Assembly: GCF_000377785.1 (NCBI RefSeq)
Contig: NZ_KB898724.1
Location: 1 to 64,000, forward strand
Direction of reading: 5' to 3'
Length of the DNA stretch: 64,000 nucleotides
From: Thioalkalivibrio sp. ALJ24
GTDB lineage: Bacteria; Pseudomonadota; Gammaproteobacteria; Ectothiorhodospirales; Ectothiorhodospiraceae
Below the pieces are notes generated by a model, which worked only from the letters and a program-made list of their open reading frames with translations, was not told the DNA's origin and ran no database searches. A program made the position numbers and the translations under genes. Of this stretch, positions 1-64,000 are shown in pieces; positions within the stretch are counted from its first letter, which is position 1; each line of letters begins with the position of its first letter.

Positions 1-2
1 CC

Positions 3-80
3 CTCGGCGACCTGCCGCCGGTCATCTACGCCCAGCTCCACTCAACCGCCGAGGACTCTAAAAATGAATGGTCCTCTTGA
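3..80 (+). pseudogene. C-terminal tail of an IS3-type transposase (cut by window edge)
   Basis: An open frame runs from the window edge to a TGA at 78-80. It encodes 25 residues beginning LGDLPPVIYAQ, which resembles the final strand of IS3-family orfB (DDE integrase core), where an LGxLxPxxYA stretch normally follows the PHxxL motif. The rest of the element lies outside the window, so whether the transposase is intact cannot be judged. No clear terminal inverted repeat could be identified just after the stop. The family assignment rests on a short similarity from memory and is tentative. Confidence 0.45.
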
Positions 81-510
81 CGGGGAAGCTTACGAAGGGG
101 CCGGGGCCGACTGTCGGCCGCGGAACGAGCACCCTTGAAAAGCATCTGGCAAAAAATAGGCCATGTTAGTAAGTTAAGGTTGCTAAAGACCTTTCTGTTG
201 GCGCTCACGGATCCTGCTCGAGCGGTTGTAAGAAACCCTGACCATTCCCGCTGAGCCGTTGCACCTGCGCCATGAAGGCCGTCAGAATTTTTGACATTCT
301 TTCAGGTAGGTCTCGGGCCTGCACGCAAACTGGCATGGGGCTGCTGCAGCCGTGCAACATCTTCCGTAAGCCCCCTGATGAACCACCAGTCCTTGCCCCC
401 CGGCCCAACCGCGTACGGCGAGCCGGTGATCGACTGCAATGAGGAGCGGTCGTAGGGAAAAGCCGCAGCCTCCGCTGCGGAGTGCTGCATGCAAGACGGA
501 TGCACGGCGG
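81..510. other. Non-coding or decayed stretch next to the transposase tail
   Basis: No frame here has a convincing start, ribosome site and protein-like composition. Two minus-strand frames (about 302-523 and 205-408) read like pieces of a protein broken by a frameshift, for example GPGGKDWWFIRGLTEDV followed in the other frame by MSKILTAFMAQVQRL. I recognise no family in either. The stretch includes AT-richer patches unlike the neighbouring genes, as expected of insertion-element flank or decaying DNA. Confidence 0.4.
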
Positions 511-2556
511 TCAGATCTGCCACTCGACCGGGGCCCGGGGGTCGGGCTCATAGGCGAAGTAGGTACCGGTGCGTACGGTCCGCTCGAGGTGCTCGCCGAG
601 CGCTGCATGGTGCTCGGCGATCCGGTCGAGGGCGTAACGCAGTGACCGGGTTGCACTGGTTCGTGCCCGTTCCAGGCCATCCCCCACGGTTCGCGCACGG
701 TCGTGCAGGCCCACGCCGCGGCGCAGTTCGTTGATCAGAAACTCGCGGTCGGCGCGTGCCAGTTCTGCCCGGTGAAGGTCGTTGTTTGCCTCGGCCTCTT
801 CGATATCCGCTTCCGTTTCGGCGAGTCGTTGCCGATAGGCTTCGCGCGCCTTCGAGTCGAACACCTCCAGCCCCGCCTGGGCATCGATGCGCAGATCCTC
901 CGCGGGGGGCTCGACCGGCAGTGCCCCGCGCTCGGCCGACACCAGGTCGAGGACGTGGAATTCGCGACCGGGTTCTGCCAGCAGGCGCTCCAGATAGCGC
1001 ATGCCCTTGAGGTCCTTGAGGCGTACGGTCGTGCCGGCGTACGTCACCGTTCGCATGTCCGCCTCCCGGCTGAAGACGCAGCGTTCGGGCTCGGCTGTTG
1101 TCTCCGCCGGTTTCTCCGGTGCCCGTTCGCGTGCGAGTTCGGCCCAGGGAGTGGCGTTGAGGTCCCGGAATGCGCTGCAGGCCGCCTCGAGCTCCTGCTC
1201 GGCCGTCCGGCGGTCGTCTGCTGCGCGATAGGCTTCGGCCAGTTCGATGCGCAGGGTTGCTGCATCAAAGGGCATTCGCAGCGAGACCCATTCAGTCACG
1301 GCGCTACTCAACAGCCGGATGGCTTCTTCGGTTTGCCCGTCGTGGAGCGCCAGACGCCCCCGGGCCGCGACGGCTGCGTTGCGCAATGTGTGGCTTTGAT
1401 AGGCCTCCGCGGTGGCCTCCAGATCGGCTGCGGCGGCGCGCGCCACATCCGCACGTCCGGCGGCCAGTGCGATCACCACCTCGGCATCGCGCAAGGGGGC
1501 CCGCCGCAGCGCGCCGGTGGGCGGGCGCTCCTTCGAGGGGATGTCGAACGGATGTTCGAGGGCATTCTCGATCATCGCAAAGGCTTCCTCGGTGCGCCCC
1601 TGGGCCAGCCGCAGCCACGCAAGCCCGGGCTGGGGCAGCCAGGCGTTCTGGTAGGCGGCCATGAAGGCCTCTTCGGCCCCGGCGAAATCGCCCTTGCGCA
1701 GGCGTGCGTTGCCCAGTTCAGTGAGTGGCCAGCCGTACTCGCGGCGCATCCAGGGTCGCAGCTCTTCGCATGCGAGCAACGCCTCCTGTTCAGCCGCATC
1801 ACAGGGCCCCCGCAGGCGCATGATCTCCGCCTGGTGGACCCGGCAACGCCCGCCAAGCCCCCCGAAGGCCGCGTCGTGACGCCAGCGTTCCATGGCTTCG
1901 GTCCACTGTTCGGCACGGTCGTGCTGGCCGATCCATTGCATCGCACAGATGACCTCGCACCACATCTGTCCGGAGGTCAGGGGATCGAGATTGCCGGCGC
2001 TCAGCTCCACGGCCACATCGTCCAGCGCACTCAGCCCTTCGTCGACCGCGCCATCATGGATGCGGACCCTGGCATCAGCTACCTGTCCGATGATCGCCGG
2101 CGCCTTCAGGCCGTGCCTGTGCCCCCCTTCCATCGCCTTGCGCGCCCAGTGCCCGGTCCCCGGCATGTCTCCGCACATCAGACGTTCGTAGGTTCTTACC
2201 GCAGCGACCCAGGCCCACACCGGATTGTCCGGTGCGCCGGAGAGCAGGCGTTCGGCCCGTGACAGCCAGGCGCGTACGGGTGCCATCAGGCCCGAATCCA
2301 TCATCAGATACATGCCCACGTTTACGGCGGCCTGAGCTGCCTCGCAGGGCTCGTCGTTCTCGAGATGAAGGCGGTACAGATCGCCATACGCGGCCAGAGT
2401 CCCTTCCAGGTCTCCACTTCCATATGCCGCCATGGCCCGGAGTTCCAGCACTTTCGCCGAAGGGGACCCGGGGAAGTCGTCAATCAGCTCGCGCGCCCCG
2501 GCATAGTCACCGGCGTCGAGGGCCGCGCGTACCTGCGTCAGGTCTGGCTCCGTCAT
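511..2556 (-). CDS. TPR protein with a C-terminal module typical of large actinobacterial regulators
   Basis: This 681-residue protein has no signal peptide and is probably cytoplasmic. Residues 1 to about 490 are helical and rich in paired Ala/Leu motifs consistent with tetratricopeptide repeats (AALDAGDYAGARELI, GNARLRKGDFAGAEEAF). The last 190 residues form a separate module: a strand-rich start (YAGTTVRLKDLKGMRYLERL), a helical coiled segment, and an end with RTGTYFAYEPDPRAPVEW. From family knowledge this module closes many large ATPase/LuxR-type regulators in actinobacteria and some deltaproteobacteria. Here the ATPase and LuxR parts are absent. The start is supported by AAGGAG upstream of the ATG. 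Its role is unknown, though a protein-interaction or signalling function is likely. It stands alone beside mobile DNA, consistent with acquisition. Confidence 0.8.
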   Translation of the reverse strand: MTEPDLTQVRAALDAGDYAGARELIDDFPGSPSAKVLELRAMAAYGSGDLEGTLAAYGDLYRLHLENDEPCEAAQAAVNVGMYLMMDSGLMAPVRAWLSRAERLLSGAPDNPVWAWVAAVRTYERLMCGDMPGTGHWARKAMEGGHRHGLKAPAIIGQVADARVRIHDGAVDEGLSALDDVAVELSAGNLDPLTSGQMWCEVICAMQWIGQHDRAEQWTEAMERWRHDAAFGGLGGRCRVHQAEIMRLRGPCDAAEQEALLACEELRPWMRREYGWPLTELGNARLRKGDFAGAEEAFMAAYQNAWLPQPGLAWLRLAQGRTEEAFAMIENALEHPFDIPSKERPPTGALRRAPLRDAEVVIALAAGRADVARAAAADLEATAEAYQSHTLRNAAVAARGRLALHDGQTEEAIRLLSSAVTEWVSLRMPFDAATLRIELAEAYRAADDRRTAEQELEAACSAFRDLNATPWAELARERAPEKPAETTAEPERCVFSREADMRTVTYAGTTVRLKDLKGMRYLERLLAEPGREFHVLDLVSAERGALPVEPPAEDLRIDAQAGLEVFDSKAREAYRQRLAETEADIEEAEANNDLHRAELARADREFLINELRRGVGLHDRARTVGDGLERARTSATRSLRYALDRIAEHHAALGEHLERTVRTGTYFAYEPDPRAPVEWQI

Positions 2557-2959
2557 CTCTCACTATCTCCTTGTCCGAGCCGTGCCAGGAAATGCCATGT
2601 CTCCCTGGCAGATGCGCGATGCATCTGTCCGTTTAACCAGAGCATAGGGAGTGGTTGTCGTGTCCGATACCGATTCCGTCTGCGACGAGGTTCTGAGTAT
2701 TTCCTGTTATCCGAAGGAAGAGATCGTCCACAAGCAGGTCAACCCCGGGCGGCCATTTCGCCCAAGGCAAGAATGGAAGCGGGGCCGGATCTCTTGTTGT
2801 TTCCGGCCCCTTTCGCCTCCAGTGGCCTCATGCGCCGATCCCGCTGCCCTTTATGTATCGGTTCGGCGTCATCCGCCTCCCGTCGAGGGTCCGCGATCCT
2901 GTATCTGACCGAACATTGCGAACCCAGTCGGTAACGCCGCCGAACCGCGCCAGACGTGA
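2557..2959. other. Intergenic region with one strong hairpin
   Basis: About 400 bases lie between the TPR gene start and the modC stop. Short frames exist but none has a good ribosome site and a protein-like sequence. The only clear structure is the inverted repeat listed at 2781-2810. The upstream part must carry the promoter of the TPR gene, but I see no convincing -35/-10 pair. Confidence 0.5.
2781..2810. terminator. 9-bp perfect inverted repeat, possible terminator
   Basis: GGGGCCGGA at 2781-2789 pairs perfectly with TCCGGCCCC at 2802-2810 around a 12-base loop. TTTCGCC follows on the plus strand. The T-run is short, so termination efficiency is uncertain. It lies about 150 bases past the modC stop in the direction of modABC transcription and could end that operon. 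Confidence 0.4.
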
Positions 2960-4066
2960 TCAGTCGAGGAGGGCGACGGATTTGACGAGGGCGTGGGCGC
3001 GGGTGCCGGGCTTGAGGCGCAGGCGTTCGGTGGAGAGGCGGGTGAGTTCGGCCATCAGTGTCTGGCCGTCGTGCTGGCGGCAGACGGCGAGGAGGCGGGC
3101 GGGGCCGTGGTGGCCGGGGGCCTCGTCGAGGGACTCGATGGTGACGGGGATGATGTTGAGGATGGAAACGTCCTGGGGCGGCGACAGGGCGATGGAGACG
3201 TCGCGGGCGTCTACGCGCAGGCGGGCCGGGCGGCCGGCGCCGTTGCTGGCGCCGGGGGTGGACGGTACGTGGTAGCGGGCCTCGGGCGGGCCGAAGGGGT
3301 GCAGGCCGTGTTGGTCGGCCGGGCCCAGTTGGCCCTGCAGGACGGAGACGGCGCCCTGTTCGCGGAACAGGGGGGAGTCGGCGCGGGCCAGTGCCTCGCG
3401 CAGGGGTTCCAGGCGTTCGAGCCGGCCGTCGTGCATGAAGGCGACGCGGGTGGCGAGGCGTTCGACCTCGTCCGGGGCGTGGGTGACCAGCAGGCTGGGG
3501 ATGCCGGTCTCCTCGGACAGGCGGGCGAGGAAGGGCATGATCTCGCGCCGGGTCTGGGTGTCCAGGGCGTTCAGGGGTTCGTCGAGCAGCAGCAGGTCGG
3601 GGCTGGTGAGCAGGGCGCGGCCGAGGGCGACGCGCTGGCGCTGGCCGCCGGAGAGTGCCTCGGCGCGTCGCTCCAGCAGGTCGTCGATGCCGAGCAAGCG
3701 GGCGACCTCGTCCAGGTGCAGGCGGCGCAGGGGTTCGGGCGTGCGCTTGTAGCCGTAGAGCAGGTTGCCGCGTACGGACAGGTGCGGGAGCAGGGTGGAT
3801 TCCTGGAACACTAGGCCGACGCGGCGGCGGTGCAGCGGGACGAAGGTCTTGCCGGTCTGCCAGGCGGTATCGCGAAAGTGCACCTCGCCGCCGGGCGGAT
3901 GTTCCAGCCCGGCGATGACGCGCAGGAGCGTGGTCTTGCCGCAGCCGGAGCGGCCGAACAGGGCGGTGACGCCCTGCAGCGGTAAGGCGGTGTCCACGTC
4001 CAGCGTGAATCCGGGGCGTTCCAGCCGGGCCCGGATGCGCAGCGTGTCGGGCTCGGGCCGGGTCAC
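2960..4066 (-). CDS. modC: Molybdate ABC transporter ATP-binding protein ModC
   Basis: This is the ATPase of the molybdate importer, coupling ATP hydrolysis to passage through ModB on the cytoplasmic face of the inner membrane. With a GTG start at 4066 it has 368 residues, normal for ModC. Walker A (GRSGCGKT) is at residues 38-45, the ABC signature LSGGQRQR and Walker B LLLLDEP follow, and the last 80 residues form a TOBE/MOP-type domain (LRVDARDVSIAL). The GTG overlaps the modB stop by 4 bases, indicating translational coupling. The reading frame stays open far upstream antisense to nothing relevant, so the start was set by the overlap and by the onset of ABC homology. It is the last gene of modABC. 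Confidence 0.93.
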   Translation of the reverse strand: MTRPEPDTLRIRARLERPGFTLDVDTALPLQGVTALFGRSGCGKTTLLRVIAGLEHPPGGEVHFRDTAWQTGKTFVPLHRRRVGLVFQESTLLPHLSVRGNLLYGYKRTPEPLRRLHLDEVARLLGIDDLLERRAEALSGGQRQRVALGRALLTSPDLLLLDEPLNALDTQTRREIMPFLARLSEETGIPSLLVTHAPDEVERLATRVAFMHDGRLERLEPLREALARADSPLFREQGAVSVLQGQLGPADQHGLHPFGPPEARYHVPSTPGASNGAGRPARLRVDARDVSIALSPPQDVSILNIIPVTIESLDEAPGHHGPARLLAVCRQHDGQTLMAELTRLSTERLRLKPGTRAHALVKSVALLD

Positions 4067-4755
4067 GGGCGCACCGTGTCGAAGCGGCGGTTGATCGCGT
4101 AGACGATGAACAGCACGGCGAAGGCGAACACCAGCAGCCCGAAGGACAGACGGTGGGCGGAGGCGAAGTCCATGGCCTCGGCGTGGTCGTAGATCAGGAT
4201 GGACAGTACCTGGGTCTCCCCGGGGATGGCACCGCCCAGCATCAGGATCACGCCGAACTCGCCGAGGGTGTGGGCGAAGGCGAGGGTGGCGGCGACGATG
4301 AAGCCGCCGCGGGTCATCGGCAGGATCACGGTGAAGAAGCGGTCGATGCGCCCGGCGCCCAGCGAGCCGGCGATCTCCACCGGGCGGCGGCCGAGGTTGG
4401 CGAAGGCCTGCTGCAGCGGCTGCACCGCGAACGGCAGCGAGTAGATCACCGAGGCGATCAGGATGCCCTGAAAGGTAAAGGCCAGGTGATTCAGCCCCCA
4501 GTTCTCCAGCGTGCTGCCGACCGGGCCGGCCGGGCCCAGCAGGACCAGCAGGTAGAAGCCGAGCACGGTGGGCGGCAGCACCAGCGGCAGGGCCACCAGC
4601 GCCTGCACCGCGGTGCGCAGCCCGCCGGGGGCACGGCCGTTGGCCAGCCACCAGGCGATTGGTGTGGCGATTACCAGCAGGATCAGCGTGGTGTAGATCG
4701 CGAGCTTGAGGGTGACCTCGATCGCCATCCAGTCCGTGGGGCTCAGCTCGAACAT
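4063..4755 (-). CDS. modB: Molybdate ABC transporter permease ModB
   Basis: This 230-residue inner-membrane permease forms the molybdate channel as a dimer. At least five hydrophobic segments are visible, starting with LAIYTTLILLVIATPIAW. The cytoplasmic EAA-type coupling loop is EIAGSLGAGRIDRFF, with the conserved Gly. The segment LPPTVLGFYLLVLLG is characteristic of ModB as opposed to sulfate permeases. It sits 3 bases after modA and overlaps modC by 4 bases, so the three genes are one operon. Confidence 0.93.
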   Translation of the reverse strand: MFELSPTDWMAIEVTLKLAIYTTLILLVIATPIAWWLANGRAPGGLRTAVQALVALPLVLPPTVLGFYLLVLLGPAGPVGSTLENWGLNHLAFTFQGILIASVIYSLPFAVQPLQQAFANLGRRPVEIAGSLGAGRIDRFFTVILPMTRGGFIVAATLAFAHTLGEFGVILMLGGAIPGETQVLSILIYDHAEAMDFASAHRLSFGLLVFAFAVLFIVYAINRRFDTVRP

Positions 4756-4758
4756 CCG

Positions 4759-5538
4759 TTATTCGCCCTCGGGCATCACGAAGCCGTAGCGGCGCATGAT
4801 GTCGCGGGCGGTGTCGCGGCCCATGAACCCGGCGAAGCGGTGCGCGGTAGCGTTGTCTTCGCCGCGTCGGGTGATGATGAAACCCTGGGTCAGGGGTTCG
4901 TGCAGCGCGTCGTCGATCAGGTAGTGCGGGTGTTCGGCGAGGTCCGGGAACTCGGCCAGCGACAGGGCGATGACGCCGATCTCGGCACCGCCGGCCTGGA
5001 CCATGCGCGCGGTCTGGGCGATGTTGTCGCCGTTGACGATCTTCGGCTGCAGCTCGTCCCAGACACCCGCGGACTTGAGCGCTTCCATCGCGCGCACGCC
5101 GTACGGCGCATGGGTCGGCGAGGCGATGGCGACGCGGCGGATGTCGTCGCGCGTCAGGTCTTCCAGTGTCAGTTCGGAGGCGTCCATGCGGTTGCTCCAC
5201 AGCACGATGCGGCCGATGGCGTAGACCTCCGGTTCGGTCACCGCATGGCCCTCCGCGCGCAGCTTCTGCGGGTAGGCGATGTCGGCGGAGAAGAAGACGT
5301 CGTACGGCGCACCGTTCATGATCTGCGTGGTCATGCGCCCGGAGGAGCCGTAGGTCACGCGCACCGCGTCGTCCGGGTGCTCGCGCTCGTATTCCTCGAT
5401 GATCTCGTCCAGCGCGAACCGCAGGTCGGAGGCGGCGGCGATGGTCAGCGTGTCATTGGCGTGGGCAGCGGACGGGGCCAGCAGCAGAAACAGAGCGATG
5501 ATCAGGCTCGCGAAGACAAGGCGCGGGTGGCGGGGCAT
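4759..5538 (-). CDS. modA: Periplasmic molybdate-binding protein ModA
   Basis: This 259-residue solute-binding protein captures molybdate or tungstate in the periplasm and delivers it to ModBC. A Sec signal peptide covers residues 1 to about 27, with a hydrophobic core LIIALFLLLAP and an AHA cleavage motif. The mature protein opens with LTIAAASDLRFALDEI, and YGSSGRMTTQI carries the paired serines that commonly contact the oxyanion. It is the first gene of modABC and is transcribed away from the rhodanese gene. A ModE-like palindrome lies 106 bases upstream, so repression by molybdate-bound ModE-type protein is expected. Confidence 0.93.
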   Translation of the reverse strand: MPRHPRLVFASLIIALFLLLAPSAAHANDTLTIAAASDLRFALDEIIEEYEREHPDDAVRVTYGSSGRMTTQIMNGAPYDVFFSADIAYPQKLRAEGHAVTEPEVYAIGRIVLWSNRMDASELTLEDLTRDDIRRVAIASPTHAPYGVRAMEALKSAGVWDELQPKIVNGDNIAQTARMVQAGGAEIGVIALSLAEFPDLAEHPHYLIDDALHEPLTQGFIITRRGEDNATAHRFAGFMGRDTARDIMRRYGFVMPEGE

Positions 5539-5643
5539 GGATTGGGTCCGTCCTTTCGTCGGATTGAGCCGGGGGCGCTCGGCGGATGCCCGGGTCAGGG
5601 CGACCCGTGGGCGACCCCGGGGCGAACATGGCTGCTGTCACAT

Positions 5644-5670
5644 TCGTTATGTTCAGTGGAATATAGCGAT
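5644..5670. promoter_or_regulatory. ModE-type operator between modA and the rhodanese gene
   Basis: Read on the minus strand the site begins ATCGCTATAT, has a 9-base spacer and ends with CATAACGA. This closely matches the enteric ModE consensus (ATCGnTATATA, short spacer, TATATAACGAT-like half). It lies in the 202-base divergent region, so one site could govern both modABC and the rhodanese gene. The assignment is by consensus recognition. The nearby short ModE-like gene at 6314-6694 is the natural candidate for the binding protein. Confidence 0.75.
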
Positions 5671-5740
5671 CCGGGGTGGGTGGAACAAGCTTTCGCAGGA
5701 CCTGTCCCATGCGCCCGCAGGGCAAAACCGGAGGAAATCG

Positions 5741-6181
5741 ATGACGAGCGAGGCACACGAGGAGACGGATACGGACGGGCCGCAGCTGGAGATCAGCGTG
5801 GATGCGGCGCGCGAGCTGGTGGATATCGGCCTGGCGGTACTGCTGGACATCCGCCAGCCGTTCGAGCTGGAGCTGGAAGGCGCGGTGGATGGCGCGGTGT
5901 CGGTGCCGCTGTTTCGGCTGAAGCAGTTGCTGGGCAAGCATCTGTCGGAAGAAGAACAGGAGCTGCTGGATGCGGACGAGCCGGACGAGCGGGATTTCCA
6001 GCACTTCCTGTCGCTGATCAACCAGCACCATGTGCGCCAGGATCAGATCCTGCTGTGCCTGTGCAACAGCGGGCGGCGCAGCCTGCGGGCCGCGCAGCTG
6101 CTGCGCGATCTGGGGTATGTGCGCAGCCTGTCGGTGCGCGAGGGGTTCCGCGGGTGGCAGGGGCCAGGAAAGGCGGATTGA
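5741..6181 (+). CDS. Single-domain rhodanese, possibly molybdate-regulated
   Basis: This 146-residue cytoplasmic protein has one rhodanese (sulfurtransferase) domain. The Cdc25-like opening LLDIRQPFELELEGAVDGAVSVPL is recognisable, and the active loop CNSGRRS places the persulfide cysteine at residue 108. An acidic insert at about residues 70-85 precedes a second helix pair. The start is fixed by GGAGGAAATCG directly before ATG 5741; the open frame extends further upstream but without a ribosome site. It is divergent from modABC across a ModE-like operator. Rhodaneses can supply sulfur for molybdenum cofactor, so a role in cofactor sulfuration is a reasonable inference but is not shown by the sequence. 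Confidence 0.88.
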   Translation: MTSEAHEETDTDGPQLEISVDAARELVDIGLAVLLDIRQPFELELEGAVDGAVSVPLFRLKQLLGKHLSEEEQELLDADEPDERDFQHFLSLINQHHVRQDQILLCLCNSGRRSLRAAQLLRDLGYVRSLSVREGFRGWQGPGKAD

Positions 6182-6230
6182 GGATGGCGGGAGGTGGCCG
6201 GTTGCGGCCCGGTCGGGGGCGGCAGGGCCG

Positions 6231-6257
6231 TTGTTCGCGTGCGAGCACGCTCCCACA
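6231..6257. repeat. REP-like palindromic element
   Basis: The minus strand reads TGTGGGAGCGTGCTCGCACG and continues CGAACAA. A perfect 6-bp stem (GCGTGC at 6237-6242, GCACGC at 6245-6250) closes on a 2-base loop. The TGTGGGAGCG head and hairpin match the general form of RAYT-associated REP elements known from pseudomonads and other gammaproteobacteria. It sits between the convergent rhodanese and ModE-like genes, a typical REP location. Only one copy was noticed in the window. Confidence 0.6.
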
Positions 6258-6259
6258 TA

Positions 6260-6313
6260 CCCGCATAGCCAGTTACCCGGGTACCCACCTGGCCGTCTGG
6301 CCGGATATGCGGG
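6260..6313. terminator. 8-bp inverted repeat between convergent genes
   Basis: CCCGCATA at 6260-6267 pairs with TATGCGGG at 6306-6313 across a 38-base interior that holds further short palindromes such as ACCCGGGT. It ends exactly at the stop codon of the ModE-like gene. It could form a bidirectional end structure for the convergent transcripts, but there is no T-run. Confidence 0.3.
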
Positions 6314-6694
6314 CTATTCGTTGTCGTCGCGCATGAGGGGCTGCATGGCGTCGAGCTCGTCGCGGATGGCCTCGGCGGCGCGCTCCTCCATGCGGCGGTA
6401 GCGGGCGAGGACATCCTCGCCCAGCGGTGTGACCCGCGCGCCGCCGCCCCGGGTGCCGCCGCGGGCGGTGTCCACCAGGGGTTCGCGGAAGCTGCGGTTC
6501 ATGGTCTCCACCAGGTTCCAGGCCCGGCGATAGGACATGCCCATGTCACGCGCCGCACCGGAGATCGAACCCGCGCTCCGGATGGCCTCCAGCAGGCGTG
6601 CCTTGCCCGGTCCGAGGGCCGTGACCTCGCCCAGCAGGATCCGCAGGCGGGGTGTGGGGGCGTGCCGGTTTTGGCTGTCGGGGTCGCTGCTCAT
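6314..6694 (-). CDS. Short ModE-type winged-helix regulator lacking the molybdate-binding domains
   Basis: This 126-residue protein consists of the ModE N-terminal winged helix-turn-helix of LysR type. The recognition region SISGAARDMGMSYRRAWNLV and the wing TRGGGARVTPLGEDVL are clear. Full-length ModE (about 260 residues) carries two C-terminal MOP domains that bind molybdate. Here the protein ends after the dimerisation helix YRRMEERAAEAIRDELDAM. Such DNA-binding-only members exist in many proteobacteria. It lies about 1 kb from the ModE-like operator and probably acts there, though how it would sense molybdate is unclear. ATG at 6694 was chosen because homology begins just after it. Confidence 0.85.
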   Translation of the reverse strand: MSSDPDSQNRHAPTPRLRILLGEVTALGPGKARLLEAIRSAGSISGAARDMGMSYRRAWNLVETMNRSFREPLVDTARGGTRGGGARVTPLGEDVLARYRRMEERAAEAIRDELDAMQPLMRDDNE

Positions 6695-6920
6695 GGTCGG
6701 CCGTGGTCGCAATCTGCGTCGATGGTGCCGCGAAAGCCTGCCGATTGCGAGGCATGTGGCGGGTACGGGCCCGGGGTGGGCCCGCCATGCTTTCGGGATG
6801 CACCCGGCGGGCGGCGCGGTGCGGCGGTATCTGCGAGACTGAGGACATGGTGAGCAAGCTTTCCAGATCGGCCCCGTTCCGCGTCGGCCTCGGCGTCCGC
6901 TGGCGGGTGGCCCGTTCGCG

Positions 6921-9464
6921 ATGAGCGCGACGATGGCCCGCGAAGAAGCGGCGGCGCTGGAGGATCTGCTGGGGCCGCTGGATGCGGCGCTGGCTTCGCC
7001 CGGGGCGGCGGTGCTGGTGGCCGAGCCCGGGGCGGGCAAGACGACCCGCGTGCCGCTGCATCTGGCCTCCGGGGAGTCGCCCGGGCGCGTGGTGGTGTTG
7101 CAGCCGCGGCGCCTGGCCGCGCGCATGGCGGCCACGTTCATGGCCGGGCAGTGCGGCGAGGCCGTGGGGCAGACGGTGGGTTATCGCGTGCGCGACGCGC
7201 AGCAGGTCTCGGCGCAGACCCGGGTGGAGCTGGTCACCGACGGGATCTTCCTGCGCCGCATCCAGGCGGATCCGCTGCTGGAGGGCGTCGATACCCTGGT
7301 CTTCGATGAATTCCACCTGCGTCGGCCGGAGGCGGAGCTGGCGCTGGCCTTCGCGCTGCAGGTGCGCCGGCTGCTGCGCCCGGAGCTGCGCATCGTGGTG
7401 ATGTCGGCCACGCTGGATGATGACGCGGTGGCGCGCCTGCTGGCCCGGGGCGGGTCGGAGGGCGGGGCCGAACCCGTACCGGTCCTGCGGGCGCGCGGCC
7501 GGCAGTTTCCGGTGGATGTGCGGCATGCGCCGCCGGCGCCGGACGCGTCGCTGGCGGACGCGGTGGCCGATGCGGTGCGCGAGGCGCTGGCGGCCGAGAC
7601 CGGATCCCTGCTGGTCTTCCTGCCCGGGGAGCGCGAGATCCGCGAGGTGGCTGGGCGGCTGCAGGCGGGCGGGGACGCCGGCCGGGATACGCCGTCCGGT
7701 CATGCGCGGGTCGTGCCGCTGTTTGGTCGTCTCTCCGCGGAGGAACAGGCGCGCGCGGTGCAGCCGGCCCCGGCGGGCGAACGCAAGGTGGTGCTGGCCA
7801 CCGACATCGCCGAGACCAGCCTGACCATCGAAGGCGTGCGGGTGGTGGTGGATGCGGGGCTGGCCCGCGAGCCGCGCTTCGATGCGGCCACCGGGCTTTC
7901 TCGCCTGGTGACGGTGACGGCCTCGAAGGCCGCGGCCGAACAGCGTGCCGGGCGTGCCGGACGCACCGAACCCGGGGTCGCGATCCGGCTGTGGGCGCGG
8001 GCGGACGAGGTCACCCGGCCGGATTACGCAACCCCGGGACTGCGCCAGGTGGACCTTCTGCCGCTGGCGCTGGAACTGGCGGGCTGGGGCGAGCCGGTGG
8101 CCGGGCTGGACTGGCTGGAACCGCCCCCGGCGCACGGGCTGGCCTCGGCGCAGGCGCTGCTCGCGGAACTGGGCGCGGTGGACGCAGCGGGGCGCATCAC
8201 CGATCACGGGCGTGCGCTGCTGCGCCTGCCGACCCATCCGCGGCTGGCGCACATGCTGCTGCGTGCGCAGGAACGCGGGTGGTCGCGGCTGGCCTGCGAA
8301 CTGGCGGTACTGGTGGAGGAACCCGGGCTGGCCGGACCGGAGATGCCCCTGGATCTGGAGTTGCGGCTGGAACGGGCGCGGCGCGCGGGCGGACGGGCCT
8401 GGCAGCGATCCCTGCGGCGTCTGGAGCAGGGGCTGGAACGGGTCGCGGGTGCGGCCGAAGCCGGCGAAGCGGGGGCGGACGGGGCGATGGACGAGCCCGC
8501 CGCCCTTGGCGTGCTGGCCGCGCTGGCCTGGCCGGAGCGCATCGCCCGGCATCGTGGCGGCGCGGCCGGGCGTTTCGTGATGGGCAACGGCCGCGGCGCG
8601 GTGCTGCCGGAGCGCGAACGCCTGGCGCATGCGGAATTCCTGGTGGCGGTGGACTGCAGCGATGCCGAACGCGAGGCCCGTATCCGCTGTGCGGTGGCGC
8701 TGGATCCGGCGGTGCTGGAACGCGAGGCGCCGGAGCTGTTCCACCGCGAGACGCGCTGCGACTGGGTGGAGGACGGAGCGCGCCTGGAGAATGCGCGTAT
8801 CCGCCGGGTCGGCACGCTGGTGATCGAACGGCAGATGGTCGCGCTGGAGGATCCCGCCGACACCATCGCCCCGTGGTGCGCACGGTTGCGCCGCGAGGGG
8901 CTGGAGCGGCTGCCGTGGGACGCGGCGGCGAGCCAGCTCCGCGCGCGCATCCGCATGCTGCACGAGGCGATGCCGGAGGCGGGGTTTCCGGCCATGGGGG
9001 ATGCCGCGCTGCTGGCCGATCTCGAGCAGTGGCTGGGGCCGTATCTCGCAGGGATCACGCGGCGGCGCGATCTGGAACGCCTCGATCTGGCGGCGATCCT
9101 GCGGGCACGCCTGGACTGGGCGCAGCAGCAGCAACTGGAGCGCGAGGCGCCGGCGCGAATCGAGGTGCCGTCCGGTTCCGCGTACCGGGTCGACTACACC
9201 AGCGAGCCGCCGGTGCTGGCGGTCAAGCTGCAGGAGCTGTTCGGCCTGACCGATACCCCGACGGTTGCCGGTGGGCGCGTGGCGGTAATGCTGCACCTGC
9301 TGTCACCGGCCGGGCGCCCGGTGCAGGTCACTCAGGATCTGAAGAGCTTCTGGGCGAATGGCTACCCGGAGGTGCGCCGCGAGCTGAAGGGGCGCTACCC
9401 GAAGCATCCGTGGCCGGAGGATCCGTGGAATGCGCCGGCGACCCGGCACGCAAAGCGGCGGTAA
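6921..9464 (+). CDS. hrpB: ATP-dependent RNA helicase HrpB
   Basis: This 847-residue DEAH-type helicase fits the HrpB family, which is usually about 800-850 residues. Walker A GAGKTT has its lysine at residue 40. The Walker B box is DEFH near residue 129, the HrpB variant of DEAH, followed by SAT and the C-terminal helicase motifs TDIAETSLTIEGVRVVVDAG and QRAGRAGRTEPG. The C-terminal half has the HrpB signature ending with SPAGRPVQVTQDLKSFW. It is cytoplasmic. The biological substrate of HrpB is poorly defined in most bacteria. It is monocistronic or followed by the small membrane protein 109 bases later. Confidence 0.95.
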   Translation: MSATMAREEAAALEDLLGPLDAALASPGAAVLVAEPGAGKTTRVPLHLASGESPGRVVVLQPRRLAARMAATFMAGQCGEAVGQTVGYRVRDAQQVSAQTRVELVTDGIFLRRIQADPLLEGVDTLVFDEFHLRRPEAELALAFALQVRRLLRPELRIVVMSATLDDDAVARLLARGGSEGGAEPVPVLRARGRQFPVDVRHAPPAPDASLADAVADAVREALAAETGSLLVFLPGEREIREVAGRLQAGGDAGRDTPSGHARVVPLFGRLSAEEQARAVQPAPAGERKVVLATDIAETSLTIEGVRVVVDAGLAREPRFDAATGLSRLVTVTASKAAAEQRAGRAGRTEPGVAIRLWARADEVTRPDYATPGLRQVDLLPLALELAGWGEPVAGLDWLEPPPAHGLASAQALLAELGAVDAAGRITDHGRALLRLPTHPRLAHMLLRAQERGWSRLACELAVLVEEPGLAGPEMPLDLELRLERARRAGGRAWQRSLRRLEQGLERVAGAAEAGEAGADGAMDEPAALGVLAALAWPERIARHRGGAAGRFVMGNGRGAVLPERERLAHAEFLVAVDCSDAEREARIRCAVALDPAVLEREAPELFHRETRCDWVEDGARLENARIRRVGTLVIERQMVALEDPADTIAPWCARLRREGLERLPWDAAASQLRARIRMLHEAMPEAGFPAMGDAALLADLEQWLGPYLAGITRRRDLERLDLAAILRARLDWAQQQQLEREAPARIEVPSGSAYRVDYTSEPPVLAVKLQELFGLTDTPTVAGGRVAVMLHLLSPAGRPVQVTQDLKSFWANGYPEVRRELKGRYPKHPWPEDPWNAPATRHAKRR

Positions 9465-9573
9465 TCCCGGGGACCGCTCCCCCGGGAGCCCGGTTCCGGG
9501 TCGGGTTCACGATGCGACGCGCGGCGTTCTCGGGTAGTGTCGCGTTCAGCACCACTGCGAGAAGATTCCCCCG

Positions 9574-9795
9574 ATGCTGAAGTTCCTGACCGCGATCCTG
9601 ATCCTGCTGTTCATCTGGTGGCGGGTGTCGCGCTGGCTGGAGGTGCGCCGCCGCCGGGCACGCGGCGAGGACGTGTCCTACGAGGTGCGGATCAAGGGTT
9701 ATCGGCCGATCACCATCCTCAGCGTGATCTTCCTGATCCTGTACGGGGGGTATGTGGTCTGGTACGTGCTCACCGAGCACCTGGAGCTGCTTTAG
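9574..9795 (+). CDS. Small membrane protein, two predicted segments
   Basis: This 73-residue protein has a hydrophobic segment at residues 4-17 (FLTAILILLFIWWR), a basic connecting stretch (RRRRARGEDVSYEVRIKG) and a second segment at about 46-65 (ITILSVIFLILYGGYVVWYVL). The basic loop would face the cytoplasm. I do not recognise a named family. The arrangement, good composition and position after hrpB make it likely real. A GCTCCC/GGGAGC hairpin at about 9477-9490 lies between it and hrpB. Confidence 0.65.
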   Translation: MLKFLTAILILLFIWWRVSRWLEVRRRRARGEDVSYEVRIKGYRPITILSVIFLILYGGYVVWYVLTEHLELL

Positions 9796-9852
9796 ATCCG
9801 CGCCGGCCCGGGCAAGGGGCCAGCGCGGGATATGTTCGGGATCCGCGACCGA

Positions 9853-10305
9853 TCAGCAGTCGCCGATGCGCTCGCCCTCGATCTCCGTGACGATGGTCAT
9901 CTCGCCCATCGGGCCCTCGACATCGGCCTCCATGCGGCCCTCCGAGCGGTCACCCATGAAGCGCATCTCGCCTTCCATGGTCGCGCTGCCGCCCTGCGGA
10001 TCGGTGCAGGTCATCGCGTATTCGGCGCCGTCGGCGCGGATGTCGGCGTGATCCAGCGTGCATTCGTCGGGCACTTCAAACACGTCCTCGCCACGTTCGA
10101 TGTCTTCCTGCGTCACGCATTCGCGGGAGGTGTCCACCTGGTCCGGCATCTGGTCCATGCCTTCCATTATCATGGTGTGGGTGTATTCCCACTTGCCCGG
10201 TTCGATGTTCGGGGTTTCCGCCGCGGCGGCGAAGGGCAGGATCAGCAGGGCGGCACCGAGGCTGAGGCAGGAGGGGCCGATGCGGGAGGTGAAAAGTCGC
10301 AGCAT
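9853..10305 (-). CDS. DUF3617 family exported protein
   Basis: This 150-residue protein has a signal peptide (hydrophobic core LSLGAALLILPFAAA, cleavage near AAAAE). The DUF3617 hallmark IEPGKWEYTHTMIMEGM follows directly. Two Cys pairs, in SRECVTQEDI and VPDECTLDH plus MTCTDPQGG and the final GDC, suggest disulfides in the periplasm. The very acidic, Met-rich body is normal for the family. Function is unknown. It is transcribed convergently with the small membrane gene and divergently from the matrixin-like gene. ATG 10305 was chosen because it starts the signal peptide. Confidence 0.85.
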   Translation of the reverse strand: MLRLFTSRIGPSCLSLGAALLILPFAAAAETPNIEPGKWEYTHTMIMEGMDQMPDQVDTSRECVTQEDIERGEDVFEVPDECTLDHADIRADGAEYAMTCTDPQGGSATMEGEMRFMGDRSEGRMEADVEGPMGEMTIVTEIEGERIGDC

Positions 10306-10409
10306 GAGGATTCTCCGGTTTGGGACAGGACCTTGCGGTCCATCTTGCAACGCAGGCCGCGGGGTGACAACTCTGTATTTGGAGGGGGCGTGACCGTGGA
10401 GAGACGGGC

Positions 10410-11432
10410 GTGAGCGGCCGCTGGTGGCTGGTACCACTGCTGTTGCTGGTGGTGGCGGGGGCATGGCACGAGCTGGGGCCGGGTCCCGACGCGGAGGACA
10501 GCGAGTCGTCGGTGTCCGCGCCGGACGCCGGGCCGGCCATGCGGGAACACCCGGTGGCCCCGGGTTGCCGGCTGCCGGTGAGCCTTCATCTTGATCGGGT
10601 GGATGCGGAGTTCGGGCTGGAGGAGCGCGAGGTGCGCGCGGCCCTGCGGGATGCGCGCGAGATGTGGGAGTCGGTTACCGAGACCACGCTGTTTCGCGAC
10701 CGCGCGGACGAGGGCGTGGCGGTGCGCCTGGTGTTCGATGAGCGTCAGGCCTCCGCCCTGGCCCGGCAGCGCGATCGCGATGGCCTGGATGCGGCGTACG
10801 AGGAGATCGAACGGCGGCGCGAACGCCTGGAGGATGCGCGCGCCGATCTCGAGGCGGACATCCGCCGCCATGCCGAGCGGCGCGAGGAACTGGAGGAGCG
10901 CCGCGAGGAACATCGGCGCGAGGTGGAGGCGTGGAATGCCGGGGATCGCTACCGCAGCGACCGGCGGCGCGCGCGTCTGGAGGAGGAGGGCGAGGCGATC
11001 CGGGAGCGTGGTCAGGAGCTGAACCGTCAGGCCCGGCAGCTGGAGGAGCGTCGTGGCGAACTGGATCGGCGGGCTGCAGAGCTGGATGCCGCGATCGCGC
11101 GGTACAACGAGCGTGCCGATGGTCTGAACGAACGTTCCCGGCAGGCCGGCGGGTTCAACGTCGGGCTGTACGAGCAGACGCCGGGGTCGCGCTCCATCAC
11201 CGTGTATCAGGCGGTCGATCGGGAGCAGCTGACCCTGGTGCTGGCGCACGAGCTGGGCCATGCGCTGGGCATCGGCCATGTCTCCGACCCGGAGGCGGTG
11301 ATGTACGCGACCCTGGGGCCGGAGAACGCCGGCCGCAGCCGCCTGACGCAGGCCGATCGCCGCGCCCTGGAGCAGGCCTGCGACGTGACCACCCGAACGG
11401 CGTCGGGGCGCCAGGGAAACACCGATCAATAG
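10410..11432 (+). CDS. Matrixin-like zinc metalloprotease with a long coiled-coil insert
   Basis: This 340-residue protein has an N-terminal membrane anchor or signal (residues 4-18). Residues about 55-110 look like the first half of a matrixin fold. Residues about 115-245 are a highly charged coiled coil (EEIERRRERLEDARADLEAD and similar). The catalytic motif HELGHALGIGH then occupies 280-290, giving three zinc His and Glu281, with a Met-turn AVMYATL around Met298. Ordinary matrixins lack the insert. A cysteine pair (53 and 324) may brace the domain. It is probably envelope-located and facing the periplasm. Substrate is unknown. The 3' end overlaps the fadL-type gene by 7 bases, convergently. 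Confidence 0.85.
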   Translation: MSGRWWLVPLLLLVVAGAWHELGPGPDAEDSESSVSAPDAGPAMREHPVAPGCRLPVSLHLDRVDAEFGLEEREVRAALRDAREMWESVTETTLFRDRADEGVAVRLVFDERQASALARQRDRDGLDAAYEEIERRRERLEDARADLEADIRRHAERREELEERREEHRREVEAWNAGDRYRSDRRRARLEEEGEAIRERGQELNRQARQLEERRGELDRRAAELDAAIARYNERADGLNERSRQAGGFNVGLYEQTPGSRSITVYQAVDREQLTLVLAHELGHALGIGHVSDPEAVMYATLGPENAGRSRLTQADRRALEQACDVTTRTASGRQGNTDQ

Positions 11433-12718
11433 GTGTAGCGCAGTCCTGCCGACAGGATGTTCACCCGCCCGCGGGTGCTCCCGCTGTATTCCACCGTGCC
11501 GGTATCGAATTCGCGGGTCAGGTCGATGTCCTCGCGCGAGACATCCACGTACGAGTAGCCGAGGTCGATGCTCAGGCGGTCGGTCGGGTGCCACGAGGCC
11601 CCCAGCGACAGCCAGGTGCGGTCGCCATCCGGGGTGCGGGTGGAGCGGTAGCCGTCACGCGTGGGCGTGCGGTCATACTGGATGCCGCCGCGCAGGGTCC
11701 AGTCCGGGTTGAGTTCGTATTCGGCCCCGACCGCCAGGGCGTAGCTGTTGCGATAGTTCTGCTCCAGCTCCTGTTCGGCGAGCGGGTTGGCGGACTCCAC
11801 CGCGATCTCGTCGAAGTTCGACCACCGGAACCAGGTGTACTGCACCAGCCCGGTCCAGCGTTCGTTGAAGCGGTGGCTGAGCGCCGCGCTGGCGATGTCC
11901 GGCAGCTTGAGCTCGGCCTCGCCGGTTGCGATCACCGGTCGGCTGATCGGACCGTTTTCGGGCATGGATACCCGGGCGGTGCCCTTGAGCGTGTGGGTCA
12001 CTCCGCTGCGATAGTGCAATCCGAGACGGGTGGTGTCCGCGAGGTCGATCAGTACGCCAATGTTGTAGCCCACGTCCCAGCTGTCGCCTTCCAGGCGGTA
12101 TTCGCCGTCGGTGGCCGGGTCCGCTCCCGTGGCGTCGGGGATGGCCGCGCGCAGCGTGGCATCGGCGTATTGCAGATCGATGCCGCCGCCGATGGAGACC
12201 CGGTCGCTGACCCGGACCGCGATGCTGGGCTGCAGGTTGAGGACCTGCAGGTCGGTCTCCAGCGAATCGTAGCGGGCGAAGAAATCGTCGTCGTACTCGC
12301 CCTTGAGGCCGAAATGGGTGCCCAGGCCGAAGCCCAGCCACACGCGCTCCGACTGCGGCTCGGCCCAGTAGAAATTGGGCAGCGGGGTGGGGTCGTAGGG
12401 GTTGTCGCCCTGGCTGCCGTCCACGTCAAAGGTGTTGGCGTTGGTAAAGCTGGAGCCGTCGTTGCGGGTGCTGGAGTGCGGGAACAGCAGATGCGCGCCG
12501 GCCTGCACCTCGGCGCTTTCCAGCCGGGTCATGCCGGCCGGGTTGAAGTAGATGGTGCTGGCGTCGTCGGCGAAGGCGGCCTCGCCGGCATAGGCCCGCC
12601 CCAGTCCGGTGACCCCCTGCTCCTGGAGGTAGAACCCGGCGGCCAGCACGGCCGTCGGGGCAAGGCCCAGGGTGGCGGCGGTGATGGCGGCGGCGAGATG
12701 TCGTGGCTTCGGCTGCAT
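11426..12718 (-). CDS. FadL/OmpP1/TodX outer-membrane transporter
   Basis: This 430-residue outer-membrane beta-barrel is of the long-chain fatty acid and hydrophobic-compound transporter family. A signal peptide covers residues 1 to about 26. The mature N-terminus AGFYLQEQGVTGLGRAYAGE and the NPAGMTRL hatch motif are diagnostic. The C-terminus ends ILSAGLRYTY, an aromatic-terminated barrel strand. ATG 12718 has GGAGGAAGGC immediately upstream; an upstream in-frame ATG at 12787 lacks such a site and would destroy the signal peptide. Substrate cannot be told from sequence. Confidence 0.93.
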   Translation of the reverse strand: MQPKPRHLAAAITAATLGLAPTAVLAAGFYLQEQGVTGLGRAYAGEAAFADDASTIYFNPAGMTRLESAEVQAGAHLLFPHSSTRNDGSSFTNANTFDVDGSQGDNPYDPTPLPNFYWAEPQSERVWLGFGLGTHFGLKGEYDDDFFARYDSLETDLQVLNLQPSIAVRVSDRVSIGGGIDLQYADATLRAAIPDATGADPATDGEYRLEGDSWDVGYNIGVLIDLADTTRLGLHYRSGVTHTLKGTARVSMPENGPISRPVIATGEAELKLPDIASAALSHRFNERWTGLVQYTWFRWSNFDEIAVESANPLAEQELEQNYRNSYALAVGAEYELNPDWTLRGGIQYDRTPTRDGYRSTRTPDGDRTWLSLGASWHPTDRLSIDLGYSYVDVSREDIDLTREFDTGTVEYSGSTRGRVNILSAGLRYTY

Positions 12719-12811
12719 GTGCCTTCCTCCCTCCCGGATCCGGGGCTTTTTCACGCGGACCGTAGCCGCACCCGCGAGCGGGCTCAAGGGAAGGTATTGC
12801 TGGCGCGCAGG

Positions 12812-13015
12812 TTACAGCAGCAACAGGGCGAGACCGAGTGCCGCCGCCGCCCCGCCGCCACCCGCCAGTCCGAGGGTGCGGGCGGTAAAGCGCCCGATCA
12901 CCGGACGCGCACGCTCGCGGCGGGTGAAGGCGTCCTGCACCCCGACCAGCGCGGTAATCGCGCCGGCGACCATCAGGATAATGCCGAAGATGTCCAGCAG
13001 TGCGGCGTGTTGCAT
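12812..13015 (-). CDS. Small hydrophobic protein, two membrane segments
   Basis: This 67-residue protein has two hydrophobic stretches (LLDIFGIILMVAGAITALVGV and LGLAGGGGAAAALGLALLLL) joined by a basic loop FTRRERARPVIGRF. No family is recognised. It lies 93 bases upstream of the fadL-type start on the same strand. It could be co-transcribed with it. It is divergent from mltF. Confidence 0.55.
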   Translation of the reverse strand: MQHAALLDIFGIILMVAGAITALVGVQDAFTRRERARPVIGRFTARTLGLAGGGGAAAALGLALLLL

Positions 13016-13086
13016 GGGATGTCTCCCCGCGGGCGGTCGGTGTCTGCCTGATGGATCGTCCGACCGGGCGCGGGGTTCCGCGTCAC

Positions 13087-13107
13087 AACCCTGATCGAAT
13101 CAGGGTT
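13087..13107. promoter_or_regulatory. Perfect 9-bp inverted repeat in a divergent promoter region
   Basis: AACCCTGAT, three bases, then ATCAGGGTT. A second, overlapping pairing is possible between CACAACC (13084-13090) and GGTTGTG (13108-13114). It lies between the divergent 67-residue gene and mltF, about 100 bases before the mltF start. It looks more like an operator or a leader hairpin than a terminator because no T-run follows. Confidence 0.45.
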
Positions 13108-13204
13108 GGTTGTGGGACGGATCACGTTTCCCGAAGGTTTGAGGATGTTTTCGGGCCGTTCGGGCCCGCCGGGTGTCAGGAGACACCGTCCGGGGAGGGA
13201 TCTC

Positions 13205-14665
13205 ATGTCCACTGATTCGTACATCCATTCACTGCATCCGAGCCGCTGGCTGCGCCCGGGTCTGCTGTCCGCGTCGGCGGCCGTGCTGATGGCCTGTAGT
13301 CCCGGAGAGGGGCAGTCCGAGGTGCCGGGGGTGGCGGGCTCGTCGCTGGAACATCCGGAGGACACCGGTGAACTGGTGGTGGTGACCCGCAATGCACCCA
13401 CCGCCTGGTTCTACGATCGCCACACCGAGACCGCAGGTCCGGAACACGACCTGGTGGAAGCCTTCGCAGGCGCGCGTGGCTGGGAGGTCGAATGGAAGCT
13501 GGTGGATTCGGTGGGCGAGGTGCTGAAGACCCTGGCTTCCGGTGAGGTCCACATGGCGGCGGCCGGCCTCACGCATCTGGAATCGCGTGATGCGGATTTC
13601 CTCCGCGGGCCGCAGCATACCGAGGTGACCGAGCAGGTCGTGTGTCACCGCGACCGCGGCTCGCTGCCGGAGTCGGCGGCCGATCTGGACGGGCTGGAGC
13701 TGGCGGTCAGTGCCGGCAGCGCCTACGTCGAAACCCTGCAGGCGCTGGACGAGCCGGTGGCCCATCGCGCCGAGCCGGAGGGCACCGAGCGCCTGCTGGC
13801 GGCCGTGGAAGAGGGCGAACTCGACTGCACCGTGGCCGACTCGCATATCGTCGGGCTCAACCGGCGGATGTTCCCGCACCTGGAAGTGGCCTTCGACGTG
13901 AGTGATGAACGCGCGATCGGCTGGTATCTGCACCCCGATTTCGAGGGACTGGCGGCGCAGGCGGGCGCGTGGATGGACACCGACGAGGGGACGCAGGCGC
14001 GTGCCGGGGTGGACGAGCAGTACTATGCCTATGTCCCGGAATTCGATTTCGTCGACCTGCGTGCCCTGACCCGGCGCATCGATCAGCGGCTGCCGGATTT
14101 CCGCCCGGTGTTCGAGGAGGCCGCGGACGAGACCGAACTGCCCGCCGACCTGCTGGCCGCACTGGCCTACCAGGAGTCGCACTGGGATCCGCAGGCGCGC
14201 AGTCCTACCGGGGTGCGCGGGATGATGATGCTGACCCAGCGCACCGCGCAGGAGCTGGGGATCGAGGATCGTCTGGATCCGGAGCAGAGCATCCATGGCG
14301 GCGCGCGCTACCTGCGCCAGATGCACGAGCGCCTGGACGAGGACATCCCGGAACCGGACCGTACCTATCTCGCGCTGGCCAGCTACAACATCGGCCGCGG
14401 GCATCTGCTGGACGCGCGACGCCTGGCGCGCGAGCTGGGTCGCGATCCCGACCGCTGGGCGGATATGCGCGAAGTGCTGCCGCTGCTGACCGACGAACGC
14501 TATTACCGCGATCTGCGGTTCGGCTACGCGCGCGGCTACCAGCCGGTGTACTACGTGCAGCGCATCCGCAACTACCGCGACGTGATCCGGCCCGCCTTCG
14601 TGGAGGATGAGGTCGCCGGGGAGGGAACGGCGTCGTCTACGTCCTCGTGGCTGGCGCTGGACTGA
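13205..14665 (+). CDS. mltF: Membrane-bound lytic murein transglycosylase F
   Basis: This 486-residue lipoprotein cleaves peptidoglycan glycan strands. The lipobox VLMAC puts the lipidated cysteine at residue 31. Residues about 55-285 form a periplasmic amino-acid-binding-like domain (ELVVVTRNAPTAWFYD). Residues about 300-460 form the SLT lysozyme-like domain, with catalytic Glu324 in AYQESHWDPQARSPTG and the GMMMLTQRTAQELG and ALASYNIGRGH motifs. Length and order match MltF. GGGGAGGG lies directly before ATG 13205; an in-frame ATG at 13106 would place non-signal sequence before the lipobox. Its last 29 bases overlap the convergent glycosyltransferase gene. Confidence 0.93.
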   Translation: MSTDSYIHSLHPSRWLRPGLLSASAAVLMACSPGEGQSEVPGVAGSSLEHPEDTGELVVVTRNAPTAWFYDRHTETAGPEHDLVEAFAGARGWEVEWKLVDSVGEVLKTLASGEVHMAAAGLTHLESRDADFLRGPQHTEVTEQVVCHRDRGSLPESAADLDGLELAVSAGSAYVETLQALDEPVAHRAEPEGTERLLAAVEEGELDCTVADSHIVGLNRRMFPHLEVAFDVSDERAIGWYLHPDFEGLAAQAGAWMDTDEGTQARAGVDEQYYAYVPEFDFVDLRALTRRIDQRLPDFRPVFEEAADETELPADLLAALAYQESHWDPQARSPTGVRGMMMLTQRTAQELGIEDRLDPEQSIHGGARYLRQMHERLDEDIPEPDRTYLALASYNIGRGHLLDARRLARELGRDPDRWADMREVLPLLTDERYYRDLRFGYARGYQPVYYVQRIRNYRDVIRPAFVEDEVAGEGTASSTSSWLALD

Positions 14666-15743
14666 GCGGGCGGCCGGTCAGTTCTTCCAGCGCCCGTGTC
14701 CACGCGGGCAGCAGGGTGTCGGGCTCCAGTGCGCGGACGTCCGCCGGCGGGGGCAGGCCGTCGGTGAGCCAGGTGTCGAGGCGGGCGGCCAGGGCCTCGG
14801 GGTCGCCGGCCGGATAGCGGTATTCGGGCGGGTACTGCTCCGGGTAGCACAGGGCGTCCGGCACCAGCGGACGCGCGCCGGCGCCGCTGGCCTCCAGCAT
14901 CGACAGCCCCTGGAATTCGTGCGCGGTGGTGCTGACGACGATGCCCGCCCGCCACAGCAGGGCGTCGTATTCCGCGCGCGGCAGGCGCCCGTCGGCCACG
15001 ATGTTGGTACCGAACCGCTCCCGGATCCGCTGCAGGGCCTCGGGCGGCGGTTTCGGGCGCGGTCCCAGCAGGGCCAGGCGGAAGCCCCGTCCGCGCGCGG
15101 CCAGCCTTTCCAGCGCCTCGGCGAACAGTTCCGGGCGCTTGTCGTACTCCCAGCGGTGGTTCCACAGGATCAGGTCCGGGTCGCGTTCCGGTGTGGCCCC
15201 TTCCGGTCGCCGCGGCGGCGGGACCGGGACCGGGAGGATCCGGGCCCGGTCGGCCAGGCGCTCCGGGACGCCGGGCGGGACCGCGTCCGGCATGCGCCGC
15301 AGCAGGGCCCGCAGGCCGTCGAGGAATGAGTCGCGGTTGAAAGCCGAGTTGAACGCGATGCGCCCGGCGGACAGCGCGCCGTAGATCTGCACCATCTGCG
15401 GCTCGATGGAGCGTACCTGATGCTCGCCGACCGGGTAGGCGAACTGGTTCTCGTGGAAGTAGTACAGCGCGGGCAGGGCCGACAGCGGCGGATGCAGGCC
15501 CCGCAGCGTGGCCAGATCCACCATCGAGGTCGCGACGATCGCATCGGCCCGCACGCCTTCCAGTGCCTCCAGCCAGGAGATCGGGTTGCCGCGGATGCGC
15601 CAGCGGAAATGGCGACCGGGCAGCTCGAAGCGTAGCCATTCGATGTCGGGAAAGGTGGCCACCAGGGCATCCGCCCATACCGCATGGCTGTCGGCACGAT
15701 AGGCCGACAGCAGCAGCACCCGTGGACGGCTATCGATGTTCAT
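14637..15743 (-). CDS. DUF3524 glycosyltransferase related to tRNA-queuosine mannosyltransferase
   Basis: This 368-residue GT4-fold enzyme begins with the DUF3524 domain (RVLLLSAYRADSHAVWADAL, RHFRWRIRGN). It carries the diagnostic YYFHENQFAYP and FNSAFNRDSFLDGL motifs, and a C-terminal glycosyltransferase group 1 half with WNHRWEYDKRPELF and the nucleotide-sugar loop HEFQGLSMLEASGAGA. In vertebrates the family (GTDC1) mannosylates queuosine in tRNA. A similar role in bacteria is inference. The start overlaps the end of the upstream tetR gene by 14 bases, indicating an operon. The 3' end overlaps mltF convergently. Confidence 0.85.
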   Translation of the reverse strand: MNIDSRPRVLLLSAYRADSHAVWADALVATFPDIEWLRFELPGRHFRWRIRGNPISWLEALEGVRADAIVATSMVDLATLRGLHPPLSALPALYYFHENQFAYPVGEHQVRSIEPQMVQIYGALSAGRIAFNSAFNRDSFLDGLRALLRRMPDAVPPGVPERLADRARILPVPVPPPRRPEGATPERDPDLILWNHRWEYDKRPELFAEALERLAARGRGFRLALLGPRPKPPPEALQRIRERFGTNIVADGRLPRAEYDALLWRAGIVVSTTAHEFQGLSMLEASGAGARPLVPDALCYPEQYPPEYRYPAGDPEALAARLDTWLTDGLPPPADVRALEPDTLLPAWTRALEELTGRPLSPAPATRT

Positions 15744-16362
15744 TCGCGCGCCTTTCCGGCGCCGGTGCGCCGAGCAGCAGGTCCTGCAGCGCCGGGGCCA
15801 GGCGCAGGATGGTGTCCGCGTCCTGTTCCGCGCGCGCCATCAGCAGGATGCCCTCCATCAGCGCGAGCCAGTGGTCGGCGAGGCGGGCGGTGTCGGTGCG
15901 TGCATCCAGTTCGCCGTGCGCGACGGCCGCGTCGAGGGCCGCGCGGAATTGCGCGCGGATCGCGTCCAGATGGCCCTGCATGGCTTCGCGCAGACGCGGG
16001 CTCTGCGTGCCGGTTTCCACCGCCAGGCTGCCGAACGGGCAGCCGGGCAGGCGGCCCTCCGCGGCCTGCATGCGAGTCTGAAACGCGTGTACCGCGTTCA
16101 CGAAGGCGGTGATCCGTCCGCGCAGTCCGGCGGGTCCGCGCAAAGCGGGCTGCAGGACCTCGGCCTCGAACTCGGTGTAAAGCACCTCCAGTGTGGCGAT
16201 GACCAGATCCTCCTTGCCCGGGAAGAAGTGATACAGGCTGCCGCGCCGGACGCCGGCGCGCTCGCAGATGCCGGCGATGCCCACCGAGCCGTAGCTGCGG
16301 GTGAGCACCAGACTGCGGGTGGCATCCATCAGGGCCTGTCGGCTTTGGTCTCCGGTTTTCAT
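15730..16362 (-). CDS. TetR family transcriptional repressor
   Basis: This 210-residue regulator has an N-terminal helix-turn-helix typical of TetR (SYGSVGIAGICERAGVRRGSLYHFFPGKEDLV) and an all-helical ligand domain. GRLPGCPFGSLAVETGTQSPRLREAM is the pattern of the NemR/YcdC-like subgroup that often senses electrophiles. The Cys in GCPFG is a candidate sensing residue. An 18-bp palindrome (16376-16393) lies 13 bases before its start, between it and a divergent unknown gene. It therefore probably represses itself and that gene. The downstream glycosyltransferase overlaps it. Confidence 0.92.
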   Translation of the reverse strand: MKTGDQSRQALMDATRSLVLTRSYGSVGIAGICERAGVRRGSLYHFFPGKEDLVIATLEVLYTEFEAEVLQPALRGPAGLRGRITAFVNAVHAFQTRMQAAEGRLPGCPFGSLAVETGTQSPRLREAMQGHLDAIRAQFRAALDAAVAHGELDARTDTARLADHWLALMEGILLMARAEQDADTILRLAPALQDLLLGAPAPERRANEHR

Positions 16363-16375
16363 GGTCTACAGTCTA

Positions 16376-16393
16376 GTTGACCGATCGGTAAAC
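16376..16393. promoter_or_regulatory. TetR-type operator palindrome
   Basis: GTTGACCGATCGGTAAAC is an 18-bp palindrome with two mismatched positions. Its perfect 10-bp core, ACCGATCGGT, is at 16380-16389. The embedded TTGACC could serve as a -35 element for the divergent gene at 16411, so bound repressor would block polymerase. Both flanking genes are within 20 bases. This is the classic geometry of a TetR self-regulatory site. Confidence 0.75.
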
Positions 16394-16410
16394 ACAAGGA
16401 GAACCCCGAC

Positions 16411-17163
16411 ATGAACGAAGCAGATGGCTTTGCAGCGGGCGGTTCGGGCCAGGGGTCTGCGCGGTCGGTGCAGGTGCCGGTGCGTTATGGCCGGACCTGG
16501 GACGATGGTTTTGGCGCCCGTGGGTGGAAGCTGGCCCTTCCCGGGCTGGGCGAGGATGTGATCGCCGCGACGCCGTTTACCGGCGAACGCATCCCCACTT
16601 CGGTCTTCGTGCATGACATCGTGGATCACCATCTGTGCGGCTTCGCGCTTTCGGGCTATCTCGACGAGGCGGGGGCGCTGATGCAGCTGGCGCTGCGCAC
16701 GGGCTCGGACCCGGTGGAGGACTATCGCCAGATGATCGACGAGGATCTGCTGCCCGGACGTCCGGTCGCGGACGACTGGCCGGCCCTGCTGCCGGAGGCC
16801 CTGCGGCCTGCCCCGGACGTGCCTCCTCATCCGCTGCACCTGCGCCGGCTCGGGCAGCAGTTCGGCCGGGGTGCGTTACGGGCGCTGCTGGTGTCCGGTT
16901 TCGTGCGGGCCGGGTATGTGCGCATGGAGGCGGCGTGCGCGTGCTGGGAAGGTTACGGACTGGAGACGCGGTCCCGCGCGGCGGTGGCGCTGGCCCTGCA
17001 GCGTCTGTTCGAGCGGGTGGACGAGGCCATGCGGTCGGCGGATGTACCGCAGGCGCAGGGGGTGTTCGAGATCGGAAACCGGCGGGTGGTCTATCGCGAT
17101 GCCGGGGAGACAGGGATGGACGAGGAACCCGTCCAGCGGATGGAGGACCCCGCCGGCACGTGA
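16411..17163 (+). CDS. Conserved protein of unknown function under TetR control
   Basis: This 250-residue protein has no signal peptide or membrane segment. Notable stretches are TSVFVHDIVDHHLCGFALSG, with clustered His/Asp that could bind metal, followed by RTGSDPVEDYRQMIDEDLL. There is a Cys pair in MEAACACWEG and a helical C-terminal part. I recall similar uncharacterised proteobacterial proteins but no named domain. An AAGGAGAACC ribosome site precedes ATG 16411. It is divergent from tetR across an operator and convergent with the HiPIP gene. Ligand-induced expression is likely. No activity can be assigned. Confidence 0.8.
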   Translation: MNEADGFAAGGSGQGSARSVQVPVRYGRTWDDGFGARGWKLALPGLGEDVIAATPFTGERIPTSVFVHDIVDHHLCGFALSGYLDEAGALMQLALRTGSDPVEDYRQMIDEDLLPGRPVADDWPALLPEALRPAPDVPPHPLHLRRLGQQFGRGALRALLVSGFVRAGYVRMEAACACWEGYGLETRSRAAVALALQRLFERVDEAMRSADVPQAQGVFEIGNRRVVYRDAGETGMDEEPVQRMEDPAGT

Positions 17164-17190
17164 CCGGCGGGGGACGAGCAGGTACGCGGA

Positions 17191-17520
17191 TCAGCCGCGC
17201 ACGTGGGCGTCGCACCAGCCGCCTTCGGCGACCAGGACGTTCTGGAACGCCTGATGGAAGCAGCCGCCGTAGCCGTCGGGGGCGTCGACATTTGCATCCC
17301 AGAACGCGCAGTTGTCGCAGCGCGCGCCGTCTTCGTACTGCGGATGGTCCGCGGCGTCGGCGGAATCGTTCACGTAGTCGTGCGCGTGACCGTCTTCGGC
17401 CTTCTCGTCCGCGGCGTGCAGGGACTGCGTACCCACCAGGCTCACCACCGGAATGGCGGCCACCGCGGCGGAAGCGCGGCGCAGGAAGGCACGGCGATCG
17501 GCGTTGTGCTTGTCGGACAT
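17191..17520 (-). CDS. High-potential iron-sulfur protein (HiPIP), Tat-exported
   Basis: This 109-residue periplasmic electron carrier holds one [4Fe-4S] cluster cycling 3+/2+. A twin-arginine signal, DRRAFLRRAS, precedes a hydrophobic core and an SLHA cleavage site near residue 36. Four cluster cysteines are at 68, 71, 87 and 103, within the HiPIP spacing range, and FHQAFQNVLVAEGGWC is a typical C-terminal half. HiPIPs serve electron transfer in purple and chemolithotrophic sulfur gammaproteobacteria. GGAGG lies 10 bases before ATG 17520. An upstream in-frame ATG at 17541 would add residues before the Tat motif and is less likely. Confidence 0.95.
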   Translation of the reverse strand: MSDKHNADRRAFLRRASAAVAAIPVVSLVGTQSLHAADEKAEDGHAHDYVNDSADAADHPQYEDGARCDNCAFWDANVDAPDGYGGCFHQAFQNVLVAEGGWCDAHVRG

Positions 17521-17803
17521 GGAAAACCTCCGTACTTGCATTTTGGTCGTGATTTTTTTCGTGCGACATCCGGGGTGTTTCCAAAAGTTCCCGGATGCCC
17601 GTTGGAGTATTGTAGACGTCTAGGGTTCCTGACGAAATTCATGACCCGTGGCATGGACCCCCGCGGGGTTTCCGATCGGTATCCCGTCGATGCATGAGGG
17701 TCCGGGATGATTCCGTGCGGGGCTCGGTAGCGTTCGGGCCTGGTTCCCCGGAAAAAGGTGGTAAGTTAAACTCCCAATATCATTTGACGCTCATGGAGTC
17801 CTT

Positions 17804-18340
17804 ATGAAGATGCGCAAGATGCTGATCGGCGTTGCCGTCGCCCCCCTGCTGGCCGCCGGTTCCGCCAGTGCTGACGGCATGGGCCTGAACCCCAGCTTTG
17901 CGATTCTGGGTGGCGGGGTCTGGACCGCCGAATCCGACCTGCCGGATAACAGCGCGTACGGTATCGAGATCGGCGCCGACTGCCTGCTGTTCCAGCCCGA
18001 CAACGGGGTGCTCCGCCATCGTCTGAGCGTGACCGAGTTCGATGACGGCCCGCTGGAGATGACGGGTGCCGAGCTGAACACCCACTGGGAGTTCGAGGTC
18101 GCGGACGACCTGACCATGGGGTTCGGTCCGGGGCTGGGCTACGTGAGCGCGAAGCTGGACGGTGACCGCAACGGCCTGTGGGCCGGGCAGTTCGGCGGCT
18201 CGGTGCAGTACGACATCGACGACACCATGTTCGTCGGCATGGAGGCGCGTTACCAGATCACTGAGAGTGACCGGTTCGACGGCACGCGCGAAGACATGGA
18301 CAACACGCGGGTGATGGCGAAGGTGGGCTTCAACTTCTGA
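17804..18340 (+). CDS. Small outer-membrane beta-barrel protein
   Basis: This 178-residue protein starts with a Sec signal peptide (MKMRKMLIGVAVAPLLAAGSASA). The mature part alternates polar and hydrophobic residues in short strands (LGYVSAKLDG, VQYDIDDTMFVGMEARYQI) and ends MAKVGFNF with the C-terminal Phe of barrel proteins. It resembles 8-stranded OmpA/OmpW-like barrels in size. The exact family is not recognised. A single Cys in the mature region is unusual. It has its own strong terminator at 18370-18399, so it is monocistronic. Confidence 0.8.
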   Translation: MKMRKMLIGVAVAPLLAAGSASADGMGLNPSFAILGGGVWTAESDLPDNSAYGIEIGADCLLFQPDNGVLRHRLSVTEFDDGPLEMTGAELNTHWEFEVADDLTMGFGPGLGYVSAKLDGDRNGLWAGQFGGSVQYDIDDTMFVGMEARYQITESDRFDGTREDMDNTRVMAKVGFNF

Positions 18341-18369
18341 GGGCCACCGCCTGGCAGGACCCCGCTGGA

Positions 18370-18399
18370 GGCCGTCCCGTCATCGGGGCGGCCTTTTTT
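18370..18399 (+). terminator. Rho-independent terminator of the barrel gene
   Basis: GGCCGTCCCG at 18370-18379 pairs with CGGGGCGGCC at 18384-18393 around a TCAT loop, with one G-T wobble. Six T follow at once. It lies 30 bases after the stop of the outer-membrane gene. Confidence 0.9.
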
Positions 18400-18488
18400 G
18401 TGTCCGTCGCCGTCCACACGGACTTGTGACGCCGTGCAAACTCCGACAGCATTGAAATCCGCCCCATCCACCCGGCCGGAGTCCGCCG

Positions 18489-21239
18489 ATGAATGATCCC
18501 CGCCCCGAAGCTTACCCGCACGCCGAGGAAGAGGGTGGCGAGGGGCCGCCGTGGCATGCGCTGGATCCGGATGAGGCCCTGCGCCGTCACGATGCCGCGC
18601 GCGAGGGGTTGAGTATCGAGGAGGCGCAGGCCCGGCTGGAGCGTTTCGGACCGAATGCCCTGAAGCCGCCGGAGAAGGCCGGGGTACTGCGGCGCTTCCT
18701 GCGCCACTTCCACAACATCCTGATCTACATCCTGGTGGTGGCCGCGATCGGCACCGCCCTGCTGGGTCACTGGGTGGATACCGGGGTGATCCTCGCCGTG
18801 GTCCTGATCAACACGCTGATCGGCTTCGTCCAGGAGGGCAAGGCGGAAAAGGCCCTGGACGCGATCCGCAAGATGCTCTCGCCGCAGGCGGTCGCGCTGC
18901 GCGGCGGCGAGCGCCGAGAGGTCCCGGCCGACAGCCTGGTGCCCGGGGACATCGTCTATCTCCAGGCCGGGGACCGCGTGCCGGCCGACATCCGCCTGCT
19001 GGAGACCCGCAACCTGCAGATCGAGGAGGCGGTGCTGACCGGCGAGTCGGTGGCGGTGGAGAAGAACACCGCAACGGTCGATGCGGGCGCCGATCTCGGC
19101 GATCGCAGCGGCATGGCGTTCTCGGGGACGCTGGTGTCCTTCGGCCGCGGCACCGGGGTGGTGGTCGCCACCGGCGGCGACACCGAGATCGGGCGCATCT
19201 CCACCATGCTGGGCGAGGTGGAGAGCCTCGAGACGCCGCTGGTGCGCCAGGTCGCGCAGTTCGGCCGCTGGCTGGCCGGCGTCATCATCGTGATCTCGGC
19301 GGCGACCTTCGCCTTCGGCTTCTGGGTGCGCGATTACCCGCTGGACGAGATGTTCCTGGCGGCCGCCAGTCTGGCGGTGTCCACCATCCCCGAGGGCCTG
19401 CCGGCGATCCTGACCATCGCCCTGGCCATCGGGGTGCAGAAGATGGCGCGGCGCAATGCGATCATCCGCAAGCTGCCGGCGGTGGAGACCCTGGGTTCGG
19501 TATCGGCGATCTGCTCCGACAAGACCGGGACCCTGACCCGCAACGAAATGACCGTGCAGGCCCTTCTGACCGGCGCCGGCGAATACGGGGTCAGCGGGGT
19601 CGGTTATGCGCCGCACGGCGATTTCACCCGTGACGGGGTAGAGGTGGAGCCGACGGATGCCCCATGTCTGGAAGAGGTCCTGCGCGCCGGCTTGCTGTGC
19701 AACGACGCGGAGGTCTTCGAGAAGGACGGCCAGTGGGTGATGCAGGGCGACCCGACCGAGGGGGCGCTGGTGACCGCGGCGTTCAAGGGCGGGTTGAGCT
19801 CCCGGCGGGAACACGAGGGCCTGCCGCGCACCGACGTGATCCCGTTCGAATCGGATCACCGTTACATGGCGACCCTGCATCACGATCACGACGGCCACGG
19901 GCGGATCTATCTGAAGGGGGCGCCGGAGCGGGTGCTGGAGCTGTGCGAGCACCAGGCCACCGCCGACGGTCGCGAGCCGCTGCGCGCGGATGAGTGGCAT
20001 GCGGCGATGGATGCGATCGCCGCACGCGGTCAGCGCCTGCTGGCCATCGCCCGGCGCGCCACCACCGCCGAGCAGCGCGAGCTGACCTATGGTGACGTGG
20101 AACAGGGCGGTTTCGTCCTGCTGGCGCTGGTGGGGATCATTGATCCGCCCCGCGACGAGGCGATCGCCGCGGTGGCCGAGTGCCAGCGGGCCGGGATCCG
20201 GGTCAAGATGATCACCGGCGACCACGCGGCCACCGCGCGGGCGATCGGCGAACAGCTGGGCCTGCGCGGCGAGGGCGGCACCCTGACCGGGCAGCAGCTG
20301 GAGGCCATGGATGACGACGAACTGGCGCGCGCGGTGGAAGACACCGATGTGTTCGCGCGCACCACGCCGGAGCACAAGCTGCGGCTGGTCAAGGCCCTGC
20401 AGGGTAACGGCCGCATCGTGTCCATGACCGGGGACGGGGTGAACGACGCGCCGGCCCTCAAGCGCGCGGATGTCGGCGTGGCCATGGGGCACAAGGGGAC
20501 CGAGGCGGCCAAGGAGGCCTCGGAGATGGTGCTGGCGGACGACAACTTCGCCTCCATCGCGCATGCGGTGGAGGAAGGGCGTACCGTCTACGACAACATC
20601 CGCAAGGCCATCCTGCACATGCTGCCCACCAATGCCGGGCAGTCACTGACCATCATGATGGCGATCCTGATGGGCCTGGCCCTGCCCCTGACCCCGGTGC
20701 AGGTGCTGTGGGTCAACATGGTGACCTCGGTGACCCTGGCGATGGCGCTGGCCTTCGAGCGCACCGAGCCGGGGGTGATGGGCCGTCCGCCGCGTGCGCC
20801 CGACACCCCGCTGCTGTCGGGCTTTTTGCTGTGGCGCATCCCGTTCGTGGCCATCCTGTTGTGGCTGGGGACCTTTGGCCACTTCGTGTACATGGAGGAG
20901 GTGCTGGGGGTGGCCGATGATCTGGCCCGCACCGTGGCCATCAACACCCTGGTGGCCGGTCAGGCCTTCTACCTGCTGAACCTGCGGCTGATCCATCAGC
21001 CGGTGCTGGTGGGTGGCGAACTGTTCCGCTCGCGGGCGATGTGGATCGCCATCGGCGTGCTGGTCGTGCTGCAGCTGACCTTCACCTACGTGCCGGTGAT
21101 GAACACCCTGTTCGGCACCACCGCGATCGATGCCGGTGACTGGGCGCGTATCCTGATGTTCGGGCTGGCGGTGTTCCTGATCGTGGAAGGCGAGAAGCTG
21201 GTGTTCCGGCGCATGGGCTGGGCCGGGGCCGGGACCTGA
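18489..21239 (+). CDS. P2-type cation-transporting ATPase
   Basis: This 916-residue inner-membrane ion pump has an N-terminal cation-ATPase domain (HALDPDEALRRHDAAREGLS). The actuator motif is TGES, the phosphorylation motif SDKTGTLTRN has Asp at residue 344, and the hinge is TGDGVNDAPALKRADVG. The TM4 ion-site motif TIPEGLPAILTIALAIG matches SERCA/PMR1-type pumps. In TM6 the sequence is LWVNMVTSVTLAMALAF: the Asn is kept but the Asp found in Ca2+ pumps after it is replaced by Ser. The transported ion (Ca2+, Na+, K+ or Mg2+) is therefore uncertain. It stands as a single transcription unit. Confidence 0.92.
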   Translation: MNDPRPEAYPHAEEEGGEGPPWHALDPDEALRRHDAAREGLSIEEAQARLERFGPNALKPPEKAGVLRRFLRHFHNILIYILVVAAIGTALLGHWVDTGVILAVVLINTLIGFVQEGKAEKALDAIRKMLSPQAVALRGGERREVPADSLVPGDIVYLQAGDRVPADIRLLETRNLQIEEAVLTGESVAVEKNTATVDAGADLGDRSGMAFSGTLVSFGRGTGVVVATGGDTEIGRISTMLGEVESLETPLVRQVAQFGRWLAGVIIVISAATFAFGFWVRDYPLDEMFLAAASLAVSTIPEGLPAILTIALAIGVQKMARRNAIIRKLPAVETLGSVSAICSDKTGTLTRNEMTVQALLTGAGEYGVSGVGYAPHGDFTRDGVEVEPTDAPCLEEVLRAGLLCNDAEVFEKDGQWVMQGDPTEGALVTAAFKGGLSSRREHEGLPRTDVIPFESDHRYMATLHHDHDGHGRIYLKGAPERVLELCEHQATADGREPLRADEWHAAMDAIAARGQRLLAIARRATTAEQRELTYGDVEQGGFVLLALVGIIDPPRDEAIAAVAECQRAGIRVKMITGDHAATARAIGEQLGLRGEGGTLTGQQLEAMDDDELARAVEDTDVFARTTPEHKLRLVKALQGNGRIVSMTGDGVNDAPALKRADVGVAMGHKGTEAAKEASEMVLADDNFASIAHAVEEGRTVYDNIRKAILHMLPTNAGQSLTIMMAILMGLALPLTPVQVLWVNMVTSVTLAMALAFERTEPGVMGRPPRAPDTPLLSGFLLWRIPFVAILLWLGTFGHFVYMEEVLGVADDLARTVAINTLVAGQAFYLLNLRLIHQPVLVGGELFRSRAMWIAIGVLVVLQLTFTYVPVMNTLFGTTAIDAGDWARILMFGLAVFLIVEGEKLVFRRMGWAGAGT

Positions 21240-21278
21240 TCCGGCCGCGGCCGGATCAGTGGGCCGATCAATGGCCAA

Positions 21279-21791
21279 TCAATGGGCGTGGGTGACCCAC
21301 TCCTCGCCGGTGGCCTCTTCCCAGTCCTCGGGCGTGGGGGTGTTGCGGTCGTATTCCAGCCAGGCCTCGTAGACCTCGTCGGGCCAGTGTGACTGCAGCC
21401 AGTAGATGATCGCCTCGGCGTCTTCCTCGTCGATCTGTTCCTCGAACGAGGGCATGGTGCCGCCGCGGGCCTGACCGCCGTAACGGATCATGTCCTTGAG
21501 CTGCCACCAGGGGTGGTGCCAAGTATGGGCCGAGCCGTCGAGCGGCGGCGGGGGCCAGTTGCCCTGCTCGTCCGGCTGTCGCCAGTTCTCCGCGCCTTCG
21601 CGGTTCTCGCCGTGACAGGCCACGCAGTACTGCTGATAGAGGTTTTCCCCGCGCGCGAGGATTTCGGGGTTGTCGGTGCGTTCGCGGTGCTCCGGTTCGC
21701 TCGACCAGAACCCGCCGTCACACCCGGCCAGCAGCAGGGGCAGGACCAGCAGCGGGCCCAGCCGCAGCGAGGTGCGCAGGGGCGCGGTCAT
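21279..21791 (-). CDS. Lipoprotein c-type cytochrome
   Basis: This 170-residue lipoprotein has the lipobox LLAGC (Cys24) and one haem c site, CVACH at 56-60. The probable axial Met is in RGGTMPSFEEQIDEEDAEAI. Trp- and acid-rich loops (PPPPLDGSAHTWHHPWWQLKDMI) are like the cytochromes found with copper/oxidase systems, but no partner enzyme lies nearby. The ATG overlaps the stop of the upstream repeat protein as ATGA, so the two are translationally coupled. It is probably a membrane-attached periplasmic electron-transfer protein. Confidence 0.9.
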   Translation of the reverse strand: MTAPLRTSLRLGPLLVLPLLLAGCDGGFWSSEPEHRERTDNPEILARGENLYQQYCVACHGENREGAENWRQPDEQGNWPPPPLDGSAHTWHHPWWQLKDMIRYGGQARGGTMPSFEEQIDEEDAEAIIYWLQSHWPDEVYEAWLEYDRNTPTPEDWEEATGEEWVTHAH

Positions 21792-22438
21792 TCGGATCCC
21801 CCGCTGTCCGGCCCGTCTTCCGGCGCGTCGTCCGGTTCGTCGTCCCCGCCGAAGGCATCACGGACCCCACCCCAGGCGTCGCGGGAGCCGTCGCGGATGC
21901 GGCCCCAGGCGTCCTGCGACCCGTCGCGCACGCCATCCCAGGCCTCGCGGGAACCTTCGCGTACGCTGCCCCAGGCGTCGCGCGAGCCGTCCCGCACCCC
22001 TTCCCAGGCCTTGCGCGAGCCGTCGCGGATCGAGCCGCCGGCGCGTCCGCTGCGCAGTTCCATCTCGTCGTACCAGGCGGCGAGGGCGTCACGTTCGTCA
22101 TCCAGCGCCTCCAGGGCCCGATCGCGCCGCTCACGGGCGTCGTCGGCCAGATCTTCCCGGGCCTCGTCGGCCTCCCGGTGCAGGCGCTGCAGGGTGTCAT
22201 CCATCGCGTCCAGGGTGTCCCGGGTGCGTTCGCGCGCGGTCTCGTCGCCTTCCTCGGCATCGCGCTGCAGCTGTTCGCGGCGCTGCTGCCAGTCCTCGCG
22301 CAGGGCCTCCATGGTTTCGCTGGTGGTCTCGGCGACGCTGTCTTCGTCGGCCAGGGCCGTGGTAGCCAGCGGCAGCGCGACCAGCAGGCCGAGAATGGCC
22401 GACACAAGCAGTTGTGCGGCAGGATTGCGGTTCATCAT
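21788..22438 (-). CDS. Exported helical protein with five 11-residue repeats
   Basis: This 216-residue protein begins with a signal peptide (residues 5-30, cleavage near ALA). Residues 35-125 form a charged helical or coiled-coil region. Residues 137-191 are five uninterrupted 11-residue repeats of the form (I/V)R(D/E)GS(R/Q)xAWxx, followed by VRDAFGG. The tail is Asp/Glu/Gly/Pro-rich. 11-residue periodic amphipathic helices occur in LEA-type and membrane-surface proteins. No named family is recognised. It is upstream of and overlaps the cytochrome c gene by 4 bases. Function is unknown; periplasmic surface binding is a guess. Confidence 0.8.
   Translation of the reverse strand: MMNRNPAAQLLVSAILGLLVALPLATTALADEDSVAETTSETMEALREDWQQRREQLQRDAEEGDETARERTRDTLDAMDDTLQRLHREADEAREDLADDARERRDRALEALDDERDALAAWYDEMELRSGRAGGSIRDGSRKAWEGVRDGSRDAWGSVREGSREAWDGVRDGSQDAWGRIRDGSRDAWGGVRDAFGGDDEPDDAPEDGPDSGGSE
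21866..22030 (-). repeat. Five tandem 33-bp coding repeats
   Basis: These bases encode the five 11-residue units of the repeat protein. The units differ at synonymous and a few replacement positions, so the array is old enough to have diverged but the register is strictly kept. Confidence 0.85.
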
Positions 22439-22461
22439 GGATTCTCCGGATGCTTCGAACT

Positions 22462-22477
22462 GTCCACCATGGTAGAC
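22462..22477. promoter_or_regulatory. Imperfect palindrome in a divergent promoter region
   Basis: GTCCACCATGGTAGAC matches its reverse complement at 14 of 16 positions. It lies 24 bases before the repeat-protein gene and 60 bases before the divergent glycosyltransferase gene, so it is placed to control either. No factor is suggested. Confidence 0.35.
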
Positions 22478-22536
22478 GAGTGCGGCCCGATGGAGTTTCC
22501 CGAGGAAGGGGCGTCAGGCCACGAGGAGGTGAATCC

Positions 22537-23289
22537 GTGAAATTCGACGCTTTTGTCCGCGGCGCTCCGGGCCTGTCCGTGATCATCCCCGCATGGAACG
22601 AGGCCGAGTGGCTGCCACGGACCCTGGCCGCGGTCCAGGGGGCGCTGGCCGGTGTCGAACGGGACAGCGAGATCATCGTGGTCGACAATGCCTCTACGGA
22701 TGCCACCCCGGAGATCGCGCAGCGCGCGGGCTGCCGGGTGGTGTACGAGCCCGAACGTCGGATCAGCCGGGCGCGCAATGCAGGAGCCGCGGCGGCGCGC
22801 GGCGACTACCTGGTGTTCGTCGATGCCGATACCTGGCCCGATGCCGAACTGCTGCAGGCCACGCTGGACGCGCTCGACAGCGAAACGGTGTGCGGTGGTG
22901 GGGCCCGGGTGGCCTTCGATCATCTCGACCACCGCATCTATCGCTGGGGGGCGGCCGCATGGAATGCCCTCGCCGCGCGCCTGGGGCTCGCGGCGGGCTG
23001 CTACGTGTTCTGCACCCGCGAGGCGTTCACGGCGTCGGGTGGCTTCAGCGAGGCGGTCTACGCGGGCGAGGAGGTGTTCCTGTCACGGGTGCTGAAACGC
23101 CGGTGCCGGGCGCGCGGGCAGCGCTTCGAGATCCTGCAGGCACCGGTGCTGACCTCGGGGCGCAAGGAGGAATGGTTCCCCCCCGTGCGTCACGTGCTGG
23201 TGGTGCTTCAGGTGCTGCTGTTGCCCTGGAGCCTGCGTTCGCGGCGTCTGAGCTGGTTCTGGTACACCCGCCCTCGGCGCAAATCCTGA
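22537..23289 (+). CDS. Family 2 glycosyltransferase
   Basis: This 250-residue GT-A enzyme has the nucleotide-sugar fold LSVIIPAWNEAEWLPRTL, VDNASTDATPEIAQRAG, and a metal-binding D-x-D (VDADTWPDAELL). A C-terminal hydrophobic stretch (HVLVVLQVLLLPWSL) could touch the membrane. GTG 22537 was chosen because AGGAGGT lies just before it and homology begins 12 residues later; the frame is open further upstream without a ribosome site. Substrate is unknown. Confidence 0.88.
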   Translation: MKFDAFVRGAPGLSVIIPAWNEAEWLPRTLAAVQGALAGVERDSEIIVVDNASTDATPEIAQRAGCRVVYEPERRISRARNAGAAAARGDYLVFVDADTWPDAELLQATLDALDSETVCGGGARVAFDHLDHRIYRWGAAAWNALAARLGLAAGCYVFCTREAFTASGGFSEAVYAGEEVFLSRVLKRRCRARGQRFEILQAPVLTSGRKEEWFPPVRHVLVVLQVLLLPWSLRSRRLSWFWYTRPRRKS

Positions 23290-23290
23290 G

Positions 23291-24979
23291 TCAGACGGCC
23301 TCGAAGCGGTTGCGCCCCGAGGCCTTGGCGGCATAGAGGGCGCGGTCGGCCCGTTCGAGGATCTCGCCGACCGGCTGGCCGGGTTGTGCGAGGTGGCCTC
23401 CGGCGCTGAAGGTCACCGGCGTGTCTTCCGGCGTTTCGACCCGGGCAGCGGTCTCCACTGCGGCCTGCCCGATCTGCGACAGACGTTCCTGGTCACAGGG
23501 ATGGAGCAGGATCAGGAACTCGTCGCCGCCCCAGCGGGCCACGCGGTCTTCGGGACCACGGATCTCGCGCAGCCGCTCGGCGACCCGGGTCAGGGTGACG
23601 TCGCCAGTGGCATGCCCGTGAGTGTCGTTGAGCGGCTTGAAATGGTCGAGATCGAGGTAGATCACTCCGAACGGCTCGCCGGAATGCAGAGCCTGCTGGT
23701 AATGGTCGTCCAGCAGCTCGTCCATGCCGCGCCGGTTCACCAGGCCGGTCAGCGGATCCTTGCGTGCCAGGCGGTGCAGCGCATCGGTACGCTCGCGCAC
23801 CTTGGTTTCGAGGTTGCGGGTCTGGTTACGAATGGCATCGGCCATTGCGTGATAGTGGCGGATCAGGTTCCCGATCTCGCCGCGCCCCTGCGGCAGGTCC
23901 ACCGGTCGCAGGTCACCGGCCTGGATGCGCGCCATGGCATTCTCCAGCGAGGCCAGCGGGCGGAAGATCAGACGCTGCAGGGCCAGGTGCACCAGCAGCA
24001 GCGCGAGGATCAGGGTGAAGGCGAACACCACCAGCACCGGGGTGAAATGCCGCACGGGCATGACCTCGTCGAGGTCCATCAGGGTGACCTCGTACCAGCC
24101 CAGCGCCGGCAGATGCGCGACCCCGGCCAGCTGGCGCTGGCCATCGACCTGGACGAAATCGGTGCGAACCTCGCCCTCCGGGTCGTCCAGGTCGCGCAGC
24201 TCTTCCATCATCGTCTCCAGCCGCTGGCGGTCGCGGGAACGGTCGACCAGACGGTCCACGGTGCTCTTGCGGCCTTCCGGCTGGACCACGCTGCCGAATT
24301 CGATGAACTCGGGATCGCGGTAGAGCTGAATGGCCCCGCTGAAATCGGCGAACAGGGTGGTGATGCCGGGCTGGTCGATGTCGACGATTTCCCGCAGGAT
24401 CTCGTCCAGTTCCAGGCCGGTTCCGGTCATCCCAAGGATCGTGCCGTCGCGGTCGCGGATCAGGACGTCGATCCACAGCTTGGTCACGCCCAGCTCGGTG
24501 TCCGGATTGACGTTGAGGTGGAAATCGCGCCCCTCCTCGATCAGGCGGAAGAACCAGGCATCATCCGGGTCGTCCGGGTCCAGGTGGTAGCGCAGCGGTT
24601 CGTCGGCGTATTCGTCTTCGGCGTTGTTGTGGTAGTACGCCCCGTTGTCGGCCAGGGCGACGAAATAATTGCGGTCGCGGAAGTTGTTGCGAAAGCTTTC
24701 CATCTCCGCGATGGCGGCGGCCTCGTGCAGGTCGTTATCCGGATCACGGGCGAAGCGGCGGATGGCGGTGGAGTCCGCAAGCTGGCGTGACAGGGCGATC
24801 TCGCGTTCCAGTGGCTGCTGCAGGCGGGCGCTGTCGTAGCGCACCTGGATCTCCGCGACCTGCCGCCCCCACTGCTCGACGATGCCCTCGGCGATGCGCT
24901 CGAAGGCGAACCACACCCCGGCCAGACCGATCAGCACCAGGGCGCCGGTCAGGATCAGGAAACGGCTGCGCAGGCTCAT
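23291..24979 (-). CDS. Membrane diguanylate cyclase with periplasmic Cache-type sensor
   Basis: This 562-residue protein has TM1 at about residues 7-28. A periplasmic region of about 270 residues of double-Cache style follows (RNYFVALADNGAYYHNNAED, GVTKLWIDVLIRDRDGTILGMTGTGL). TM2 is at about 305-330, then a HAMP linker and a GGDEF domain with an intact active site RWGGDEFLIL. It should make c-di-GMP in response to a small periplasmic ligand. It stops 2 bases before the convergent glycosyltransferase stop. It is one of three c-di-GMP genes in the window. Confidence 0.93.
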   Translation of the reverse strand: MSLRSRFLILTGALVLIGLAGVWFAFERIAEGIVEQWGRQVAEIQVRYDSARLQQPLEREIALSRQLADSTAIRRFARDPDNDLHEAAAIAEMESFRNNFRDRNYFVALADNGAYYHNNAEDEYADEPLRYHLDPDDPDDAWFFRLIEEGRDFHLNVNPDTELGVTKLWIDVLIRDRDGTILGMTGTGLELDEILREIVDIDQPGITTLFADFSGAIQLYRDPEFIEFGSVVQPEGRKSTVDRLVDRSRDRQRLETMMEELRDLDDPEGEVRTDFVQVDGQRQLAGVAHLPALGWYEVTLMDLDEVMPVRHFTPVLVVFAFTLILALLLVHLALQRLIFRPLASLENAMARIQAGDLRPVDLPQGRGEIGNLIRHYHAMADAIRNQTRNLETKVRERTDALHRLARKDPLTGLVNRRGMDELLDDHYQQALHSGEPFGVIYLDLDHFKPLNDTHGHATGDVTLTRVAERLREIRGPEDRVARWGGDEFLILLHPCDQERLSQIGQAAVETAARVETPEDTPVTFSAGGHLAQPGQPVGEILERADRALYAAKASGRNRFEAV

Positions 24980-25046
24980 GCCGGCGATGCGACAGGGGGC
25001 GGGATACCGTGCATGGTTAACAGTTTACCCCGCGCCCCCCGGGCGG

Positions 25047-25715
25047 TCACGCGATATGCTTGCGGGCCAGGGTCAGGCCGTCGCCGATCGGGACCAGGGA
25101 CAGCTCCACGCGATCGTCGCGGTAGAGTTTCCGGTTGAACTCGCGAATGGCCACGGTGTCCTCGCGCTGGTCACTGCGGTCCGCCACCGAGCCGTGCCAC
25201 AGGGTGTTGTCGATCATCACCAGTCCCCCGGGGGCCAGCAGCTCGAGGCAGTGTTCGTAGTATGCCGCGTAGCCGGTCTTGTCCGCGTCGATGAACGCGA
25301 GGTCGAAAGGCTCGGTCGCGGCATCGTCGCGCAGCGCCTGCAGGGTCTCCGAGGCCGGCCCGAGACGCAGGTCTACGCGCTCCTCGACACCGGCGCGGCG
25401 CCAGTAACGACGCGCGATGTCGGTCCATTCGCGGCTCAGGTCGCAGGCGACGATGCGTCCGTCGGATGGCAGCGCCTGCGCGATGGCGAGGGTGCTGTAG
25501 CCGGTAAAGGTGCCGATCTCCAGATAACGTCGCGCACCGGCCAGCCGGGCGAGCATGGCCATGAACTGCCCCTGCTCCGGGGCGATCTGCATGCGTGCCT
25601 CGGGCAGGCGGGCGGTCTCCGCGCGCAGTTCGGCCAGCAGCGGCGATTCGCGCAGGGAGACGTCGAGCAGGTAGGGGTACAGTTCGTCGTCGAGTCCGAT
25701 GGAACGTGTGGACAT
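25047..25715 (-). CDS. SAM-dependent O-methyltransferase (CCoAMT-like)
   Basis: This 222-residue cytoplasmic class I methyltransferase is of the caffeoyl-CoA/catechol O-methyltransferase family. The SAM motif I is YLEIGTFTGYSTLAIAQALP. The metal site and motif are FDLAFIDADKTGYAAYYEHCLELLAPGG and MIDNTLWHGSV. Length is typical. It follows the permease gene after a 13-base gap and is probably co-transcribed with it. The small-molecule substrate cannot be deduced. Confidence 0.92.
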   Translation of the reverse strand: MSTRSIGLDDELYPYLLDVSLRESPLLAELRAETARLPEARMQIAPEQGQFMAMLARLAGARRYLEIGTFTGYSTLAIAQALPSDGRIVACDLSREWTDIARRYWRRAGVEERVDLRLGPASETLQALRDDAATEPFDLAFIDADKTGYAAYYEHCLELLAPGGLVMIDNTLWHGSVADRSDQREDTVAIREFNRKLYRDDRVELSLVPIGDGLTLARKHIA

Positions 25716-25728
25716 CGCAGCCTCCGGG

Positions 25729-26799
25729 TCATGCGGACCGCGCCGCGCGCAGGCGCCGCAGTACGCGCAGGGGGTGGGTGGCGGCCAGGACCAGGGCGAT
25801 CAGGGCCGCCCATTCCAGCCAGTGCGGGAGCCATTCGGTGGTCGCTTCGACTCCCGTTACGGGATCAAAGCCGGTGTAACCCAGGGCGAGATCCAGGGAC
25901 AAGCCGAGGACGATGGTCGATGCCACGATGCCGAGCAGGTATCGTACCAGGGCGGTATTGCCCATCTCCCGGCGATAGACGCCCAGGGTCGCGAGGCTGG
26001 TGATCGGCGCCGCCAGCAGGAACACCAGCACGGTCCCGGGCGAGACCCCGGCGGCCAGCAGTCCCGCGGCGATCGGGGTGGCCGCGGTTGCGCACAGGTA
26101 CATCGGGATGCCCACCAGGGCCATCAGCAGCATGATCGCGGGGCCGCTGCCCCAGGCAGCCAGGGTATCGGGGGGCAGTGCCACCAGCAGGATGCCGGCG
26201 ACCAGCAGCCCCAGCACCAGCCACAGGCGGATGTCGTCGAGGATGTCGCCAAAGGCGTAGGCAAGCCCGTCCCGCAGTCGGGTCCGGAATGTTTGCGGCG
26301 AGGGGGCCGGCGCCGGCTCGCCGGAGCAGGAATCCTCGCAGCATCGGGCGCGGGGCGCTTCCGCGCCGGGGTCCGCCGCCGCGGGTGCCCGAGGCGATCG
26401 GGCGGCGCCCACCAGCAGGCCGGTGGCGAGGGCCGTGACCACGGCCCCCAGGCCGCGCACCAGGGCCATCAACGGGCCCAGCAGGACATAGCTGATCGCC
26501 AGCGAATCGATGCCGATGCCGGGGCTGCCGATCAGAAACGCGGTGGCGGGGCCACGTCCGGCACCCCCGCGATGCAGGGCCATGGCCGCGGGGATGGCTC
26601 CGCAGGAACACAGCGGCAGCGGGGCGCCGGCGACGGCACCGCGGGCCGTGGCCCCCGCCGACGAGCCCCCCAGCCAGGCCTGCAGCCGCTGCTGCGGCAG
26701 CAGCGCATGAACCGCCCCCGCAACCGCCAGCCCCGCCAGCAGCCAGGGGGCGGCGGCGAGGGCGAGCTGCAGAGCGGCCTGGAGGATGTCGGTGATCAT
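25729..26799 (-). CDS. Permease of the ArsP/DUF318 type, SO_0444-like Cu/Zn efflux family
   Basis: This 356-residue inner-membrane protein has about eight hydrophobic segments. The conserved APLPLCSCGAIPAAMALHRGG motif is diagnostic for the family. A cytoplasmic loop with ARCCEDSCSGEPAP carries a Cys cluster likely to bind metal. The second half repeats the fold (MYLCATAATPIAAGLLAAG). Homologues export copper, zinc or organoarsenicals; here the Cys loop favours a thiophilic metal. The O-methyltransferase gene follows 13 bases later. Confidence 0.85.
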   Translation of the reverse strand: MITDILQAALQLALAAAPWLLAGLAVAGAVHALLPQQRLQAWLGGSSAGATARGAVAGAPLPLCSCGAIPAAMALHRGGAGRGPATAFLIGSPGIGIDSLAISYVLLGPLMALVRGLGAVVTALATGLLVGAARSPRAPAAADPGAEAPRARCCEDSCSGEPAPAPSPQTFRTRLRDGLAYAFGDILDDIRLWLVLGLLVAGILLVALPPDTLAAWGSGPAIMLLMALVGIPMYLCATAATPIAAGLLAAGVSPGTVLVFLLAAPITSLATLGVYRREMGNTALVRYLLGIVASTIVLGLSLDLALGYTGFDPVTGVEATTEWLPHWLEWAALIALVLAATHPLRVLRRLRAARSA

Positions 26800-26919
26800 G
26801 AATCCATCGTTGAGCGGGCGCGGCCGTGGTGCAAGAAGGATCAGCGGGGGTGGCCATTCGGCACGGGGCCGTGCAAGCGACTACACTGCGTGCCACTCGC
26901 GTAACGACCAATCGGGGAG

Positions 26920-27393
26920 ATGATGATGACGGGATATGCACTGGCCAACGTACTGCACGTTCTGGCCGCGGTGATCTGGGTTGGCGGCATGTTCTTCGCG
27001 TGGGCGATCCTGCGTCCGGCGGCCAACGAACAACTGGATGACGCGACGCGTCTGCGTCTGTGGCCGGCCGTGCTGGGGCGGTTCTTCCCCTGGGTGTGGG
27101 CGGCCGTCGCGGTACTGCTGGTGACCGGCTTCTATCTGATCTTCGGCGTGCTGGGCGGCATGGGCGGAGTGCACCCCAGCGTGCACACCATGCTCCTGCT
27201 GGGGATCATCATGATGCTGCTGTTCGCGCACATCTTTTTCGCCCCCTATCGCCGGCTGAAGCAGGCCGCGGAGGCGGGCGACGTCGCCGAGGGCCTGCGC
27301 CGGGTCGGTCAGATCCGCCTGTTCGTGGGGATCAACACGGTCCTCGGTCTGGTCACCATGGCGGTGGGGGCTGGCGGCCGGCTGCCGCTGTAA
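26920..27393 (+). CDS. CopD-like four-helix membrane protein
   Basis: This 157-residue inner-membrane protein has four hydrophobic helices. LANVLHVLAAVIWVGGMFFAW carries the conserved His-Trp-Gly start of the CopD family, and SVHTMLLLGIIMMLLFAHIFF holds two more conserved His. Homologues are linked to copper uptake or haem-related functions. Divergence from the Cu/Zn permease gene fits metal handling but is not proof. GGGGAG precedes the start; the ATG ATG pair makes the exact start uncertain by one codon. A TACACT -10 lies about 40 bases upstream. Confidence 0.85.
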   Translation: MMMTGYALANVLHVLAAVIWVGGMFFAWAILRPAANEQLDDATRLRLWPAVLGRFFPWVWAAVAVLLVTGFYLIFGVLGGMGGVHPSVHTMLLLGIIMMLLFAHIFFAPYRRLKQAAEAGDVAEGLRRVGQIRLFVGINTVLGLVTMAVGAGGRLPL

Positions 27394-27399
27394 CCCGGG

Positions 27400-27897
27400 T
27401 CAGGCGCTCGACCCGGGGCGCAGGTGCGGATGCCAGACCAGTTCCGCTGCCGCAGGCGGCCGGTACTCGACCACGGCGTTCTGGGCGAAGCCTTCCAGCC
27501 ATCGGTCGCGGATCGCCGGGGGCAGGTCGGGCACGCAGAAGCCCGGCTCCTCGGGCCATTCCCCGTTCGGGTCGTGGCTGGTGGCCGGCCACGCCGGCAG
27601 GCCCGCCCGGGCAATCGCATCCCGCAGCTGCTGCTGGCGGCGGGCATTTTCCGCCGCATCACACGGCTGACTGAACGGGTTGTGCGCGGTGATCAGGGTG
27701 ATGCGGGTGTGGCCGAGCGCGTTCAGGTGGCGTGCCAGTGCGGTGCCGGTATCCCCGATCCGCAGTTCGAACGGTGTGTCCGGGGCGCCGCCGGAGGTCT
27801 CCGGCAGCCACAGGCAATAGCGCGCCGCGGCATACACGCGCTGCAGGCGGCGGCGTTCTGCGGCATCCGCGGGCGGGGGGGTTGTGTGCGGGGCCAT
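27400..27897 (-). CDS. DUF3293 domain protein
   Basis: This 165-residue cytoplasmic protein contains the DUF3293 signature: LITAHNPFSQPCDAAENARR followed by QQLRDAI and EPGFCVPDL. The C-terminal AQNAVVEYRPPAAAELVW completes it. Function is unknown in all bacteria known to me. It is convergent with the CopD gene (6-base gap) and divergent from the PAS diguanylate cyclase. ATG 27897 lies at the family start. The frame is open further upstream but without conserved sequence. Confidence 0.85.
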   Translation of the reverse strand: MAPHTTPPPADAAERRRLQRVYAAARYCLWLPETSGGAPDTPFELRIGDTGTALARHLNALGHTRITLITAHNPFSQPCDAAENARRQQQLRDAIARAGLPAWPATSHDPNGEWPEEPGFCVPDLPPAIRDRWLEGFAQNAVVEYRPPAAAELVWHPHLRPGSSA

Positions 27898-28011
27898 CTC
27901 GCGGCAATTTCGGCATCGCGTCGTTGACGCTGGCATTCGACAGGGGGAGGCGTTGCGGGTCAAGGGCAGGATGGACCATCGGCCGGGGCAATCGGACCGG
28001 GCGGGGCGCAC

Positions 28012-29700
28012 ATGAGCGGCGCAGTGCCTGGCGCGCGTCGGCGTTCCATGCGGACTTCGCAACTGACCGGCGCCTTCCTGCTGGTCCTGCTGCTGGTGGC
28101 CGCGGTGGCGGTGGTCAGCTGGCTGCGCGTCCAGCAGCTGCAGCACGAGGTCCAGTCACTGACCGCCGATTACGTGCAGCGCGTGGACAGTGTCCACCGC
28201 ATGCGGGCGCTGGTGCGCGAGCGCACCCTGCGCGCGACCCTGGTGATCAGCGCCGACGACCCGGCGCAGCAGGACCAGTACCACCAGGAGTTCCGTTCTC
28301 TCGCGCGGCGGTTTCTCGAGGCCCGCGAGGAGGTGACGCGGGCGGTCGATGACCCCCGCCATGCGGAACTGCTGGACGGGCTGCGGGAGAAGACCTCGGT
28401 GGGGGCTCCGATGATGGGCGAGATGATCGATCTGGCCCTGGCCGGCGGTCGTGACGAGGCCCTGCCCACCCTCTATTCCCGCATCATGCCCGCGCAGGAG
28501 CGAACCCTGGAACAGATCGAGCGCCTGCTCGACGCGCTGGAACGGCAGAACGCCGCGGATATCCGTTCGATGGTGCGTCAGCATGAGGATACCCAGCGGG
28601 TGATGGTGGCGGCCTCCGGGCTGGCGATGCTGCTGATCGCCGGGATCGGCTTTCAGGTGCGCGGGCGTATCCGTAGCGACCATGCCGCGCTGCGCGAAGA
28701 ACTGACCCAGCGGCGGCGCGCCGAGGCGAGCCTGCGCGAGACCCAGGCCGGGCTGGAAGCCGCGGTGGCGCGGCGTACCGCGGAGCTGGAGGAGGCCTCG
28801 GCGCGCCTGGAGGAGGCCCAGCGCATCGCGGGTGTGGGGTACTGGGACTGGGGTATCCGCGGCGAGCAGCTCGACTGGTCGACCAATGTCTATCAGCTGC
28901 TCGGGCTCGATCCGCAGCGGGACGGCGCCGGCTTCGAGGCCTACATGCACGCGATTCATCCGGACGACCGTGCGCGGGTCCGGCGGGGCATCAACGACGC
29001 CCTGGCGGAGGGCAGCCATTATCATCTGGAGCATCGGGTGGTGCTGCCCGATGGCGGTCTGCGGCACGTGCGGGTGGAGGGCGAGATCGCACGCGATGCC
29101 GACGGACGACCGCAGCGCATGCTGGGCATGGTGCGGGACATCACCCGGGACAAACAGTCCGAGGAACGCCTGTGGCATCAGGCCCATCACGATTCGCTGA
29201 CCGGGCTGCCGAATCGCAGCCTGCTGCAGGAACACCTGCGTCAGGCGCTGAGCCGCGCGCGGCGCAACGGCACCCGGGTGGCACTGCTGGTGTGTGACCT
29301 CGACGGCTTCAAGCCGGTCAACGACCGGCTCGGCCATGATGCCGGTGACGTGGTGCTGGTGACCGTCGCCGCGCGCCTGCGCAGCGGCGTGCGCGAGAGC
29401 GACGTAGTCGCCCGTGTGGGTGGCGACGAGTTCGTCCTGCTGCTGGAGGCCGTGGGCGGGTCCGATGACGTACGCGTGGTGGGAGACAAGCTGCAGCAGC
29501 GCTTCGCCGAGCCGGTGGAGATCAATCAGGATGCGGTTCGCGTGGGTCTGAGTCTGGGGGCGGCAATCTTTCCCGACGACGGCGAGCGGGCCGAGGATCT
29601 GCTGCAGCAGGCGGACCATGCCATGTACGTCGCCAAGAAAGGCAGTGCGCAGGGCCTGGTGCTGGCCGCCGAGGCGGGCCCGGGTGGCGCTCAGAGGTAG
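28012..29700 (+). CDS. PAS-containing diguanylate cyclase with four-helix periplasmic sensor
   Basis: This 562-residue protein has TM1 at about residues 20-38. A periplasmic four-helix bundle of the chemoreceptor type follows (RMRALVRERTLRATLVISAD, then acidic helices). TM2 is at about 202-218, then a coiled linker and a PAS domain with PAC extension (GVGYWDWGIRGEQLDW to GMVRDITRDKQ). The GGDEF domain (HDSLTGLPNRSLL) has an intact active site RVGGDEFVLLLE. It makes c-di-GMP. Its stop overlaps the convergent cardiolipin synthase end by 10 bases. Confidence 0.93.
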   Translation: MSGAVPGARRRSMRTSQLTGAFLLVLLLVAAVAVVSWLRVQQLQHEVQSLTADYVQRVDSVHRMRALVRERTLRATLVISADDPAQQDQYHQEFRSLARRFLEAREEVTRAVDDPRHAELLDGLREKTSVGAPMMGEMIDLALAGGRDEALPTLYSRIMPAQERTLEQIERLLDALERQNAADIRSMVRQHEDTQRVMVAASGLAMLLIAGIGFQVRGRIRSDHAALREELTQRRRAEASLRETQAGLEAAVARRTAELEEASARLEEAQRIAGVGYWDWGIRGEQLDWSTNVYQLLGLDPQRDGAGFEAYMHAIHPDDRARVRRGINDALAEGSHYHLEHRVVLPDGGLRHVRVEGEIARDADGRPQRMLGMVRDITRDKQSEERLWHQAHHDSLTGLPNRSLLQEHLRQALSRARRNGTRVALLVCDLDGFKPVNDRLGHDAGDVVLVTVAARLRSGVRESDVVARVGGDEFVLLLEAVGGSDDVRVVGDKLQQRFAEPVEINQDAVRVGLSLGAAIFPDDGERAEDLLQQADHAMYVAKKGSAQGLVLAAEAGPGGAQR

Positions 29701-31115
29701 GGAGTCAGCAGCCGCGCGGCGCCATCGCGCAGGCGGATCGGCAGCGGGCGGCGGTAGACCTCGGCGAGCGTCAGCTCGCGCGACTGTTCCAGCAGGTCGT
29801 CGGCCCACTGCGTCAGGCGTCCGCCCAGCCCGGGGTCGTAGCACTCGAGGTTGAACTCGAAATTCAGGCGCAGGCTGCGCGGGTCCCAGTTGGCCGAGCC
29901 CGCGAGCACCCATTCGCCGTCGACCAGCATGATCTTGGAATGGTTGAACGGCGGCGGGGTCAGCCACAGCCGGCAGCCGCGTTCCAGCAGCTCTGCCTGC
30001 CCGGGCTGGCTGGCCCACTGTACCAGCCGCAGGTTGTTGCGTTCCGGCAGCAGGATGTCCACGCGGATCCCGCGCAGTGCCGCAGCCTTGAGGGCGCCGA
30101 CCAGGGCATGGTCGGGGAGGAAATAGGGCGTGGCGATCACGATGCGTTCGCGTGCCTCGGCGATCGCCGCCTGCAGGGTGAAGTTGAGGATCTCGAAATC
30201 CTCGTCCGGGCCGTCGGGCAGGCCGCGGCACAGCAGGGCCCCGCCATCCATGCCCAGCGGCGGGAACCACGTCTCGCCTTTCAGATGCTCCCCGGTGCTG
30301 AACTCCCAGTCCTCGGCAAACACCCGCTGCAGCTGGTGGCAAACCGGCCCGCGCACGGTGAAATGCAGGTCCTGGATCGGGTGGCGCCCGGGATCGCTGG
30401 GGCTGTGTCCGCGACGGATGTTCATGCCCCCGGTGAAGCCGCGGCGGCCATCGACCACCAGCAGCTTGCGGTGGTTGCGCAGGTTGAATGCGGCGAATCT
30501 GCGCGGGATGTGATGCACCGGCAGGAACTCGGCGGCAACGACGCCGGCACGGCGCAGTTGCCGCACGGTGTTGCGCCGGCTGTAACGCACGCCGATCCCG
30601 TCCACCAGCACGCGTACCGCGACCCCGCGCTCGCGGGCCGCCTTCAGGTGGCGGACGAAACGCTGCCCCTGCGGGTCGTAGTCGAAGATGTAGGTGGCCA
30701 GGGTGATGGAAAACTGCGCCTGGTCGATCGCCTCCAGCATCGCCCCATAGGCATGGTCGCCGTCGAACAGCGGTTCCATCGCGTTGCCGCCGGTCAGGCG
30801 GAACGGACTCAAGCGGTCGCCGCTGTGCACCAGACGCGCCCAGCGTCCCGGCGGCAGCGGCCGTTCGCCCTCGCGCGGCTGCAGGTGAGACAGCAGGTGG
30901 CCTTCGCGCAAGGCGTGCGCGCGGCGCCGGATGCGGTTGACACCGAACAGCCAGTAAAGGATGGAGCCGGCCAGTGGCAGCAGGAAGATCAGCCCGACCC
31001 ACGCGATCAGCATGCCGGTATCGCGCCGCTGCAGCAGGGCATGGCCGGCGGTCACCACGGCGATCGCGAGCGAGAGGACGGCGAAAACACTGGCGGCCCA
31101 GCCGGTGTCGAGCAC
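29691..31115 (-). CDS. cls: Cardiolipin synthase (phospholipase D family)
   Basis: This 474-residue membrane enzyme condenses phosphatidylglycerol to cardiolipin. Two N-terminal hydrophobic segments (SVFAVLSLAIAVVTAGHALL and LIAWVGLIFLLPLAGSILYW) precede two PLD domains. Each has an HKD motif: HRKLLVVDGRRGFTGG in the first and HSKIMLVDGEWVLAGSANWD in the second. Length matches ClsA. More cardiolipin is a known salt-stress response, which fits a halophilic lifestyle. It is divergent from parC. Confidence 0.93.
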   Translation of the reverse strand: MLDTGWAASVFAVLSLAIAVVTAGHALLQRRDTGMLIAWVGLIFLLPLAGSILYWLFGVNRIRRRAHALREGHLLSHLQPREGERPLPPGRWARLVHSGDRLSPFRLTGGNAMEPLFDGDHAYGAMLEAIDQAQFSITLATYIFDYDPQGQRFVRHLKAARERGVAVRVLVDGIGVRYSRRNTVRQLRRAGVVAAEFLPVHHIPRRFAAFNLRNHRKLLVVDGRRGFTGGMNIRRGHSPSDPGRHPIQDLHFTVRGPVCHQLQRVFAEDWEFSTGEHLKGETWFPPLGMDGGALLCRGLPDGPDEDFEILNFTLQAAIAEARERIVIATPYFLPDHALVGALKAAALRGIRVDILLPERNNLRLVQWASQPGQAELLERGCRLWLTPPPFNHSKIMLVDGEWVLAGSANWDPRSLRLNFEFNLECYDPGLGGRLTQWADDLLEQSRELTLAEVYRRPLPIRLRDGAARLLTPYL

Positions 31116-31289
31116 AGCAGGTCTCCCGGTGAGATTGTGGCGTGGCGGCGTTGTGGATGAACGGCCGCAGGCCCGCTACAGTACGCGGGCCCGGCGGCAG
31201 CTTAAAGATTTTCCCCGGTGCCCGCCACGGCGGCCCGCGGGATTCCGGCCCTGTCGCCTACCGTTCCGTCCTCCGGCCGAGAATTGCGC

Positions 31290-33545
31290 ATGAGCCACTC
31301 CCTGACTCCCGAATCGTTCGCCAATGGCGAACAGCTGCCGCTGAAGGACTTCACCGAGAAGGCGTACCTGGATTACTCCATGTACGTGATCCTGGATCGT
31401 GCCCTGCCGCACATCGGTGACGGGCTCAAGCCGGTGCAGCGCCGCATCATCTACGCGATGAGCGAGCTGGGACTATCGGCTACCGCCAAGTACAAGAAAT
31501 CCGCACGCACCGTCGGCGACGTGCTCGGCAAGTTCCATCCGCATGGCGACAGCGCCTGCTACGAGGCGATGGTGCTGATGGCGCAGCCGTTCTCCTACCG
31601 CTACCCGTTCGTCGACGGGCAGGGCAACTGGGGCTCGCCGGACGACCCCAAGTCGTTCGCCGCGATGCGCTATACCGAGTCGCGGCTGTCGCGCTATGCC
31701 CAGCTGCTGCTCTCCGAGCTGGGCCAGGGCACGGTGGACTGGGTGCCGAATTTCGACGGCGCGCTGGAGGAGCCGAAGATGCTGCCGGCGCGGCTGCCGA
31801 ACGTGCTGCTGAACGGCGGCTCCGGGATTGCGGTGGGCATGGCCACCGACATCCCGCCGCACAACCTGCGCGAGGTGGCCGCGGCCTGCGTGCATCTGCT
31901 GGAGCATCCGAAGGCGACGGTCGCGGAGCTGTGCGAGCACCTGCCGGCGCCGGACTTCCCCACCGAGGCCGAGATCATTTCCCCGCCCGCCGAGCTGCGC
32001 AAGGTCTACGCGACCGGGCAGGGCTCGATCCGGGCGCGGGCGAGGTATGAACGTGAAGGCGACGACATCGTGATCACCGCGCTGCCGCACCAGGTGTCCG
32101 GCGCCAGGTTGCTGGAGCAGATCGCCGGCCAGATCCGTGCGAAGAAGCTGCCGATGGTCGAGGATCTGCGCGATGAATCCGACCACGAGCACCCGACCCG
32201 CCTGGTGATTACCCCGCGCTCGAACCGCGTGGATGTCGACGCGCTGATGGCGCATCTGTTCGCGACCACGGATCTGGAAAAGACCTACCGCGTGAACATG
32301 AACGTGATCGGCCTCGACGGGCGTCCGCAGGTGCGCGACCTGGGCGGCTTGCTGCGTGAGTGGCTGGAGTTCCGCATCGAGACCGTGCGGCGGCGGCTGC
32401 AGTGGCGCCTGGAGAAGGTGCAGGCGCGGCTGCACGTGCTTGAAGGCCTGCTGATCGCCTATCTCAATATCGACGAGGTGATTGCGATCATCCGCGAGTA
32501 CGACGAGCCGAAGCCGGAGCTGATCAGTCGCTTCGGTCTCAGCGAGACCCAGGCCGAGGCGATCCTGGAGCTGAAACTGCGTCATCTGGCGAAGCTCGAG
32601 GAGATGAAGATCCGCGGCGAGCAGGACGAGCTCTCAAGGGAGCGCGACCAGCTGGAGAAGACCCTGGGTTCCGAGCGTCGCCTGCGGACCCGCGTGCGCC
32701 AGGAGATCGAGAAGGACGCCGCCGACTACGGCGATGATCGGCGTTCGCCGCTGGTGGAACGTGAAGCGGCGCGGGCGCTGGACGAGTCGGCGCTGGTGCC
32801 GGCGGAGCCGCTGACCATCGTGCTCTCGGAGAAGGGCTGGGTGCGTGCGGCCAAGGGTCACGACGTGGACGCCCGCGGCCTGAACTACAAGGCCGGTGAC
32901 GGCTTCCGCGCCGCGGTCATCGGGCGCAGCAACCAGCCGGTGGCGTTTCTCGACTCCACCGGCCGCGCCTACACCCTGCAGGCGCACAGCCTGCCTTCCG
33001 CGCGCGGTCAGGGTGAGCCGCTGTCGGGCCGGGTGAATCCGGCCGAGGGGGCGCATTTCGTCGGCATGGCTACAGGGAGCGGCGAGGATCGCTGGTTGCT
33101 GGCCACCGACCACGGCTATGGCTTCATCACCCGGCTGGAAGACCTGATGGGGCGGCAGAAAGCGGGCAAGAACGTGCTGACCGTGCCGGCCGGGGCGGCG
33201 GTGCTGCCGCCGGTCGCGGTGCCGGATCCGGAGCGCGACCATCTGGCGGTGGTCACGACCCGTGGCTACCTGCTGGTGTTCCCGGCGGCCTCGTTGCCGG
33301 AGCTGGCGCGCGGCAAGGGCAACAAGCTGGCCGGGATCCCGGCAGCGGCGGTCAAGGACGGCTCGGAGCGGGTGCAGCAGGTGGTGGTGCTGACTCCCGA
33401 CGACACCCTGGTGGTGCATGCGGGCAAGCGCTTCAAGGCCCTGGCGCCGGCCGAGTGGGGCGAGTATCTGAGCGAGCGCACGCGGCGCGGGCGTCAGCTG
33501 CCGCGCGGCTATCAGAAGGTCGACTCGCTGGAGGTGCGCCGCTGA
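31290..33545 (+). CDS. parC: DNA topoisomerase IV subunit A
   Basis: This 751-residue subunit of the chromosome-decatenating type II topoisomerase has its catalytic Tyr128 in [11 protein letters not shown]. The quinolone-determining region [22 protein letters not shown] keeps Ser88 and Glu92 (E. coli Ser80 and Glu84), that is, the sensitive form. The C-terminal pinwheel domain is shorter than in GyrA and has no GyrA box, which separates it from gyrA. ATG 31290 is at the family start ([24 protein letters not shown] without a break). parE is not in the window. Confidence 0.96.
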
Positions 33546-33560
33546 CCCGTACCGCGGGGT

Positions 33561-35390
33561 CTACGTACCCCGTTGCCTGACGCCGGTGGCGTCCTGTGCC
33601 GGGAGGATCAGGGCGCGGGCCTCGGCCTCCGGCAACGGGCGGTGATAGAGAAAGCCCTGGCCGACGGGGCAGCCCAGTTCCCGCAGAAGCGCGGCATCGT
33701 CTTCGGTCTCAATGCCTTCGGCGACCGTCTTCAGGCCGAAACCGCGACTGACTGCGAGGATGGCCTCGAACAGGCGGCGCATGTCGGGGTCCCCGGCGAT
33801 CCCGTCCACCAGGGCGCGGTCCACCTTGACCGTCGATACTGGCAGCCGCCGCAGATAGGCCAGCGACGAATAGCCGGTGCCGAAGTCGTCAATGGCGATG
33901 GAGACTCCCAGCTCCTGCAACGCGTGCAGTTCCTGCAGGGCCTGATCGAGGTTGTGCATGATCGAGGTCTCGGTGATTTCGACCTCGAGGCACTGCGGCG
34001 GCGTACCGGTGTGTTCCAGGGCCAGCCGTACGGCCTCGGTCAGGGTGTGGCCGCGTGCAGTCAGCGCCTCGAACTGGCGCGCCGAGATGTTGACCGCCAC
34101 CGGGTGGCAGTCGGGGGTCAGCGCCCGCCAGCGGGAAGCCGCGGCCAGCGCCTCGCGCAGCGCCCACTCGCCGAGGTTGACGACCGCGCCGGTGGTCTCC
34201 GCCACCGGGATGAATTCCCCCGGCGAGACCCGGCCGAATTCGGGGTGGTCCCAGCGCATCAGCGCCTCGAAGCCCGTGACCGCACCATCGGGCAGGTGGA
34301 TCTTGGGCTGGTACAGCAGCGACAGGCCCTGACCGTCGTGGGCGTGTGCGAGGTCGTGTTCCAAACGGTGACGCCGGCGAGCGGCCCGTTCCAGCTCGGG
34401 CTCGTAGGTGAGCCACCGGATCCGTCGGCGATCGGCCTTGGACAGCGTGAGCATCACCCGGCGGATCAGTTCCCCGGTGTCGCGGCCGGCCTCGGTGGTG
34501 CGCGCATGGCCGGCCACGATCTCCGGGCGCATCTCGTACTGGCCGATCCGCAGGCGCCGCAGGGCGCTGTCAAGCATGTCCCGCAGGGCGTCGTCCGTCA
34601 GCCCGCGCTCGCTGCGGGCCAGCAGCAGGAAGGTGGCGCCGCCCCAGAGCCCGCAGATCCCGCCATGTCGGTCGACCGCAGCGTCGAGGCGGCCCTGCAG
34701 GCGCTGGCCGGTCTCGCGCAGCATCAGGTCGGCGGCCGCATGGCCCTCCATGCGTTCCAGCGTCTCGTGGCCGCTGACGCGCAGCATCACCAGGTCGATC
34801 ACCCTCTCCGGCCCATCCGCGAGCCAGCGCTCCAGGGTCTCCAGCAGGGCGGCGCGGTTGGGCAGGTCGGTGGCCAGGTCGTGGTGGGCGAGGTACTCCA
34901 GATCCCGGTCCTTGCGCTGCAGGGTCAGGGACTGGGTCTCGAGACTCTGCGACAGGTCCTGGACCTCGTTGTATGTGGCATTGTGCAGGGCGCGCACCCG
35001 CAGCAGGTTGCTGATGCGCTGGACCACCTCGGAGGCGTCGAACGGCTTGGTGATGAAATCGAGGGCACCGCCCTCCAGGGCCCGCTGCCGGGTGTCCGGG
35101 TCGATCTGCGCGGTCAGAACGATCACCGGCAGCCAGTCGCCTTCGCCCAGTTCCGCGTTCAGGGTCTCCATCACCTGGTGGCCGTCCATGCCCGGCATGC
35201 GGATGTCCAGCAGGAGCAGGTCGAAGGCCTCCTCGCGCCACGTATCCAGTGCCCGTTGCGGGCGGGTCTCGCCGTGCACGTTCGTGAACCCCGCATCTTC
35301 CAGGATGGTGCTCAGGAGCTCCACATTCATCGGGTTGTCGTCCACGATGAGGATGCGGGCGGCGGTCTGGCTGTGCTCGGGTGTCGGCAT
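33561..35390 (-). CDS. Response regulator with degenerate GGDEF and active-looking EAL domain
   Basis: This 609-residue cytoplasmic protein starts with a receiver domain (ILIVDDNPMNVELL, acceptor in LLLLDIRMPGMDG, TKPFD). The middle domain follows GGDEF layout (HHDLATDLPNRAAL), but the active site reads WGGATFLLL, so it cannot be a cyclase. The EAL domain has all catalytic residues: FEALMRW, VNISARQF, EITETSIM, DDFGTGYSSLAYL, KVDRALV, AEGIET and GQGF. It should hydrolyse c-di-GMP under control of phosphorylation. It lies 20 bases after the hybrid kinase gene and is probably its output partner. Confidence 0.93.
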   Translation of the reverse strand: MPTPEHSQTAARILIVDDNPMNVELLSTILEDAGFTNVHGETRPQRALDTWREEAFDLLLLDIRMPGMDGHQVMETLNAELGEGDWLPVIVLTAQIDPDTRQRALEGGALDFITKPFDASEVVQRISNLLRVRALHNATYNEVQDLSQSLETQSLTLQRKDRDLEYLAHHDLATDLPNRAALLETLERWLADGPERVIDLVMLRVSGHETLERMEGHAAADLMLRETGQRLQGRLDAAVDRHGGICGLWGGATFLLLARSERGLTDDALRDMLDSALRRLRIGQYEMRPEIVAGHARTTEAGRDTGELIRRVMLTLSKADRRRIRWLTYEPELERAARRRHRLEHDLAHAHDGQGLSLLYQPKIHLPDGAVTGFEALMRWDHPEFGRVSPGEFIPVAETTGAVVNLGEWALREALAAASRWRALTPDCHPVAVNISARQFEALTARGHTLTEAVRLALEHTGTPPQCLEVEITETSIMHNLDQALQELHALQELGVSIAIDDFGTGYSSLAYLRRLPVSTVKVDRALVDGIAGDPDMRRLFEAILAVSRGFGLKTVAEGIETEDDAALLRELGCPVGQGFLYHRPLPEAEARALILPAQDATGVRQRGT

Positions 35391-35410
35391 GTCGGGGACG
35401 GACTCGGACG

Positions 35411-38400
35411 TCAGTCGGCCGGCTGCAGGAGCCGGTCCAGGGTTTGCAGAAAGGCAGGGATATCCAGCGGCTTGGTCAGATAGTACTCGAAATCGGGGTT
35501 CTGCTTCCCTTCCTCGACGCGCTCGCGGGACGCGTCGGCGGTCAGGGCGATCAGCGGGATGTGGCGGGTATCCGGCCGGGATTTCAGGACCCGGGCCGCC
35601 GCGGTGCCGCTCATGCCGGGTAGGTGGATGTCCAGGATGACCAGATCCGGCTGCCACTCGCGCGCGGTGGCCAGGCCCTGTTCCGCGCTGCCGACCACGC
35701 TCAGTTCGGTATTCCCGCGATTGTCGATCAGTTCGCGCATCAGGTCCACGTTGACCGGGTTGTCCTCGATGTAAAGCACCCGCCGGCAGCGGGCCGGGCG
35801 CGCGTCCTCCGCCTCCCCGGAGGTTTCGCCCGGAGCGCCTGTGGAGGCAGGCCGCGGGGCTTCCTCGGGTGCTCCTGTATGTTCGCCGCGCGGCAGTACG
35901 ATGCGGAAACAGGACCCCTCGCCCACCGTGCTGGTGTAGTCCAGATTGCCGCCCATGCGTGCGGCGAGTTCGCGCGCGATGACCAGGCCGATGCCGGTCC
36001 CCTCGACGCCTCCGCCTTCCTGGCCCAGGCGTTCAAACGGCTGGAACAGGCGGTGCTGCTGCTCCTCCGGGATCCCGGGTCCGGTGTCCCGGACCTCCAC
36101 CGCGAGGTACCCGCGGACCGCTCCGTCGAGGTGTTCCGGGGCGGGGGCCTCGGGATCCACCACGACCTCCACGCGGCCGTGGTCGCGGTTGTACTTGATG
36201 GCATTGGTCAGCAGGTTGATCAGGATCTGGCGTACGCGGGTGGCGTCGGCGTGCACCGGTGGCCAGTCGTGGTCCGGGGCCGCGTGATGCAGGCTGACCT
36301 CGCGTTCGCGGGCCAGCGGGCGCACCATTTCCAGCGCCTCGTGCAGGATCGCGTCGATGTCGACGGGCTCCAGCGACAGGGTCAGGCGCCCGGTCTCGAT
36401 GCGCGAGAGGTCGAGGACATCGGTGATCAGGTCGAGCAGGTGGGTGCCGCTCTGACGGATGTGGGCGATCTGGCGAGCCTGACGCTGGCTCAGCGGTTCG
36501 CGCGGGCTTTCTGCCAGCAGCTGGGAGAAGCCGAGGATGGAGTTCAGCGGTGTACGCAGCTCGTGCGACATGTTTGAAAGGAACTGCGACTTGGCCTGGC
36601 TTGCGCGTTCGGCTCGGTGCATGGCCCGTTCGAGTTCCTCGCGGTCGCGGCGGCGCGCCTCGCGGTCATGCAACGCGTTGATGAGGATCGCGCAGGTCGA
36701 GGTGAACGGGGCGAGGAAATCCGCAAGCGCCTCGTCGTAGCCGCCCGGGCGGCCGGCGATTCCGAACATGCCCACCAGTTCATCGCCATGGTAGATCGGC
36801 ATGCCCAGATACGCCCCCAGATCGGGGTGTCCCTCGGGGAGCCCCCCGGCCCGCGGGTCCTTCGTGATGTCGTCGGCGATCAGCATCTGGCCATCCCGAA
36901 GCACACGACTGATCAGGTTGTCGGTTCCGCACAGTCGCTGGTCACCCGTGAGCAGGTCTTCGTAGAGCTGAGCCGAGGCCTCGTCCCACGCGATGTTCGT
37001 GATGGCGTGAATCCTGAGGCGCGGCTGTCCATGATGCCATTCGGTTTCGCCCATGAACCCGTACTGGCTGTCGGTGACCTGCAGCAGGGCGTATAGCAGG
37101 AACGGCCAGACCTCCGCACCGGATTCCGTTTCCATGTAGTGGGTGGTGGCCAGGCGCATGGCCTCCAGCAGGAGCTGTTGGCGCTGCTGCTCCATGGTGG
37201 CGTTGCGGTAGGCGTCGATGTCCTGGAGCACGCCCAGCAGGCGCTGCGGACGGCCCCGTTCATCGTGTTCCGGCGCGCCCTGCGCATGCAGCCAGCGCGG
37301 TGGTGAGGTGCGGATGCGGAATTCGATGTCCAGCGGCTGCAGTGAGCGCAGGCTTTCTGCCAGGGCTTCCTCGACCCGCGGGCGGTCCTCCGGGTGCACG
37401 ATGTCGGTCAGGAACTGCGGGGCCTCGAGTGCCGGGTGCGCGCCCCCCTCCAGCAGGGCCGCGGCCTCGGGCGTCCAGTGGAGCCGGCCATCGGGCAGGT
37501 CGATGCTCCAGTTGCCGATGCGCGCGAAGCGGTGCGACAGGCTGCGCCGGCGCTCGGCCTCCCGCAGTGCCTCCTGGGCCCGCTTGATCTCGCTGAGGTC
37601 GTGGGCGACGGTGATGACCCCCTCCGGCTGGCCGTCCTGGCCGGACAGCGGGGTCTTGATCAGTTCCAGTTCCCAGGTCCGGCCGTGGTGTTCGAAGTGC
37701 AGCGGCTGGGTGCGGGTCTCGCCGGTGGCCATCACCTCGCGGTCCAGGTTGCGGGTGTAGTCGGCCACTTCGGGGGCGAACAGGTCGTGCGCGGTGCGAC
37801 CGAGGGCCAGTTGCGGGTCGAAGCCCAGCAGGGGTTCGCACGCCGGGTTGGCGACGATGTAGCGGCCGTCGGCGTCACTGGCGTAAATCGGGTTGGGGGC
37901 TCCCGTGAGCACCGCGTTGAACAGCCGCGTCTCCCGCAGTTCCCGGTCGCGTGCCTCGTGGAGGTCGGTGAGATCGTTGATGATCCCGATGTAGTGTTCG
38001 GCGCCGTCGATCCGGATGGCGCTGACCGCCAGCTGCATCGGAAAGGTGTTGCCGTCGCGGTGCAGGCCGCGGACCTCGCGGCCGATCCCGATGATGCGCG
38101 CCTCGCCGGTGGTCTGGTAGTGGTGCAGGTAGTCATCGTGCTGGCTGGCCCACGGGTCCGGCATCAGCATGGATACGTTATGCCCGATCACGTCGTCCGC
38201 GGCGTGGCCGAACAGCCGTTCCGCGGCAGGGTTGAAGCTCTCGATCCGGCCGTTGGTATCGATCTGGATGATGCCGGCCGCCGCGGTCTCGAGGATGGCG
38301 TGCAGCTTGCGGCTGTGCTGTTCCTCGCCGGAGCGCGCGGCCGTGTAGTCCTTGCGCAGGGACTGCGAGCGCAGGATCTGCGCGGCGAGTTCGGCGAAGT

Positions 38401-38848
38401 CCTCGAGGGCGGCGATCTGCTCGGTGTCCGGCTCATGCGGCCGGGTGTCCATGATGCTCAGCGTCCCCACCGCGACACCGTCGTCCAGGGTCAGCGGCAC
38501 GCCGGCGTAGAAGCGTACACCCGGTTCGTTGGCCACCAGCGGGTTCCGGGCGAAGCGGGGGTCGGCGGCCGCGTCCCCGACGACGGTGGTGTGTTGCGGG
38601 GTGGCGATGGCATGGGCGCACAACGAGACCTCGCGTGGAATGCGGCGGTGGCGTGCGCCGTGGTCCCCCAGCAGGCGCTGGTGGTCGTGGTCGATCACCG
38701 AGACCGCCGCGATCGGGACCTCCAGGCGCGCCGCCGTCTGACGCAGCAGCGGGGCGAACAGACGGTCTCCGTCGGCCTCTTCGAGCAGGAGACGACGCAC
38801 TCCGGCCAGTCGCCGGTCTTCGTCTTCGGGGGTCGGGGGTGCCCGCAT
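35411..38848 (-). CDS. Hybrid sensor histidine kinase with a FixL-like haem PAS domain
   Basis: From ATG 38848 this is a 1145-residue soluble kinase; an in-frame ATG at 38887 lacks a ribosome site. Order: GAF (about 20-160), PAS1 (180-297), PAS2, PAS3, a second GAF (570-730), HisKA with [12 protein letters not shown], HATPase with LLTNAIKYN and TGPGIP, and a C-terminal receiver ([22 protein letters not shown]). PAS1 closely follows rhizobial Fix[11 protein letters not shown] keeps the proximal haem His (residue 237), and RIIGIGREV keeps the distal Arg (257), exactly 20 residues later as in FixL. Oxygen sensing is therefore likely. The EAL response regulator lies 20 bases downstream. Confidence 0.9.
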
Positions 38849-38931
38849 GCACGTTCTCTCGGGAAGGCCCGTCTGGCCCCGAATCATACGACATGCGGGC
38901 GGGCGTGTGTTTGCTGCCGGTTCCGCGGGGG

Positions 38932-38959
38932 CTTGAACCCTCGAGTATCGCCCTTATCT
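38932..38959 (+). promoter_or_regulatory. Sigma-32-like heat-shock promoter of htpX
   Basis: CTTGAA at 38932-38937, a 13-base spacer, then CCCTTATCT. This is close to the heat-shock consensus CTTGAA, 13-15 bases, CCCCATnT. It lies about 50 bases before the htpX start. In E. coli htpX is under heat/envelope stress control, which supports the call. Confidence 0.7.
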
Positions 38960-39007
38960 AATACTCCGTCCGAAGAGCCCATCCGCAACGGAGATCGAGT
39001 TCATCCG

Positions 39008-39895
39008 ATGAAACGCATACTGCTGTTCCTGGCCACCAACTTCGCCATCCTGATCGTGCTCAGCATCACGCTGCGCATCCTCGGGGTGGAGAGCATCCTC
39101 GACGAGCAGGGGGTCAATCTCGACCTGACGGCCCTGCTGATCTTCGCCGCAGTGTTCGGCTTCGGCGGCTCGTTCATCTCGCTGGCCATCTCCAAGTGGA
39201 TGGCGAAGAAGACCATGAAGGTCCAGGTGATCGAGAAGCCGCGCAATGCCACCGAACAGTGGCTGCTGGAGACCGTCCAGCGCCAGGCGAAACAGGCGGG
39301 CATCGGCATGCCCGAGGTCGGGATCTACGATTCGCCGGACCCCAACGCCTTTGCCACCGGCATGAGCAAGAACAACGCGCTGGTCGCGGTCAGCACCGGG
39401 CTGATGCAGAACATGGGGCAGGGCGAGGTCGAGGCCGTGCTGGGCCACGAGGTCGGCCACGTGGCCAATGGCGACATGGTGACCCTGGCCCTGATCCAGG
39501 GCGTGGTGAACACCTTCGTGATCTTCCTGTCGCGCGTGATCGGGCACTTTGTCGATCGCGTGGTGTTCAAGAACGAGTCGGGTCACGGCCCGGCGTTCTG
39601 GATCACCGCCATCGTCGCCGAGATCATCCTCGCGATCCTGGCCTCCATCATCGTGTTCTGGTTCTCGCGCCAGCGCGAGTTCCGTGCCGACCAGGCCGGG
39701 GCCGAGCTGGCCGGACGCGAGAAGATGATCGGGGCGCTGGAGTCGCTGGCGCGGGCCTCCGGCCGGCCGGTGGACATGCCGGATCAGATGGCCGCCTTCG
39801 GCATCCGTGGAGGCATGGCGCAGGGCCTGAAGAAGCTGTTCATGAGCCATCCGCCGATCGAACAGCGCATCGCCGCGCTGCGCGCCGGGGCCTGA
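39008..39895 (+). CDS. htpX: Membrane metalloprotease HtpX
   Basis: This 295-residue inner-membrane zinc protease is for quality control of membrane proteins. Two N-terminal segments ([20 protein letters not shown] and [19 protein letters not shown]) are followed by the M48 motif [12 protein letters not shown], two further membrane segments, and the zinc-binding Glu region [20 protein letters not shown]. The ending [13 protein letters not shown] is characteristic. Length matches E. coli HtpX. It is preceded by a sigma-32-like promoter and is monocistronic. Confidence 0.96.
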
Positions 39896-39915
39896 GGCGG
39901 GCCCCGCGCCGGGGT

Positions 39916-40566
39916 TCACCCGGCGAGCACGTGATCGGCGACGAACGGATTGCGCCGGCGCTGCTCGCCGAAGGTGGATTCCGGGCCGTGGCCGGGGACG
40001 AAACGGACGTCATCCCCCAGCGGCCACAGCTTCTGCGTGATCGAATCGACCAGCACGCGCCCGTTGCCGCCGGGGAAATCGCTGCGCCCGATCGCGCCGT
40101 GAAACAGCACGTCCCCCACCAGCGCCAGCCGCGCGGACGGGCTGAAGAACACCACGTGGCCCGGGGTGTGCCCGGGGCAGTGCAGTACCTGCAGCCGTTC
40201 ATTCCCCAGCTCCAGGGTCTCTCCGTCGTCCAGCCAGCGATCCGGGGTCAGCGGCGCGATCTCCGGAAATCCGAACATCGCGGCCTGCTGCGGCAGCTGC
40301 TCGAGCCAGAACGCGTCTTCGCGCTGCGGGCCGACGACGGGCACGCCGGACAGCCGCGCCAGTTCGGCCGCACCGCCGGCGTGATCCAGGTGGCCGTGGG
40401 TCAGCAGGATGGAATCCAGTTCCAGTCCCTGATCATGCACGCAGGCCAGCAGTGCCGGGGCCTCGCCGCCGGGGTCGACCCAGGCCGCTCGGCCGGTGGC
40501 ATCGCACCAGATCAGGGTGGCGTTCTGTTCCAGCGGGGTTACGGGGCGGGTGCGGTATCGCAGCAT
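39916..40566 (-). CDS. YcbL-like metallo-beta-lactamase-fold hydrolase
   Basis: This 216-residue cytoplasmic protein is of the glyoxalase II-like MBL group. The metal motif THGHLDHAGG, a further His in HCPGHTPGHVVF, the Asp in LVGDVLFHGAIGRSDFPGG and the final PGHGPESTFGEQRRRNPF match YcbL and related short type II glyoxalases. It may hydrolyse a thioester such as lactoylglutathione. It is convergent with htpX. Confidence 0.9.
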   Translation of the reverse strand: MLRYRTRPVTPLEQNATLIWCDATGRAAWVDPGGEAPALLACVHDQGLELDSILLTHGHLDHAGGAAELARLSGVPVVGPQREDAFWLEQLPQQAAMFGFPEIAPLTPDRWLDDGETLELGNERLQVLHCPGHTPGHVVFFSPSARLALVGDVLFHGAIGRSDFPGGNGRVLVDSITQKLWPLGDDVRFVPGHGPESTFGEQRRRNPFVADHVLAG

Positions 40567-40726
40567 CGGTCTCGTGAGAGGGCATGGCGGGCAGGGCCGG
40601 CGGGATCCCCGAAAAACAGGGAATAGGACGGCCCGACACACGTCTTAAGGGTGTGCAGACTGCAAGCTTAGGAGAAAAACCGGTTTGGCGCGACCGCTTC
40701 TTTCGTTCGTCGCTCGCGGGGCGTGC

Positions 40727-40755
40727 TTGACAGGAAGTTCCTAATATTAGAGTAT
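40727..40755 (+). promoter_or_regulatory. Sigma-70-type promoter of the candidate small RNA
   Basis: A perfect TTGACA is at 40727-40732. The -10 is either TAGAGT (40748-40753, 15-base spacer) or GAGTAT (40750-40755, 17-base spacer). The surrounding AT-rich stretch (CCTAATATTAGAG) is exceptional for this GC-rich DNA. Transcription would start near 40760. Confidence 0.65.
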
Positions 40756-40759
40756 CTGC

Positions 40760-40855
40760 ATACGCTGAATGTTGTCCCCCCTGACAGCATCGGCGGACTC
40801 CTCCATCCTCCTTTGGTGGTTTTCTTGGCGCGGGCTCGTTCCCGCGCTTTTTTTT
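40760..40855 (+). ncRNA. Candidate small RNA with an anti-Shine-Dalgarno hairpin loop
   Basis: The predicted transcript is about 95 bases from the promoter above to the terminator at 40828-40855. CCATC (40803-40807) pairs with GGTGG (40815-40819), with one T-G wobble, and exposes a 7-base loop CTCCTTT, complementary to AAAGGAG ribosome sites. CTCCTCC just before it could do the same, and the 5' part has a C-run. Loops with CUCCU motifs are a recognised feature of several trans-acting bacterial sRNAs. Alternatively it is the attenuated leader of the kinase gene that starts 37 bases later. No known Rfam family is recognised. Confidence 0.55.
40828..40855 (+). terminator. Strong Rho-independent terminator
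   Basis: GCGCGGG at 40828-40834, a CTCGTT loop, then CCCGCGC at 40841-40847 and eight T. It is the strongest terminator in the window and has no protein-coding gene upstream on this strand to serve, which is the main evidence for an RNA gene here. Confidence 0.92.
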
Positions 40856-40891
40856 GCCCGTTTTTCGCATTGCCCGGCTCCGCACCCTACC

Positions 40892-42385
40892 ATGGCGACC
40901 ATGTGGAGACGTATCCGGTTTTTTCTGACCCGGCGCCTGAACAGCCTGCGCACCGTTGTGGTGATGTACATCCTGCTGCCACTGCTGCTGCTGGTCGGGG
41001 GGGTGGTTACGCTGGGCCTGCAGGAATTCCAGACCCAGATGGAAGAGCGCATGCAGGACGACATCGAGCTGGTGGCGCGTACCATCCGTCTGCCGGTGTC
41101 CACGGCCATCGTCGAGCAGGACGTGGCCGCGGTGCAGGAATCGCTGGACTCGCTGTTCCAGATCGACGAGGTGTTCGGCGTCTATGTCTACGATGCCGAC
41201 GGCGACACGGTGGCGACCTCCGGGCCCCCCAGCCCGTCGCTGCAGCATCGCGGCGAGGTCCAGGCCATCAGCGAGGCCGGCACCCTAGGGGCGTTCGACG
41301 AACACCGCGGGCGCGAGGTCTTCTCCTTCTTTCTGCCGCTGGCGGATCACGCCGGACGCATCGTGGGCCTGTTGCAGGTCACCCGTGACGTGTCGCCCTT
41401 TCGTGCCTATGTTGCCCAGCTGCGCTGGCAGGGGGCAGTGCTGACCGGGGCGGCGACGGTGGTGTTCCTCGCGCTGGTGCTGATCGGTTACCAGCGAACG
41501 GTGGGGCGTCACGTGCAACGCCTGACCGGGGTGATGCACGACATCGGCGACGGCGTGCGTGGTGTGCGCGCTCCGGAGACCGGGCCGGCGGAACTGCGCC
41601 ACATGGCGGTCACCATGAACGGCATGCTGGAACGGCGCGAGGCCTCGGAGGCGGCGCTGGAGGCGCAGCGGGCCGAGCAGCGCGCACTGGAAGAGAAACT
41701 GCGGCATTCGGAGAAACTTGCCGCAATCGGCCAGCTCGCGGCGGGGGTGGCGCACGAACTGGGGACCCCGCTGGGGATCATCGCGGGGCGAGCCCAGCGT
41801 GCGGCTCGGCGCCTCGACCCGGATGATCCGGCGCGCAAGGAGATGCAGGAACTGATGGCCGAGACCGAACGGGTCGAGACCATCGTCCGCCAGTTGCTGG
41901 ATTTCGCCCGGCGCAATCCGTTGCAGCGCCGCAACGTGGATCTGGATGAGCTCGTTCGGGAACTGGTGGCGCGCGTGCGCGGTCGGGGGCAGTGTGCCGA
42001 CGTGAGTTTCGAACTCGACGGTGAGCCCCTGCAGGTTCCCGCGGATCGCCTGCGCCTGGGGCAGGCACTGGAAAACCTGATCGAGAACGGCAGCCAGGCG
42101 GCCCGGTCCCGCGTCCGGATCGCCTGGGAGGCGCTGGAGGACGAAGTGCGGGTGACAATTGCGGACGATGGCCCCACCGGCGGCGGCGGGATCGATGCGC
42201 AGACCGCCGAGCGCCTGTTCGAGCCGTTTTTCACCACCAAGCCCGCCGGCGAGGGGACCGGACTGGGGCTGGCGGTGGCGCAGGTCGCCCTGGAGGATCA
42301 CGGCGGGGTGATCGAGCTGGATCGCAGCGAACCCCGGGAAACCCGTTTCGTGCTGCATCTGCCGCGTGAGGCCGGTTCGTCATGA
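40892..42385 (+). CDS. Sensor histidine kinase of an NtrC-type two-component system
   Basis: This 497-residue kinase has a TM segment at about residues 24-46 (VVVMYILLPLLLLVGGVVTLGL). A periplasmic domain of about 140 residues follows, then TM2 (GAVLTGAATVVFLALVLIGY), a HAMP linker, a phosphorylation motif GVAHELGTPLGIIAG and an ATPase domain (ENLIENGSQA, FEPFFTTKPAGEGTGLGLAV). The layout resembles ZraS-like envelope sensors. No good ribosome site precedes ATG 40892 or the second ATG at 40901, so the exact start is uncertain. Its last 4 bases (ATGA) overlap the response regulator. Confidence 0.9.
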   Translation: MATMWRRIRFFLTRRLNSLRTVVVMYILLPLLLLVGGVVTLGLQEFQTQMEERMQDDIELVARTIRLPVSTAIVEQDVAAVQESLDSLFQIDEVFGVYVYDADGDTVATSGPPSPSLQHRGEVQAISEAGTLGAFDEHRGREVFSFFLPLADHAGRIVGLLQVTRDVSPFRAYVAQLRWQGAVLTGAATVVFLALVLIGYQRTVGRHVQRLTGVMHDIGDGVRGVRAPETGPAELRHMAVTMNGMLERREASEAALEAQRAEQRALEEKLRHSEKLAAIGQLAAGVAHELGTPLGIIAGRAQRAARRLDPDDPARKEMQELMAETERVETIVRQLLDFARRNPLQRRNVDLDELVRELVARVRGRGQCADVSFELDGEPLQVPADRLRLGQALENLIENGSQAARSRVRIAWEALEDEVRVTIADDGPTGGGGIDAQTAERLFEPFFTTKPAGEGTGLGLAVAQVALEDHGGVIELDRSEPRETRFVLHLPREAGSS

Positions 42386-43779
42386 GCGCACCGGAGGCCG
42401 TGCTGGTGGTGGAGGATGACCGCGGCCACCGCGAGCTGCTGATCGAGGAACTGCGCGAGGCCGGATATCCGGTGGTCGCCGTGGGCAGCGCGGAGGAGGC
42501 CGTCGAGTCCCTGGAACAGCAACCCTTCGGTCTGGTGGTCAGCGATCTGCGGCTTCCGGGCGCGGACGGCTTCCGGGTGCTGGAGGCCACGCGGGGCGTC
42601 GTCCCGGAGCCGGGCTTCATCATGCTGACGGGCTTCGGCACCATCGACCAGGCAGTGTCCGCGCTCAAGGCCGGGGCGGACGATTTCCTTACCAAGCCCG
42701 TCGACCTGGACCACCTGAGACTGTCCGTGGACCGGGTGATCGAAGCGCGGCGGCTGCAGGCCGAGGTGCGCCAGTACCGCGAGCTGCTGGCGACCGGCGA
42801 AGACTTCCACGGCATGCAGGGCAGCAGCCCGGCGATGCTGCGCCTGTACGATCTGATCCGGCGGATCGCGGCGTCCGATGGCTCGGTCCTGGTCACCGGC
42901 GAATCGGGGACCGGCAAGGAACTGGTGGCCCGGGCACTGCATGCCGAGAGCAGCCGCAGCGACGGCCCCTTCGTGGCGCTCAACTGCGCCGGCATCCCCG
43001 AGACCCTTCTGGAGTCGGAGCTGCTCGGGCATGTCGCGGGTGCGTTTTCGGGCGCGCGGGGCGCACGTCGCGGGCTGTTTCGCGAGGCGGACGGCGGCAC
43101 CCTGTTCCTCGACGAGATCGCCGAGATGCCGGTGGCCATGCAGAGCAAGCTGCTGCGTCTGCTGCAGGATGGGCGGGTGCGCCCGGTGGGCGGCAACGAG
43201 GAGGTGGCTACCGACGTGCGCATCGTCGCCGCGACGCATCAGGACATCCCCGAACGGATCGCCGAGGGGCGCTTTCGCGAAGACCTCTACTACCGACTGG
43301 AGACCTTCCGCATCGAGATCCCGCCGCTGCGCGACCGCGGCGAGGATATCGAGCGCCTCGCGCTGCAGTTCCTGCGCCAGCATGCGCTGGCACACGGGCT
43401 GCCGGAGCGCCGCCTGAGTCCCGAGGCGATGCGTGCCCTGGTCCGGTACAGCTTTCCCGGCAACGTGCGTGAACTCTCCAGCCTGATGGAACGGGCGGCT
43501 ACCCTTTCCGCCGGGGAACAGATCGAGTTGCAGGACCTGCCGGACCGGGTTCGCGACGCGGTTGGCACTTCGGGGCCGGGACCGGGTGCGATCGCAGCGC
43601 CCGTGACCTCCGGGGGCGGGAGTTCCGACGAACGGTGGCCGACCCTGGCCGAGCTCGAGACGGACTACATCCGGCGCGTGCTGGAGTACTGCGACGGCAA
43701 CAAGCAGCGTGCGGCGCGCATTCTCGGGATCGGTCGCAAGACGCTCTATCGCAAGATCGGCGAAGCCGAATCCTCCTGA
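42382..43779 (+). CDS. Sigma-54-dependent NtrC-family response regulator
   Basis: This 465-residue activator has its receiver phospho-acceptor at Asp55 (VSDLRLPGADG). The AAA+ domain has Walker A GESGTGKE (173-180) and LFLDEIAEMP. The C-terminal Fis-type helix-turn-helix is LEYCDGNKQRAARILGIGRKTLYRKI. The sigma-54 contact loop reads GAFSGA (220-225) instead of GAFTGA, a conservative Thr to Ser change. It is translationally coupled to the kinase. Immediately downstream lie palindromes and a sigma-54 promoter, so its target is most likely the next two genes. Confidence 0.93.
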   Translation: MSAPEAVLVVEDDRGHRELLIEELREAGYPVVAVGSAEEAVESLEQQPFGLVVSDLRLPGADGFRVLEATRGVVPEPGFIMLTGFGTIDQAVSALKAGADDFLTKPVDLDHLRLSVDRVIEARRLQAEVRQYRELLATGEDFHGMQGSSPAMLRLYDLIRRIAASDGSVLVTGESGTGKELVARALHAESSRSDGPFVALNCAGIPETLLESELLGHVAGAFSGARGARRGLFREADGGTLFLDEIAEMPVAMQSKLLRLLQDGRVRPVGGNEEVATDVRIVAATHQDIPERIAEGRFREDLYYRLETFRIEIPPLRDRGEDIERLALQFLRQHALAHGLPERRLSPEAMRALVRYSFPGNVRELSSLMERAATLSAGEQIELQDLPDRVRDAVGTSGPGPGAIAAPVTSGGGSSDERWPTLAELETDYIRRVLEYCDGNKQRAARILGIGRKTLYRKIGEAESS

Positions 43780-43812
43780 AATCCGCGTCGCCAGGTCCGG
43801 CGATGGCCATGG

Positions 43813-43857
43813 TGATACGTATCAATCTGACACACTGGGTCGAAGTGACCCGTGTCA
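43813..43857. promoter_or_regulatory. Two adjacent palindromes, probable enhancer sites for the NtrC-type regulator
   Basis: TGATACGTATCA at 43813-43824 is a perfect 12-bp palindrome. Next, TGACAC at 43828-43833 pairs with GTGTCA at 43852-43857, and inside it GGGTC (43837-43841) pairs with GACCC (43847-43851). They lie 90-130 bases before the sigma-54 promoter, the usual distance for upstream activator sites. Which one binds the regulator cannot be told. Confidence 0.65.
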
Positions 43858-43942
43858 CCCTCGATTTTTCTGCGTGTTTTCGTTGGGCTTGATCCGGCCT
43901 ATCCCCCTGTTTTTGATTGCTTTTGAGTAAGTCCTTCGCGAT

Positions 43943-43958
43943 TGGCCCGCGCCTTGCA
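43943..43958 (+). promoter_or_regulatory. Sigma-54 promoter
   Basis: TGGCCCGCGCCTTGCA matches the consensus TGGCACG, four bases, TTGCA at all but one position. The GG and GC elements have correct spacing. The start of transcription would be near 43970, leaving a 55-base leader before the Gly/Pro-rich gene. It lies directly behind a gene for a sigma-54 activator. Confidence 0.88.
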
Positions 43959-44025
43959 AACACTTGGGTTACGGGCAGTCGGCAAGGCCGGCACCCTGAA
44001 TGTCCCGCAATTTGCAGGAGGTCGA

Positions 44026-44676
44026 ATGACAGCATTCCGCAAGACGGCCATGGCGGTAGCCCTGGGCTCCCTGATGAGCTTCGGCTTCTCCGGGGCTGCC
44101 AGTGCCCAGGCGGGCCAGCCCGAAGGTATGCCGCCTGGTGGCGGCGGGGCACCGTCGCAGGGACAGCCGCCCGAGGCGGGCGGGGCGCCGCCTCCGGGCG
44201 AAACCAGCCCGCCGCCCGCCGCCGGAGACCAGGGCGGCCTGCCGCCGGGCGGCTCTGGCGAGGAGCGTGGCCTCCCGCCGGGTGGTGAACCGGGTGCGCC
44301 GGGCACCGGGGCTCCCGAGCAGGCGCCCCCTGGTCAGGAGCCCCCGGGCGCGGGAGCCCCTCCGGCACCGGATGCGCCCCCGGGCAGCACCGGTCCGGAG
44401 CGGACCGACCCCCGGGGCGATGCACCGGGTGACGCCCCGGGCGGTGCCCCTGGTGGCCCCGCCGAACCGGGTGGTGCGCCGCCCGCCGGGGGTGATGCCC
44501 CGGGCGGCGGTCCGCCACCTGCCGATCCGCCCGGTGGCGCGCAACCGCCTGCGGGCGCAGAACCGCCTCCGGGTCCCGGCGAGGGTCCCGAGGCAGATCC
44601 GGACCTCGAGGGCGGGATGCAGCAGCCCCCGGAAGAAGATCTGCCGCCGGGTATGGAGTCCGACTCCGACCGATAA
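44026..44676 (+). CDS. Secreted low-complexity Gly/Pro/Ala/Glu protein, sigma-54 controlled
   Basis: This 216-residue protein has a Sec signal peptide (FRKTAMAVALGSLMSFGFSGAASAQ, cleavage after about residue 27). Essentially the whole mature part is built from Gly, Pro, Ala, Glu, Asp and Gln in loose repeats such as PPGG, GAPG, EPGGAPP and DAPG. It has no Cys and almost no aromatic or large hydrophobic residue, so it should be intrinsically disordered. It ends DLPPGMESDSDR. GCAGGAGGTCG precedes ATG 44026. I recognise no family. The signal peptide closely resembles that of the next gene, suggesting a shared origin or route. A matrix, spacer or periplasmic sink role is speculation. Confidence 0.8.
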   Translation: MTAFRKTAMAVALGSLMSFGFSGAASAQAGQPEGMPPGGGGAPSQGQPPEAGGAPPPGETSPPPAAGDQGGLPPGGSGEERGLPPGGEPGAPGTGAPEQAPPGQEPPGAGAPPAPDAPPGSTGPERTDPRGDAPGDAPGGAPGGPAEPGGAPPAGGDAPGGGPPPADPPGGAQPPAGAEPPPGPGEGPEADPDLEGGMQQPPEEDLPPGMESDSDR

Positions 44677-44741
44677 CCGACATTCAATGCAGTAGTGAAC
44701 TGACAACTGATCGAATGACCGATCAACCAGGAGCAATGATC

Positions 44742-45242
44742 ATGATGAACTTTCGCAAGACCGCACTCGCCTTCGCCCTGACGTCCATGTTCGCCATCGG
44801 TGGCGTGGCCTCCGCGCAGACCGGCGGCGACGGCATGGGTGGAGGCGCCCAGGGGGGTGCCCCTGAAGGTGGTGCCCAGGGTGGCGCCCCGCCGGAAGGT
44901 GGTGCTCAGGGCGGTGCCCAGGGCGGTGCCCCGCCGGAAGGTGGTGGCGCGCCCATGCAGCAGGAAGCCCCCGAGGTGGACCTGTCCGATGAAGACATCG
45001 ACACCTTTGTCGAGGCCTTCGTGAGCGTCCAGCAGGTCCGTGAGGACTTCGCCGACCGGCTGCAGGAGGCCGAGGACGAGACTCAGGCGCAGCAGATGCA
45101 GCAGGAGGCCCAGGACGAGATGGTCTCGGCCGTGGAAGATGCCGGCATGAGCGTCGAGGAGTACAACGAGGTCGCGATGGCCCTGCAGAACGACCCCGAG
45201 CTGATGCAGGAAGTGCAGGAGCAGGCCGAAAGCGCGATGTAA
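44742..45242 (+). CDS. DUF4168 protein with a Gly-rich repeat linker
   Basis: This 166-residue exported protein has a signal peptide (residues 1-26, VASAQ). Residues 27-73 are a linker of GGA(P/Q)xGGAQ repeats. Residues about 80-160 form a DUF4168-type helical domain (LSDEDIDTFVEAFVSVQQV, with MSVEEYNEVAMALQNDPEL near the end). DUF4168 proteins are small envelope or periplasmic proteins of unknown role. AGGAG lies 8 bases before ATG 44742; in-frame ATGs at 44715 and 44736 are less well placed. It lies 65 bases after the Gly/Pro-rich gene with no terminator between, so both are probably one sigma-54-driven transcript. Confidence 0.85.
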   Translation: MMNFRKTALAFALTSMFAIGGVASAQTGGDGMGGGAQGGAPEGGAQGGAPPEGGAQGGAQGGAPPEGGGAPMQQEAPEVDLSDEDIDTFVEAFVSVQQVREDFADRLQEAEDETQAQQMQQEAQDEMVSAVEDAGMSVEEYNEVAMALQNDPELMQEVQEQAESAM

Positions 45243-45263
45243 CTCCCGCTGAGTGCACGCGAC

Positions 45264-45295
45264 GGGGCCGTCCTTCGGGGCGGCCCCTTCTTTTT
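45264..45295 (+). terminator. Rho-independent terminator with UUCG tetraloop
   Basis: GGGGCCGTCC at 45264-45273, loop TTCG, then GGGCGGCCCC at 45278-45287, and TTCTTTTTG. The C(UUCG)G loop is an unusually stable tetraloop. It closes the DUF4168 operon. Confidence 0.93.
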
Positions 45296-45317
45296 GTGCG
45301 GAGGAAACATGCGTCCC

Positions 45318-45346
45318 TTGAATAACGGTGCATGACACGGTATTCT
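45318..45346 (+). promoter_or_regulatory. Probable promoter of rplM-rpsI
   Basis: TTGAAT at 45318-45323, exactly 17 bases, then TATTCT at 45341-45346. Each hexamer matches the sigma-70 consensus at four of six positions. It lies 42 bases before the rplM start and after the previous terminator. Confidence 0.6.
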
Positions 45347-45387
45347 TCCGCGCTTTCTGAATCGCCCCGACATCGGAGCATCGATAC

Positions 45388-45816
45388 ATGAGCACCATCA
45401 GCGCCAAGCCGGCAGAAGTCGAACGCGACTGGTTCCTTGTGGACGCCAGTGACAAGACCCTGGGTCGACTCGCCACGGAGATCGCGCGTCGGCTGCGCGG
45501 AAAGCACAAGCCCGTTTACACGCCGCACGTGGACACCGGTGACTACATCGTCGTGATCAACGCCGAGAAGATCCGGGTTTCGGGCAACAAGGCTTCCGAC
45601 AAGATGTACTATCGCCACACGGGGTATCCGGGCGGCATCAAGGAAGCCAATTTCACCCAGATGATCGAACGTCATCCGGAGAAGGTTCTCGAGCTGGCCG
45701 TCAAGGGCATGCTGCCGCGGAACCCGCTCGGCCGGTCGATGTTCCGCAAGCTCAAGGTCTATGCCGGCAGCGAACACCGGCACGAGGCCCAGCAGCCGCA
45801 GCCGCTGGACATCTGA
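45388..45816 (+). CDS. rplM: 50S ribosomal protein L13
   Basis: This 142-residue ribosomal protein matches the usual length. [28 protein letters not shown] and the [10 protein letters not shown] and [10 protein letters not shown] motifs are diagnostic. GGAG precedes the ATG. It is followed by rpsI after 40 bases, the standard rplM-rpsI operon. Confidence 0.98.
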
Positions 45817-45856
45817 GCCGCGGCGCCGCTCACCAGAAACAGGGAAAACGATTCCA

Positions 45857-46249
45857 ATGGCTACGAATCAGTATTACGGTACGGGTCGCCGCAAGACGGC
45901 TGCCGCGCGTGTCTTTCTGCGTCCCGGTTCGGGCAACGTGACCGTCAACGGTCGCCCGCTGGACGAGTTCTTCGGGCGTCCGACCTCGCGCATGGTGGTC
46001 CGCCAGCCGCTGGAAGCCGCCGAGGCCGCCGACGGCTTCGATGTGGTCGCCACGGTCAACGGCGGTGGCGGTAACGGTCAGGCCGGCGCCATCCGTCTGG
46101 GTATCGCCCGTGCTCTGGTTCAGTATAATGAAGACCTGCGCTCCCCGCTGCGCCGCGGTGGCCACCTGACGCGTGATGCGCGCGAGGTGGAGCGGAAGAA
46201 GATCGGCCTGCGCAAGGCCCGTCGCGCCACGCAGTACTCCAAGCGCTAA
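45857..46249 (+). CDS. rpsI: 30S ribosomal protein S9
   Basis: This 130-residue ribosomal protein has [19 protein letters not shown] at the start and ends with the conserved RRATQYSKR tail that reaches the P-site tRNA. ATG 45857 was chosen from the family start. It is the second gene of the rplM operon; the tRNA-Gln gene follows 44 bases later. Confidence 0.98.
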
Positions 46250-46293
46250 TCCGGTTCATGCCGAGTGCCCGCGCCGCGGGCATCGGCCGGAAT

Positions 46294-46367
46294 TGGGGGA
46301 TCGTCTAGCGGTAGGACTACGGACTCTGACTCCGTCAACCCAGGTTCGAATCCTGGTCCCCCAGCCA
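46294..46367 (+). tRNA. tRNA-Gln (anticodon CTG)
   Basis: The acceptor stem TGGGGGA (46294-46300) pairs with TCCCCCA (46357-46363), then G and an encoded CCA. The anticodon stem ACGGA/TCCGT encloses the loop CTCTGAC, so the anticodon is CTG at 46326-46328, reading CAG. The T arm carries GGTTCGAATCC. Length is 74 bases. Its 3' end is duplicated downstream. Confidence 0.97.
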
Positions 46368-46466
46368 TCCATGGAAAAGGGCCCCCTCGCGGGGCCCTTT
46401 TTCATGGATATGATCGGCCAGGATGAGAACCTGGAAGGTTCGGCGGAGCGCAGCGGAGCAACGCAC
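46352..46466 (+). repeat. Direct repeat copy 1: tRNA-Gln 3' end, terminator and flank
   Basis: 115 bases starting in the T arm (CCTGGTCCCCCAGCCA) and running through the terminator and a downstream stretch (GAACCTGGAAGGTTCGGCGG). They recur 164 bases further on with four mismatches by my count. Confidence 0.9.
46367..46409. terminator. Terminator hairpin after tRNA-Gln
   Basis: A 19-base left arm starts at the final A of the tRNA (ATCCATGGAAAAGGGCCCC), followed by loop CTCGC and a matching right arm with one imperfect pair. The inner GC stem followed by TTTTT on plus, and by TTTT on minus, makes it bidirectional. Confidence 0.85.
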
Positions 46467-46515
46467 ACGCGCAGCGTGGGCGGCCCGAAGGGTGAGGCGC
46501 GCAGCGCCGAATAAC

Positions 46516-46630
46516 CCTGGTCCCCCAGCCATCCATGGAAAAGGGCCCCCTCGCGGGGCCCTTTTCCATGGATATGACCGGCCAGGATGAGAACCTGGAA
46601 GGTTCGGCGGAGCGCAGTGGCGCAACGCAC
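46516..46630 (+). repeat. Direct repeat copy 2 of the tRNA-Gln 3' end and terminator
   Basis: It repeats 46352-46466. Only the last 16 or so bases of the tRNA are present (CCTGGTCCCCCAGCCA), with no T loop or anticodon arm, so this is not a second tRNA gene. The hairpin here (46531-46573) is a perfect 19-bp stem. The 49 bases between the copies are unique. Confidence 0.9.
46531..46573. terminator. Second copy of the tRNA terminator, perfect 19-bp stem
   Basis: Left arm 46531-46549, loop 46550-46554 and right arm 46555-46573 are fully complementary. As no gene ends here, it is a by-product of the duplication, though it would still block read-through. Confidence 0.8.
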
Positions 46631-46724
46631 TCGTGCAGCTTCGTCCTGTTTCCCGCGGAATGTCGCGTCTTCTCCATGCGTCTGTGGTCTATAGTCAGTC
46701 CCAGATTACGAGCGAGGAGAAGTC

Positions 46725-47642
46725 ATGTCCGTACCCGAGAACCCGTATCCCGAGGTGACCGTCGACACCAGCGCCCAGAAAGTGGAAGGGACCGATGCCT
46801 GGTACATGGTCGGTCTGTCCGGTATCCCCGGCCCGGATAACGAGGGACATACCTCCAATGCCGGCTTCGTGGTCACCGACGAAGGCGTGGTGGTCTACGA
46901 TGCGCTGGGGACCCCGGCGCTGGGGTTCGAGATGATCCGGCGCATCCGCGAGGTGACCGAGCAGCCAATCCGGTACGTGATCGCCGGGCACTACCACGCG
47001 GACCATGTCTACGGCCTGCAGGCCTTCGCCGACCACACCGAGGCGCGGATCATCGGCCAGCGCCGCGCGCAGGACTATCTGCGCGGGCCGGCCGCGGAGA
47101 ACCGCCTGGAGCAGCGCCGCGGAGTGCTGTACCCGTGGGTGGACGAGGATACGCAGGTGATTCCGCCCGACGAGCTGTTCGATGACGAATACACCATTGA
47201 ACTGGGCGGCAAGACTTTCCGGCTGCTGCATGCGGGTCCGGCGCATTCCCCCGACGACGTGATCATGGTGGTCGAGGAGACCGGTGTGGTCTTCGCCGGT
47301 GACATCGTGTTCGACGGGCGGATCCCGTTCCTGGGCGACGATGCCCTCGATTCGGGCAACTGGGTGGAACGCCTGGAGCGGGTGGAGGCGATGGAGCCGA
47401 CCTTCCTCGTGCCGGGGCACGGAGACGGGACCTCCAACGCCAAACGCGCGGTGCGTTTCACCAAGGACTATCTGATCAAACTGCGCGAGCACATGGCCGA
47501 GTCGGTCGAGGATATGATGTCGTTCGAAGAGGCCTACGCCGCCATGGACTGGTCGGAATACGAGGACCTGCCGGCGTTCGACCAGACCAACCGCTCCAAC
47601 GCCAACGCGGTCTTTCTGGAGATGGAATCCAAGCTTTTCTGA
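46725..47642 (+). CDS. Metallo-beta-lactamase-fold hydrolase (SoxH-like)
   Basis: This 305-residue protein has no signal peptide. The metal motif is AGHYHADHVYG. A further His is in HAGPAHSPDDVIM, an Asp in FAGDIVFDGRIPF and the last His in LVPGHGDG. The C-terminal 80 residues are helical (YLIKLREHMAESVEDMMSFEEAY). It resembles the SoxH-like MBL proteins found in sulfur-oxidising and quinoprotein systems; substrate is unknown. AGGAGA precedes the ATG, and a TATAGT -10 lies at 46690-46695. Confidence 0.85.
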   Translation: MSVPENPYPEVTVDTSAQKVEGTDAWYMVGLSGIPGPDNEGHTSNAGFVVTDEGVVVYDALGTPALGFEMIRRIREVTEQPIRYVIAGHYHADHVYGLQAFADHTEARIIGQRRAQDYLRGPAAENRLEQRRGVLYPWVDEDTQVIPPDELFDDEYTIELGGKTFRLLHAGPAHSPDDVIMVVEETGVVFAGDIVFDGRIPFLGDDALDSGNWVERLERVEAMEPTFLVPGHGDGTSNAKRAVRFTKDYLIKLREHMAESVEDMMSFEEAYAAMDWSEYEDLPAFDQTNRSNANAVFLEMESKLF

Positions 47643-47711
47643 CCGCGCTTCCTCGCACCGTGACGGTCCGCCGTTGCCGGGGGTGGCAGCGGGCCAAAGG
47701 AGTTTTTCCGC

Positions 47712-47861
47712 ATGACACTGCAGCTTGACGCTGGCCTGCTCACGGCCCTCCTGTCTCTTGGCGCGGGTATCCTCATCCTGATCAAACCACGGCTGCTGAA
47801 TTACGTTGTGGCGATCTATCTGATCGTGGTCGGTGCGGTGGGGCTGCTGGCCTACCTGTAA
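47712..47861 (+). CDS. DUF3096 small membrane protein
   Basis: This 49-residue protein, MTLQLDAGLLTALLSLGAG to VGLLAYL, consists of two hydrophobic helices around the conserved ILIKPRLLNYVVAIYLI core of DUF3096. AAAGGAG lies 9 bases before ATG 47712. It follows the MBL gene by 69 bases and may be co-transcribed. Function is unknown. Confidence 0.85.
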   Translation: MTLQLDAGLLTALLSLGAGILILIKPRLLNYVVAIYLIVVGAVGLLAYL

Positions 47862-47897
47862 CGTCGCTGGCCCCGGTGTAACGTTGGTCGCCATGCG

Positions 47898-47922
47898 CCG
47901 GAACCGCGCCGTGCGGTTCCGG
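47898..47922. terminator. Perfect 10-bp hairpin after the DUF3096 gene
   Basis: CCGGAACCGC at 47898-47907, loop GCCGT, then GCGGTTCCGG at 47913-47922. There is no T-run, so it may act as a Rho-assisted stop or transcript-end stabiliser for the DUF3096 transcript. Confidence 0.5.
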
Positions 47923-47930
47923 GCAAATAC

Positions 47931-47942
47931 TTTGGCGCCAAA
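47931..47942. promoter_or_regulatory. Perfect 12-bp palindrome upstream of the FAD/Fe-S oxidoreductase
   Basis: TTTGGCGCCAAA lies 86 bases before the oxidoreductase start and 8 bases after the hairpin. It looks like an operator for a dimeric repressor. I cannot name the factor. Confidence 0.45.
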
Positions 47943-48028
47943 AGAATGGACCACGAGTGCGACTTCGTGCTTTCGTCCGCGGTCGCCGTTAATCTTGCGC
48001 TTCACTTCGATCAGGGGGCCCCGCCTCA

Positions 48029-51000
48029 ATGACCGCCGAACGCGTGCGCGAAATTCCGTACAACTACACCTCGTTCTCCGACCGCGAAATCGTTATCCGC
48101 TTCCTCGGGTCCGATACCTGGGAGCTGCTCAACGAGCTGCGTGGCGAACGCCGTACCGGCGTGTCCGCGCGCATGCTGTTCGAGGTCCTGGGGGATATGT
48201 GGGTGGTCACGCGCAACCCCTACATCCAGGACGATCTGCTGGGGGACCGCAAGCGGCGCCGTTCGCTGATCGATGCGATGCAGCATCGCCTCGACCAGAT
48301 CGAGGCCCGCGCCGAGGGCAACGAGAAGGCCTTGACCCTCGCCCGGCGTGCCCAGGCGGCGCTGACCGCGTTCGCCGAGGAGTTCGACAAGACGCTGGCG
48401 CTGCGCGAGCAGGTGCGCAAGCGCATGAACGGGCTTACGCACAAGGACAATATCCAGTTCGGCGGGCTGGCGCGTGTCTCGCACGTGACCGATGCGACCG
48501 ACTGGCGCGTGGAGCTGCCGTTTGTGGTGCTCACCCCCGACTCCGAGGAAGAGATGGGGCCGCTGGTGGCGGCCTGTATCGAGCTGGGCCTGACGGTGAT
48601 CCCGCGCGGGGGCGGCACCGGCTATACCGGCAGTGCCGTGCCGCTGTCCAAACGCTCGGCGGTCATCAACACCGAGAAACTGGAAGGCCTCGGCGATGTG
48701 CAGCGTCGCACCCTGCCGGGCGTGGACCGTGAAGTCCCGGTGGTGCATGTCGAGGCGGGCGTGGTGACCAAGCGCGTCTCCGAGCTGGCCGACAACAACG
48801 GCCTGGTGTTTGCGGTGGATCCGACCTCGCAGGATGCCTCGACCATCGGCGGCAACGTGGCCATGAATGCCGGCGGCAAGAAGGCCGTGCTATGGGGTAC
48901 CGCACTGGACAATCTGGCTGCCTGGACCATGGTGACCCCCGAGGCGGACTGGATGTATATCGAGCGCCTCGATCACAACCTGGGCAAGATCCACGACGCG
49001 GAGACCGTGCGCTTCCGCGTGACCCGGTTTGAGGCGGACGGCCGGACGCGGAAGGGCGAGCCGGAGATCCTGGAGATGCCGGGGGCGCAGTTCCGCAAGA
49101 CGGGGCTGGGCAAGGATGTCACCGACAAGACCCTGATGGGCGTGCCCGGGATCCAGAAGGAGGGCTGCGACGGTCTGATCACCTCGGCCGAGTTCATCCT
49201 CCATCGCATGCCGGACAATGCCCGCACCGTGTGCCTGGAGTTCTACGGCACTGATCTCCACGAGGCGGTGCCGGCGATCGTCGAGATCAAGGATGCGGTG
49301 GATGCCGAGGAGAACGTTCTGCTGGCAGGCCTCGAGCACCTCGACGAACGCTACGTGCGGGCGGTGAAGTACACCCCAAAGGGTGCGCGCGGCGACCTGC
49401 CGAAGATGGTCCTGGTGGCGGACATCGTGTCCGATGACGAGGACGCGCTGGGCCGCCTGGCCGCGCAGATGGTGCGCGCGGCCAACGCGCGCAACGGCGA
49501 GGGCTTCATCGCCGTGAGCCCGGAGGCGCGCAAGCGGTTCTGGGCCGATCGCGCCCGCACCGCGGCCATCGCCCACCACACCAACGCGTTCAAGATCAAC
49601 GAGGACGTGGTGATCCCGCTGGAGCGCCTGGCGGAGTACACCGAAGGGGTGGAGACCCTCAACGTCCGCGAGTCGCTGACGAACAAGCTGGCGATGGTCG
49701 ACGAGATGCTGGAATGCATGCGCGGCGACCATCCCGAGCTGCGCGAGCTGCTGGAGGATGCCGAGGGCGAGGGCCAGCAGTGGTTCGAGACCAAGCGCCA
49801 GCGGGCGGTCGAGGTGCTGGAATCGGTGCGCGATCGCTGGTCGCGCATCGCCGACAACTTCCACACCCTGGCCTCCGAGTGCGACGCGCTGCTGGACGAT
49901 GCGGCCCGCGCGGACATGCGCCCGCATGACAAGCTGATCCATCTGCTGCTGCGCCGCAGCCTGAGGATCTCCTATCGCGCGGAGGTCGAACGGCCGCTGT
50001 TCGACATCTTCAACGGCCACCAGATGGAGTCGGTGCGCAAGCGCCTGACCGCGATCCACGACCGCGTGCTCACCAGCCGGCTGTTCATCGCCCTGCACAT
50101 GCATGCGGGCGACGGCAACGTGCACACCAACATCCCGGTCAATTCCAACGACTACCCGATGATGCACCAGGCCGAGCGTCTGGTGGACGAGGTGATGCGC
50201 CTGGCGCGCGAACTGGACGGGGTGATCTCCGGCGAGCACGGGATCGGCCTGACCAAGATGCAGTACCTGGATCGCGAACGCATCGACTCGTTTGCGAAGT
50301 ACAAGAAGCAGATCGACCCGAACGGGGTGTTCAATGCCGGCAAGCTGCTGGAGGGCTCCGGCCTGAACAACGCCTATACGCCGTCGCTGCGTCTGGTGAA
50401 GCAGGAGGCGCTGATCCTCGAACAGAGCGAGCTGGGCGATCTCAACGACGAGATCAAGGACTGCCTGCGCTGTGGCAAGTGCAAGCCCGAGTGCAACACG
50501 CACGTGCCGCGCGCCAACCTGCTGTACTCGCCGCGCAACAAGATCCTGGCGACCGGCCTGATCGTCGAGGCCTTCCTCTACGAGGAACAGACCCGGCGCG
50601 GGCTGTCGCTGAATCACTTCGAGGAGATGAACGACGTGGCCGATCACTGCACGATCTGCCACAAGTGCCTGAACCCGTGCCCGGTCGACATCGACTTCGG
50701 CGACGTGACCATGCACATGCGCTCGATCCTCAACAAGAAGGGCAAGCGCAAGGCATCGCCGGCCACCATGATGTCCATGGCGTTCCTCAACACCAAGGAT
50801 CCGGCCGCGGTGAAGGGCATCCGCAAGGGCGCGATCCAGATGGGCTATGCGGCCCAGCGTCTGGGGCACTGGTCGTTCAAGAAGCTCGGCCTGACCGGCG
50901 AGGGCAAGACGCCCCGCTCGACCACCGGCAAGGCGCCGGTGCACGAGCAGGTCGTGCATTTCGTGAAGAAACCCATGCCGGCAGGGCTGCCCAGCCAGAC

Positions 51001-51871
51001 CACGCGGCAGATGCTGGGGCTGGAGGACTCGCGCTACGTGCCGATCCTGCGCGACCCGGTGAAGACCGACATGGATTCCGACGCGGTGTTCTACTTCCCG
51101 GGTTGCGGCTCCGAACGCCTGTTCAGCCAGGTCGGCCTGGCGACCCTGGCGATGCTCTACGACGCGGGCGCGCAGACCGTGCTGCCGCCGGGCTACCTGT
51201 GCTGCGGTTACCCGCAGAACGCCGGCGGTGACTTCGAGAAGGGATCGCAGATCAGCACCGAGAACCGGGTGCTGTTCCATCGCATCGCGAACACCCTGAA
51301 CTATCTCGATATCAAGACGGTGGTGGTGTCCTGCGGCACCTGCATGGATCAGCTGCTGAAATACGAGTTCGAGAAGATCTTCCCGGGCTGCCGGCTGCTG
51401 GACATCCACGAGTACCTGATGGAGAAGGGCATCAAGCTGGAAGGGCTGCAGGGCGTGCAGTACATGTACCACGATCCCTGCCATTCGCCGATGAAATCGC
51501 ACAAGCCGACCGAGGTCGCCGGCAAGCTGCTGGGCCAGGAGGTCCTGAAGTCCGATCGCTGCTGCGGCGAGGCGGGTACCTTCGCGGTGAGCCGCCCCGA
51601 CATCGCGACCCAGGTGCGCTTCCGCAAGCAGGAGGAGCTGCACAAGGGCATCAAGCAGCTGACCGGCGAGGAAAAGGCACAGAACGGCAACGTGAAGATG
51701 CTGACCTCCTGCCCGGCCTGCCAGCAGGGCCTGTCGCGCTATCGCGAGGACACCGGCCTGGACACCGATTACATCGTGGTGGAGATGGCCAACCGCCTGC
51801 TGGGCGAGGACTGGCAGAAGGGCTTTATCGATCGGGCCCGTGAAGGAGGTATCGAAAAGGTCCTGCTGTAG
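48029..51871 (+). CDS. DUF3683 FAD-binding and Fe-S oxidoreductase (D-lactate/glycolate dehydrogenase-like)
   Basis: This 1280-residue fusion enzyme begins with DUF3683 (residues 1 to about 150, [19 protein letters not shown]). The FAD-binding PCMH domain follows ([37 protein letters not shown]). Next come the FAD-oxidase C-terminal domain ([29 protein letters not shown]), two [4Fe-4S] motifs starting at Cys812 and Cys874 ([25 protein letters not shown]), and two CCG domains ([18 protein letters not shown]). The whole set oxidises a 2-hydroxy acid and passes electrons through Fe-S clusters to quinone. This exact architecture is common in beta- and gammaproteobacteria. The physiological substrate is not proven. 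Confidence 0.93.
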
Positions 51872-51982
51872 GCCGGCGGTTCCCTTACACTGTACGTCGG
51901 AATAAACGGCATGCACGGGGCGTCGGGTGGAACATGCCGCCGGCTTGCGGCGCCTTTCGTGCAACATGCCAATGGAGATTGC

Positions 51983-52810
51983 ATGCGCCTTCATCATTTC
52001 GCCGTACGTACGGGTACCGTCGCACTGAGCGTCGGACTGCTGCTCGCGCCGGTCACGCTCTCCGCCCAGCTGGTGGAATTCCCCGGGCGTCATCTCTACG
52101 AACGCTTCGGCGTCGAGGCCATCGATCTTTTCGATCTGCGCGGGCAGTTCAGCGACTCGACCCTGATCGACGTGCGTCCCGCGGCGGAATTCGACGTGGT
52201 GCGCATGCGTGATGCCCACCACGTGGAGCTGCACGACCCGCAGTTCACCGAACGGGTGCGCGAGCTGGAGGCCAGCGAGGGCGGGCCGCTGGTGTTCTAT
52301 GGGAACGGTCGTGTCAGCGATCGGGCCTACCGCGCGGTGGCTCTGGCCCATGACGCCGGGGTTTCCGACGCCCTGGCCTACGATGCCGGCATCGGTGAGT
52401 GGGCAGAGAGCTACCCCGGACTGTCCCGGCTGTGGGGTGAGGAATTCGACAGCGATGAGCGGATCTCGGACGAGAGCTTCGAGGCCCGCCTGCTGGACAG
52501 CGAGACCTTCGCCCGGCGTGCGCAGGAGGCCGACACACAGCTGCTGGATGTCGGCGGGGCCATGGACGACGACGACATCGCCCTGTTTGCCGGTCAGGAG
52601 CGGGTTCTGCCGGTGAACGACCCGCCGGCGCTGGACGATGCCCTGCTGGCGGCGGCCGAGGAGGCCGATACCCTGCTGTTCTTTGACCAGCATGGCCAGC
52701 AGGTCCGCTGGCTGCAGTACCGCTTGCGCGACCTCGGAATCGAGGACGAGCGCTACTACTTTCTCGAGGGCGGCATGCGTGCGTTCTACGACGAGGTGAT
52801 GGGGGGCTGA
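51983..52810 (+). CDS. Exported double rhodanese-like protein without catalytic cysteines
   Basis: This 275-residue protein has a signal peptide (TGTVALSVGLLLAPVTLSAQ). Two rhodanese-like domains follow. The first has STLIDVRPAAEFDVVRMRDAHHVEL, and its loop reads VFYGNGRVSDRA where an active enzyme has FYCNG, so the Cys is Gly at 107. The second loop, LLFFDQHGQQVRWLQYRL, also lacks Cys. The mature protein is strongly acidic. It is probably a periplasmic binding or scaffold protein, not a sulfurtransferase. ATGGAGATT precedes ATG 51983. A TACACT -10 lies about 95 bases upstream. Confidence 0.82.
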   Translation: MRLHHFAVRTGTVALSVGLLLAPVTLSAQLVEFPGRHLYERFGVEAIDLFDLRGQFSDSTLIDVRPAAEFDVVRMRDAHHVELHDPQFTERVRELEASEGGPLVFYGNGRVSDRAYRAVALAHDAGVSDALAYDAGIGEWAESYPGLSRLWGEEFDSDERISDESFEARLLDSETFARRAQEADTQLLDVGGAMDDDDIALFAGQERVLPVNDPPALDDALLAAAEEADTLLFFDQHGQQVRWLQYRLRDLGIEDERYYFLEGGMRAFYDEVMGG

Positions 52811-52814
52811 GGGT

Positions 52815-53024
52815 TCAGCGCCGGAACAGCCCCAGCACCAGCGACAGCACGATGCTGACGATGATCATGGTCGTCAGCGGGAAGTAAAAGCGGCTGTCGC
52901 CGCGTTCGATCACGATATCCCCGGGGAGTCGTCCCCAGGGGATCTTTCCCAGCCAGGGCCACAGCAGCCCGATCAGGACGATCGCGCCGCCGATGATGAT
53001 CAGCCACTTGCCGGTCTCGTTCAT
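52815..53024 (-). CDS. DUF2905 small membrane protein
   Basis: This 69-residue protein has WLIIIGGAIVLIGLLWPWLG, the conserved KIPWGRLPGDIVIERG loop and a second helix TTMIIVSIVLSLVLGLF. It is a textbook DUF2905 member of unknown function. It lies 18 bases after rpiA on the same strand and is likely co-transcribed with it. Confidence 0.92.
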   Translation of the reverse strand: MNETGKWLIIIGGAIVLIGLLWPWLGKIPWGRLPGDIVIERGDSRFYFPLTTMIIVSIVLSLVLGLFRR

Positions 53025-53042
53025 GCTCTTGCGCGGGTATTC

Positions 53043-53705
53043 TCAGTGGCGGTGTACTTCGCGTACGCCCTTCTCGCTGCCGATCAGCAGCACGTCGGCG
53101 GGGCGCCGCGCGAACAGCCCGTTGGTGACCACGCCGGCGATGTGATCGATCTCCGACTCCAGCTCGGTCGGATTCATGATGCGCAGGTTGTGCACGTCCA
53201 GGATCACGTTGCCGTTGTCGGTGCGGAAGCCCTCGCGCAGCTCCGGATTCCCGCCGAGGTTCGACAGGGCCCGCGCGACCTGACTGCGCGCCATCGGGAT
53301 CACCTCCACCGGCAGCGGGAAGTTGCCGAGATAGTTCACGATCTTGGTGTCATCCACTACGCAGACGAAGGTCTCCGAGGCCGCGGCCACGATCTTCTCG
53401 CGGGTCAGCGCGCCGCCGCCGCCCTTGGTCAGGTGCAGATGGGTGGTCGCCTCGTCGGCGCCGTCCACGTAGATCGGCAGCGGGCCGGCCGAATTCAGGT
53501 CGAGCACCTCGATGCCGTGTTTGCGCAGGCGCTCCGCGCTCGCCTCGCTGGAGGCGACGGCGCCGTCGATGCGGTTCTTCATGCCCGCCAGGGCGTCGAT
53601 GAAATAGTTGGCGGTGGAGCCGGTGCCGACGCCCACTACCCAGCCATCCTCGATCTTCGACAGGGCGGCTTCGGCCACCGCCTTCTTCATTTCGTCCTGA
53701 GTCAT
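53043..53705 (-). CDS. rpiA: Ribose-5-phosphate isomerase A
   Basis: This 220-residue enzyme interconverts ribose-5-phosphate and ribulose-5-phosphate in the pentose phosphate pathway. The substrate loop [15 protein letters not shown], the catalytic Asp/Glu region [26 protein letters not shown] and the C-terminal [16 protein letters not shown] are diagnostic. Start 53705 gives [10 protein letters not shown], matching the E. coli start; an in-frame ATG lies 5 codons upstream. It is divergent from ilvA. Confidence 0.96.
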
Positions 53706-53818
53706 CGCTTCGTCTCGCATGTTCTTGATATAACCTTCCGAGCATAACCACCCCGGCGGTGACGCGACAAGCGTCGCGAGCTCACACGGTATGCGGTGCC
53801 GTGCTATCGTGCGGGACC

Positions 53819-55336
<1,518 letters not shown>

Positions 55337-55369
55337 GCGTCCCGGTCCTTCGAGCCGGGCAGGTCGGGG

Positions 55370-56248
55370 TTACTGCTCCAGAGCGTCGGGCGTGGCGGCC
55401 TCGCCTTCCATCTCCTCCAGCATGGCCTCCTCGGCCTCCTGATTCAGCACGATCAGGGTGATGCGCCGGTTGACCGCGGCCTCGGGGTCATCGCGGTCGA
55501 ACGGGACGGTGTCGGACAGCCCGACCACCCGGGCGATCTGTTCGGGTTCGGTGCCGCCGGCGATGAGTTCCCGTCGTGCGGCGTTGGCGCGGTCGGTGGA
55601 CAGTTCCCAGTTGCTGTAATCCTCGCGCAGCAGCGGGCGGGCATCGGTGTGGCCGGTGATCGAGACGCGGTTGGGGACCTCGTTGATCAGCCCCGCGAGT
55701 TCGCGCAGGATGCCACGGGCATGATCCAGGGGCTGCGCGCCGGCGGTGGCGAACATCGGGCGGTTCTCGGCGTCGATGATCTGGATACGCAGGCCCTCCG
55801 GCGTGATATCCATCAGCAGCTGGTCCTTGAACGGCTCCAGCGCCTGACTGCGGTCGATCGCCTCCTCCAGCGCCTCCTGCAGGGACTCCAGGCGTTCGCG
55901 GTCGCGTTCCAGCAGGGTCTCGTCGTGCTCGGCCGGCTCCGGCGGCGCGTCGAGCCGGTCGGGGAGACCCTCGAAATCGATGATCGACGGGTCGGCGCCG
56001 GTGCCGTCGCCGATGGCCTGGGACGGGGCCATGGCCTCGCCCTCGAAGGCCGACGGGTTCTTGAAGTACTCCGACAGCGCCGCGCGTTCGTCCGCCTCCA
56101 GCGCGGCCAGCAGCCACAGCAGCAGGAAAAAGGCCATCATCGCCAGGGCGAAATCGGCGAAGGCAACCTTCCACGAGCCCCCGTGGTGGCCGCCCTTGAC
56201 CACCTTCTTCTTGACGATGACCGGCTGGGTCTTGTCCTCGACGCCCAT
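55370..56248 (-). CDS. motB: Flagellar motor stator protein MotB
   Basis: This 292-residue inner-membrane protein anchors the stator to peptidoglycan. A single TM helix (FADFALAMMAFFLLLWLL) carries the ion-binding Asp32, as in E. coli. A plug/linker region follows. The C-terminal OmpA-like domain has SITGHTDARPLLREDYSNWELSTDRANAARREL. The general pattern is that of the proton-type MotB, not the sodium-type PomB/MotS. It lies 22 bases after motA in the same operon. Confidence 0.95.
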   Translation of the reverse strand: MGVEDKTQPVIVKKKVVKGGHHGGSWKVAFADFALAMMAFFLLLWLLAALEADERAALSEYFKNPSAFEGEAMAPSQAIGDGTGADPSIIDFEGLPDRLDAPPEPAEHDETLLERDRERLESLQEALEEAIDRSQALEPFKDQLLMDITPEGLRIQIIDAENRPMFATAGAQPLDHARGILRELAGLINEVPNRVSITGHTDARPLLREDYSNWELSTDRANAARRELIAGGTEPEQIARVVGLSDTVPFDRDDPEAAVNRRITLIVLNQEAEEAMLEEMEGEAATPDALEQ

Positions 56249-56270
56249 GATCGGAGTGCGGCGGCCGGCC

Positions 56271-57122
56271 TCAGGCCGCCTTCACGTGTTCCTCGAGTTC
56301 GCTGAAGCCGGGGCGCACGTCGCTTTCCATGGTCTTGCGGCCGAATTCCACCGAGACCTGCGGGCTGTAACCCTGAACGTTGGCGAGGATGCAGGCCTTG
56401 ATGCACTGCATGTACTTGGTGTCCTCGTGCGAGCGGGCCTCCAGCGCGGAGGCCGTCGGTCCGACGAAGCCATAGGCCAGCAGGATCCCGAGGAAACTGC
56501 CGACCAGCGCGGCGGCCACGTTCATGCCGATGGTCTCGATGTCGCCGCCGATCGCGCCCATGGTGTTGATGATGCCGAGGATCGCCGCCACGATGCCGAA
56601 GCCGGGCAGGGCGTCCGCCACCTTGTTCACCGCATGGCTGGGACGCTCCACCTCTTCGTGGTGGGTCTCCAGATCCACGTCCATCAGGGCGTCGAGTTCG
56701 TGCGGGTTCATCGAGCCGGAGATGATCAGGCGCAGGTAGTCGGTGATGAATTCCACCGCATGGTGGTTCTGCAGCACCCGCGGGTGGTCCTGGAAGATCG
56801 TGCTGTTCTCCGGGTCGTCGATATCGACTTCCACCGCCATCAGCCCTTCCTTGCGGGCCTTGACGAACAGCTTGTACATCAGCGCCAGCAGGTCGAGATA
56901 GTCGGCCTGCGAATACTTCCGCCCCTTCATCAGCCTGGGGATGGACTTGAAGACCGTCATCACCACGTGCGGCGGGTTGGCGATCAGGAAGGCACCCAGG
57001 GCGGCACCGCCGATGATGATGTATTCGTAGGGCTGCCAGATGATGACCATGTCGCCACCATGGGCGACATAGCCACCGAAAACCGCTCCGAACACGACGA
57101 CAAAACCGAGGATGAACTTCAC
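56271..57122 (-). CDS. motA: Flagellar motor stator protein MotA
   Basis: This 283-residue inner-membrane stator subunit has four hydrophobic segments (LGFVVVFGAVFGGYVAHGG and YIIIGGAALGAFLIANPP near the start; VADALPGFGIVAAILGIINT and MNVAAALVGSFLGILLAYGFVGP later). The cytoplasmic loop carries charged residues that contact FliG. It starts with GTG at 57122. The upstream space shared with the divergent HDOD gene is 69 bases. It forms one operon with motB. Confidence 0.95.
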   Translation of the reverse strand: MKFILGFVVVFGAVFGGYVAHGGDMVIIWQPYEYIIIGGAALGAFLIANPPHVVMTVFKSIPRLMKGRKYSQADYLDLLALMYKLFVKARKEGLMAVEVDIDDPENSTIFQDHPRVLQNHHAVEFITDYLRLIISGSMNPHELDALMDVDLETHHEEVERPSHAVNKVADALPGFGIVAAILGIINTMGAIGGDIETIGMNVAAALVGSFLGILLAYGFVGPTASALEARSHEDTKYMQCIKACILANVQGYSPQVSVEFGRKTMESDVRPGFSELEEHVKAA

Positions 57123-57191
57123 GCGTGCGAGCCCTGCGTTGCTATAGTCGGCCCCGCAACTTTAATCGAGAACCGCAGGCGAGGTACAGCA

Positions 57192-58559
57192 ATGGCCCTG
57201 GACGAGACGGCGCCCTATGCCGGGCGGGCACGCGGGCTGGCAGCGACCGACTGGCCGGTGCTGGCCTCCAGCGCGGCGGTGTTCGCGGACACCGACGCGC
57301 TGGTCAACCGTTCGCTACGCGAGTTGGGGCTGTATGCCGAGCGCGATCCGGGGCTCGCGCTGCGCCTGGTCCTGCGCGCCAACGAGCCGCGTCCGGGGCT
57401 GAAGCAGGAGGTGCATTCGGTGCCGGACGCGATCGCCATGCTCGGCCTGCGCGCGGTCCACGAGGAGATCGAACGCGCCCCGCGGGTGGAGGACGTCCTT
57501 CCGGACCCGCAGCCCTACCGGCGGCGCGCGGCCCGGGCAAGGCTGGCGGCGCTGATCGTGGAGGAGCTGGGTCGGGTCCGGCATGACAGCGAACCGGGTG
57601 AGCTGGGGCTGGCGGCGCTGGTGAACGATCTCGGCATGCTGGCGCTGGAACTGACCGATGCACCTGAACTCCCGGGGCTGCGCTCGATGCTGGAACTGCG
57701 CGCGTTGCCCGACGAGGCCAGCTATGTAGCCCTGGGCTTCGCCACCGATGACCTCTCGCGCGGGATGGCCGAATACATGCACCTGCCGGAACTGGTGCGC
57801 GGCACCCTGCGCGCGGAGAACGCCGCTCACCCGCGGGCGCTGGAGGTGATGGTGGCCTCGGCGGTAGCGGACCAGATTTTCCACGGCATGGACACCCTGC
57901 GCGGGGACCGCGACCTGCGCCTGCTGGCGGATCTGCTGGGGGAGCCGGACAAGGCGGCGGCGGATCGCCTGGGACGTCTGATCGAGATCTTCAACCGCGA
58001 TGCCTGGCTGTATGCGATCGAACCGCCGGACCCGGCGGTCGTCGCCCGCGTGTGGCGTACGGAGGGCTCGGGCCCGCCGCTGGCGCTGGCCCCGCGCGGC
58101 GACATCGCGGTCAGCGGGGAGCTGGCGCTGCGTCAGGAGGCCGACCGGACGGTGCGGGTGCGGCGCCTGCTGCGTGCCTGTCAGTTCGGTCTGGGCCTCA
58201 ATCGGGTAGTGTTCGCCGAACTGGCACGCGACGGCGACTGGCTGCACGCGGCCGATCTGGTGGGAACCCTGCACGAGCCCGAGTTCAGCGAATTCGGGAT
58301 CGGACGGCATGATCTGGGGGCGATGGGCGCGGCGCTGGAGGCCCCGGCACCGGTCTGGTGGTCACGCGATCGAGGCGACCGGCCGCTGCCGGATGCCGTG
58401 GCCGGGCTGACCGGCGGGCTCGACTGTTTCGTGGCGCCGCTGCATGACCGGGGGCGCTGCATCGGCCTGATCTATGCCGACCGCCGTTCCCCCGCGCTGG
58501 AACTGGATGCGCGCGCCTTCGAGGGTTTTGGCCGGCTGGTACGGGCCGCGCAGCGCTGA
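57192..58559 (+). CDS. HDOD domain signalling protein
   Basis: This 455-residue cytoplasmic protein has an HDOD domain over about residues 15-220 (SSAAVFADTDALVNRSLRELG, SVPDAIAMLGLRAVHEEIER, LAALVNDLGMLALEL). The helical middle part and the C-terminal 120 residues look GAF-like (FVAPLHDRGRCIGLIYADRR). HDOD proteins act in signalling, motility and stress through unclear means and lack the metal-binding HD pair. GAGGT precedes ATG 57192. Its place between motAB and a chemoreceptor suggests a role in motility control. Confidence 0.88.
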   Translation: MALDETAPYAGRARGLAATDWPVLASSAAVFADTDALVNRSLRELGLYAERDPGLALRLVLRANEPRPGLKQEVHSVPDAIAMLGLRAVHEEIERAPRVEDVLPDPQPYRRRAARARLAALIVEELGRVRHDSEPGELGLAALVNDLGMLALELTDAPELPGLRSMLELRALPDEASYVALGFATDDLSRGMAEYMHLPELVRGTLRAENAAHPRALEVMVASAVADQIFHGMDTLRGDRDLRLLADLLGEPDKAAADRLGRLIEIFNRDAWLYAIEPPDPAVVARVWRTEGSGPPLALAPRGDIAVSGELALRQEADRTVRVRRLLRACQFGLGLNRVVFAELARDGDWLHAADLVGTLHEPEFSEFGIGRHDLGAMGAALEAPAPVWWSRDRGDRPLPDAVAGLTGGLDCFVAPLHDRGRCIGLIYADRRSPALELDARAFEGFGRLVRAAQR

Positions 58560-58661
58560 ACTCAAGCTTCGTCCGGATGCGCCGTTAACACATCCGAGGA
58601 AACCACCAGGACGATTCCTGGTACGTGCTCGTACCGGGCCGGCCATTGGAGAGATCGGCTG

Positions 58662-60230
58662 ATGCGTGAAAACCTTCCCGTAACGGGTAAAGAATACCCC
58701 CTGAACGAAGGCGAGGACCTGATCTCGGCCACCGACCTGAAGGGCCGGATCCGGACCGCCAACGACGCGTTCGTACGCGTGAGCGGCTTTGACTGGGAAG
58801 AGCTCGAGGGTTCGGCGCATAACATCGTGCGCCATCCGGACATGCCGGAGGCGGCCTATGCCGATATGTGGGCCAACCTGAAGGCGGACCGCGCGTGGAT
58901 GGGGATCGTCAAGAACCGGCGCAAGAACGGCGATCACTACTGGGTGGATGCCTTCGTCTCCCCGGCCTACGAAGACGGCCGGAAGGTGGGCTACGAATCG
59001 GTTCGCCGGGTCCCGTCGCGTGAGCACGTGCAGCGCGCGGAGAAGGTCTATGCCGCGATGAAGCGCGGACGCAGGATCCGGCGCCATTTCTGGGACAGCC
59101 TGCAGTTTCGCCTGCTGGCTCTGTGGGGAGGCGGCTTTCTGCTGACGCTGGGCGTGCTGCTGGCCCCCTGGGGTGCACTGACCCAGGGCCTGCTGCTGGC
59201 CCTGATCTTTGCCCTGGGCGGAGGGGCCACCGCAGGTTTCATGCAGCCCATGCAGCGTGCCATGCGCAAGGCGCGCGGGATGTTCGACAACCCGGTGATG
59301 GAGACCATCTACTGCGGCCGGCGGGACGGGGCCGCCACCCTGCAGCTGACCATGCGTATGTGCGAGGCGCGCCTGCACACCGTGCTCGATCGCATCGCGG
59401 AGCATGCCGGCGCCGTGGGCGAGGGCGCGAACAGCATGGCCGGCGCGGTGGAGCAGACCGCCGGTGGCGTGACCCGGCAGAAGGGCGAGATCGACCAGGT
59501 GGCGACGGCGATGAACGAGATGACCTCCACCATCCAGGAGATGGCGCACAACTCGGCGCAGGCCGCCGACAGTGCCCATCATGCCGAACAGGAGACCCGT
59601 TCCGGCGAACAGGTGGTCAACGCCACGGTAGAGGCGATCAACCGCATGGCAAGCGAGGTCGAGACCACCGCGGAGAAGCTCAACCGCCTGGAGACCGATG
59701 CCGCCGAGATCGACAACATCCTCGGCGTGATCCGCGAGATCGCCGAGCAGACCAACCTGCTGGCGCTGAATGCCGCCATCGAGGCCGCCCGAGCCGGCGA
59801 ACACGGGCGCGGCTTCGCGGTCGTGGCCGACGAGGTCCGTCGCCTGTCGCAGCGCACCGACGAATCCACGGTCACCATCCGCGAGATGATCGAGAGTCTG
59901 CAGAACGGCTCGCGCGAGGCGGTGACCGCAATGCGCTCGAGCCAGGAGCAGGCCGCTCACGGGGTGGAGCAGGCACGCTCGGCCGGCGAATCCCTGGGGC
60001 GCATCCGCGACGCGGTGGCCCGGATCAGCGAGATGAACACCCAGATCGCCACTGCGGTGGAGGAACAGAGCTCGGTCGCCGAGGAAATCAACCGCAACGT
60101 CACCTCGATCCACGACGTCGCCGCCGAGACCGGGACCGTGGCTGCCCACGCGAGCGAGGCCAGCACCAACATGAAACGCCTTGCCGAAGAGCTGCAGTCG
60201 CTGATCCACCGCTTCGACACCCGCCGGTAG
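58662..60230 (+). CDS. Aer-like methyl-accepting chemotaxis protein
   Basis: This 522-residue energy-taxis receptor has a cytoplasmic N-terminal PAS domain very close to E. coli Aer: [41 protein letters not shown] and [14 protein letters not shown]. Aer binds FAD in this domain. Two adjacent hydrophobic segments (about 148-183) form a membrane hairpin without a periplasmic domain. The signalling hairpin tip is [41 protein letters not shown] precedes the ATG. It likely senses redox or oxygen state through respiration, next to motAB and HDOD. Confidence 0.94.
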
Positions 60231-60388
60231 GAGGCGAGTCCTCTCGCCGATTCGATGCTTCGCTGCAGCGGCGCCGGGGCTTGGCCGGCCGGAGCACCGG
60301 CCTGCTGCCGTACGGGGCTCTTCCCGCACGGTGGCGGGCGGACGTATGCTGTGGCCTGCAACCCTGCCGCACACAGGAGCCCCGCCGC

Positions 60389-61837
60389 ATGGCCATCGAC
60401 TGGAAGCACTACGACCCCGCCCCGTTCTTCGATGAACTGATGGAGGGGCCGGGGCAGCCACGGCCGGCGGCGCGTGCAGTTACCGAATACCTGGCTACGC
60501 TGGATGACACCGAGGTGCAGGAGCGCAAGCAGGCGGCCGACAGCGCGATCCTCGAGATGGGCATCAGCTTTACGGTCTACAGCGAGGGCGAGAACATCGA
60601 CCGCGCCTGGCCGTTCGACATCATCCCGCGGGTCATCTCGCGGCGGGAGTGGGAGCCGGTCGCGGCCGGGCTGAAGCAGCGGATGACCGCGCTCAATCTG
60701 CTGATCGACGACATCTACAACGAGCAGCGCATCTTCCGCGACGGCGTGATCCCGCGGTACGTGCTGGAGCAGTCGCGCAACTTCCGCGAGCAGTGTGTCG
60801 GGATCCACCCGCCGCACGGGGTGTGGGCGCATATCTGCGGCAGCGACCTGGTGCGTGCCGGGGACGGCCAGTTCCATGTGCTGGAGGACAATCTGCGGGT
60901 GCCCTCGGGGGTTTCCTACATGCTGGAGAACCGGCAGGTCACCAAGCGGGTGTTCCCGGAACTGTTCCAGGACAGCGCGATCCTGCCGGTGGACGAGTAT
61001 CCGGCGCAGCTGTTCGACATGCTGGCCTCGATCTCGCCGCGCCCGCAGGAGTATCCCGAGATCGTGGTGCTGACCCCGGGGATCTACAACTCCGCATATT
61101 TCGAACACTCCTTCCTCGCCCAGCGCATGGGGGCCGAGCTGGTGGAGGGGGCGGACCTGATGGTGGGCGACGACGACTGCGTGTACATGCGCACCATCGA
61201 CGGTCCGGAGCGGGTGGACGTGATCTATCGTCGGATCGACGACGCCTTTCTCGACCCCGAGGCCTTCAATGCCGACTCGATGCTCGGGGTGCCCGGCCTG
61301 ATGCGGGCCTGGCGCAAGGGCAATGTGGGACTGGCCAACGCGCCGGGAGCCGGCGTGGCGGACGACAAGGTCATGTATGCCTTTATCCCCGAGGTCATCC
61401 GCTATTACCTCGACCAGGATCCGCTCATCCCCAACGTGCCGACCTGGCTGTGCTCCGACGACGAGCACCGCCAGTACGTGCTTGACCACCTCGACGAACT
61501 GGTGGTCAAGCCGGCCAACGAATCCGGTGGCTACGGCATGCTGGTGGGGCCGCACGCGACCAAGAAGCAGCGCGCCGAATTTGCGAAGCTGATCCGACGG
61601 GATCCGCGCAACTACATCGCGCAGCCGACCCTGGATCTGTCGGTTTCTCCCACCCTTTGCGGGGCAGAGGTCGAACCGCGCCACCTCGACCTGCGGCCGT
61701 TCATCCTGCAGGGGGTGCGCACCGACGTGACCGCCGGCGGGCTGACCCGGGTCGCGATGCGCAAGGGCTCGCTGGTGGTGAATTCCTCGCAGGGCGGGGG
61801 CAGCAAGGATACCTGGATCGTGGACGAGGAGGACTGA
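60389..61837 (+). CDS. Circularly permuted ATP-grasp protein
   Basis: This 482-residue protein is of the COG2308 type, with MTALNLLIDDIYNEQRIFRDGV and HVLEDNLRVPSGVSYMLENR. It also carries YNSAYFEHSFLAQRMGAELVEG and LVVKPANESGGYGMLVGP. The ending NSSQGGGSKDTWIVDE is characteristic. In other bacteria it travels with an alpha-E protein, a transglutaminase-like protein and the proteasome-like Anbu, and is proposed to ligate peptides. AGGAG precedes ATG 60389. The alpha-E gene begins 2 bases after the stop codon. Confidence 0.92.
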   Translation: MAIDWKHYDPAPFFDELMEGPGQPRPAARAVTEYLATLDDTEVQERKQAADSAILEMGISFTVYSEGENIDRAWPFDIIPRVISRREWEPVAAGLKQRMTALNLLIDDIYNEQRIFRDGVIPRYVLEQSRNFREQCVGIHPPHGVWAHICGSDLVRAGDGQFHVLEDNLRVPSGVSYMLENRQVTKRVFPELFQDSAILPVDEYPAQLFDMLASISPRPQEYPEIVVLTPGIYNSAYFEHSFLAQRMGAELVEGADLMVGDDDCVYMRTIDGPERVDVIYRRIDDAFLDPEAFNADSMLGVPGLMRAWRKGNVGLANAPGAGVADDKVMYAFIPEVIRYYLDQDPLIPNVPTWLCSDDEHRQYVLDHLDELVVKPANESGGYGMLVGPHATKKQRAEFAKLIRRDPRNYIAQPTLDLSVSPTLCGAEVEPRHLDLRPFILQGVRTDVTAGGLTRVAMRKGSLVVNSSQGGGSKDTWIVDEED

Positions 61838-61838
61838 G

Positions 61839-62792
61839 ATGCTCTCGCGGGTGGCAGAACGGGTGTACTGGATGGCGCGCTACGTGGAGCGGGCCGAGAA
61901 TACCGCGCGCATGGTCAAGGCCTTCAACCTGCTGACCCTGGACATGCCAAGGACCATGCAGCTGTCGTGGCGCGGACTGGTGTCGGTGACCGGCTACGAT
62001 GCCGAATTCGAGGCACGCTATCAGCGCGAGGACGAGCGCAACTGCGTGAAATTCCTGCTGGCGGATGACGACAACCCCGGGTCGGTGCTGTCGTCGCTGC
62101 GCGCGGCGCGCGAGAACGTCCGCACCACGCGGGACCTGGTGCCCTCGGAGGCCTGGGAGGTGATCAACGAGCTGTACCTGTACGCGCGCGATCACATCGA
62201 CCAGGGGATCACCCGCCGGGGGCGCTTCGAGTTTCTTTCCGAAGTGATCGAGCGCTGCCAGATGCTGACCGGACTGCTGGCCGGCAGCATGAGCCACGAT
62301 GCCGCCTACGAATTCATCCGCCTGGGGCGCAATCTCGAGCGCGCGGACATGACCACCCGTCAGGTGGATATCGGGGCGATGCGCCTGCTGTCGGATCAGG
62401 ATGAGCCGGCCGCTCCCTACCAGGGTCTTCTTTGGGCGTCGATCCTGCGTTCGATGGGCGGGTTCCAGATGTATCGGCTGCATGTGAAACGGCGCATCAA
62501 CGGCCCGGACGCGGTGCGGTTTCTGCTGCAGGACACGGCGTTCCCGCGCGCGGTCGCGCACGCCCTGGCCGAGGTGCAGTCGGCACTGGAACGGCTGCCG
62601 CGCAACGAGCTGTCACTGCGTCTGGTGTCCCAGGCGCGGCGTCACGCACTCAATGCGGACATTGACGAGCGGATCGCCGACGGCGGACTGCATGACTTCC
62701 TGGATGCGCTGCAGCAGGACGTGGCCGAGCTGCACACGGCCAACCAGCGGACCTGGTTCCTGTTTGCGGAGCAGGCCCCCGACGCGGCCTGA
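61839..62792 (+). CDS. Alpha-E domain protein
   Basis: This 317-residue all-helical protein (COG2307) begins with the canonical MLSRVAERVYWMARYVERAENTARMV. It has the repeated FIRLGRNLERADMTTRQVD and GFQMYRLHVKRR helices. It is the partner of the ATP-grasp protein: its ATG follows that gene's stop by one base and uses a GAGGAGG ribosome site inside it. Function is unknown; it may act with the ATP-grasp enzyme as a peptide ligase or modifier. Confidence 0.92.
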   Translation: MLSRVAERVYWMARYVERAENTARMVKAFNLLTLDMPRTMQLSWRGLVSVTGYDAEFEARYQREDERNCVKFLLADDDNPGSVLSSLRAARENVRTTRDLVPSEAWEVINELYLYARDHIDQGITRRGRFEFLSEVIERCQMLTGLLAGSMSHDAAYEFIRLGRNLERADMTTRQVDIGAMRLLSDQDEPAAPYQGLLWASILRSMGGFQMYRLHVKRRINGPDAVRFLLQDTAFPRAVAHALAEVQSALERLPRNELSLRLVSQARRHALNADIDERIADGGLHDFLDALQQDVAELHTANQRTWFLFAEQAPDAA

Positions 62793-62821
62793 GCGGGCCC
62801 GGAATCGCCCGGGCCGGCGGG

Positions 62822-63625
62822 TCAGGACTTCCGGCGCGCGCGGCGACTGACGCGGGTGCCGCGGTCCTTGCGCCCGTGGCGGTGCTCCCAGTCGAAGCGG
62901 GGGAGATCGGTGAAGGCCTTCTTCACGTTCTCGTCCCAGGCGTGGGTCAGCGAGCGCAGGTATTCGTCGTCCGCCTCGAGACAAAGATAGTGATCCATCT
63001 CCAGGGTGTCGCGTTCGTACACCAGCACCTCGATCGGCGGGCCGACGGTCAGGTTGGAGCGGATTGTGGAGTCGATCGAGACCAGGGCGCAGCGGGCCGC
63101 ATCGCCCAGCGAGGTCCCCGCATCGATGATGCGGTCGAGGATGGGCTTGCCGTACTTGCTCTCGCCGATCTGCAGGAACCGGGTTTTCTGCGAGGTGGTG
63201 ATGTAGTTGCCCTGCGGATAGACCAGATAGATGGCCGGATCCTCGCCGGCAATCTGGCCTCCGATGATCAGGGTTGCATCCCCCTTCATCCCTGATTTTG
63301 ACAGTGCCTCGGAGTGTTTTTCCTGCTCCTCGCGATTGATGCGGCCGAGGTATTCGGCGGCCTGAGACATGTGGTTCACGGTGGCCAGGCTGGTCTCGGC
63401 CGCGCCTTCGCTGCCGGCTTCCTCCATCTCCCGCTGCAGGCGGTGGACGACCGCCTGGGTGGTGGCCAGGTTACCGGCGGCGAGCACCACGAACAGGCGC
63501 TGTCCCTCCACCTCGAAGGTGTGCATCTTGGAGTAGGTGCTGACCTGGTCGACGCCGGCGTTGGTGCGCGAGTCGGAGGCGAACACCAGGCCTTCGTCCA
63601 GATCGATGGCGACACAGTAGGTCAT
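62822..63625 (-). CDS. Proteasome-like peptidase Anbu
   Basis: This 267-residue Ntn-hydrolase, ancestral-type beta subunit, starts MTYCVAIDLDEGLVFASDSRTNAG, with Thr2 as the probable nucleophile after Met removal. The conserved FLQIGESKYGKPILDRIID, GDAARCALVSIDSTIRSN and VGPPIEVLVYERDT blocks identify it. The C-terminal tail is basic (RHGRKDRGTRVSRRARRKS). It is convergent with the ATP-grasp/alpha-E pair with which it forms a conserved genomic neighbourhood. No ribosome site is visible, so the start rests on the invariant MTYC. Confidence 0.93.
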   Translation of the reverse strand: MTYCVAIDLDEGLVFASDSRTNAGVDQVSTYSKMHTFEVEGQRLFVVLAAGNLATTQAVVHRLQREMEEAGSEGAAETSLATVNHMSQAAEYLGRINREEQEKHSEALSKSGMKGDATLIIGGQIAGEDPAIYLVYPQGNYITTSQKTRFLQIGESKYGKPILDRIIDAGTSLGDAARCALVSIDSTIRSNLTVGPPIEVLVYERDTLEMDHYLCLEADDEYLRSLTHAWDENVKKAFTDLPRFDWEHRHGRKDRGTRVSRRARRKS

Positions 63626-63736
63626 CGGGCGGGCAAGTCCGGGCAGGGCGGAACTCGTGGATACTAGGCGCCGCCAGCGGGTGCGTCAACGCAGGCCGGG
63701 CCGTCGTATGGTCGGGCCCTTGCGGGGATCCCGGGG

Positions 63737-64000
63737 TCAGGTCTTCAGGATGCCGTTGGGGGCGTGGGTGCGCATCCAGTCGCGGACCATGTGGCCATAT
63801 TCGTGATCGTCCCTGCGGATGTGGTTCATCAGCCAGTCACGCAGGGTCTCGCCCAGTTCCGTGGCCACGTCCTGCCCGTCGGCGAAGTCATGCTGGTACT
63901 GGCGGATCCGGCGGCTGAAGGCCTCGTGTGCGTGGCGGTGCCGCTCCAGGGCCGGGTATTCCACGATCTCCAGCATCTCCTCCTCGAAGGCGAAGTGGGT
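63737..64000 (-). CDS. Bacteriohemerythrin, C-terminal part (cut by window edge)
   Basis: 88 codons run from the window edge to a TGA. THFAFEEEMLEIVEYP, the helix HRHAHEAFSRRIRQYQHDF, and LRDWLMNHIRRDDHEYG with its ending match the last three iron-binding helices of hemerythrin. The visible ligands are His and Glu in HFAFEEE, His in HRHAH, and His and Asp in NHIRRDD. It should bind oxygen at a di-iron centre. The N-terminal part, start and upstream region are outside the window. Confidence 0.9.
   Translation of the reverse strand, partial: THFAFEEEMLEIVEYPALERHRHAHEAFSRRIRQYQHDFADGQDVATELGETLRDWLMNHIRRDDHEYGHMVRDWMRTHAPNGILKT

Follow-up and report, generated by a model that had tools for sequence, protein, structure and literature searches.

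The locus and its parts

The window, i.e., the whole stretch of 64,000 nucleotides of Thioalkalivibrio sp. ALJ24 that was analysed, carries at 40727-40855 a promoter and a predicted small RNA (sRNA) of about 95 nt that folds into three hairpins, including its terminator. It is followed on the same strand by the genes of a sensor kinase and of a sigma54-interacting response regulator and, further downstream, by rplM (Table 1).

Table 1. Features of the sRNA locus and of its downstream neighbourhood (window coordinates)
Feature	Position	Strand	Basis or remark
-35 element TTGACA	40727-40732	+	exact match; promoter conserved across loci
Conserved stretch TAATATTA, then -10 hexamer GAGTAT	40742-40755	+	position counts in 80 TTGACA-bearing loci
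Predicted small RNA, about 95 nt	40761-40855	+	from promoter to T run; fold z -5.2
5' hairpin with C-rich loop	40764-40794	+	shape conserved, sequence not
Near-invariant core ACTCCTCCATCCTCCTTTGGTGGTT	40797-40821	+	22-mer exactness, alignment, fold
CUCCUCC site within the core	40798-40804	+	
Core hairpin CCUCCA/UGGUGG	40800-40805 with 40814-40819	+	one U-U mismatch
Loop of the core hairpin UCCUCCUU	40806-40813	+	
Putative target-pairing stretch CUCCUUUGGUGGUUUUCUUG	40808-40827	+	20 uninterrupted pairs with a FadL/OmpP1-type leader
Intrinsic terminator	40827-40855	+	8-pair stem 40827-40848; T run 40848-40855 (T8)
HAMP/HisKA/HATPase sensor kinase, genus-specific downstream neighbour	40892-42385	+	Pfam; synteny
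Sigma54-interacting response regulator	42382-43779	+	Pfam
rplM (ribosomal protein L13)	45388-45816	+	Pfam; 4.5 kb downstream of the RNA

An earlier sequence-only reading had proposed here a perfect TTGACA promoter with an AT-rich -10 element, a hairpin exposing CTCCTTT and a very strong terminator. The -35 element is indeed exact and is conserved: an exact TTGACA stands no more than 130 nt ahead of the core in 81 of 127 de-duplicated loci, whereas mononucleotide shuffles give 4.6 on average. Furthermore, 72 of these 81 elements start 52-82 nt before the core and have an AATATTA-GAAAAT-like sequence at -10 distance, the family consensus of this region being roughly AATATTA-GAAAAT (80 loci with TTGACA). 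The -10 hexamer of the window (40750-40755, read from the sequence) is present at a 17-nt spacing but is weak. It matches the consensus at only three of six positions, which explains that a consensus scanner listed no promoter, and the case for the promoter thus rests on conservation. Transcription would start near 40761.

The predicted RNA is more stably folded than shuffled versions of it (z -4.1 for 40758-40856; z -5.2 for 40761-40856). The same applies to the 55 nt preceding the core, with z<-2 in 80 of 127 loci; CCCCC is found in this segment in 14 of the 127 loci versus 2.0 in shuffles. As proposed, CTCCTTT is exposed in a hairpin: it lies at 40808-40814, in the loop and closing pair of the small core hairpin. 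However, the conserved element is the whole of 40797-40821 and is thus longer than the anti-ribosome-site loop initially described. The terminator is strong and is further supported by covariation, all seven modelled pairs being changed on both sides among 43 sequences (94.4% of cells paired). The core hairpin is devoid of covariation because the core hardly varies.

Genomic neighbourhood

In Thioalkalivibrio, the kinase gene is downstream of the RNA in 28 of 28 loci, and a gene of a metallo-hydrolase is upstream in 27 of them, the last locus being cut short. In the window, the chosen kinase start lies 36 nt after the T run of the RNA. This neighbourhood was seen only in this genus. Among the 157 distinct loci with enough flank, the downstream gene is rplM in 62, the kinase in 27 and purH in 8; queA/tgt flank the RNA in 31, malQ/purL in 6, and none of these neighbours was found in 23. 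Within 2 kb upstream of the RNA, 20 of the 157 loci carry coq7 (on the opposite strand in 19) and 41 carry a gene of a [2Fe-2S] protein. Since the neighbours change while the core stays, the RNA does not serve one neighbour.

The region between the RNA and rplM in the window (40727-45816) includes the kinase, the sigma54 regulator and low-complexity ORFs. As rplM lies directly downstream of the RNA in many other lineages, its distance of 4.5 kb here suggests that the two-component genes were inserted between them, likely in a lineage-specific manner. Further downstream, Rfam RtT RNA adjoins a tRNA gene on the + strand (46402-46531 and 46294-46364), and overlapping ORFs of this region share repeated peptide segments.

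The copies found beside purL and/or malQ (L094, L099, L104, L110, L138, L144 and L173, the latter assigned by context only) come mostly from metagenome-assembled genomes (MAGs) of symbionts. They retain CTCCTCCATCCTCCTTTGGT but lose the GG that closes the core hairpin, and thus offer a natural variant for testing its stem.

Conservation and distribution

With 40700-40870 as query, 84 of 144 genomes, including that of the window, have a BLAST match at E<=0.1, the weakest of these matches being due to chance. Within the genus, 27 of the 29 other genomes have a strong match, one a chance-level match and one none. The 22-mer CTCCTCCATCCTCCTTTGGTGG is identical in 59 of the 70 BLAST-found copies that were extracted, a sample that is seed-biased, although less so than the rows of a scan with an exact 19-mer. 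In the latter rows, conservation of the 19 bases is built in, and they were excluded as evidence of core conservation.

A covariance model was built from 43 aligned sequences, drawn from 69 representatives (26 were left out, at least four as chance or truncated matches and the rest for brevity). In the genome of the window, it finds one strong copy (69.2 bits at 40795-40854), the next best match reaching 20.8 bits. At the scale of the class, 155 of 369 genomes match at E<=0.001 and 102 at E<=1e-9, a part of the 155 by construction, since 23 of the 43 rows come from relatives that overlap the scanned genomes. The covariance search in relatives, suggested together with the sequence-only reading, thus reveals a conserved structure. 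Gammaproteobacteria as defined by GTDB include Betaproteobacteria, so some of the 155 genomes may be betaproteobacterial. Among the 299 genomes of a phylum scan, 10 outside the class match, with a best score of 31.3 bits; therefore, homology is not claimed for matches below about 35 bits.

The 19-mer scan gave at least 119 exact matches in 117 stretches. Of the 119 matches listed, 115 precede, by at most 65 nt, a run of five or more T. Among the matches listed, four are devoid of such a run: one is cut by the end of the locus, one has a broken run and two belong to tandem copies with short runs. The carriers, also among the matches listed, include Thioalkalivibrio, Thiocapsa, Halochromatium, Thiohalocapsa, Sedimenticola, Candidatus Thiodiazotropha, Thiothrix, Thiomargarita, Arenicella, Acidiferrobacteraceae and one Gallionellaceae MAG. 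No copy was found in viral contigs by a 19-mer scan or in plasmids by BLAST.

Some genomes harbour several copies. Tandem arrays of three to four sRNA copies, about 100-205 nt apart, were observed in a Thiotrichaceae MAG (L131:5782-6021), and similar arrays are found in two genomes of one family (G405:C22:888613-889162, G405:C1:222950-223295; G320:C3:141779-142056), with seven copies listed for G405. A divergent second element is present in two Thioalkalivibrio genomes (L069 at about 1545-1632, i.e., G004:C3:89457-89506, and G021:C25:26228-26277); it is possibly a paralogue, and in L069 it consists of ACCACCCCTTCCTCCTTTGGTGGT and a terminator. Besides, 10 of 124 upstream regions (e.g., L026, L052, L148 and L172) have a TGCANTGCA palindrome, about 60-200 nt ahead of the core, versus 0.7 in Markov shuffles. 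It resembles the operator of PhaR, the PHA regulator, and the RNA may therefore be controlled by carbon storage in some lineages.

Candidate targets

The target search covered 603 start windows, predicted by a simple gene finder on 847 kb (30%) of the genome. A thermodynamic ranking over these 603 starts performed no better with the core than with six permuted cores; hence, it revealed no broad regulon and was replaced by a search for the longest uninterrupted helices. The longest helix contains 19 Watson-Crick pairs, compared with 10 for the second and with maxima of 10-15 for 30 Markov-shuffled cores. With one additional G-U pair, this helix joins positions 40808-40827 of the RNA to a leader over 20 uninterrupted bases that span the Shine-Dalgarno (SD) region of a gene located elsewhere in the genome (G000:C4:7983(-)). 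The product of this gene is an outer-membrane protein of the PF03349 family (OMPP1/FadL/TodX).

This complementarity is conserved within the genus. The RNA variant ending with GGTGGTTTTCTTGG is carried by 16 of the 28 Thioalkalivibrio loci, 15 of which come from genomes with an intact FadL leader, the FadL-type gene of the sixteenth (G007) being cut by a contig end. In all 15 genomes that combine the RNA variant GGUGGUUUUCUUGG with an intact leader, CAAGAAGACCACCAAAGGAG is identical, while the leader bases further upstream diverge. Seven other genomes of the genus have distant FadL-type homologues: one gene is truncated and six leaders are devoid of the site. Among these six genomes, five have an RNA carrying another stretch after GGUGG, and no RNA was found in the sixth. 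The mRNA of the FadL/OmpP1-type transport protein is thus the best-supported candidate target in the genus. Another gene start, at 12718 (-) in the window, resembles by eye that of a FadL-type protein and has a weaker predicted pairing (-27.4 kcal/mol).

A pattern search for ACCACCAAAGGAG in 144 genomes led to 30 fetched sites outside the sRNA genes. Among them, 24 are located 6-8 nt ahead of the start codon of an ORF with 60 codons or more: 15 precede the same FadL-type gene in 15 Thioalkalivibrio genomes, including that of the window, three precede a DsrE-like gene in a sister genus and six precede other genes, such as those of phosphoglycerate kinase and catalase. It should be emphasized that ACCACCAAAGGAG outside sRNA genes (30 fetched sites and two unfetched, paralogue-like ones) is not commoner than its reversed control (33 matches). 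The signal resides in position and conservation, not in frequency, and AAAGGAG alone favours start codons. As AAAGGAG is itself an SD sequence and the control pattern is as frequent, only the FadL-type and DsrE-like cases are put forward. The DsrE-like mRNA of the sister genus could form 14 uninterrupted pairs (G-U included) in five of nine leaders and 12-13 pairs with one mismatch in the four others; a tenth genome has only a distant paralogue. The site is weaker and differently placed in Thioalkalivibrio, and the DsrE identity comes only from a sub-threshold match of the first 50 residues.

Other candidates did not hold. The DUF3096 gene at about 47700, given as an example of target by the sequence-only reading, has a leader (at 47696) with nine contiguous Watson-Crick pairs, and 20 other leaders, several with extrapolated starts, have only 4-8. 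This corresponds to an ordinary SD match that is unconserved across the 21 leaders. The start regions of the response regulator, the kinase and rplM gave no long pairing but interrupted duplexes (-27.0, -23.0 and -29.1 kcal/mol).

Proposed function and alternative explanations

Very probably, the locus encodes a genuine regulatory sRNA that masks the sites where ribosomes dock on selected mRNAs. This central claim of the sequence-only reading, an sRNA with an anti-ribosome-site loop, is strongly supported by its conservation, structure, promoter and pairing with the FadL-type leader. The sRNA would have a sigma70-type promoter and a terminator of its own. The CU-rich core, which is near-invariant, would imitate the anti-SD end of 16S rRNA and, together with the sequence 3' of it, pair with the ribosome-binding site (RBS) of selected mRNAs, thus blocking their translation, probably on Hfq. 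Besides the promoter, the RNA has two features of Hfq-type sRNAs, i.e., an intrinsic terminator and a T8 tail, and hfq is present in the genome of the window. For the FadL-type leader, the pairing bases expected to matter are GGUGGUUUUCUUG, and repression of this protein would lead to a control of transport through the outer membrane. From what was computed here, i.e., conservation, structure, promoter, changing neighbourhoods, a 20-bp duplex with the mRNA of a distant gene, conserved in all 15 genomes with the matching RNA variant and an intact leader, and the presence of hfq, we infer expression, Hfq binding and repression by the window RNA; Hfq-dependent repression by a closely similar core is established for relatives. 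We hold with good confidence that it is a trans-acting RBS-blocking sRNA, probably Hfq-dependent, and the counterpart outside Betaproteobacteria of the RF02278-like sRNAs S17, bdhR1 and NcS27.

The position beside a sensor kinase had also led to the proposal of a cis-acting attenuator or leader, whose terminator would stop transcription unless a signal permits read-through to the kinase or, elsewhere, to rplM. The short distance to a kinase gene borne by the same strand fits this proposal, as does rplM, which lies downstream on the same strand in all 62 loci mentioned above. However, where the RNA is followed by queA/tgt or malQ, that gene is borne by the opposite strand and the core is unchanged, so that the constant and co-oriented gene that characterizes attenuators and ribosomal protein leaders is lacking. 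Furthermore, no alternative antiterminator fold was seen in the five structures folded, and attenuation leaves unexplained both the core and its 20-bp complementarity to a distant mRNA. Since other genera have the core beside rplM, queA/tgt, purH or malQ/purL and the kinase context was seen only in one genus, attenuation of the kinase cannot be the conserved role, and a cis-acting device is very unlikely. A dual device, in which the promoter and a leaky terminator of a trans-acting sRNA would also feed the kinase/sigma54 regulator pair and couple the RNA to this two-component system, would account for the constant presence of the kinase in the genus and for the little room left for a separate kinase promoter after the T run. 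It would also echo the repression of a sigma54 activator by S17 in Bordetella (available text of PMC11722255). Nevertheless, adjacency can be passively inherited and the response-regulator, kinase and rplM starts lack a long pairing, which makes this coupling rather improbable.

The likeness of the core to the 16S anti-SD could also indicate a growth-inhibitory RNA that competes with 16S rRNA for SD sequences generally instead of regulating chosen mRNAs, and overexpression of NcS27, a relative of RF02278, attenuates planktonic growth (available text of PMC5688073). Such a competitor is highly improbable: conservation does not stop at the anti-SD part but runs on into GGUGGUU, the specific pairing with one target covers 20 bp, and overexpression of S17 left the exponential growth of E. 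coli BL21 unimpaired, with a modest effect on entry into stationary phase (available text of PMC11722255). Even S17 is thus not clearly toxic. A coding role, i.e., a short coding sequence or an N-terminal extension of the kinase, has a negligible probability, although an ATG at 40769 is in frame with the kinase (open ORF 40769-42385) and 140 of 175 loci have one or more open frames across the 96 nt around the core. Kinase homology begins only after the terminator, the spacer after the core varies in length and no frame is consistently open (66, 74 and 73 of the 175 loci, by frame). Coding potential was therefore rejected, in agreement with the initial view that these 95 bases or so hold no protein gene.

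A broader reading, to which we give an even chance, is that one ancestral sRNA of Gammaproteobacteria sensu lato, including Betaproteobacteria, predates the splits of many orders and acts as a general RBS-blocking hub, nearly all of its family being hidden by the Rfam cut-off. The 22-24-nt core would be frozen because pairing uses both strands of its hairpin, while the bases immediately 3' of it (UUUUCUUGG here) would change with the main target of each lineage, such as the FadL-type mRNA in Thioalkalivibrio. A family described in betaproteobacteria would thus become a widely and strictly conserved sRNA of the class, with carriers that include, among the matches listed, purple sulfur bacteria, Thiothrix relatives, animal symbionts and Thioalkalivibrio. 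For these groups, the openly licensed papers searched gave no comparable sRNA. A target with 20 bp of pairing is now available for testing, and the natural series of RNA variants allows one to ask why an sRNA seed stays frozen while its targets change. Moreover, the covariance model could let annotation pipelines find an sRNA that the Rfam cut-off now mostly misses.

Comparison with known small RNAs

The RNAs ar14, suhB/mmgR and SorY, CU-rich sRNAs chiefly of Alphaproteobacteria, share with the window RNA a CU-rich stretch before the terminator. They were rejected as relatives, their Rfam models reaching only 16-17 bits each (E 0.2-0.3), with no sign of shared origin. MicA and RybB are sRNAs that repress outer-membrane proteins. 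The window RNA would resemble them in blocking the RBS region of the mRNA of such a protein. Both are named in the available text of PMC12235514.

The best Rfam match of the window RNA is RF02278 (Betaproteobacteria_toxic_sRNA), with 31.5 bits (E 6.7e-5) for a gathering threshold of 50 bits. As this curated score is not reached, the RNA is called a variant of the S17/bdhR1 kind and not a member of RF02278. In the class scan, RF02278 matches 103 of 369 genomes at E<=0.001 and passes its cut-off in two. The window RNA aligns over its full length to model positions 1-64, with its parts in the same order. The double-hairpin RNAs RF02278, bdhR1 and NcS27 of Burkholderia share with it the CUCCUCC site, a CU-rich loop and the terminator (available text of PMC5688073 and PMC10987360). 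However, by reading, the stem and loop of the RF02278 consensus hairpin differ from CCUCCA/UGGUGG and UCCUCCUU, and the window RNA has an extra 5' hairpin.

The closest parallel is S17 of Bordetella pertussis, an sRNA linked to RF02278 by its authors. According to the available text of PMC11722255, which does not mention Gammaproteobacteria, S17 is an Hfq-dependent repressor that acts at the RBSs of mRNAs. Under the name CT_433, it and one other sRNA are present in more than 73% of the significant Hfq chimeras of B. pertussis (available text of PMC12235514). Like the window RNA, S17 has a CU-rich single-stranded site and a hairpin loop ahead of its terminator, pairing at RBSs, a sigma70-type promoter and conservation across orders (PMC11722255). 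In contrast, S17 is cut by RNase E from a 190-nt precursor to 67 nt (PMC11722255), whereas about 95 nt are predicted from its own promoter for the window RNA, and their target sets differ.

The genomic context also links these RNAs. S17 adjoins coq7 (available text of PMC11722255), and in the two genomes above the RF02278 cut-off, coq7 is located 588 and 693 nt from the hit. In the genome of the window, coq7 and the RNA are on different contigs. Intermediate cores are found at shared loci: those resembling CTCCTCCACCATCCTCCTTTGATGG neighbour coq7 and rplM, and CTCCTCCACCCTCCTTTGGTGG neighbours rplM and the [2Fe-2S] gene. The presence of coq7 near the RF02278 hits above cut-off, near some of the loci described here and near S17 points to one ancestral locus. 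From this locus, the architecture and the intermediate sequences, the window RNA and the S17/RF02278-like sRNAs appear to share a common descent.
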